From the IMG/VR virus record IMGVR_UViG_3300008119_000104, positions 1-25,678 of that record: a stretch of 25,678 nt of DNA; one strand, written 5' to 3'. Made by a program: the position numbers and the translations under genes. This DNA is from a virus. Under the pieces are notes generated by a model, which was not told where the DNA came from, made no database searches, and saw only the letters and a program-made list of their open reading frames with translations. This document shows, piece after piece, positions 1 to 25,678 of this stretch; the stretch's first letter is position 1; each line of letters opens with the position of its first letter.

Positions 1-16
1 ATAGGAAAGTGGTAAT

Positions 17-208
17 ATGAAAAAAGAAGATGTTGTAGAAATAATGATTTACACTGTTAATAATTATAATATTGAAGGTGCCGAGAAGGCTGGCTTGACC
101 TATGAGCAAATTCAAAATATGCTAGATTCTACTAGACCAGGATTGCTTCATATGTTTAACCTAATATATGACGACCTTGTTAAAAAAGGTGCTATTCAGC
201 CTGAGTAG
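17..208 (+). CDS. Small hypothetical protein, 63 aa
   Basis: This is a 63-residue acidic, probably helical protein that I do not recognise. The start is chosen because GGAAAGTGG lies just upstream of ATG. It runs rightward and its last 17 bases overlap tail-to-tail with the leftward gene ending at 192, so it is the end of a rightward unit entering from outside the window. No cysteine motif, membrane segment or catalytic signature is visible. The reading frame is open with a good ribosome site, which is the only support. Confidence 0.65.
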   Translation: MKKEDVVEIMIYTVNNYNIEGAEKAGLTYEQIQNMLDSTRPGLLHMFNLIYDDLVKKGAIQPE

Positions 209-356
209 TTTTGCAAGAACAGTTTGAGCAACACTGATCTTGAAAAAGTTTTAATGCCAAACCATCATTCTCTTGTGGTGGAATAAACGAATAGCATTCC
301 CAAAACTTTTCTCTTCCCATATTGTCAATTTCTGAAATTTTTTCTGATTCTGTCAT
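192..356 (-). CDS. Small Cys-containing hypothetical protein, 54 aa
   Basis: The 54-residue product ends in a CCSNCSC cluster that may bind metal. I choose the ATG at 356 because it forms an ATGA overlap with the stop of the upstream leftward gene and has AGGAG about 10 nt before it. An ATG at 365 is also possible but sits too close to that AGGAG. The gene is the second in a two-gene leftward operon driven by the promoter at 654-683. Function unknown. Confidence 0.6.
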   Translation of the reverse strand: MTESEKISEIDNMGREKFWECYSFIPPQENDGLALKLFQDQCCSNCSCKTTQAE

Positions 357-646
357 ATGTCCCATGCTCCTATAATTGTTCCACCCTGTGGACAAACAAA
401 TTCTTTGTTTTTCCCATCAGTGATCCATTGCCTATGTAGTTTATTTTGAAAGTTATAGTTGGGTTCATGTGTATCCCGTCCCCATTTTGGACAAACCTCT
501 AGATTTATATATTCGTATATATGGCTACATTTTTTGTTCCATCCACCTATATTAGGATTCATCATATGTTCTGGTACAGGAAATCCTTCTGGATAGATAT
601 TATGAACTACCCCGCTTCTGGTGTCTGGACCAACAATGACCTTCAT
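353..646 (-). CDS. Hypothetical protein with degenerate zinc-ribbon-like motif, 97 aa
   Basis: The frame is open back to 781, but I place the start at 646 (MKVIVGPDT) because a TATAAT box ends 7 nt upstream, giving a nearly leaderless mRNA. An upstream ATG at 655 overlaps the -10 itself. The product has a CPKWG segment where zinc ribbons have CPxCG, followed by a stretch containing LHRQWI and FVCP. It therefore looks like a small zinc-ribbon protein that has lost one ligand. It is the first gene of a leftward operon with the 54-residue gene at 192-356. Role unknown. Confidence 0.65.
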   Translation of the reverse strand: MKVIVGPDTRSGVVHNIYPEGFPVPEHMMNPNIGGWNKKCSHIYEYINLEVCPKWGRDTHEPNYNFQNKLHRQWITDGKNKEFVCPQGGTIIGAWDI

Positions 647-653
647 ATATTTC

Positions 654-683
654 ATTATACCGCTATCTGAAAAATTTTGTAAA
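654..683 (-). promoter_or_regulatory. Leftward promoter TTTACA-N18-TATAAT
   Basis: On the minus strand a TTTACA -35 (678-683) is followed after 18 nt by a perfect TATAAT -10 (654-659). The ATG of the 97-residue gene comes 7 nt after the -10, so the transcript would be leaderless or almost so. Confidence 0.7.
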
Positions 684-807
684 AACCCATTTTTATAAAA
701 ATCTGAATTTTTTGCTAATATGTATGATGCAGAAAAAAATAAAAAAAGATCAAAAAAATAGTGAGCACATTTCTGGCTCACAATCTTTTTATTTATTGTT
801 ATTTATT

Positions 808-999
808 TTATACCGCTACCTGCTTTTTTCCAAATAGCCACCCGTTGTGTATTCCAATTAGGGGTGCGTCAATACATACTGCGACTCCTACGGGTAATGC
901 TACTGAGAATGATGTAATGAAAGTTTCAACAGTATCTTTATCGGGCAAAGTCATTTTCTTAGTTTCGCCGTTAGTTGTTGTTAGTGTTATTGGTATCAT
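808..999 (-). CDS. Small hypothetical protein, 63 aa
   Basis: The 63-residue product has an N-terminal beta-rich half (MIPITLTTTNGETKKMTL) and a hydrophobic C-terminal half with small residues that could form one membrane-associated helix. The start has the purine-rich leader AGAAAAGGATAAAA, the same Shine-Dalgarno type as its neighbours. It starts inside the 3' end of the leftward gene at 971-1105 in another frame. Not recognised. The opposite-strand frame at 761-1015 is its shadow. Confidence 0.65.
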   Translation of the reverse strand: MIPITLTTTNGETKKMTLPDKDTVETFITSFSVALPVGVAVCIDAPLIGIHNGWLFGKKQVAV

Positions 1000-1105
1000 T
1001 TTTATCCTTTTCTAATTCGTAATGTGAGCGGTCATAATTGGAAGTAATTCCGTATTTTTCTAAGTGTGCTTTTCTGCGTAATTGTTCTGGTGAGTATTGT
1101 ATCAC
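971..1105 (-). CDS. Small charged hypothetical protein, 44 aa, GTG start
   Basis: This is a 44-residue product beginning with GTG, whose GTGA overlaps the TGA stop of the preceding leftward gene (1102-1212), a typical translational-coupling arrangement. It contains a YSPEQLRRKAHLEKYGI segment that reads like a short helix-turn-helix-sized helical region, and an Asn-rich tail. The tail overlaps the start of the gene at 808-999. Function unknown. Confidence 0.55.
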   Translation of the reverse strand: MIQYSPEQLRRKAHLEKYGITSNYDRSHYELEKDKNDTNNTNNN

Positions 1106-1212
1106 GCTACACACTCACAAGGCTCAACGGCATAATCATCGTTATCGCCGTAGAAAATAACTCCGTGCCCGTAGCACTCATCGCAATTTATTCTTTCTAA
1201 TGTGTTTATCAT
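1102..1212 (-). CDS. Mini zinc-ribbon-like protein, 36 aa
   Basis: The 36-residue protein has the pattern CDECYGHG followed near the C terminus by CEC, resembling half of a DnaJ-type CxxCxGxG zinc module. The same pattern recurs in the 72-residue protein at 4138-4356 (CDLCYGKGYHG ... CEC), so the two are likely paralogues. GAAAGGATAAATAA precedes the ATG, and the promoter at 1236-1258 lies 23 nt upstream. Probably binds a metal ion; its partner is unknown. Confidence 0.65.
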   Translation of the reverse strand: MINTLERINCDECYGHGVIFYGDNDDYAVEPCECVA

Positions 1213-1235
1213 TTATTTATCCTTTCATTTCTGTA

Positions 1236-1258
1236 ATCTTATCATGGGGCACTGACAA
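1236..1258 (-). promoter_or_regulatory. Leftward promoter of the TTGTCA-N11-TARGAT class
   Basis: Minus strand: TTGTCA (1253-1258), 11 nt, TAAGAT (1236-1241), with TGA directly before the hexamer as in extended -10 promoters. It precedes the 36-residue zinc-ribbon gene. This spacing is shared by seven other sites in the window. Confidence 0.65.
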
Positions 1259-1261
1259 GGA

Positions 1262-1438
1262 CTAGCCTTGCCAATGTGGAGAGTAATCTCCGTCTGTAAT
1301 CTCTGTTGAGATAATGTCATAACCATTTGAAACTAGTGTATCTAGTAGGTCATTTATTTGACGCTCACTTACCATGAGGCGATTTGATACAGAAACGAGG
1401 TTATCCTCTTTCTGTGCTGTATAACTTAGTGTTAGCAT
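1262..1438 (-). CDS. Small hypothetical protein, 58 aa
   Basis: The 58-residue product (MLTLSYTAQKED ... SPHWQG) has a central helix-prone segment, SERQINDLLDTLVSNGYDII. AGAAAGG is found 9 nt before ATG and a TAGGAT promoter lies about 30 nt upstream. It stands alone between two leftward promoters and shows no metal-binding or membrane motif. Not recognised. Confidence 0.65.
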   Translation of the reverse strand: MLTLSYTAQKEDNLVSVSNRLMVSERQINDLLDTLVSNGYDIISTEITDGDYSPHWQG

Positions 1439-1467
1439 TTTTTCTAACCTTTCTTTTTAGTAATCTT

Positions 1468-1490
1468 ATCCTATACCCTGCCACTGACAT
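1468..1490 (-). promoter_or_regulatory. Leftward promoter of the TTGTCA-N11-TARGAT class
   Basis: Minus strand: ATGTCA (1485-1490), 11 nt, TAGGAT (1468-1473). A second possible hexamer, TAAGAT, overlaps it at 1463-1468. This is the only member of the class without TGN before the hexamer. It drives the 58-residue gene at 1262-1438. Confidence 0.55.
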
Positions 1491-1523
1491 TTTGGGGGGT
1501 CTGTGGGGTATTCCCCGTGTGAT

Positions 1524-1631
1524 TTATCTCACACTATTTAGCGAATCTACACAATTCGGACATATCGCAGGGATACTGCGCTTAGAGACATAGGTGGTCT
1601 GACCACAGAGCATACAATTTTTCTTACTCAT
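1524..1631 (-). CDS. Mini zinc-ribbon protein, 35 aa
   Basis: The 35-residue protein has two CxxC pairs (CMLCG at 6-10 and CPNC at 24-27) separated by 14 residues, the spacing of a small zinc ribbon. AAAGGA precedes ATG and a canonical promoter lies at 1666-1694. As the promoter-proximal leftward gene next to an operator-like region, it could be a small regulator, but that is inference from position only. Confidence 0.7.
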   Translation of the reverse strand: MSKKNCMLCGQTTYVSKRSIPAICPNCVDSLNSVR

Positions 1632-1665
1632 TTTAGAATCCTTTCTTTAGTTTCTAATACGGAGT

Positions 1666-1694
1666 ATTTTACAGGATAACGCCGACAAAGTCAA
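1666..1694 (-). promoter_or_regulatory. Leftward promoter TTGACT-N17-TAAAAT
   Basis: Minus strand: TTGACT (1689-1694), 17 nt, TAAAAT (1666-1671). It lies at the left edge of the divergent control region, with a GACACGCCGTGTC palindrome immediately upstream, suggesting control by whatever binds that box. Confidence 0.7.
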
Positions 1695-1839
1695 CACGAC
1701 ACGCCGTGTCTTTTTGTGGTCTCCGTCACATGTCCTAAATGTCCGAATTTTCGAAAAATCTCGAACCACGACACGCCCGACCTCGTGGGTGGGAGATCGT
1801 ATGATAATCATCACAAAAATAGTTTCACGACACGCCCGA
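1695..1839. promoter_or_regulatory. Divergent control region with three CACGACACGCC boxes
   Basis: Three copies of CACGACACGCC[C/G]G occur at 1695-1706, 1767-1780 and 1826-1839. The first is part of an inverted repeat, GACAC-GCC-GTGTC (1698-1710). Two more copies lie at 2116-2126 (inverted) and 3291-3304, again just upstream of promoters. They sit between diverging promoters (1666-1694 leftward and 1853-1875 rightward), as operators do. The frame open through here has no ribosome site, so I treat it as non-coding. Confidence 0.6.
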
Positions 1840-1852
1840 AAAACAGGCTATT

Positions 1853-1875
1853 TTGTCAGTCCCCCCTGATAGGAT
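1853..1875 (+). promoter_or_regulatory. Promoter of the TTGTCA-N11-TARGAT class
   Basis: TTGTCA (1853-1858), 11 nt, TAGGAT (1870-1875), with TGA before the hexamer. It drives the zinc-ribbon gene starting at 1908 and the rightward array behind it. Confidence 0.65.
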
Positions 1876-1907
1876 ACCAATATAACAAAATGAAAGGTAG
1901 GTCAAAA

Positions 1908-2087
1908 ATGACTACACTAAACGAAATTGAAAAATTAGGCTTCTGCCTTACCGATAATATCTGCGTATTTTGCTCACGCACTATGGATGGATGGGATCGT
2001 GTATGCGTATCCTGTAATGACTATAAAGGCGTGATGAATATCGTTTCCGCCGTAGGCTACTATGGGAAAGATATTCTCCCCGTGTGA
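1908..2087 (+). CDS. Small zinc-ribbon protein, 59 aa
   Basis: The frame is open from 1716, but the start is placed at 1908 (MTTLNEIEKLGF) because GAAAGGTAGG lies just upstream and the promoter ends at 1875. The product has CVFC and CVSC pairs (residues 19-22 and 33-36) forming a likely zinc ribbon, after an N-terminal helix. First gene of the rightward array. Specific function unknown. Confidence 0.75.
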   Translation: MTTLNEIEKLGFCLTDNICVFCSRTMDGWDRVCVSCNDYKGVMNIVSAVGYYGKDILPV

Positions 2088-2115
2088 GCCACCTCACAAA
2101 AATAAATAAAAATCA

Positions 2116-2126
2116 ACGGCGTGTCG
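2116..2126 (-). promoter_or_regulatory. Inverted copy of the CGACACGCC box
   Basis: GGCGTGTCG is the reverse complement of the box found three times at 1695-1839. It lies just upstream of a possible TTGACT-N17-AATAAT promoter (2129-2157) for the gene at 2184. Confidence 0.5.
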
Positions 2127-2183
2127 CTTTGACTTTTTAGACAAAAAATGAAATAATAGGATTTATAAAGAAAGGTAAAAACT

Positions 2184-2381
2184 ATGAAAACTTATTCAAT
2201 TCCAGACCTGCTTGTGGGTCAAACTTATTATCCTCGCTCTCTCGCTCGTAAATACCAATACGGCGAAATCAACTTCGCTGAAAAGCGTGATGATATTTAT
2301 TTTGCTGACGGCTATGAAGCCTACGCAATTCGCTTCAATGGTCATCGTTGGGCTACTGTCGCCGTAAAGGTGGCAGACTAA
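2184..2381 (+). CDS. Hypothetical small phage protein, 65 aa
   Basis: The 65-residue product (MKTYSIPDLLVGQTYYPRS...) looks like a compact beta fold of the kind common among actinophage early proteins. AAGAAAGGT precedes the ATG. Its stop overlaps the next start by one base (TAATG), suggesting translational coupling in an operon reaching to 3205. No catalytic residues recognised. Confidence 0.8.
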   Translation: MKTYSIPDLLVGQTYYPRSLARKYQYGEINFAEKRDDIYFADGYEAYAIRFNGHRWATVAVKVAD

Positions 2382-2470
2382 TGGATTACTTAGACTATAT
2401 TGACGAAATATATGAAGAATTAGTAGATGAATTTGGACATGAAATAGAAAGTGAGTGTAATCATAAATGA
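2381..2470 (+). CDS. Acidic mini-protein, 29 aa
   Basis: A 29-codon frame starts in the TAATG overlap with the upstream gene and ends in an ATGA overlap with the next one. The product is strongly acidic (many Asp and Glu) with one Cys and two His near the C terminus. Support comes from the tight double overlap. Function unknown; it could also act only as a coupling leader. Confidence 0.55.
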   Translation: MDYLDYIDEIYEELVDEFGHEIESECNHK

Positions 2471-2586
2471 AACTAGATGAATTCAAGGCTCTTATTGAGA
2501 GCCAGCGTAAAGCGCAACAATTGACAAACTTAGAGAAAATCGCTACAATAGTTAATAATACAAATAACAAGAAAGGAAAAAACTAA
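2467..2586 (+). CDS. Helical mini-protein, 39 aa
   Basis: It starts in an ATGA overlap with the previous gene. The product (MKLDEFKALIESQRKAQQL...) is predicted wholly helical and basic at the end. Its 3' end, AAGAAAGGAAAAAAC, also supplies the Shine-Dalgarno of the next gene, so translation is likely coupled. Not recognised. Confidence 0.6.
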   Translation: MKLDEFKALIESQRKAQQLTNLEKIATIVNNTNNKKGKN

Positions 2587-2588
2587 CT

Positions 2589-2849
2589 ATGACAAACGCA
2601 ACTTATACAGACTACCCTTTCACTACTCAAGGTGTAAAGTTTATTTCACGAGTTTATAACAACTCACCAATGGCAAACCAAATTGCTATGCTTCCTGAAG
2701 GTGTATTTACTCAGTTAAATCTTGAGGCAATGACTGAACTTATCGGTGATGCTTCACTTCTAACTCATACAGAATTAGTAAATGAATTAGAAAAAATTAA
2801 CGCAGGCGCTTCAACTGCTTTCATTCTATTAGATGAGGAAAATAAATAA
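2589..2849 (+). CDS. Hypothetical protein, 86 aa
   Basis: The 86-residue acidic protein starts after AGAAAGGAAAAAAC and ends in a one-base TAATG overlap with the gene at 2849. The N terminus is beta-like and the C-terminal half helical, with no cysteines or membrane segments. Part of the 2184-3205 operon. Not recognised. Confidence 0.8.
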   Translation: MTNATYTDYPFTTQGVKFISRVYNNSPMANQIAMLPEGVFTQLNLEAMTELIGDASLLTHTELVNELEKINAGASTAFILLDEENK

Positions 2850-3043
2850 TGTCACTAACTAAATCACACTTCAAGGCTATCGCCTCAATTCTAAATGATG
2901 TTAAAGATGAAATTCACCCACAGGTCTATGAAGACCTCGTGGAAAGTTTTGCAGTTTATTTCTCAACTAAAAACGAAATGTTTGACAAAGCAAAATTTGA
3001 AACTGCTTGTGGTGTTGATGAGTTAGGTTTAATTCCTGTATGA
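2849..3043 (+). CDS. Hypothetical protein, 64 aa
   Basis: The 64-residue product (MSLTKSHFKAIASILNDVKD...) is helical and resembles a small phage protein often written as 'KxHFxxIAxxl', which I know only as uncharacterised. It is coupled to the genes before and after by 1-bp and 4-bp overlaps. No functional site visible. Confidence 0.8.
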   Translation: MSLTKSHFKAIASILNDVKDEIHPQVYEDLVESFAVYFSTKNEMFDKAKFETACGVDELGLIPV

Positions 3044-3126
3044 TGAGATTTATAACAACACTAATTCAAATTAGTTTAATTCTTTCAATTTATTTTATAA
3101 TTAAAAATGCCACAAAAGAAAACTAA
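3040..3126 (+). CDS. Single-pass membrane mini-protein, 28 aa
   Basis: The frame starts ATGATG inside the previous gene's stop. Residues 4-22 are a continuous hydrophobic run (FITTLIQISLILSIYFIIK), enough for one membrane helix. Coupled to its neighbours by overlap. Such tiny membrane peptides are common in phage early regions; the role is unknown. Confidence 0.55.
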   Translation: MMRFITTLIQISLILSIYFIIKNATKEN

Positions 3127-3205
3127 ACTAAAAACCTGTGAGGTCTGCGGTAGATTTTTTATTGCAGATCTTAAATGTTTTTATTGCGCTGCAAAAAATG
3201 CTTGA
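3107..3205 (+). CDS. Mini zinc-ribbon protein, 32 aa
   Basis: The 32-residue product has CEVCG at 11-15 and CFYC at 24-27, a compact two-pair zinc ribbon behind a Lys-rich N terminus that could contact nucleic acid. It overlaps the end of the membrane mini-gene by 20 bases. Last gene before the origin-like region at 3206-3383. Confidence 0.6.
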   Translation: MPQKKTKLKTCEVCGRFFIADLKCFYCAAKNA

Positions 3206-3229
3206 AAATTCAACTAAAAATTTCGAAAC

Positions 3230-3249
3230 TTTTCCACAAGTTATCCACA
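3230..3249 (+). other. Pair of DnaA-box-like sites
   Basis: TTTTCCACA (3230-3238, one mismatch) and the perfect DnaA box TTATCCACA (3241-3249) are in direct orientation, 11 bp start to start. An AAATTTCGAAA motif lies just before them and a GACACGCC box and promoter behind. The 178-bp gap 3206-3383 holds no gene. This is typical of a small replication origin or a DnaA-controlled promoter. Confidence 0.55.
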
Positions 3250-3290
3250 ATGTGAATTACGTAACACTTTACGGGGCTTGTGATTTTCCC

Positions 3291-3353
3291 CACACGACAC
3301 GCCGTCTTAAAGTTTGAGATGAGTTTGAAAATGTCAGTAGAAAATGATAGGAT
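3291..3353 (+). promoter_or_regulatory. GACACGCC box and TTGTCA-class promoter
   Basis: CACACGACACGCCGT (3291-3304) is the fifth copy of the operator-like box. It is followed by ATGTCA (3331-3336), 11 nt and TAGGAT (3348-3353), with TGA before the hexamer. Drives the gene at 3384. Confidence 0.6.
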
Positions 3354-3383
3354 AAAATCCTTAAAATAAAGAAAGGAAAACTA

Positions 3384-3566
3384 ATGAATAGTTTAGACAG
3401 AAAAAAAATCCTTGATGAACTTATTGCTTTAGCAAAATCAAAAGGTTATAGCGAATACGCATATTCTTTTGGCGTAATATCAACTTACCTCACAGATGAA
3501 AATCTAAAAGACCTACAACGCTTTGTATCAAATGAAAAGAAAGACCTAGAAAAGGAGAAAATCTAA
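3384..3566 (+). CDS. Hypothetical helical protein, 60 aa
   Basis: The 60-residue charged helical protein starts after AAGAAAGGAAAACTA. Its stop abuts the next ATG (3567) directly and its tail encodes the AAGGAG ribosome site of that gene, so the two are co-translated. Not recognised. Confidence 0.75.
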   Translation: MNSLDRKKILDELIALAKSKGYSEYAYSFGVISTYLTDENLKDLQRFVSNEKKDLEKEKI

Positions 3567-4064
3567 ATGGGATTAGATATGTATCTCCACGCTAAAAAGT
3601 ATGTGGAAAAAGTAAATTGGCAGGCGTTACAGGATAATGATGAATTATCCTATGACTCTCCTGAAGTTGTATTCCCTCTATGGAATAATATTGTTGAAAC
3701 GGCAGGAATGAAAGATGTTGCCGTTGATATCTATGGCGTTCATGTTGAAGTAACTTGTGCTTATTGGCGCAAGGCTAATCAGATACACAAATGGTTTGTA
3801 GATAATGTTCAAGGCGGAGAAGATAATTGTGGGGAATACTATGTATCCCATGAAAAATTGAAAGACCTACTTGATCTAGTGAATAGGGCTTTGGCAGAAC
3901 GCAACCCTAATTTGCTACCCCCACAAGAAGGATTTTTCTTTGGCGGTACAGATATAGATGAATGGTATTGGCAAGACCTAAAGAACACTAAGGCTAAATT
4001 GGACAGAGTATTCGCCCTGCCCGAAATGTCCAAATTGTCCTTCTACTATACTTCTTCTTGGTAG
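3567..4064 (+). CDS. Conserved phage protein of the MGLDMYL family, 165 aa
   Basis: This 165-residue protein starts MGLDMYLHAKKYV and contains YWRKANQIHKWF (about 72-83), GEDNCGEYYVS, a PPQEGFFFGGTD segment and DEWYWQDLKNT. I recognise this as a widespread conserved phage and prophage protein of unknown function. Its length and motifs look complete. The YWRKAN / IHKWF and FFFGxTxxDEWYW blocks are the family's signature, probably a binding pocket, but I know of no assigned activity. A Shine-Dalgarno (AAGGAG) precedes the start. Confidence 0.85.
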   Translation: MGLDMYLHAKKYVEKVNWQALQDNDELSYDSPEVVFPLWNNIVETAGMKDVAVDIYGVHVEVTCAYWRKANQIHKWFVDNVQGGEDNCGEYYVSHEKLKDLLDLVNRALAERNPNLLPPQEGFFFGGTDIDEWYWQDLKNTKAKLDRVFALPEMSKLSFYYTSSW

Positions 4065-4085
4065 AAGCGGCGTGGGGATTTGATT

Positions 4086-4108
4086 TTGTCAGTCCCCTAT
4101 GGTAGGCT
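4086..4108 (+). promoter_or_regulatory. Promoter of the TTGTCA-N11-TARGAT class
   Basis: TTGTCA (4086-4091), 11 nt, TAGGCT (4103-4108), one mismatch in the hexamer, with TGG in front. It precedes the gene at 4138 and has a GTCCCC segment in the spacer like the copy at 1853. Confidence 0.55.
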
Positions 4109-4137
4109 CAGAGTATTGAAAGAAAGGATAAATAAAA

Positions 4138-4356
4138 ATGGATAAATTAGAATACGCACTACGCACTATCGCTAATTGCGATTTGTGCTACGGAAAAGGT
4201 TATCATGGCTTTGCTAATGGCGAGGACTATGACATTGAGGACTGCGAGTGTAATCCTTATGGACTAATTGTTGATGAGGACGGCGATGTTATTTTTGATA
4301 ACGGCTTGCTTTCCGAAAAGGATTTGTCAATTTTCGCAACAAGCGAGGCTAACTAA
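4138..4356 (+). CDS. Zinc-ribbon-like protein, 72 aa
   Basis: The N-terminal half has CDLCYGKGYHG (about 15-25) and CEC (about 37-39), a DnaJ-like half zinc module, followed by an acidic C-terminal half. It is a longer relative of the 36-residue protein on the minus strand at 1102-1212. GAAAGGATAAATAAA precedes the ATG. It heads an operon of four genes ending at 5084. Probably binds a metal ion; target unknown. Confidence 0.8.
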   Translation: MDKLEYALRTIANCDLCYGKGYHGFANGEDYDIEDCECNPYGLIVDEDGDVIFDNGLLSEKDLSIFATSEAN

Positions 4357-4357
4357 A

Positions 4358-4639
4358 ATGGGAAGCACTTTCGCTCATGACCTTGCTTTATTTGATGACA
4401 TGGCTATTGAGAAGCAGATTAGAATACACTTGTCTGCTAATCACTACCCGCCCGTTCCACCTATCATGGTTCAACCTTGTGTTGAAGCCATTGACGCTGT
4501 AAATGATTTAGGGCTATGGGATTTAGAAATTCCTATGCCTGAAGGCGTAACCTATAAAGGTTTGACTACTGCCCCAGCATGGGCTATTATTGAACAACAC
4601 CACCTAGATGCGTGGGTAATTGAAAGAGAGGAATACTAA
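4358..4639 (+). CDS. Conserved actinophage-type hypothetical protein, 93 aa
   Basis: The frame is open from 4268 but starts properly at 4358 (MGSTFAHDLALFDD), one base after the upstream stop. The product carries YPPVPPIMVQPCVEAI and APAWAIIEQHHLDAW, motifs I associate with a small family found in actinobacterial phages, with no known function. The C-terminal HHLDAW could be a metal site, but this is speculative. Confidence 0.75.
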   Translation: MGSTFAHDLALFDDMAIEKQIRIHLSANHYPPVPPIMVQPCVEAIDAVNDLGLWDLEIPMPEGVTYKGLTTAPAWAIIEQHHLDAWVIEREEY

Positions 4640-4640
4640 A

Positions 4641-4850
4641 ATGGACTATAACTATGTCTTGACTACTTCGTATGACGGAGAACTATTTGCTACTAATCGT
4701 ATTAGTGATTTCATGGAAGCGCATGAGGCTTGGGCTAAATGCGTAGACCACGGAAATGCTAAAGAATACGCAACCTATAATCTTACAGATTTGACAGGTA
4801 AAATGTATACAAAAACCTTCTATGCTAATGGACAGGTAGTCATTCGCTAA
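4641..4850 (+). CDS. Hypothetical protein, 69 aa
   Basis: Starts one base after the upstream stop, with GAAAGAGAGGAATACTAAA as leader. The 69-residue product (MDYNYVLTTSYDGELFA...) alternates beta strands and one helix and ends just before the next ATG. No recognised motif. Third gene of the 4138-5084 operon. Confidence 0.75.
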   Translation: MDYNYVLTTSYDGELFATNRISDFMEAHEAWAKCVDHGNAKEYATYNLTDLTGKMYTKTFYANGQVVIR

Positions 4851-5084
4851 ATGTCTGCTACAATGATTCGTATGGAAGAAAATTTTCGTATGGTTGATGT
4901 TCTCAACGCCGACCAATTAGAAGTAGGAGATCTAATTGGTATCGGTGATGAGGTAGTTAAAATTATTTCTATTGAAACTACTAAATTAGGATTTGAATTA
5001 ACTATTGAAAATGATTTCTCTGAGAAAGATGTTGTTGAATGTGAATACAACGAAAGATTTGAATTGTTTATTGAAAATTTCTAA
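4851..5084 (+). CDS. Hypothetical beta-rich protein, 77 aa
   Basis: The ATG follows the previous stop directly. The product has a VDVLNADQLEVGDLI...EVVKIISIE pattern, a beta-barrel-like 'xxADxLxxGDxI' arrangement seen in small phage proteins I cannot name. It ends the operon; a half hairpin motif (CCTGCTAAA) and TTCGAA box follow. Alternative internal ATGs (residues 5, 8 and 14) could be the true start because no strong Shine-Dalgarno is evident. Confidence 0.7.
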   Translation: MSATMIRMEENFRMVDVLNADQLEVGDLIGIGDEVVKIISIETTKLGFELTIENDFSEKDVVECEYNERFELFIENF

Positions 5085-5085
5085 G

Positions 5086-5155
5086 CCCTGCTAAAAAATT
5101 CGAAAATTGTTACAAAACGGACATTTGCATTTGTCATTAGTTTATGATAAGATTA
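5086..5155 (+). repeat. Intergenic direct repeat, copy 1
   Basis: The segment CTGCTAAAAAATTCGAAAA, then ACAAAACGGACATTTGCATTT-type sequence, then TATGATAAGATTA recurs at 6211-6280. Both copies precede a gene start. Copy 1 contains a complete TTGTCA-class promoter. Confidence 0.75.
5131..5153 (+). promoter_or_regulatory. Promoter of the TTGTCA-N11-TARGAT class
   Basis: TTGTCA (5131-5136), 11 nt, TAAGAT (5148-5153), with TGA before the hexamer. It drives the secreted coiled-coil protein gene at 5184. Confidence 0.65.
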
Positions 5156-5183
5156 ATTTATTGTAAAAAAGAAAGGCTCAACA

Positions 5184-6185
5184 ATGAAAAAACTAATCGC
5201 TATTGTATTAGGAATTACTTTATTATCCCCTGCACCTGCTCAGGCCTCAGATACAATTGAAAGCACATTTTTAAAAATAGTAAGTGGTAATGATATAGAG
5301 TTAGCACCACTTACTTCTAGTTCTTCAAGCACTCGTTGGTATTTAGAAGATTATACAAAAGTTTCTTTAGGCGTTTCAATATGTCGTGAAGGAATACCAA
5401 TTTGGCTCTTAGAATGTTCAATGAATGCAAGAGATGTAACATTTTCAATAGTAGATGCTAGTGGAAGAAAAGTTAGTTTTATGGATAAATCTTTTTGGTC
5501 CTATGGTAGTGGTATAGATATTGTACGAATAAAAAATATTAATCTAGAAATTTCACCTGTTCATAAATTAGTTATGCCCTTAAGACTTAAAGCAGAGTTT
5601 GAATTTGTTCAGACATCTCCAATTACTTTACAAACATTTTATTATCCTTTAAATGTTAAATTCAATAAAATTGATATTGCTAAATTAGAAGCAGAAGCGA
5701 AAGCAGCAGCAGAACTAAAAGCAAAACAAGAAGCAGAGGCTAAGGCTATTGCGGAAGCAAAGGCTAAGGCTGAAGCAGAATTAAAAGCAAAGCAAGAGGC
5801 AGAGTTAAAGGCTAGGCAAGAAGCCGAAGCGAAAGCCAAAGCAGAAGCAGAAGCAAAGGCTAAGGCTGAGGCAGAAGCAAAAGCAAAGGCTGAAGCAAAA
5901 ACTTGGACATGCAGACAAGACCTTCAAGATTACTATCTTAACACCTATAACATGACTATTGCTCTTATGAATGAAGCAGAATCAAACATTTTTTGTAATA
6001 AACTTTTGGCAGAAATTAATGCCAAAGCACAAGCAGAATTAAGAGCAAATGCAGAAGCACTACTTAAACCTTTTGTTGGCAAATCTTGCAAGACATTAGG
6101 AAACTATAAAGTTATTAGTGTTGGTAGCCTACAATGTATAAAAGTTAAAAACAAAAAAGTTTGGGGCAAACTAAAACTTAACTAA
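5184..6185 (+). CDS. Secreted coiled-coil protein with C-terminal Cys/Trp module, 333 aa
   Basis: A Sec signal peptide ([15 protein letters not shown], cleavage predicted after AQA at residue 21) is followed by a globular domain (about 22-160), an Ala/Glu/Lys coiled coil of AEAKAKAE repeats (166-239), and a C-terminal part with CRQ (243) and CNK (271). The end module is GKSCKTLG...[12 protein letters not shown] (299-327). That module recurs in the 58-residue protein at 12357 and the protease at 19472. I associate such Cys...Cys...Trp endings with exported actinobacterial proteins. The protein is likely surface exposed and may act in adsorption, superinfection exclusion or cell-envelope change. 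A canonical AGAAAGG leader and promoter precede it. The Ala codons in the coiled coil are repetitive, which could allow length changes. Confidence 0.85.
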
Positions 6186-6197
6186 CTAAAGTTATCC

Positions 6198-6220
6198 TTA
6201 GCATGATATAAAACTGCTAA
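6198..6220 (+). repeat. 3' hairpin element, copy 1
   Basis: TTAGCA (6198-6203) and TGCTAA (6215-6220) form a perfect 6-bp stem around a TGATATAAAAC loop, just behind the stop of the secreted protein gene. Followed at once by AAATTTCGAAATT. Same family as 7582, 8491, 9439 and 10630; this copy has compensating changes (GAGCA/TGCTC becomes TAGCA/TGCTA). Confidence 0.7.
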
Positions 6221-6280
6221 AAATTTCGAAATTCAGACAAAACGGACATTTGCATTTTTAAGATTTTTATGATAAGATTA
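6211..6280 (+). repeat. Intergenic direct repeat, copy 2
   Basis: Matches 5086-5155 over the TTCGAA box, the ACAAAACGGACATTTGCATTT-like segment and TATGATAAGATTA. In this copy the TTGTCA element is lost (TTTTAA instead). The TAAGAT (6273-6278) remains and the gene at 6285 is leaderless. Confidence 0.75.
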
Positions 6281-6284
6281 TTCT

Positions 6285-6416
6285 ATGAGAAAAAAGACGG
6301 CTGAGGAATTACGTAGATTAATGGAATTACGTAGATCTAACGCTGCCACGCCATTACGTAGCAAAAAAATTTATTCACGAAAACCCAAATACCCAAAATT
6401 GACAACCTATAAATAA
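6285..6416 (+). CDS. Basic mini-protein, 43 aa
   Basis: The ATG lies 6 nt after the TAAGAT -10 at 6273-6278, so the mRNA should be leaderless. The 43-residue product is very basic, with MRKKTAEELRRLMELRRSN and a C-terminal KKIYSRKPKYPK run. It may bind nucleic acid or acidic surfaces. The DNA repeats ATTACGTAG three times within the gene. Not recognised. Confidence 0.65.
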   Translation: MRKKTAEELRRLMELRRSNAATPLRSKKIYSRKPKYPKLTTYK

Positions 6417-6448
6417 AATGTTAGAATTAAACAAAAGAAAGGACCCAT

Positions 6449-7168
6449 ATGAAACTAAAAAGAAGTATGGACAGGAAGGTGACTAATGCAGTCTCAAAAA
6501 ATGGAAAGACCCCAACAATTGCCAACACTTTTGGATTACCTGCTGGAAAGGCTTTCTCGTGCCCTGGTGCCACCAATACTTGTGAAAGTGTTTGCTACGC
6601 AGGAAAACTTGAAAGAGTATACAAAGGCGTAAAGGCTGTACTATTACACAATTGGGAATTACTCAAAGACGCAGACCATGACACTATGGAAGAGTTATTG
6701 TCTGAGATGATTGCAGACTTTAGAAAAGATTGTGAAAAGAAAGACGCTCCACTACTATTCCGTATTCACTGGGATGGCGATTTCTTTAATGATACTTACA
6801 CTTTCGCATGGAAGCATGTCATTCTAAATAATCCTGATATTAAATTCTGGGTATATACCCGTGTGGCTAGTGCTGCAGGTATTCTTAAGAATATAGATAA
6901 TCTATCTCTCTATTTCTCAACAGATAAAGATAATAAAGATATTGCTATTAATTTAAATAAAGATACAGGAATTAAATTAGCATACCTTGCAGATACCTTC
7001 GCAATTGGGCAGGAAGACCTAAAGGTAATGATAGGCAAGGTGGGTGCTAAATGCCCTGAGAATAAAAAGGCTATTCCTCTAATCTCACAGGCAGGAAGCG
7101 CATGCGTATCGTGCTCTCTCTGTATAGATAATAAGGCTAATATAGTTTTCTCTGCTAAAAAGAAGTAG
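6449..7168 (+). CDS. GP88-domain phage protein, 239 aa
   Basis: The product contains FSCPGATNTCESVCYAGKLERV (Cys at about 38, 45 and 49), then FRIHWDGDFFNDTY and FWVYTRV. This matches the 'gene product 88' family of actinobacteriophages, whose members share CPGA...C...CYA. It ends in a second Cys cluster (CPENKK...ACVSCSLCIDNK). The Cys clusters suggest bound metal or an iron-sulfur centre, and the family has a TIM-barrel-like feel, but no activity is established to my knowledge. AAAGAAAGGA precedes the ATG. The next genes begin from a separate promoter at 7183. Confidence 0.85.
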   Translation: MKLKRSMDRKVTNAVSKNGKTPTIANTFGLPAGKAFSCPGATNTCESVCYAGKLERVYKGVKAVLLHNWELLKDADHDTMEELLSEMIADFRKDCEKKDAPLLFRIHWDGDFFNDTYTFAWKHVILNNPDIKFWVYTRVASAAGILKNIDNLSLYFSTDKDNKDIAINLNKDTGIKLAYLADTFAIGQEDLKVMIGKVGAKCPENKKAIPLISQAGSACVSCSLCIDNKANIVFSAKKK

Positions 7169-7182
7169 GGATCTGAGGGGAC

Positions 7183-7211
7183 TTGACCAACCCCCTAAAA
7201 AATGCTAAAAT
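7183..7211 (+). promoter_or_regulatory. Promoter TTGACC-N17-TAAAAT with CCCCC spacer
   Basis: TTGACC (7183-7188), 17 nt with CCCCC near its start, TAAAAT (7206-7211) preceded by TGC. A GAGGGG just before can pair with the CCCCC. Shares this layout with 8117-8145, 11119-11147 and 14325-14353. Confidence 0.65.
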
Positions 7212-7231
7212 AACAATGGAAAGGGAACTGA

Positions 7232-7297
7232 ATGGAACTAATAATCCTAACTGTCCTAGCCCTGCTGATGACCCTGATTGTCGCAGGCGGCAAATAA
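7232..7297 (+). CDS. Single-pass membrane mini-protein, 21 aa
   Basis: A 21-residue peptide (MELIILTVLALLMTLIVAGGK) is almost entirely one hydrophobic helix. GGAAAGGGAACTGA gives a good ribosome site and a promoter lies 20 nt upstream, which supports expression despite the size. It could be a membrane-acting peptide; no homologue recognised. Confidence 0.55.
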   Translation: MELIILTVLALLMTLIVAGGK

Positions 7298-7392
7298 TCT
7301 CAAATAATGAGATTTTTGGGGTTTGGACTTGACAAATAAATAATAAATATGAAATAATAAATACCATAACCAACTAACAAAGGAGAAAGAAA

Positions 7393-7560
7393 ATGGCAGT
7401 AGCAACAGCAACATACAAGGTAGGCGACCTCTATACCTCACAGAAGTCAAAGGTTACAGGCACTATCACAGAAATCAAGCCAAGCACAGACGGAACAACT
7501 GTTCGTGTCAAACTTGATGTCAATGGCACACCACGCTGGACAACTTGGACGGCAAAGTAA
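7393..7560 (+). CDS. Small beta-barrel-like protein, 55 aa (paralogue A)
   Basis: AAAGGAGAAAGAAA precedes the ATG. The 55-residue product has YKVGDLYTSQKSKVTGTI and ends NGTPRWTTWTAK. It aligns with the 55-residue protein at 8182-8349 (YQVGDLFTTSKTGITGRI ... NGQQRFAMVKTI), so the two are paralogues with an SH3/KOW-like pattern. Function unknown; a nucleic-acid or protein binding role is possible. Confidence 0.75.
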   Translation: MAVATATYKVGDLYTSQKSKVTGTITEIKPSTDGTTVRVKLDVNGTPRWTTWTAK

Positions 7561-7581
7561 TTCCTAATACAGGAAAAGTCC

Positions 7582-7606
7582 TGAGCATGACTACTAAAAC
7601 TGCTCA
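7582..7606 (+). repeat. 3' hairpin element, copy 2
   Basis: CCTGAGCA...AAAACTGCTCA: TGAGCA (7582-7587) pairs with TGCTCA (7601-7606). It lies 21 nt after the stop of paralogue A, in its 3' untranslated region. Confidence 0.7.
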
Positions 7607-7676
7607 ACTTGATTTTCTAAGGTAGAAATGCTATCCTTAGATACAGACCCAAAAACCCATAAGAAAGGAAAATAAA

Positions 7677-8096
7677 ATGGCTAGACAAAAGGCTATTAGT
7701 GTAAAGATTGCCACCACAAAGGTAATCAAAGCACTTGAAACTAAGTTAGCCCAAATCCAAAAGGATAAGGCTAATCAAAAAGTAAATGAGGAGAAGTTCT
7801 CAAAGGCACAAGAAAAGTATAACAAGGAGATTGCTAAGTTAGCACTTGATAAGATTGCTAAAGCAACAGACTTGTCTGCTCATACTCGCTACAATGGCGA
7901 CATAAATGTATCTTTCACACTTCCAAAGGGTATCGTAGAACTACCTGCTGAACCTGAGAAAGATTTTGATACTTACCATGATTGGCAATACAAAGAAATG
8001 GTAGAAGAAATTGAGAACGCAATTCGTATTCTCAAGATGACAGATGAAGAAGTAGTTTCTACTTCAACCTACAACGCTATCGCTCGTTATCTCTAA
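7677..8096 (+). CDS. Hypothetical coiled-coil phage protein, 139 aa
   Basis: Residues about 12-65 form a charged coiled coil rich in Lys, Glu, Ala and Leu. They are followed by a short beta region (NGDINVSFTLPKGIVELP) and an acidic helical end. AAGAAAGGAAAATAAA precedes the ATG. No known domain recognised. Located between the two 55-residue paralogues. Confidence 0.8.
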   Translation: MARQKAISVKIATTKVIKALETKLAQIQKDKANQKVNEEKFSKAQEKYNKEIAKLALDKIAKATDLSAHTRYNGDINVSFTLPKGIVELPAEPEKDFDTYHDWQYKEMVEEIENAIRILKMTDEEVVSTSTYNAIARYL

Positions 8097-8104
8097 TGAG
8101 TATT

Positions 8105-8145
8105 GGGGGAGGGTATTTGACTCCCCCACCAAAAAATGCTAAACT
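8105..8145 (+). promoter_or_regulatory. G/C hairpin overlapping promoter TTGACT-N17-TAAACT
   Basis: GGGGGAG (8105-8111) and CTCCCCC (8121-8127) form a perfect 7-bp stem. The -35 TTGACT (8117-8122) lies in the loop and 3' arm, and TAAACT (8140-8145) follows at 17 nt with TGC in front. No T-run follows, so it is not a classical terminator in this direction. The hairpin could still reduce read-through or act as an operator. Confidence 0.6.
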
Positions 8146-8181
8146 AAATACAACAAACCCAATAGACAGAAAGGCAAACAA

Positions 8182-8349
8182 ATGACACTTGGCGGATATA
8201 CTTATCAAGTAGGAGATTTATTCACTACTTCTAAAACAGGTATTACAGGTCGCATTGAAAAGTTTGTTCCACAAACTAAGAATGTCACCAAAGTAATGCT
8301 ACGCTTGGCAAACGGACAACAGCGTTTTGCTATGGTAAAAACTATCTAA
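8182..8349 (+). CDS. Small beta-barrel-like protein, 55 aa (paralogue B)
   Basis: This is the paralogue of the gene at 7393-7560, of identical length and with the shared pattern Y-x-VGDL-x-T-x2-K-x3-TG-x-I. GACAGAAAGGCAAACAA precedes the ATG and a promoter is at 8117-8145. The two copies are separated by a coiled-coil gene and each has its own promoter, suggesting an old tandem duplication. Confidence 0.75.
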   Translation: MTLGGYTYQVGDLFTTSKTGITGRIEKFVPQTKNVTKVMLRLANGQQRFAMVKTI

Positions 8350-8355
8350 TTAGAA

Positions 8356-8398
8356 TTGTGGCGGTTTGAACTGTGTAATCGCAATTGCCCCGCCACAA
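8356..8398 (+). terminator. Terminator-like hairpin
   Basis: TTGTGGCGG (8356-8364) and CCGCCACAA (8390-8398) are perfectly complementary 9-bp arms 7 nt after the stop of paralogue B. No T-run follows, so it may be a Rho-type, processing or bidirectional element. Confidence 0.5.
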
Positions 8399-8490
8399 CA
8401 TAATTGCTCTCTGTGTTCAAGGCAGACTGCGATGCAAAACTCTGCAGTTGCATTGATCTTTCTGCGAAAGTCCCTTGAGAGCCTTCATCC

Positions 8491-8512
8491 TGAGCATGAT
8501 GTAAAACTGCTC
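8491..8512 (+). repeat. 3' hairpin element, copy 3
   Basis: CCTGAGCA, loop TGATGTAAAAC, TGCTC: GAGCA (8492-8496) pairs with TGCTC (8508-8512). Followed by CCAAAATTTCGAAAA. Confidence 0.7.
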
Positions 8513-8583
8513 TCCAAAATTTCGAAAAATGTGACTAACGACACAGTCCATTATGTGAGATTAATTAGGCCCCCGATTTGTAT

Positions 8584-8606
8584 TTGTCAGTAGAAAATGA
8601 TATGAT
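8584..8606 (+). promoter_or_regulatory. Promoter of the TTGTCA-N11-TARGAT class
   Basis: TTGTCA (8584-8589), 11 nt, TATGAT (8601-8606), with TGA before the hexamer. The stretch TGTCAGTAGAAAATGATA is identical to that at 3332-3349. Confidence 0.65.
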
Positions 8607-8632
8607 TATATTATCTAAGAAAGGATAAATAA

Positions 8633-8908
8633 ATGATTAGCACCGCTATCGCAATACAGAATGCTACACGAGAGGCAGTAATGGACGACGGAATCATGTC
8701 GTTTGCTTCTATGATGTATCACCACAAAGACGAAATGACACCTGACGAATTCGCACGAGCGATGTTTGAGTATTCAACCAGTCTTTCAGCACTTACCGCT
8801 ACCCTCGTCACCTCTGCCTGCTTGACAGAATCTCAATTAGATGAGATGATGAATACTATTAAAGAAATGGAATCCATGGGAAAGGATATAACAAATGGAA
8901 ACGAATAA
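8633..8908 (+). CDS. Hypothetical helical protein, 91 aa
   Basis: AAGAAAGGATAAATAA precedes the ATG. The 91-residue product is helical, Met-rich and acidic, with a phrase EMTPDEFARAMFEYSTSLSA that suggests a small helical bundle. It overlaps the next gene by 14 bases. Not recognised. Confidence 0.8.
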   Translation: MISTAIAIQNATREAVMDDGIMSFASMMYHHKDEMTPDEFARAMFEYSTSLSALTATLVTSACLTESQLDEMMNTIKEMESMGKDITNGNE

Positions 8909-9350
8909 TGAAACAGTAGTACCAGCCCACTACAACCCTAATCAATTAGTTACTTATAAAGTAATTGACCTTGATGCAACGGACCAGACAATCTCATACC
9001 CTACCGTCAAGGTAACTGATATTGAATGGGAACTGGAGCAGAAACGCTATAACAGTAAGAATCTTGCACAATACATCTCTAATGTAAATATGTTAGAGAA
9101 TCGTCTCGCTGATTATCTTGAAATGGATTCAGAAGAGATAGTTGCTGATATCTGCAGCATTTTTGGATTCAATCCAACTAAGCAAGTTGAATTTGAAGCA
9201 ACTGCACGAATTACTGGTACAGTCGACGTTCCACTTGCGGACCTAAAAGACTTTGATATTGATAGCATTGATTTATATGTAACTGTAGATTCATATGCAT
9301 ACAACATTGATGTCGACGCAGAGATTGAAGACTTGTCTCGTACTGATTAA
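8895..9350 (+). CDS. Hypothetical acidic protein, 151 aa
   Basis: The start METNNETVVPAHYNPNQ overlaps the end of the previous gene by 14 bases and lacks a clear Shine-Dalgarno, so coupling is likely. The 151-residue product has a helical middle (about 50-80) and a C-terminal beta region with FEATARITGTVDVPL and YVTVDSYAYNIDVDAEIED. That reads like a repeated beta-sandwich strand pair. Function unknown. Confidence 0.8.
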   Translation: METNNETVVPAHYNPNQLVTYKVIDLDATDQTISYPTVKVTDIEWELEQKRYNSKNLAQYISNVNMLENRLADYLEMDSEEIVADICSIFGFNPTKQVEFEATARITGTVDVPLADLKDFDIDSIDLYVTVDSYAYNIDVDAEIEDLSRTD

Positions 9351-9359
9351 TTTAAATTT

Positions 9360-9384
9360 CTTGGCCTTCATGAAAGGGGCCAAG
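9360..9384 (+). terminator. Terminator-like hairpin
   Basis: CTTGGCC (9360-9366) and GGCCAAG (9378-9384) form a perfect 7-bp stem 9 nt after a stop codon. Another pair, TGCTCCT / AGGAGCA, lies within 9398-9426, so the 248-bp gap is strongly structured. Confidence 0.5.
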
Positions 9385-9438
9385 ATCTGCAAGCATTGCT
9401 CCTCTTTCATCCTTTCTTTAAGGAGCATGCAAGGGACC

Positions 9439-9462
9439 TGAGCACGTCCACGTAAACTGCTC
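9439..9462 (+). repeat. 3' hairpin element, copy 4
   Basis: CCTGAGCA ... TAAACTGCTC: GAGCA (9440-9444) pairs with TGCTC (9458-9462), followed by CCAAAATTTCGAA exactly as at 8491. Confidence 0.7.
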
Positions 9463-9546
9463 TCCAAAATTTCGAACCGATTTTTTAATTTTGTCAAGTT
9501 ACGAAGCGTGTCCGATTTGCCCCGATTTGCTTATCTAGATTTGCTT

Positions 9547-9569
9547 TTGTCATTGGCTTGTGATAAGAT
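9547..9569 (+). promoter_or_regulatory. Promoter of the TTGTCA-N11-TARGAT class
   Basis: TTGTCA (9547-9552), 11 nt, TAAGAT (9564-9569), with TGA before the hexamer. Drives the DUF932 gene at 9599. Confidence 0.65.
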
Positions 9570-9598
9570 TGGTAAATCCATAACAGAAAGGAAAAAAT

Positions 9599-10615
9599 AT
9601 GGCTCATGAATTAGAAACGCAAAATGGCGTTGCTTCATTCGCATCATTCCGTGAACCTGCTTGGCATGGTCTAGGCACTGTATTCACAGAAGAAAAAACT
9701 ACGGCAGAAATGCTTGCTGCTGCTAATCTAAATAATTGGAATGTTAGATTAGAAGATGTCAATATTCCATCTCACTTATCATCAGATAAGTCTTATCAAT
9801 ATGTTGTTCGCACTAACCCTACGGACAATACTCAGACCGATGTTCTCGGTGTTGTAGGTGAGCGTTATGTTCCACTACAAAATGAGGAATTATTCTCATT
9901 CGGTGATAATATTCTTGACGGCGGAGGTCGTTGGGAAACTGCTGGCTCTATTCGTGGAGGTCGTGTTGTATTCGGCTCTCTCGCTCTTGAGCGTGAAACT
10001 GTATTAGACCCAAATGGTGTTGCTGATAAGGTAAAGACTTATTTGCTTATCAATACATCACACGATGGCTCTATTGCTATTCAAGCGTCAATTACACCTG
10101 TTCGTGTTGTATGCGCTAACACTCTCAATCTTGCTCTCAATAGCAAGCGTAAGAAAGACGGCGTAAAGCAATCTTTCAAGATTCGCCACACTCAGACAGC
10201 ACAAGGCAAAGTTCAAATTGCTCGCACAGCACTTGGTCTTGCTAATGCTTACATGGACGAATTTGATAAGTTGGCTCATGCTATGATTCAGAAAGAAATC
10301 ACAGCACAACAGTTCAATGATATTGTTCTCGCTGCTTATCCAAAGCCCGAAGATGAAAAGAAGGGCGCACTTACTCGTTGGACTAAAAAGGTTGATGTTA
10401 TCAATGACATCTACACAGGTGAGTTCAATGGCATGATTGCTGGTAATGCGTGGGGTGCTTTCAATGCGCTTACTGAACGCCTTGATTGGCATCGCTCTGC
10501 TCGTGGTGGTTCTAACGAATCTCTACTTGCTGCTGCTTCTGGTTTTGACGTAACAATTACAGCAGAAAAAAATCGTCTGCTAAATGTTGTTCGCAATACT
10601 TTAGCGATTGTATAA
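9599..10615 (+). CDS. DUF932-family phage/plasmid protein, 338 aa
   Basis: The 338-residue product begins MAHELETQNGVASFASFREPAWHGLGTVF and carries VLGVVGERYVPLQNEE, TYLLINTSHDGSIAIQASITPVRVVCANTL and a helical C-terminal half. These are the signatures of the DUF932 'phage/plasmid-like' family (TIGR03299 type), whose length is typically about 300-350 residues, so the gene looks full length. The biochemical role is unknown; members often lie near replication or recombination genes. AGAAAGGAAAAAAT precedes the ATG. It stands alone between its own promoter and the hairpin at 10630. Confidence 0.9.
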   Translation: MAHELETQNGVASFASFREPAWHGLGTVFTEEKTTAEMLAAANLNNWNVRLEDVNIPSHLSSDKSYQYVVRTNPTDNTQTDVLGVVGERYVPLQNEELFSFGDNILDGGGRWETAGSIRGGRVVFGSLALERETVLDPNGVADKVKTYLLINTSHDGSIAIQASITPVRVVCANTLNLALNSKRKKDGVKQSFKIRHTQTAQGKVQIARTALGLANAYMDEFDKLAHAMIQKEITAQQFNDIVLAAYPKPEDEKKGALTRWTKKVDVINDIYTGEFNGMIAGNAWGAFNALTERLDWHRSARGGSNESLLAAASGFDVTITAEKNRLLNVVRNTLAIV

Positions 10616-10629
10616 ATAATCGCAACTCC

Positions 10630-10652
10630 TGAGCAAGAGTATAAACTGCTCA
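10630..10652 (+). repeat. 3' hairpin element, copy 5
   Basis: CCTGAGCA ... TAAACTGCTCA: TGAGCA (10630-10635) pairs with TGCTCA (10647-10652). Unlike the other copies it is followed by a T-rich tract (ATTTTTATTTT), so this one could terminate transcription. Confidence 0.7.
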
Positions 10653-10659
10653 ATTTTTA

Positions 10660-10689
10660 TTTTGCAATTGCGGATCATAAATTGCAAAA
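10660..10689. repeat. Perfect 10-bp inverted repeat
   Basis: TTTTGCAATT (10660-10669) and AATTGCAAAA (10680-10689) are perfect inverted arms with a 10-nt spacer, followed by an ATTTTCGAAAT box. Could be a two-way terminator for the DUF932 gene or a protein-binding site. Confidence 0.6.
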
Positions 10690-10723
10690 AATTTTCGAAA
10701 TGAGATTTTTGAGCATTTTTTAA

Positions 10724-10763
10724 TTACGAACGACTTGATTTTTCCCCAGGTTTTTGGTATGCT
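10724..10763 (+). promoter_or_regulatory. TTACGAA element plus promoter TTGATT-N17-TATGCT
   Basis: TTACGAA (10724-10730), then TTGATT (10735-10740), a 17-nt spacer with CCCC, and TATGCT (10758-10763) preceded by TGG. The ATG at 10770 is 6 nt after the -10. The same TTACGAA-promoter layout is seen at 14313-14353. Confidence 0.65.
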
Positions 10764-10769
10764 TGATTT

Positions 10770-10970
10770 ATGACAATAGACGAACTGACAACCCACATAT
10801 TTGATATGCGTAATGGTTTGGAATCAGACCTTGGCGGACTGGCAGAAGAAATGGAAGCACTTGACCCTGCTTCTAAAGACTTTGCTGACCTAGACTTTGA
10901 ATATAATTTTATTAATGGTCAGGTAGCAGCATTCAATTATGTATTAACTAAGATAGGCTTACAATGCTAG
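10770..10970 (+). CDS. Hypothetical helical protein, 66 aa, leaderless
   Basis: The start codon is 6 nt after TATGCT and has no Shine-Dalgarno, so it is translated from the mRNA 5' end. The 66-residue acidic product (MTIDELTTHIFDMRNG...) is a predicted two-helix hairpin. It overlaps the next gene by 7 bases. Not recognised. Confidence 0.75.
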   Translation: MTIDELTTHIFDMRNGLESDLGGLAEEMEALDPASKDFADLDFEYNFINGQVAAFNYVLTKIGLQC

Positions 10971-11122
10971 GATATACAGAAGAACAAATAGATAAGATGA
11001 TTACCACTCTTAACTATACTATCCATCATCATATGGTTGGACCATTTGCAGATGAGGATAGAGCAGTTCTTATAGATCTAGAGGACTTTTTAAGGGGATT
11101 AGTTCACGAGGGACGTATTTGA
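10964..11122 (+). CDS. Hypothetical protein, 52 aa
   Basis: Starts inside the end of the preceding gene (ATGCTAG overlap). The 52-residue product (MLGYTEEQIDKMITTL...HHHMVGPF...) is helical with a natural HHH run. Its TGA stop lies inside the -35 hexamer of the next promoter (ATTTGACA). Function unknown. Confidence 0.65.
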   Translation: MLGYTEEQIDKMITTLNYTIHHHMVGPFADEDRAVLIDLEDFLRGLVHEGRI

Positions 11123-11147
11123 CATCCCCCTGATATTTTGCTAGAAT
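11119..11147 (+). promoter_or_regulatory. Promoter TTGACA-N17-TAGAAT with CCCCC spacer
   Basis: TTGACA (11119-11124) contains the stop codon of the upstream gene. A 17-nt spacer begins TCCCCC and ends TTTTGC; TAGAAT is at 11142-11147. Drives the api92-like gene and the operon to 12893. Confidence 0.75.
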
Positions 11148-11175
11148 TGCATTACGACCTACAGAAAGGACCCCA

Positions 11176-11869
11176 ATGCCCAATTGGTGCTATAACTATC
11201 TTGACATATCAGGTGACGAGACCCTGATTGCAGATATCAAGGAATGCGACAACTGGCAATATGGAACTATCGCAAACCCAATACTCTAATCCTGTGTTTG
11301 CATTTCATAATATATATAATCATACTCAGGACGGTGTTTCAGACGAGGAATACATAAAGCAACCTGACTTCAATCAACCTTTAGAAGAATCTCTTATGTT
11401 CAAAGGTAACTCTTGGTATGACTGGAATGTTCGCAACTGGGGAACCAAATGGGATGTTGCAGTTAATGATAACGATAAGTATCCTGATACTGAGTTATAT
11501 GAAGATACTGACAATTCTTTAGGCTATAAGTTTAACACTGCTTGGTCTCCACCTATTGAGGCTATAACCAAACTATCAGAACAATATCCTAGCCTAGAGA
11601 TGAATCTATCCTATGAGGAAGAAACAGGTTGGGGTGGCGAAGTAACATTGCTTAATGGTTTTATTACTACTGTCGAGGAATACGATAACAAGTGTAGAGA
11701 CTGTGATAGTTTAAATACATTAGAATACTGCGAGAACGACTGTGGCGAGATTTGCTCTGCTTGTAATTATATGGGCGAGGCAGACCTTGACTGTGTTGCA
11801 GATTGTGATGTTCACAAGATATACTTAACTGAAGAGTTTGTCCCTGACTATAGATTGGAAAAACAATAA
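11176..11869 (+). pseudogene. Api92-like phage protein, frameshifted
   Basis: The ATG at 11176, behind AGAAAGGACCCCA, encodes MPNWCYNYLDISGDETL, the classical N terminus of the api92-like (YubB ferredoxin-like fold) phage family. That frame stops at 11286 after 37 residues. The rest of the family pattern (YSNPVFAFHNIYN, WYDWNVRNWGTKWDV) continues in the +1 frame from about 11250 to 11869, followed by a Cys-rich tail (CRDCDS ... CSACNY). The change of frame falls between KE (about residue 23) and a TGNMELSQTQY stretch, where homologues seem to have a longer linker, so a short deletion is likely. It could also be programmed +1 frameshifting or a sequence error. The alternative is a TTG start at 11228 giving 213 residues without the conserved N terminus. 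Confidence 0.65.
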
Positions 11870-12159
11870 TGGAAGTAATGCCAACAACTCTAGACCCTAG
11901 GCTGCAGAAACTAGTTAATCTTAAGGTCGAGGGTATTGATATCCTACATGGAGAACTTAAAATTCTTATGCTAGAGGCTGAAGCAGAATTCACCGTGGCA
12001 CAAGAGATTGAAGAAGAGAACGACTACAGCGACGCCATGGAATCTATGGAACGCAAGTATTGGGAAGGGTATACGGACGCTCTGGCTGCTCTATATGGCC
12101 TTACATATGACCTATCATTCGCAATTGCAGCAAGAAAGGCCGCAGATGAAAACTTATAG
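11869..12159 (+). CDS. Hypothetical helical protein, 96 aa
   Basis: Starts in a one-base TAATG overlap with the api92-like frame, which means the downstream frame is still translated or was until recently. The 96-residue acidic product is mostly helical with a SMERKYWEGYTDALAALYGLTYDL segment common in phage early proteins. It overlaps the next gene by 14 bases. Not recognised. Confidence 0.8.
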   Translation: MEVMPTTLDPRLQKLVNLKVEGIDILHGELKILMLEAEAEFTVAQEIEEENDYSDAMESMERKYWEGYTDALAALYGLTYDLSFAIAARKAADENL

Positions 12160-12286
12160 CATTGAAGTAATTCATGAACCCACAGGCACGTACATGAATT
12201 TTGATGTCGACTCAGATCTAAGTGAGAACGAGGTTTGGAATGAGATTCTTCATGACCTCTCAATCGTAGCATTTGAGGAGGTCTAA
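12146..12286 (+). CDS. Hypothetical small protein, 46 aa
   Basis: ATG at 12146 is preceded by AAGAAAGG within the upstream gene. The 46-residue product (MKTYSIEVIHEPTGTYMNF...) has a beta hairpin then a helix, like small phage proteins of the 'E V...G...W..I' type. The stop overlaps the next start (TAATG). Not recognised. Confidence 0.7.
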   Translation: MKTYSIEVIHEPTGTYMNFDVDSDLSENEVWNEILHDLSIVAFEEV

Positions 12287-12357
12287 TGTACGAGCAATTG
12301 ACTTTGGACCTTGACCTTGGTATCATTGACACAAACCCTACTACAGAAAGGCAATAA
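12286..12357 (+). CDS. Mini-ORF, 23 aa
   Basis: A 24-codon frame is tied by 1-base overlaps to both neighbours and preceded by GAGGAGG within the previous gene, a strong ribosome site. Its end (ACAGAAAGGCAA) holds the Shine-Dalgarno for the signal-peptide gene. It may serve mainly as a coupling peptide. Confidence 0.5.
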   Translation: MYEQLTLDLDLGIIDTNPTTERQ

Positions 12358-12533
12358 TGAAAAAGATAGCAATACTAGCATTAATTACTATGTTTGCTCC
12401 TACACCCGCACACGCAGCAAGGGCTGGACAATACTGCAAGACAGCAGACTCAATGAAGATTGTTAAAGTAAAGACAACAACTTTACAATGTCAGTTGAGT
12501 GGCAGCCGTTATCGTTGGAAGGTGGTAGGATAA
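12357..12533 (+). CDS. Secreted mini-protein with Cys/Trp module, 58 aa
   Basis: A signal peptide (MKKIAILALITMFAPTPAHA) is followed directly by a roughly 38-residue mature part consisting of a single module: GQYCKTADSM...TLQCQLSGSRYRW. The module matches the C-terminal ends of the 333-residue protein at 5184 and the protease at 19472 (G-x-x-C ... C ... W). One disulfide between the two cysteines is likely after export. It is effectively the bare module on a signal peptide, and so useful for judging that this unit folds alone. Starts in a TAATGA overlap with the mini-ORF. Confidence 0.75.
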   Translation: MKKIAILALITMFAPTPAHAARAGQYCKTADSMKIVKVKTTTLQCQLSGSRYRWKVVG

Positions 12534-12893
12534 ATGGGAGCACGTTGTAATTTCGTATTTAAACAATCAGAGGATATGGCTGTATGTTTATATAGCCACT
12601 GGGACGAAAGCCATATGTATGAACTGCTGGCAGCAGCGCTTGGACATGCAATGCCACGTATTGAAATGGGTGATATCCCATATGCAACCCGCATGGCTAT
12701 TAGTTATATTATCAAAGACCAGATACTGGAAGAGACTGGATTTGGCATTACAGCCATGGACCCGTCAGACCAAGGATTCTTGGACCATCCAATCACCATT
12801 GATTTCACTGATATGACAGTTGGTGAGGGTGAGGCCTGGCATTCCATTAATGATTTTATTAACTACAATCTTGTGACGACGGTCACTAAATAA
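12534..12893 (+). CDS. Conserved actinophage-type hypothetical protein, 119 aa
   Basis: Starts immediately after the upstream stop. The 119-residue product begins MGARCNFVFKQSEDMAVCLYSHW and contains PYATRMAISYII and TGFGI, a pattern I recognise from conserved proteins of unknown function in actinobacteriophages. Length appears complete. It closes the operon; a strong terminator follows at 12924. Confidence 0.8.
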   Translation: MGARCNFVFKQSEDMAVCLYSHWDESHMYELLAAALGHAMPRIEMGDIPYATRMAISYIIKDQILEETGFGITAMDPSDQGFLDHPITIDFTDMTVGEGEAWHSINDFINYNLVTTVTK

Positions 12894-12923
12894 GCGGAGG
12901 TTGGGTCCCTTCGCTGCAAATAA

Positions 12924-12970
12924 GGGAGGCAGGTCTGACTGTCTACGGACTTGCCTCCCACATCTTTTTT
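12924..12970 (+). terminator. Intrinsic terminator
   Basis: GGGAGGCA (12924-12931) and TGCCTCCC (12952-12959) form an 8-bp stem, extended by GTC/GAC-type pairing inside, followed by ACATC and seven T (12964-12970). A textbook Rho-independent terminator closing the 11119-12893 operon. Confidence 0.85.
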
Positions 12971-12989
12971 TGATAGAATGAGGAGAACT

Positions 12990-13223
12990 ATGCGTATATC
13001 TAAAGCAATTACACCTGAAGAACGGGTAGCAAAGCGTATCAAGGTTATTGTAGAAGACCTTGACCTTGACCTTGAGCAGGCTGGAATAATGCTTGCTAGA
13101 GTTTTGCCACACTTGACTTTCACACGCTTACAGGCTATAATGGAAGTTGCTAATGACGAGAAGCATTTGATAATGAACCCTCAAGAGCGTAAAGAAAGGT
13201 GGAGACAAATTGGATTATTCTAA
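12990..13223 (+). CDS. Hypothetical helical protein, 77 aa
   Basis: ATG at 12990 is chosen because AGGAG lies 4 nt before it; ATG 12978 in the same frame has no such site. The 77-residue product (MRISKAITPEERVAKRIKVIVEDLDLDL...) is helical and charged, with an N-terminal half like a small DNA-binding or scaffold helix bundle, but no defined domain. It overlaps the next gene by 14 bases. Confidence 0.7.
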   Translation: MRISKAITPEERVAKRIKVIVEDLDLDLEQAGIMLARVLPHLTFTRLQAIMEVANDEKHLIMNPQERKERWRQIGLF

Positions 13224-13536
13224 AGTAGCAGGTATTCTTAGATACCTCAATGACAATTCGTTAGAATTAGTAGATATGGAGTTTCTGCCATCAGATTTCT
13301 TTATTGAGTTTAGAGAAGGTCTTGACCTCGCTTTGTTTGTTGATGGTGGTTGGGCTAAACTAACTCCAGAAGGCAAGAAGGTTCTAGAGTCTATCTGGGA
13401 AGTTTTGTGTATTGTTAGAAAACTAGACCCCAAGGTAGCCTATGATACTCCTCTAGAATTTTTCAAAGCGCAAGCACAAGACGCAGAAGTAATTCCAATA
13501 GATACTAAACGAAAGAAATCTAAAAAGAAGAAATAA
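13210..13536 (+). CDS. Hypothetical protein with basic tail, 108 aa, TTG start
   Basis: The best start is TTG at 13210, with AAAGGTGGAG 5 nt upstream inside the previous gene. The 108-residue product ends in a KRKKSKKKK tail, which suggests contact with nucleic acid or another acidic partner. No domain recognised. A hairpin terminator follows. Confidence 0.75.
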   Translation: MDYSKVAGILRYLNDNSLELVDMEFLPSDFFIEFREGLDLALFVDGGWAKLTPEGKKVLESIWEVLCIVRKLDPKVAYDTPLEFFKAQAQDAEVIPIDTKRKKSKKKK

Positions 13537-13540
13537 TATT

Positions 13541-13566
13541 TTCCGCCTACGGGCGGGAAATTTTTC
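13541..13566 (+). terminator. Intrinsic terminator
   Basis: TTCCGCC-TACG-GGCGGGAA with a stable UACG-type loop, followed by ATTTTT, 4 nt after the last stop of the rightward array. Marks the boundary to the AT-rich right part. Confidence 0.75.
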
Positions 13567-13670
13567 GAAGTATTTTTGTAGAGATTAGATTACGAACCAT
13601 TATATTTTTTCCCAGAAAATAGATTACGAAGCCCTATCTGTAAGCCCAGGGGATATGGTAAACTAGATCT

Positions 13671-13943
13671 ATGAACTTTGAAACCAAGTGTGATATATTA
13701 GGGCAATTCTGGTTTGAATTTAGAGATGATGAGAAACTAAAAGACTTTATCGAATACAATGATATTGGTTTACCACTAGCATGGTTTATATCTACAGGTG
13801 TTGTTACATCTACCCCCATGGCAGAAGACTATGTTGACGAAACCTTTGATCTCTTTATATCAGCACTTGAGGTATCTGAAAACGAGGTAGATCAATTTAC
13901 AAACCTTAATGATCTATTAGCCTATATCGAGGATAGATCATAA
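13671..13943 (+). CDS. Hypothetical acidic protein, 90 aa, leaderless
   Basis: ATG lies exactly 6 nt after TAAACT (13659-13664), which is preceded by TGG as in an extended -10. No Shine-Dalgarno is present. The 90-residue acidic product (MNFETKCDILGQFWFEFRDDEK...) has a compact alpha/beta look. It resembles small phage proteins with a WxxFxDDxxLxxFxxYxD pattern. Function unknown. Confidence 0.75.
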   Translation: MNFETKCDILGQFWFEFRDDEKLKDFIEYNDIGLPLAWFISTGVVTSTPMAEDYVDETFDLFISALEVSENEVDQFTNLNDLLAYIEDRS

Positions 13944-13965
13944 CAAACCATCATATTATCAAACC

Positions 13966-13991
13966 ATTATAAATGGTGTTATGATTATATT
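13966..13991 (+). promoter_or_regulatory. Inverted repeat at leaderless promoter
   Basis: ACCATT-ATA-AATGGT (about 13963-13977) is a perfect inverted repeat directly upstream of TATGAT (13980-13985), 6 nt before the ATG at 13992. AAACCA and TGGTTT units recur through 13940-14420. Placement fits an operator. Confidence 0.45.
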
Positions 13992-14204
13992 ATGCCAAGA
14001 AATTTCTATAGATTGAATAATCCAAGAGCAGCAAAGAATGATGATATAGGTTTGACTAATGCTTTTGTATCCTTTACTCATACTATAGGTTTGGGTAGAT
14101 TCTTTTCCTTTATCCCGCCGCTTTTTGGCGGGCATCAAGAGCGGCCCATTTCAGGCGGGGATCAAAAAGAATACAAACCCCATCATAAAGATCTCTATAA
14201 GTAG
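13992..14204 (+). CDS. Possible leaderless gene, 70 aa
   Basis: The ATG is 6 nt after TATGAT, the same rule as the better supported genes nearby. The 70-residue product is basic and low in complexity at the end. Its DNA contains an inverted repeat CCCGCC...GGCGGG (14113-14131) more typical of non-coding sequence. I keep it as a tentative gene. Confidence 0.4.
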   Translation: MPRNFYRLNNPRAAKNDDIGLTNAFVSFTHTIGLGRFFSFIPPLFGGHQERPISGGDQKEYKPHHKDLYK

Positions 14205-14563
14205 ACAACAAACCATATTTCCTGGTTTTCTGGTTTTTTAAAACATTTTCAAACCTTTTAAAACATATTACGAACTTATTGGATTTTTTCCAGAATTTTG
14301 GGCAAAAAAAGATTACGAACCCTATTGACAAACCCCCATATCTAGGATATAATGCCCAAACCAGGATATAATGGTTTGACAATATCGGGCATATATGGTA
14401 TAGGGTTTGATGGTTTGTGGTTTGATATGTCTCTTTTTCCCGCCGCACATTACGAGCCGCCCTCTATAAAATGGTCCATCCACCACTATACTCCACTTTA
14501 CTCCACTTTAACCCTATCTAAAAATACAATCAGTAAGACATTATTATGGTGTATAATGAATAT
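14205..14563 (+). other. Gene-free region with strong tandem promoters
   Basis: No frame here has a plausible start. It contains TTACGAA motifs (14269, 14313), a perfect consensus promoter (14325-14353), a second promoter TTGACA-N17-TATAGG (14376-14404) and a hairpin. The hairpin has GCCC/GGGC outer arms (14354-14357, 14387-14390) and AAACCA/TGGTTT inner arms (14358-14363, 14372-14377). Many TGGTTT units follow. The region could produce a small RNA or a long 5' region. Confidence 0.5.
14313..14353 (+). promoter_or_regulatory. Perfect consensus promoter TTGACA-N17-TATAAT
   Basis: TTACGAA (14313-14319), TTGACA (14325-14330), 17 nt containing CCCCC, TATAAT (14348-14353). No coding start is available downstream within 200 nt, so the product is probably non-coding or regulatory. 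Confidence 0.75.
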
Positions 14564-15241
14564 ATGAACGCAGAAAATAGTTTTGTAGGCATGAAAAAAG
14601 AAGGTCATTATGACTTTTCAGAAATAAAACAAAACAATGATGCCCTAATCATACATGGCAAAAGCGTAGGACAAAACCCAGAATCCTTTGATAGGTCTGA
14701 ATCCTACAAGCAAAACTTTGAAAAGATGGGTAATGGAGTAGAAAATGTCAAGGTAATAGAAAACTTTCTATCAGAGAAAGAATGTCAGATATTAATTGAC
14801 CTCATTAATAGATTTGGCAAAGCAGAAGAGTTACCAGTTCAATGGGATGCTGATCTAAACCCAACTATCGTAAGAAAGACCTATTCAAACCTAAGAATAG
14901 CAGACAAGTATGTGCCTATGGTCCAAGAACTACTAGAAAAAGAATATGGATTTCCAGTAAAAAATAAAAGTGCATTCTTCGCAAGGTGGGATGCTGGGGA
15001 TAAACTAGAACTTCATGTTGATGATTTAGGACCAACCAACACCAACCACATGGCTACATTAATATATTTAAATGACGATTATGAAGGCGGGGAGATAGAT
15101 TTCCCAACCCATAAATTATCTCATAAACCAAAGACTGGAGACCTAATAATGTTTCCAGGAAATATGCATTATGCACATGAGGTCAAAACCATCATATCTG
15201 GTGTGAGATGGACTGTTCCTATGTGGTTTGAATTTGTATAA
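14564..15241 (+). CDS. 2OG-Fe(II) oxygenase, prolyl-4-hydroxylase type, 225 aa
   Basis: The frame is open from 14546, but ATG 14564 lies 6 nt after TATAAT (14552-14557) and is the leaderless start. The C-terminal half is a double-stranded beta-helix oxygenase: HVD (H151, D153 in ELHVDDLG), the distal His in MHYAHEV (H205) and the 2-oxoglutarate-binding Arg in SGVRW (R215), with YLNDDYEGGEIDFP and PGNMHYAHEV typical of P4H-like phage and bacterial enzymes. The triad is complete, so it should hydroxylate a protein or small molecule using O2 and 2-oxoglutarate. The substrate is unknown. The second half of the fusion at 16750 is a clear paralogue over its whole length. Confidence 0.88.
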   Translation: MNAENSFVGMKKEGHYDFSEIKQNNDALIIHGKSVGQNPESFDRSESYKQNFEKMGNGVENVKVIENFLSEKECQILIDLINRFGKAEELPVQWDADLNPTIVRKTYSNLRIADKYVPMVQELLEKEYGFPVKNKSAFFARWDAGDKLELHVDDLGPTNTNHMATLIYLNDDYEGGEIDFPTHKLSHKPKTGDLIMFPGNMHYAHEVKTIISGVRWTVPMWFEFV

Positions 15242-15269
15242 CATTTAACAAATAACTTCTTATAAACAA

Positions 15270-15605
15270 TCAAGAGTAATTTTTGGCGGGATTATGAAGA
15301 TCCTTTATAGCCCTATTGACCAAACCAATTATCTTCTTCTTGGATATCTTACTAGCATCAAATGTCTCCGTATATCCCCCATAGGGCATATCTTCCTTAT
15401 GTAGGTAATAGCCGTATTTATCTCTTAGTGTTTGTAGTACTGTAGATTCTACTCTTCTACATCCCCGCCGATCTTGAAAATACCAATATGCCACTAATTC
15501 CCATCCCTTGGTCCTATGCTGGCGAAACCTTTTACCTGTGATATCCCCCACACCTACCTTGATGGCATGATATTTTTGGTGATAAATCACATATAGTATG
15601 GACAT
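15270..15605 (-). CDS. GIY-YIG-like (T5orf172/Mug113-type) protein, 111 aa
   Basis: The frame is open from 15650, but ATG 15605 (MSILYVIYHQKYHAIKVGV) lies 6 nt after a minus-strand TATAAT, the local leaderless rule. The product has LYVIYH, KVGVG...KRFRQHRTKGWELV, VESTVLQTLRDKYG and MPYGGYTETF. These match the degenerate GIY-YIG nuclease-like family seen in actinobacteria (Y-V-I ... K-V-G-x-G ... R ... H ... W ... E). It might cut DNA or be a homing-like remnant; the catalytic Glu may be in VES. It is convergent with the oxygenase gene (29 bp between ends) and divergent from the gene at 15631. Confidence 0.7.
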   Translation of the reverse strand: MSILYVIYHQKYHAIKVGVGDITGKRFRQHRTKGWELVAYWYFQDRRGCRRVESTVLQTLRDKYGYYLHKEDMPYGGYTETFDASKISKKKIIGLVNRAIKDLHNPAKNYS

Positions 15606-15611
15606 AAAAGT

Positions 15612-15621
15612 ATTATATAAT
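15612..15621. promoter_or_regulatory. Palindromic bidirectional -10 element
   Basis: ATTATATAAT is a perfect palindrome that gives TATAAT on both strands (plus 15616-15621, minus 15612-15617). Leftward ATG is 6 nt and rightward ATG 9 nt from the respective -10. Both genes would have no or almost no leader. Confidence 0.65.
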
Positions 15622-15630
15622 GGGTTTGCC

Positions 15631-15783
15631 ATGTTATCTCGTGAGTCCAAGATAGATTCTATTGTTGATATTATTCATGATCAACTTAAAGGAAAGCACA
15701 AAGATAGGTTGGCTAAAGAATTGGCAGAAGAAATATTAGATGCCATAGAAGATGAAAGTCCCACTTGGTATGAACATGGATAA
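15631..15783 (+). CDS. Hypothetical helical protein, 50 aa
   Basis: The frame starts at 15598, but that ATG lies upstream of the -10. ATG 15631 (MLSRESKIDSIVDIIHDQL) is 9 nt after TATAAT. The 50-residue product is helical and charged, with a KHKDRLAKELAEEILDAIE segment that occurs in small phage proteins of unknown role. It overlaps the zinc-ribbon gene at 15776 by 8 bases. Confidence 0.7.
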   Translation: MLSRESKIDSIVDIIHDQLKGKHKDRLAKELAEEILDAIEDESPTWYEHG

Positions 15784-15886
15784 AGAACAAATAAAATATC
15801 TTTGCTATAGTTGCGGTGTTATATTTATGATAGACATTGATGTAAAGGACAAATGGGAACATTGTCCAACATGCTATAATAAATAA
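15776..15886 (+). CDS. Mini zinc-ribbon protein, 36 aa
   Basis: The 36-residue product has CYSCG and CPTC pairs about 18 residues apart, a small zinc ribbon. It begins inside the previous gene, and its own last codons contain TATAAT (15875-15880), the -10 of the next gene. Role unknown. Confidence 0.65.
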   Translation: MDKEQIKYLCYSCGVIFMIDIDVKDKWEHCPTCYNK

Positions 15887-16006
15887 ATGGAACCAACAAA
15901 ATGCTATTACTGTGATGAGCAAGCAAAATATACTCAGCCAGGTAAAACCACAGGCAAGATTATTGATGTCTGTGAAAAGCATTTTACATTCAAGCATTGG
16001 GGATAG
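15887..16006 (+). CDS. Mini zinc-binding protein, 39 aa
   Basis: ATG abuts the previous stop and lies 6 nt after TATAAT. The 39-residue product has CYYC at 6-9 and CEKH at 29-32, a CxxC...CxxH zinc site like that in the 58-residue protein at 21210. No other domain. Confidence 0.65.
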   Translation: MEPTKCYYCDEQAKYTQPGKTTGKIIDVCEKHFTFKHWG

Positions 16007-16014
16007 GAGATAAT

Positions 16015-16110
16015 ATGAATACGGAAGAATGGTCAAGAGAGACTAAGCAGAAGATTATTATATCTGCTATGGTTATTCTGGCAGCATTAGTATTCTTTGC
16101 CCTTATCTAA
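16015..16110 (+). CDS. Single-pass membrane mini-protein, 31 aa
   Basis: GGATAGGAGATAAT gives a strong ribosome site. Residues 14-31 form one membrane helix after a charged N terminus (MNTEEWSRETKQK). The stop overlaps the next ATG by one base. Function unknown. Confidence 0.6.
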   Translation: MNTEEWSRETKQKIIISAMVILAALVFFALI

Positions 16111-16265
16111 TGAAACAGTCTAACGACAATAAGTCAGAAACTCAGCGTAAGAGGGCTGAGAAAAACAAGAATCGTATATCTGACAAACCACATCTATCTA
16201 AGCATGAAAGATGGGAATTGAGAGAAAGATTACGAATAATATCTGAAAGCCTATCAAAATTTTAA
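16110..16265 (+). CDS. Basic helical mini-protein, 51 aa
   Basis: Coupled to the preceding gene by TAATG. The 51-residue product is rich in Lys, Arg and Ser, with HLSKHERWELRERLRIISESLSKF at the end, and may bind nucleic acid. Not recognised. Confidence 0.6.
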   Translation: MKQSNDNKSETQRKRAEKNKNRISDKPHLSKHERWELRERLRIISESLSKF

Positions 16266-16266
16266 A

Positions 16267-16398
16267 ATGGCTGTAAAATGTGCGATTGTGCATTTACATC
16301 AAATATTTGTTAAATCAGAGATTATTGAGGTTGATGGCATAACTCATATTAGATATTCTTGTTCAAGATGTGGGTGGGAAAGGCAACAGGCAGCATAG
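16267..16398 (+). CDS. Mini zinc-ribbon-like protein, 43 aa
   Basis: One base separates it from the previous stop. Motifs are C at 5 and H at 9, then CSRCGWE near residues 32-36. The GITHIRYSCSRCGWE phrase is typical of small zinc-ribbon phage proteins of unknown role. Confidence 0.6.
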   Translation: MAVKCAIVHLHQIFVKSEIIEVDGITHIRYSCSRCGWERQQAA

Positions 16399-16483
16399 AT
16401 AATATTTAACCATATTGACCGTAGGGGTCATTGAGAGGTTATTTATTTCTATTTTCCGCCGAACTTTAAGACAATTAGTAGTG

Positions 16484-16531
16484 TATAATTAAAAGATGGA
16501 TAGGGGCTATATTGTCAGAAGAACATACTAA
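16484..16531 (+). promoter_or_regulatory. Leaderless promoter with 11-codon upstream ORF
   Basis: TATAAT (16484-16489) is followed after 6 nt by ATG 16496, which opens an 11-codon frame (MDRGYIVRRTY) ending at 16531. It overlaps, in another frame, the TTG start of the 85-residue gene at 16512. Ribosomes loading at the mRNA end would translate the mini-ORF first. Confidence 0.5.
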
Positions 16532-16769
16532 AAAAAGAAAGTTATTGGATGGCTCTGAAGTAAACGATTACGATCATCCCATTGATTTAATTTTGCATAC
16601 CAAGGCTCCAGGAAAATGGAAAGTAATTGATATGGAGACAGGTCAGGAATATATAGGGTCTGAAATAACACACCCAACTTTTGGTGAGATTTTACGCACC
16701 AAAGTAAATAATGGTAAAATAGGATCTTGGCATAAGACGAAAAGGAAAGATGGATCTAATGTTGAATAA
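16512..16769 (+). CDS. Hypothetical protein, 85 aa, TTG start
   Basis: The longest supported start is TTG at 16512, with GGATAGGGG 6 nt before it. No ATG exists early in the frame. The 85-residue product has GKWKVIDMETGQEYIG and HPTFGEILRTKVNNGKIGSWHKTK, which look like a small beta-rich phage protein. Its end overlaps the fusion oxygenase by 20 bases, so the two are co-translated. Function unknown. Confidence 0.7.
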   Translation: MSEEHTKKRKLLDGSEVNDYDHPIDLILHTKAPGKWKVIDMETGQEYIGSEITHPTFGEILRTKVNNGKIGSWHKTKRKDGSNVE

Positions 16770-18216
16770 ACCAATAACATTCCACTGGATGTGGAGAAGA
16801 CACTGGCAGATAAGTGATAGTATTGAGAATCTAGATCTTGATGGAATTCTCCGTATGGCACAAGAGTTGGATGGTGCAAATGTTAAATCTGTTTTGCTTC
16901 CGTATGGTCCAGGAGGCATAGACTTTTCCTTAGTTATAAAAGATGCATTAGAAAAAACAAATCAGTTAATTATGACAATTGCTTTACCTGCATATGGGGT
17001 AAGCCCAGATTATGCTGCTAAGATTTTAGAAACATTGAATCGTTTTGCTCCTGGACGAATTGGAGTAAATCTTGTCGCTGGAAGATGGGGTGACGAAGGT
17101 AATGGCCCTAGCGAAAAACTAGTCATAGATCATTACATGCATGATCCATCACTCATTGATACTCTTGAAAAAAGAGTAGCAATATCAGAAGTTTGGATGG
17201 ATAAAGTTATGGCGTTAATGAAAAATCATAAACATAAAACTCATATGGCCGTAGTTGGTTCTTCAGATACAACAATTAGAATAGCAAATAAGCATTGCGA
17301 ATATATATATATAGACGACAATCTTTTACGTAGACCTGAGCAGTATGCAAAAATAACTTATCCAAAACCAATTCTTATTGTAGATCCATTAATAATTGAA
17401 AAACCAGAAGACGTTAACAATGTTGTTTATGATGATAATGCACCACCAAGAAAACAATTTCATCATATTGTGGGTACACATAATGAAGTTGTTGCTGCAA
17501 TTAAAAATATTGCAGAAAAATTTGACATCTATGATTTTATGATACATACAGATCAAAAAGACATTAGTAAGTTGTTAAAATTAGTAAAGGAGTTTGACAA
17601 AATGCCATCTGATAATAAGGGTGAAATGGAACATTTTGATATATCAAATGATGATAGAAGGCCTGAAGGGTCAACGCTTCATCACGAGGTATTTGAAAGA
17701 ATTGGAATTAAGGAAAATAATTTAAAGGTTTTCAGTAATTTTATATCTCCAGAAGAATGCAGGGCTATTATACAAAGTATTAAAGATGTAAATCCATCAT
17801 CAGAAAAGCCAGTGCAATTTAGCCCAGATGGGGATCCTCTAACCTTTAGAAAAGATTGGGATATTAATCCATATATTGATAAATATAAAAATATTGTTAA
17901 TGGTGTTATAGAAGCAGAATATCCTATTAGGGTATTAGTGAGAAGTGCAAAAATTGCAGAGTGGACAAAAAACGATGTATATGATTTGCATATTAATGAT
18001 TTAGGTATAAATGATTTTAATAATATGTCTGCAACTATATATCTTAATGATGATTTTGAAGGGGGAGAATATCACTTCCCTGCTCAAAATAAAACCTTCA
18101 GGCCAAAGGTCGGAGATTTAATTATTTTCCCAGGTAACATGTATTATAATCATATAATTAGTAGAATAACTTCAGGATCAAGATATACTATTCCTTTGTG
18201 GTATACATTTATTTAA
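16750..18216 (+). CDS. LLM-type flavin monooxygenase-like / 2OG-Fe(II) oxygenase fusion, 488 aa
   Basis: The N-terminal part (about 8-285) looks like a luciferase-like / alkanesulfonate-monooxygenase (SsuD-type) TIM barrel: DGILRMAQELDGANVKSVLLPYG, SPDYAAKILETLNRF and GRIGVNLVAGRWGDEGN. It is shorter than the about 380 residues of SsuD. The C-terminal part (about 300-488) is a P4H-type 2OG oxygenase, paralogous to the 225-residue enzyme at 14564: ISPEECRAI, YLNDDFEGGEYHFP, PGNMYYNHI (H468) and SGSR (R478). The proximal iron motif reads HIN (H414-I-N416) where the paralogue has HVD, so the acidic ligand is replaced by Asn. The enzyme may thus bind iron differently, use another chemistry, or be inactive in that half. 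The start overlaps the preceding gene; ATG 16759 is an alternative. Both halves would need FMN, O2 and 2-oxoglutarate. Substrate unknown. Confidence 0.85.
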   Translation: MDLMLNKPITFHWMWRRHWQISDSIENLDLDGILRMAQELDGANVKSVLLPYGPGGIDFSLVIKDALEKTNQLIMTIALPAYGVSPDYAAKILETLNRFAPGRIGVNLVAGRWGDEGNGPSEKLVIDHYMHDPSLIDTLEKRVAISEVWMDKVMALMKNHKHKTHMAVVGSSDTTIRIANKHCEYIYIDDNLLRRPEQYAKITYPKPILIVDPLIIEKPEDVNNVVYDDNAPPRKQFHHIVGTHNEVVAAIKNIAEKFDIYDFMIHTDQKDISKLLKLVKEFDKMPSDNKGEMEHFDISNDDRRPEGSTLHHEVFERIGIKENNLKVFSNFISPEECRAIIQSIKDVNPSSEKPVQFSPDGDPLTFRKDWDINPYIDKYKNIVNGVIEAEYPIRVLVRSAKIAEWTKNDVYDLHINDLGINDFNNMSATIYLNDDFEGGEYHFPAQNKTFRPKVGDLIIFPGNMYYNHIISRITSGSRYTIPLWYTFI

Positions 18217-18223
18217 AAGTAAG

Positions 18224-18379
18224 ATGACAATAAAAGATAGAATAGATAATATATTGTTCAAAATTGGACAAGAAATAAAGATACACAAAATCAATTCTGA
18301 TAATACTATTATTGAAATAGACTATGATAAATATTCTGATGAAATTTTAAAACTTTTTGAAGAATATAAGGGTGTCTAA
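18224..18379 (+). CDS. Hypothetical protein, 51 aa
   Basis: Starts 8 nt after the fusion gene with AAAAGTAAG as weak leader. The 51-residue product is Lys/Ile/Asp-rich with helix-strand-strand-helix pattern (MTIKDRIDNILFKIG...). Not recognised; supported by an intact frame and tight packing between genes. Confidence 0.6.
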   Translation: MTIKDRIDNILFKIGQEIKIHKINSDNTIIEIDYDKYSDEILKLFEEYKGV

Positions 18380-18380
18380 C

Positions 18381-18409
18381 TTTACAATTTTGTCAGTTTA
18401 GTGTATACT
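18381..18409 (+). promoter_or_regulatory. Leaderless promoter TTTACA-N17-TATACT
   Basis: TTTACA (18381-18386), 17 nt, TATACT (18404-18409), then 6 nt to ATG 18416. A TTGTCA lies within the spacer but only 8 nt from the -10, so it does not belong to the N11 class. Confidence 0.75.
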
Positions 18410-18415
18410 AAAAGT

Positions 18416-18523
18416 ATGAATGGAAAAGTTGTTATTTGTCCTGTGTGCAAAAAAGAAACTGAAGTACGTTGGGGTATATTTGCACATGATACACTGAATA
18501 GGCACATGAAGGAACATAAATGA
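18416..18523 (+). CDS. Mini C2H2-type zinc-finger protein, 35 aa, leaderless
   Basis: The 35-residue product has CPVCKKE (8-11) and HDTLNRHMKEH with His residues about 24, 30 and 34. This is a C2H2-like finger where CxxC is followed by HxxxH. It starts exactly 6 nt after the -10 and ends in an ATGA overlap with the next gene. Such small fingers may regulate transcription or bind host proteins; the target is unknown. Confidence 0.75.
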   Translation: MNGKVVICPVCKKETEVRWGIFAHDTLNRHMKEHK

Positions 18524-18684
18524 AAGAATATAAATTTGATGATTTGGACAATGATGGTTATGAAATTGTCATTCCTAAAGAGGTAGTCAAGAACATACTT
18601 ATACATCATTATGCTAAAACATTTTACTGGACAGTTGGATTGTTTTCATTTATCGTTGGATTTTTGACAGGAGTAATTGTATGA
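18520..18684 (+). CDS. Membrane mini-protein, 54 aa
   Basis: ATGA overlap with the zinc-finger gene. An acidic N-terminal half (MKEYKFDDLDNDGYEIVIPKEV) is followed by one membrane helix (about 36-54, TFYWTVGLFSFIVGFLTGV). Probably N-terminus in the cytoplasm. It ends in another 4-bp ATGA overlap. Function unknown. Confidence 0.7.
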   Translation: MKEYKFDDLDNDGYEIVIPKEVVKNILIHHYAKTFYWTVGLFSFIVGFLTGVIV

Positions 18685-18854
18685 GCAGACAACCAGTAGA
18701 ATTTTTAGAACTAGAAGAGTCAGTTGTTGTTACTCTTAAAACTAAATGTCCAGAAAAATATTTATTGGTAGATAGACAAACTGGAGATGTATTTGTTGCT
18801 AAAGAAACTGGAGAATGGGAGTTAGTTCGTGGGGGGCCACACAGACATGTATGA
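18681..18854 (+). CDS. Hypothetical protein, 57 aa
   Basis: Starts in an ATGA overlap. The 57-residue product contains CPEKYLLVDRQTGDVFVAKE and TGEWELVR. The pattern of short strands ending in 'VDxxTGxxxxxxxxGxW' is frequent in small phage proteins and suggests a beta hairpin domain. No function assigned. Confidence 0.7.
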   Translation: MSRQPVEFLELEESVVVTLKTKCPEKYLLVDRQTGDVFVAKETGEWELVRGGPHRHV

Positions 18855-19095
18855 TGATGATGCTTTTGAATGGGAAACAGTTAGAATAGATCAATCTCGT
18901 CCGCCACTGAGATGGATTGCAAATTTTTTAGGTAATCTTGCATCATCTGCTATTCTTCGTATATCTTATGCTGAAGAAGAAGGTAAAGAAAATTTTGCAT
19001 ATAAAAGAGATCTATTTATTTGGGATAAATGTTGGCCTATTTATGATAAATATGGAACTATATATAAAATGAAATTTGATGGAGAAGAACTATGA
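18847..19095 (+). CDS. Hypothetical protein, 82 aa
   Basis: ATG 18847 (MYDDDAFEWETVRID) overlaps the previous gene by 8 bases; a GTG at 18829 would add six residues. The 82-residue product has a hydrophobic middle (WIANFLGNLASSAILRI) that is more likely an amphipathic helix than a membrane pass. Ends in an ATGA overlap with the next gene. Not recognised. Confidence 0.7.
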   Translation: MYDDDAFEWETVRIDQSRPPLRWIANFLGNLASSAILRISYAEEEGKENFAYKRDLFIWDKCWPIYDKYGTIYKMKFDGEEL

Positions 19096-19415
19096 TACAA
19101 GATTTTATAAATGGACTTGAAGATCCAGACGGTAAGTTAAATGGTTTTGGCATGAAAATACTAATCATAAACCTAATACTTAATGACTATAAAGAATGTC
19201 CAAATGTAGTTGAAACAGACAACAAGATGTTTTGTACTACTTGGTATAGACATGATGATTGTGTAAGAATAATGAATATTCTATATAAGATTACTAAAGA
19301 TGATTTGTATACCCTGCCAGAAATGAGGTCTTCGGCTAAAGAGGCTCTTAATGAAATGCTTGCTGATCCAGATACCGCAGAAATATTGCAAAGGCTTGAA
19401 GACAATGGTATTTGA
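19092..19415 (+). CDS. Hypothetical helical protein, 107 aa
   Basis: Begins in an ATGA overlap. The 107-residue acidic helical product has two or three cysteines (KECPNV, MFCTT, DDCVR) and a C-terminal EALNEMLADPDTAEILQRLED helix. Its TGA stop is part of the TTGACA -35 of the protease promoter. Last gene of the operon beginning at 18416. Confidence 0.75.
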   Translation: MIQDFINGLEDPDGKLNGFGMKILIINLILNDYKECPNVVETDNKMFCTTWYRHDDCVRIMNILYKITKDDLYTLPEMRSSAKEALNEMLADPDTAEILQRLEDNGI

Positions 19416-19476
19416 CAATAAATAATATTTTGTTTATAATTTATAGATGAATCAAATAGAAAGGCATTATCATTAA
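19412..19476 (+). promoter_or_regulatory. Promoter TTGACA-N17-TATAAT with 9-codon upstream ORF
   Basis: TTGACA (19412-19417), 17 nt, TATAAT (19435-19440), then 6 nt to ATG 19447. This ATG opens only a 9-codon frame (MNQIERHYH, stop at 19476) that contains the AGAAAGG ribosome site and overlaps the likely start of the protease at 19472. Confidence 0.7.
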
Positions 19477-20602
19477 AAAAATAATATCTGCTGTTTTTGC
19501 CATTTCTTTATTTTCTATTTCACCATCATATTCTGTCGAGTTTGGACAAGATGCAACGGGTGATCCAAATGCTGTAAAAGTGGCAGGAGCATCTGGGTTT
19601 CTATATTCAGAGAGAATTGTTTTAACTGCTGCACATGTAATTGAAACTTCTGGCGGTATTTCCTATTGGGAGCGTCAAGGTATTATTTATGAACCAGGAA
19701 TCAGTAATACTGAAGGTCAAAAAAGATATAGGGTCAAACAAGTAATCATTCCAAAAACATATGTTGCTTATGCTGGACATCCTTTCAATATTCAGCCAAT
19801 TGATGACTTTGCAATTCTTATATTAAGTGAAGATATTCCATTGACAAAAAAAGTTATGATAGCGACAGAAGATCAAATGCAAAGATTTGTAAAAGAAAAA
19901 TCAAAAGTTGAGTTGGTTGGTTATGGTTTTCAAAATGGCAATCAAAGAAACAATAGTTGGCAACAAAATATGAATAAATCACCACATAAATTAGTTAGTA
20001 GCCTATCTTCGCCAGAAATGGTATCTCAATTTTATAAAAGATATCCAGACGGCCTACCTTCTTGGTGGAGTATTAAAGATGGAGTTTATGGAGTAGTTCA
20101 AAATCGTACCGAAACTGGTGGCTCTATTTGCGACGGTGATTCAGGCGCTGGATTTTTTGTTGAAGAAAAAAATATTCGTTATTATTTTGGTTATGCTGGT
20201 ACAGGATTAATATATAATTCTTGTCCACCGCCCGTAAAACCATTTCGTGCTCCTTCAATGAGTTGGATTACACCTGCCTATAAATTTTTGGATCTAATAA
20301 AAACTGCTGAAGATATTGTGGATGAGGATAAAAAAAGAGAGTTTTATGAAATAGAAAAAGAGCGTATTGCTGAGGAATTAAAAGCCAGGCAAGAAGCCGA
20401 ACTTAAGGCTAAAATAAATGAAGAAGAAAGATTAAAGATTGAGGCTATTTCTGCTGAAATTATTAAAAATAATCAAAGCCTCGCAAGGAAGTTATACGCT
20501 GGAAAACCTTGTAGTAAAATAAGATCAACTAAGGTTGTTTATAATATTAAATTTACATGTATAAAAAAGAATAATAAGTTAGTATGGAATCAGGGTATTT
20601 GA
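19472..20602 (+). CDS. Secreted trypsin-like serine protease, probable ATT start, 376 aa
   Basis: A signal peptide (KKIISAVFAISLFSISPSYS after the initiator) leads into an S1-type protease: LTAAHV (His55), DDFAIL (Asp112) and CDGDSGAGF (Ser224) form the triad. A Glu/Lys-rich helix (about 300-345) and the Cys/Trp end module (GKPCSKIRS...FTCIKKNNKLVW) follow. No ATG, GTG or TTG is available upstream of the signal peptide. The codon in the ATG position, 8 nt after AGAAAGG, is ATT (19472), and a stop lies in frame at 19457. A GTG at 19580 would remove the signal peptide and is 18 residues before His55. So either initiation is at ATT, or a +1 shift from the 9-codon ORF feeds this frame, or there is a base error. 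The exported enzyme could process host surface proteins. Confidence 0.82.
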   Translation: MKKIISAVFAISLFSISPSYSVEFGQDATGDPNAVKVAGASGFLYSERIVLTAAHVIETSGGISYWERQGIIYEPGISNTEGQKRYRVKQVIIPKTYVAYAGHPFNIQPIDDFAILILSEDIPLTKKVMIATEDQMQRFVKEKSKVELVGYGFQNGNQRNNSWQQNMNKSPHKLVSSLSSPEMVSQFYKRYPDGLPSWWSIKDGVYGVVQNRTETGGSICDGDSGAGFFVEEKNIRYYFGYAGTGLIYNSCPPPVKPFRAPSMSWITPAYKFLDLIKTAEDIVDEDKKREFYEIEKERIAEELKARQEAELKAKINEEERLKIEAISAEIIKNNQSLARKLYAGKPCSKIRSTKVVYNIKFTCIKKNNKLVWNQGI

Positions 20603-20628
20603 CAATCTACCCTGCCCTGTTCTATAAT
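20599..20628 (+). promoter_or_regulatory. Promoter TTGACA-N18-TATAAT
   Basis: TTGACA (20599-20604) contains the TGA stop of the protease gene; TATAAT is at 20623-20628 after 18 nt. Drives the membrane protein gene at 20661, which has an AGAAAGG site. Confidence 0.75.
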
Positions 20629-20660
20629 TAGTATACAACCTAAACAGAAAGGCTTTAAAA

Positions 20661-21122
20661 ATGGTAGATTTTCTAGCATTGCTTACTTTTGGATTATTGG
20701 TAACATCAATAATCCTTACTTTTAAAAAACATACAAACAGATCAGTATTTTGGATTGCTACGTTAGTAGCAATTGTTGGTTTCGGCTGGATTGCTCCAGA
20801 TACAAACGAAGAAAAATCTTTAAATAAAAATAATACAGAAAAATCAGTTATCAAAGAAAATAAAAATGTTAATACAGCAACACAATCTCCTATTAATATT
20901 TTGAAAAAAAATATTGAAGAATCAATTGACAGGAAAATTAAAATTGAAAAATCTTTAGATGAGTCATGTATCATGATTCGTTTTCCAATGAATGATTCCC
21001 AATGGTCAGTCAATGATATTGTTAGAAGGGGTCAAAAAGATATCTTGCTTATACTTTCAGAATATAAAAGTATGCCATTTATCGTAGGTTCAAGTCCTAC
21101 CTGCTCTACTTTGCCCTTGTAG
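20661..21122 (+). CDS. Membrane-anchored protein with tRNA-derived C terminus, 153 aa
   Basis: Two membrane helices at the N terminus (about 3-20 and 29-46) are followed by an Asn/Lys-rich linker and a soluble C-terminal part (about 75-138). The last 14 or so residues (IVGSSPTCSTLPL) are encoded by a tRNA 3'-end-like fragment and the first bases of tRNA-Leu, so the natural C terminus has probably been replaced. The two-helix anchor plus linker plus small domain recalls short DUF4190/DUF4339-like envelope proteins, but I cannot name the family. AACAGAAAGGCTTTAAAA precedes the ATG. Confidence 0.75.
   Translation: MVDFLALLTFGLLVTSIILTFKKHTNRSVFWIATLVAIVGFGWIAPDTNEEKSLNKNNTEKSVIKENKNVNTATQSPINILKKNIEESIDRKIKIEKSLDESCIMIRFPMNDSQWSVNDIVRRGQKDILLILSEYKSMPFIVGSSPTCSTLPL
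21084..21108 (+). other. tRNA 3'-end fragment (T arm plus acceptor), possible att core
   Basis: GTAGG-TTCAAGT-CCTAC (21084-21100) is a perfect T arm, followed by CTGCTCT and A (21101-21108) as the 3' acceptor strand. No matching 5' acceptor (AGAGCAG) or D arm is found upstream, and the sequence is read as protein there. Such fragments are typical of phage attachment sites or tRNA remnants. Confidence 0.55.
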
Positions 21123-21185
21123 CCCAGTGGTAGAGGCACACGACTTAAAATCGTGCAAGCGTTGGTTCGAATCCAACCAGGGGTA
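21113..21185 (+). tRNA. tRNA-Leu(UAA) with short variable arm
   Basis: Acceptor GCCCTTG pairs with CAGGGGT (two wobbles). The D arm is GCCC/AGGC with one mismatch, the anticodon stem CACGA/TCGTG holds loop CTTAAAA (anticodon TAA), and the T arm is GTTGG/CCAAC. The length is 73 nt with discriminator A; CCA is not encoded. The anticodon reads UUA (Leu), but the variable region is only five bases (CAAGC), whereas bacterial tRNA-Leu normally has a long arm. Confidence 0.82.
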
Positions 21186-21209
21186 CGATATAATAGTAAA
21201 GGAGGCATA

Positions 21210-21386
21210 ATGGATAACAAACAATATTTAAATTTTATTAGACAAAAAAATAAAGAAATAATGTCTAAATGTCATTATTGTGATGGATTTGCTATAAATA
21301 TAGAGGCAGATGGTTATGCTATTAGGCCTGTATGTAAAAATCATGATACTATGTCTCTAAGCGAAATAGAAAAGGACATAGAATGA
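21210..21386 (+). CDS. Small zinc-binding protein, 58 aa
   Basis: AAAGGAGGCATA gives a near-perfect ribosome site for ATG 21210, with TATAAT (21189-21194) just behind the tRNA. The product has CHYCDG and CKNH pairs, a CxxC...CxxH zinc site like the protein at 15887. It is coupled by ATGA overlap to the kinase/nucleotidyltransferase, so it may work with it. Confidence 0.75.
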   Translation: MDNKQYLNFIRQKNKEIMSKCHYCDGFAINIEADGYAIRPVCKNHDTMSLSEIEKDIE

Positions 21387-22144
21387 TTATTCAAATTATT
21401 GGTTTACCTGGATCTGGTAAGACTGCACTGGCGACGGCACTTAAAGAACGAATTAATGCTATTCATTTAAATGCAGATGAAGTTAGGGCTACTGTTAATT
21501 CTGATCTTGGCTTTACCCTCGAAGATCGTATAGAGCAAGCACGTCGCATGGGCGAGATGGCAAGGTTAATAGCCAAACAAGATGTAGCACCAGTTATTGT
21601 AGATTTTGTGTGTCCTACAAAAGAAACCAGAGAAGCCTTTGGAAAGCCAGATATTTTAATTTGGATGAATACCATTGAAGAAGGTAGATTTGAAGATACA
21701 AATAAAATGTTTCAAGAACCAGAATCATACGACATAATGTTTTTAAATCATGACAAAGATTCAAATGAAAAGGCTACTGAAATTATTAAGTATCACAAGT
21801 TACACGATTGGTCTGCACCTACAACACTAATGCTTGGAAGATATCAGCCGTGGCATGAAGGACATCATGCTCTATATGTTGAGGCAGGTAAGAGAACAGA
21901 ACAAGTGCTACTTGGAGTTCGTAATACATACAAGACTAGTGAAAAAGATCCGCTTAAGTTTGATCAGGTAAAAGAATATATTGCTAAAGATGAATTTATG
22001 AATGGATCAATGGTATTAAGATTACCAAACATTACCAATATTGTTTATGGTAGAGATGTTGGATATAAGATTGAACAAATTGATTTGGGGGCAGACATTC
22101 ATGCTATATCGGCTACGCAAAAGCGTAAAGAAATGGGCATCTAA
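21383..22144 (+). CDS. APS-kinase-like / HIGH-motif nucleotidyltransferase fusion, 253 aa
   Basis: Residues 1-140: a P-loop kinase with GLPGSGKT (7-14), LNADEVRATVNSDLGFTLEDRIEQARRMGEMA and VDFVCPTKETRE, matching the adenylylsulfate (APS) kinase pattern (D-x-D-x-VR, GFS-x-EDR-x-E-x-RR, F-x-x-P). Residues about 150-253: a nucleotidyltransferase with GRYQPWHEGHH (HxGH) and ISATQKRKE (ISxT), as in NMN- or pantetheine-phosphate adenylyltransferases. The kinase half would convert APS to PAPS, and the second half would attach a nucleotide to a phosphorylated or sulfated substrate. The first Asp of the DGD motif is Asn here. A general small-molecule kinase cannot be excluded. Coupled upstream to the zinc protein and followed by a DUF2061 gene. 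Confidence 0.82.
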   Translation: MIIQIIGLPGSGKTALATALKERINAIHLNADEVRATVNSDLGFTLEDRIEQARRMGEMARLIAKQDVAPVIVDFVCPTKETREAFGKPDILIWMNTIEEGRFEDTNKMFQEPESYDIMFLNHDKDSNEKATEIIKYHKLHDWSAPTTLMLGRYQPWHEGHHALYVEAGKRTEQVLLGVRNTYKTSEKDPLKFDQVKEYIAKDEFMNGSMVLRLPNITNIVYGRDVGYKIEQIDLGADIHAISATQKRKEMGI

Positions 22145-22177
22145 GATATTAGATAAAATAGGCAATGATAAAATAGA

Positions 22178-22390
22178 ATGGCCTTCATGAAAGTAACTAA
22201 GGCGAGATCATTTGTTAAGGCATTAAGTTATCGCATATGGGGAACTCTTTCTTCATTTATTGTTGCCTATGTACTAACAGGAAATGCTACACTTTCTGGT
22301 GCAATTGCATTTTGGGAAACGGTAGTTAAGATATTTATCTACTACGCACATGAACGTGGTTGGAATTATATACAATGGGGAAGAAAATAG
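22178..22390 (+). CDS. DUF2061 membrane protein, 70 aa
   Basis: The product contains ARSFVKALSYRIWGTLSSF, a first helix ending in AYVLTGNATLSGAIAFWE, and VVKIFIYYAHERGW. This is the DUF2061 signature (R-S-x-x-K-x-x-x-Y-R ... TG ... E-x-x-x-K-x-x-x-YY-x-HER-x-W). It is a two-helix inner-membrane protein of unknown function, which in bacteria often lies beside APS kinase genes, in line with its place here. ATG 22187 may be the real start because a TAAAAT sits at 22169-22174. Confidence 0.85.
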   Translation: MAFMKVTKARSFVKALSYRIWGTLSSFIVAYVLTGNATLSGAIAFWETVVKIFIYYAHERGWNYIQWGRK

Positions 22391-22393
22391 TAT

Positions 22394-22466
22394 ACCCTCG
22401 TAACTCAGGGGATAGAGTAGCGGACTTCTAATCCGTTTGTCGTTGGTTCAAATCCAATCGAGGGTG
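22394..22466 (+). tRNA. tRNA-Arg(UCU)
   Basis: Acceptor ACCCTCG/CGAGGGT, anticodon stem GCGGA/TCCGT with loop CTTCTAA (anticodon TCT), T arm GTTGG TTCAAAT CCAAT, discriminator G, 73 nt, CCA not encoded. It reads AGA, a codon much used in the AT-rich right part. Confidence 0.88.
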
Positions 22467-22482
22467 CTACAATAGAATAGTT

Positions 22483-22556
22483 GGTCCGTTAGTTCAGTTG
22501 GTTAGAACGCTACCCTGTCACGGTAGAGGTCGTGAGTTCAAGTCTCATACGGATCG
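22483..22556 (+). tRNA. tRNA-Asp(GUC)
   Basis: Acceptor GGTCCGT/ACGGATC (one wobble), anticodon stem CTACC/GGTAG with loop CTGTCAC (anticodon GTC), T arm GTGAG TTCAAGT CTCAT, discriminator G, 74 nt. Confidence 0.9.
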
Positions 22557-22575
22557 CACATGCTATAATTATTAT

Positions 22576-23593
22576 GTGAACTATGAAAATTTTGTTAAAC
22601 TTGCTAGTAAAAATATTTTAGATATTTATAATTATAGTACAGAAAATTCATATTTATTAAAAAATTTTACAGACAGTAATCAACTTGGAGTTAATATTCC
22701 AAACAAAAATAATCCATATTTTGAAAGAAACAAACAAAATACATCGCATATACAAGTCATCGATCCAGATAATTATTATTATATAAATGAGTTAGGACTT
22801 CGTGGAAAAATAAACTATGAGTCAGATGTTTTGACTGCGGGATGCGCTATAACTTTTGGATTAGGGATACCAGAAGAAGGAACCTGGCCACAACTTTTAA
22901 GTAAAAATTAGAAAAACTTGTGATTTAGTAATTAGGTATTCATCAAAGTATAAAATTCCTAAAACTATATTTGTTTTATTTCCAAATTTATTTAGAACTA
23001 TGTTGGTGGAAGATGTAGATTTTTATGCAACAACAAAAAATATGTATCCCAACAAACAACGCAAAACATGGAAACAAGAAGGATTTGATGCTGGAATTTT
23101 GTTTAATAAACAAAATAATTTTATATCTTTTAAACACACAAATAAGCCAGGATACTTTGAATCAAAAAATAGAGATGTTAATTATATGGAAAATGTTTTA
23201 TCCCCTCATCAACTAATAATAGATGCTGTCGACGCTATATCAACATTAGAGTCTTTTTGCTCTTCTCATAACATAGATCTTTATTGGTCAATATGGCATA
23301 CACCAAGTGCTCTTCTAATGGATCATTTATTAAAAGTGCCAAATTTTAAACTAAAGAGATATTTTAGATTTGCCGATGATAACTTTAATAGTTATTTTGG
23401 AAAAGATGGCAAAATATCAAATAAATTTTGTAATTTAGATCATAATTCTGAATTTATAAATCATCCGTTTTGGAAACAAGGTAGTGATAAATGTATTGAT
23501 ATTAATGATAATATACTAGAAAAATGGATTAGTTCTCCAGGAATTCATTTTCATCACCACGTAGCAGAATTATTTAATGAGGTATATAATTAA
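22576..23593 (+). pseudogene. Decayed SGNH-hydrolase-like gene (copy 1)
   Basis: GTG 22576 lies 6 nt after TATAAT (22564-22569). The N-terminal frame (111 residues to 22911) and the frame from about 22912 to 23593 together align with the intact 357-residue gene at 23709: NELGLRGKINYESD, FGLGIPEEGTW, then YKIPKTIFVLFPNLFR, YMENVLSPHQLI, PGIHFHHHVAE. At about 22905 some 45-50 bases covering the paralogue's INKDIINLSSPGWST block are missing, and the frame shifts by one. The residue at the nucleophile position is also changed: GCAITFG (Ala91) where the paralogue has GCSFTFG. It is thus doubly disabled as a hydrolase. The C-terminal part could be re-started from ATG 23000, but no ribosome site is evident. 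Confidence 0.8.
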
Positions 23594-23598
23594 AAAAT

Positions 23599-23671
23599 TG
23601 GTCTGTAGTTCAGTTGGTAGAACACTCGACTGTTAATCGAGATGTCGCAGGATCGAGACCTGCCAGACCAG
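23599..23671 (+). tRNA. tRNA-Asn(GUU)
   Basis: Acceptor TGGTCTG/CAGACCA, anticodon stem CTCGA/TCGAG with loop CTGTTAA (anticodon GTT), T arm GCAGG ATCGAGA CCTGC, discriminator G, 73 nt. It sits between the two SGNH paralogues. Asn AAT/AAC codons are very frequent in the genes that follow. Confidence 0.9.
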
Positions 23672-23708
23672 CAATTTTTACAAAATTAAGCAATGATATA
23701 ATAGTTCA

Positions 23709-24782
23709 ATGGACTTGTCATATAAAAATCTTTTAGATGTTTATGAGTATCACGAAAATAATTTTTATTTATATAAACATTTTATGGATACTAATAGAAT
23801 TGGAAGTAATGTAATTAATTCAGAAGATCCATATAAAGTTAGACATAAGGGCAATGTCTCTGGCATACATTTAGTAGATAAAGAAAATAGTTATCACATA
23901 AATGAATTGGCACTTCGTGGAAAAATAAACTATGAGTCAGAAATACTTGGGGCAGGATGTTCTTTTACTTTTGGAATGGGTGTTCCAGAAGAAGGTATCT
24001 GGACGCAAATTTTAGGTAAAAAAATAAATAAAGATATCATAAATTTATCAAGCCCTGGATGGTCAACAAAAAAGATTTGTGATCAAATAATTATATTTTG
24101 TGCAAAATATAAAATGCCTAAAACTATTTTTGCTTTATTCCCAGGGTTTTTCAGAGGAATGATGGTTGAAGATATAGATTTTTATTCTACAACAAAAAAT
24201 ATGAACCCGAAGGAACAACATAAAATACCTGGATCAAACATTCCTTTATTGATGCAACAGTCTTTTGATCCAATGATTTATTCTGATAAAAGAAATAACT
24301 TTATTGCTTTTGAACATATCAAAAAATCAGATTATTTTGAACCTAAACATGAAAATATAACATATATGGAAAATGTTTTATCACCTCATCAATTAATATT
24401 GGATGCCGTTGACTCAATATATTTATTAGAATACTTTTGCAAATCACATAATATAGATTTGCAATGGTCAACATGGCATAAACCAACAACTTTGTTAATG
24501 AAAAATTTGTTAAAAATACCTAATTTTAAATTAAAAAAATATATTGAATTTTCTGATGATAATGATAACTATCTTTTGGAAAATATAAACAACTTTCCTC
24601 ACAAGTCATGTAGCATTGGGCATAGTTCCAGCCTTATAAAACATCCTTGCTGGAATAAAGGATCTGATCATATTATTGACATTAACGACAATAAGTTACC
24701 TGGATGGCCTGGTCATCCAGGAATTCACTATCAAATACATCTTGCAGAATTTTTTTATAAAATATATGAGGATAATATATGA
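23709..24782 (+). CDS. SGNH/GDSL-type hydrolase-like protein (copy 2), 357 aa
   Basis: Leaderless: ATG is 6 nt after TATAAT (23697-23702), which is preceded by TGA. The product has GAGCSFTFGMGVPEEGIW (Ser85 as the GDSxTxG-like nucleophile, with Cys replacing Asp), NLSSPGWSTKKI (block II-like), and near the end HPGIHYQIHLAEFF with His in the position of the catalytic His of SGNH enzymes. Such proteins act as esterases or acyltransferases on sugars and lipids. No signal peptide is visible, so it should be cytoplasmic. It ends in an ATGA overlap with the sulfotransferase, so the two are probably partners in modifying one substrate. It is the intact paralogue of the decayed gene at 22576. Confidence 0.75.
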   Translation: MDLSYKNLLDVYEYHENNFYLYKHFMDTNRIGSNVINSEDPYKVRHKGNVSGIHLVDKENSYHINELALRGKINYESEILGAGCSFTFGMGVPEEGIWTQILGKKINKDIINLSSPGWSTKKICDQIIIFCAKYKMPKTIFALFPGFFRGMMVEDIDFYSTTKNMNPKEQHKIPGSNIPLLMQQSFDPMIYSDKRNNFIAFEHIKKSDYFEPKHENITYMENVLSPHQLILDAVDSIYLLEYFCKSHNIDLQWSTWHKPTTLLMKNLLKIPNFKLKKYIEFSDDNDNYLLENINNFPHKSCSIGHSSSLIKHPCWNKGSDHIIDINDNKLPGWPGHPGIHYQIHLAEFFYKIYEDNI

Positions 24783-25447
24783 GCAATGTAAATATGACAA
24801 ATAATTCTTTTGATGTTCACCCAAGAGATTTATCAAGTGGGGGTATACATATTGCTACATCTCCAAGAACTGGTTCGACATATCTTTGGTGGCTATTACA
24901 TACATCTTTTGGAAGCAATGTTTATAAAACTCATATTTTAAATGAGTCTCCAGAAAATTCTGTCTCCAATCTTCCTAGAAGATATTATTGGAAAATGGGT
25001 AGAATATTTTTTAAAGAAGAGGATTATATAATTAATGTATTGCGGGATCCAATTGATACTATTTGCTCTATGCTTATTCAGGAATACGTTTACCTGGAAG
25101 AAGATATTGATTTAGAAAAATATATCAATGATAATGTTGCTAATAGGATAGAAGGTTATAATTTTTTTCACAGCAATGTGCCAAAGTTATGCGATCTTAT
25201 ACTTAACTATGAAGATATAAATTTACATAAACATGAAATAGTAAATCATGTAAGTGAAGCAACTGGAAGAAAAATTATTAATACAGAGTATAAGGATTTT
25301 ATTAAAGATGATAAAAATAGCCACTTTTTAAAATCTGCTAAAATTTTTGACCAATATGATTTTGCTAAAGAGCAAGGTTCTAAAGGAAACTTTATTGCAT
25401 CCTATAGTATATATAATAAATTAATTAAAGAATGTAAGAAGTTTTAA
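24779..25447 (+). CDS. Sulfotransferase-like protein, 222 aa
   Basis: Starts in an ATGA overlap with the SGNH gene. TSPRTGSTYLWWLL (27-40) matches the 5'-phosphosulfate-binding loop of PAPS-dependent sulfotransferases, and NVLRDPIDTICSML (87-99) the 3'-phosphate-binding R...S region. The length is at the short end for Stf0-like enzymes, so the C-terminal part is reduced. It would move a sulfuryl group from PAPS to a sugar, lipid or other hydroxyl. PAPS could come from the APS-kinase-like protein at 21383. A second sulfotransferase follows after 7 bases. Confidence 0.82.
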   Translation: MSNVNMTNNSFDVHPRDLSSGGIHIATSPRTGSTYLWWLLHTSFGSNVYKTHILNESPENSVSNLPRRYYWKMGRIFFKEEDYIINVLRDPIDTICSMLIQEYVYLEEDIDLEKYINDNVANRIEGYNFFHSNVPKLCDLILNYEDINLHKHEIVNHVSEATGRKIINTEYKDFIKDDKNSHFLKSAKIFDQYDFAKEQGSKGNFIASYSIYNKLIKECKKF

Positions 25448-25454
25448 TACTTAT

Positions 25455-25678
25455 ATGAGTAAAGAAATATGCCTAATTACTTATCCCAGGTGTGGATCTA
25501 CATATTTATTTAATATTTTTAGTGAAAGTTTTAAAAAAAATATTTTTAGAAGTCATTTATATACTGAAGCACAATACAAACATTATGAAAAAAATAATTA
25601 TATAGTTACATTATAAAGAAATCCACTAGATGCAATTTCATCAATAGTTTCATTGGAAGCATTTTATTTTAGCAATGA
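25455..25678 (+). pseudogene. Second sulfotransferase-like gene, in-frame stop, cut by window edge
   Basis: ATG 25455 begins a frame with ITYPRCGSTYLFNI (phosphosulfate-binding loop) and, after YIVTL, a TAA stop (25614-25616), directly followed in the same frame by RNPLDAISSIVSLE, the 3'-phosphate-binding motif. In the neighbouring gene the residue at the stop position is Leu (TTG), so TTA or TTG to TAA is the simplest change. The rest lies beyond the window. It could be a recent pseudogene, a recoded stop or a sequence error. Confidence 0.7.

Follow-up and report, generated by a model that had tools for sequence, protein, structure and literature searches.

The viral DNA analysed here (25,678 nucleotides, positions 1 to 25,678 of IMG/VR record IMGVR_UViG_3300008119_000104; hereafter the window) encodes a 488-residue protein, P0001, in which a luciferase-like (LLM) barrel of the SsuD type is followed by a P4H-like 2OG domain with a degraded iron site. 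Most likely, the fusion holds at most one O2 chemistry, plus a docking domain. We consider the odds about even that P0001 is a phage tailoring oxidoreductase, made of the LLM barrel and a non-catalytic 2OG docking or regulatory module and encoded in a tailoring cassette. Its parts are as follows:

16750..18216, + strand: LLM and pseudo-2OG fusion protein P0001, an open frame whose architecture is repeated in IMG/VR loci
16750..17604, + strand: LLM (luciferase-like, SsuD-type) TIM barrel, residues 1-285 (AlphaFold and VIA Z 21; hhalign E 4e-11)
17605..17664, + strand: low-confidence linker, about residues 286-305 (pLDDT < 50 at 289-310), of different length in different relatives
17665..18213, + strand: P4H-like 2OG domain with degraded iron site (pseudo-2OG), residues 306-488 (PF13640; Z 16.2 to vCPH; triad complete in 0/56)

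As the original prediction held, P0001 is encoded by one intact frame, with an ATG start, and the fusion recurs. In IMG/VR, 130 stretches matched P0001, and the best 80 loci kept from these all carry intact fusions, with identities to the window copy of 75-100% in the LLM half and 34-100% in the 2OG half. Four other contigs (L003, L083, L084 and L092) show at least 99.8% DNA identity to the window across the fusion junction. An assembly chimera is ruled out by the repetition of the junction in independent contigs and in those 80 loci. The AlphaFold model of the whole protein does not fix the arrangement of the two domains because its pTM is 0.56 and confidence is very low in the linker, at about residues 289-310. 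A second scan, for which the LLM half served as query, found at least nine other loci where the two halves are adjacent, overlapping genes of 284-295 (LLM) and 185-189 (2OG domain) amino acids. In these split loci the pseudo-2OG gene directly follows the LLM gene and its iron triad is also incomplete. A quick tree of 2OG domains placed all LLM-linked copies, fused or split, in one group (SH-aLRT 89). Within that group the split copies sat at two separate places among the fused ones, a pattern suggestive of either two fissions or repeated fusion. A cellular origin or a host copy was disfavoured to the extent that two scans of cellular genome contigs, which were sensitive to close relatives only, gave no relative. 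Among named phages no LLM-2OG fusion was found either, and for the LLM half the only match was partial, at 27% identity (E 0.02), to an ssuD gene of an Acinetobacter phage record. LLM enzymes and 2OG oxygenases are each already known in viruses, and no report of their joining was found in a search of mostly open-access literature.

Of the two Pfam matches anticipated for P0001, the one to the 2OG family held (PF13640, residues 407-485, E 2e-7) and the one to Bac_luciferase stayed below threshold (E 0.05, residues 28-112), so that other tests were needed to assign the LLM half. VIA-align of the AlphaFold model gave Z 19-21.5, with rmsd about 3.3 over about 255 residues, for residues 5-287 against CmoJ, SfnG, LadA, SsuD, MsuD and RutA. 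NCBIfam SsuD models matched with E 4e-7 and 2e-6, MsuD and SsuD sequences of the PDB with E about 1e-4, and an hhalign comparison with an SsuD-family alignment covered residues 25-184 (prob 97, E 4e-11). By its modelled (beta/alpha)8 fold this half belongs to the LLM superfamily, and fold and profile comparison together rule out a chance match. The predicted barrel in the first 285 or so residues thereby stands, and neither of the outcomes that would have spoken against the fusion (no LLM fold, or an assembly join) was seen.

The second half was likewise correctly foreseen as a P4H-type fold. Folded alone (pLDDT 84.6), it forms a P4H/PHD-like DSBH with vCPH, the PBCV-1 collagen prolyl hydroxylase (5c5t), as its nearest structural match and Z 14-15 to PHD2 and P4H. 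However, the HxD...H iron triad is complete in none of the 56 distinct LLM-fused copies, while the Arg that binds the 2-oxoglutarate carboxylate is kept in all 56. The sites in the window are:

17989..17997, + strand: HxD motif site, H414-I-N416 in the window (Asp to Asn); PxD, SxD, RxD, AxD, LxD, QxD or PxN in relatives
18151..18153, + strand: distal triad His, H468 in the window; Tyr in 44/56 distinct copies
18181..18183, + strand: R478, the 2-oxoglutarate-carboxylate-binding Arg, kept in 56/56

The LLM-linked copies show the combinations PxD..Y (28), HxN..H (8), RxD..Y (6), SxD..Y (5), PxN..Y (3), PxN..H (2), AxD..Y (2), LxD..H (1) and QxD..H (1). Each of the three iron ligands is thus lost in part of the clade and none in all copies. 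Since the tree requires two or more transitions between intact and lost at every one of these positions, no single shared loss accounts for the decay of the iron site. The window copy is the mildest case, with only one ligand lost (D to N) and both His and the Arg present, and to judge from these residues some residual metal binding at H414-x-N416...H468 is conceivable. Median dN/dS values came to about 0.16 (2OG domain) and 0.07 (LLM half) in a simple Nei-Gojobori count over 163 non-independent pairs. These values indicate that the fused 2OG domain is under purifying selection and rule out a decaying pseudogene.

The free-standing relative noted originally 1.5 kb upstream of the fusion is about 42-43% identical to the fused domain:

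14546..15241, + strand: free-standing 2OG oxygenase P0002, 231 aa, with intact H157-x-D159...H211...R221 (PF13640 E 7e-12)

The H, D, H and R residues are kept in 61 of 61 distinct free-standing enzymes and related unlinked paralogues, P0002 included, and HDH is likewise intact in further 2OG paralogues encoded on long contigs. Because the triad is complete in 0/56 fused copies while the free-standing enzyme upstream retains it, the fused half is most likely, on sequence grounds, a pseudo-oxygenase.

An active 2OG gene precedes the fusion in 77 of the best 80 loci from the first scan, and the exceptions begin near a contig end. Pairs of dead and active members are a known way of regulating enzyme families. 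Both observations would fit a heterodimer in which binding of the pseudo-2OG domain activates or positions the active 2OG enzyme encoded upstream, giving a complex of two catalysts. However, in L003 the upstream 2OG gene (782-1429) has been exchanged for a gene whose product matches the fused 2OG domain at 29% identity, and it stands beside a 100% identical fusion. The DNA of L003 is 99.9% identical to the window from 15604 to 19069, a comparison that indicates cassette swapping by recombination near window position 15600. A specific obligate pairing of the fusion with the upstream enzyme is disfavoured because the neighbour changed and the fusion did not. The heterodimer was therefore lowered from first choice, and we now regard it as unlikely, though it remains the strongest of the alternatives.

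The universal retention of the 2-oxoglutarate-binding Arg, when the iron ligands are not kept, might instead point to a sensor, in which the pseudo-2OG domain would detect 2-oxoglutarate, or another ligand, and gate the LLM barrel. The Arg may, however, simply serve the fold, and we judge a sensor improbable.

A further possibility is that the LLM half is non-catalytic as well and the whole protein structural or binding. In the hhalign register, which ends at about residue 184, the conserved N107, V109, G111, R142, S171 and S172 of P0001 correspond to N104, V106, G108, R126, S177 and S178 of MsuD, which are FMN or O2 pocket residues (PMC8234197). In the same register the MsuD flavin-site residues T49, R77 and Y127 are changed to Y52, P80 and V143. 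The IS-4 active-site lid is missing: in the model, about 50 residues lie between beta7 (206-211) and beta8 (262-265), without the large helical insert. Seven long contigs, some of which are incomplete, gave no match to the flavin reductase families PF01613 and PF03358; the host could supply the reductase partner. Flavin use by the LLM half is plausible, and with the changed flavin site and the missing lid it might not be a standard monooxygenase. The lid, the changed contacts and the lack of such a reductase on those contigs speak for a barrel without catalysis. On the other side, conservation within the protein is strongest in the LLM half, with long invariant stretches, and goes beyond what a mere scaffold would need, and we give this explanation only a slim chance.

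The original prediction suggested that two different O2-dependent reactions within one chain act successively on a single substrate. Taken with a window H-x-N...H site that can still hold iron, this reading is the least probable of all: both His and the Arg are kept in the window clade, the fold is P4H/PHD-like and selection is purifying, but intact triads are absent from all 56 fused copies, and in most relatives the first His is lost and the second is Tyr while the LLM half is 75-82% identical to that of the window, so that the conserved function cannot need iron in the fused domain. Any sequential oxidation would draw its 2OG step from the separate enzyme upstream.

The genomic setting bears on the preferred reading of P0001 as a tailoring oxidoreductase. 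Dozens of contigs share the order active 2OG, LLM (with pseudo-2OG), one or more sulfotransferases and an SGNH protein. In the window itself the APS kinase, SGNH and sulfotransferase genes are placed further downstream of the fusion:

21383..22144, + strand: APS kinase with an HxGH nucleotidyltransferase-like domain, a possible source of PAPS (PF01583 E 1e-15; PDB APS kinases E 1.5e-10)
23709..24782, + strand: SGNH/GDSL-like protein with GCSFTFGMG motif, of the family of the conserved cassette member of relatives (motif and family; weak GDSL matches)
24779..25447, + strand: sulfotransferase-like protein with PRTGSTYL and LRDPIDT motifs (profile against PDB sulfotransferases E 5.6e-7, CurM sulfotransferase)

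Profile and motifs mark the product of 24779-25447 as a putative PAPS-dependent sulfotransferase, its single-sequence Pfam match being sub-threshold. A search of titles and abstracts gave no clear precedent for a phage sulfotransferase with an APS kinase. Long related contigs carry several 2OG paralogues each, and genes for APS kinase (8/11), carbamoyltransferase (9/11), Trp halogenase (5/11) and WhiB (10/11). Actinobacterial hosts are suggested by WhiB and by a DUF932 gene that shares 53% identity with those of Streptomyces phages.

Several other genes were seen in the window and its relatives. A trypsin-like protease is encoded at window 19580-20602 (PF00089 E 2e-11), with a relative of 398 aa in G005. 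At 23000-23593 a shorter SGNH-family copy, perhaps a remnant, lies beside the full-length one at 23709, and at window position 21079 about 260 bases are absent that are present in the near-identical L083, L084 and L092. A second, diverged LLM paralogue of about 265 aa occurs at L162 3001-3795, in L163-L167 and at G003:C1 25082-25879; it is preceded by 2OG genes (two on G003 and others), with the triad intact in those that were read, and has an SGNH gene after it wherever the contig extends far enough. L153 7870-9474 (G005:C1 27870-29474), from a related phage, encodes an FAD-dependent tryptophan halogenase (PF04820 E 2e-100), and at about 10360-11438 of the same contig (G005:C1 30360-31438) peroxiredoxin (AhpC-like) and AhpD-like genes, so named by sequence resemblance only, are adjacent. 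A NodU/CmcH-type carbamoyltransferase is encoded at L146 18233-19657 (PF16861 E 1e-52).

In the pathway that we propose, the upstream active 2OG enzyme would hydroxylate a substrate, possibly on the virion or cell surface, and the LLM unit, an SsuD/MsuD-like and probably flavin-dependent barrel, would carry out a second redox step. The P4H-type 2OG domain, tethered to the barrel by a flexible linker and having lost iron catalysis, would now be a docking or regulatory module; it likely binds the polymer or peptide bound by its active paralogues and presents it to the LLM barrel. PAPS-dependent sulfotransferases would cap the product, with PAPS supplied via the phage APS kinase, and the SGNH protein may edit acyl groups.

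Proteins with collagen-like Gly-X-Y repeats were observed in three long records, one or two per record (G001:C1 84931-85662, G003:C1 100220-100936 and G005:C1 3138-4460). That these are substrates of the P4H-like enzymes is possible, as a guess. It is a long shot that actinobacterial phages run an oxidation-plus-sulfation pathway on their own virion protein, for example a collagen-like one, in which the flavin enzyme holds its substrate through a dead prolyl hydroxylase domain. If real, such a pathway would add a novel viral protein modification and a novel function for a 2OG pseudo-enzyme. A 2OG half that was repeatedly disarmed and yet kept by selection is in itself a clear natural example of a pseudo-oxygenase module, and its linkage to sulfotransferases, APS kinase and an active 2OG enzyme outlines a concrete pathway that can be tested in actinobacterial phages. 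The case is also a warning that Pfam 2OG matches counted as oxygenases in viromes can mislead.

Compared with SsuD and MsuD, group C flavin monooxygenases of the LLM superfamily, P0001 has the same TIM-barrel fold and strand order and the flavin-site motifs N-x-V-x-G and G-S-S. However, its LLM half has 285 residues against about 380, shares 18-20% identity with them, lacks the IS-4 lid, has several FMN contacts altered and carries the attached 2OG domain. With P4H/PHD-type 2OG-Fe(II) oxygenases, of which the PBCV-1 viral collagen prolyl hydroxylase is the nearest solved, the second half shares the DSBH fold and the Arg, whereas the iron triad is incomplete in every copy downstream of an LLM, fused or split. 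Virus-encoded LLM proteins occur also in viruses of archaeal nitrifiers, where the genes are reported as putative AMGs (PMC11849493). BFVD likewise has "luciferase-like domain" proteins from uncultured Caudovirales, with lengths of 249-251 aa and about 18% identity; the fusion is not described for either. T4-like cyanophages have a similar tailoring set, with multi-copy 2OG oxygenases (several paralogues per genome), carbamoyltransferase, prnA and speD. They belong to another phage lineage with another host, and the parts of the source consulted (PMC3037559) do not mention an LLM fusion or a sulfotransferase cassette. The lake actinophage DSL-LC01, compared through the text of its paper (PMC10611076), where no luciferase-like gene is mentioned, carries WhiB and a tryptophan halogenase, both of which occur on long contigs related to the window.
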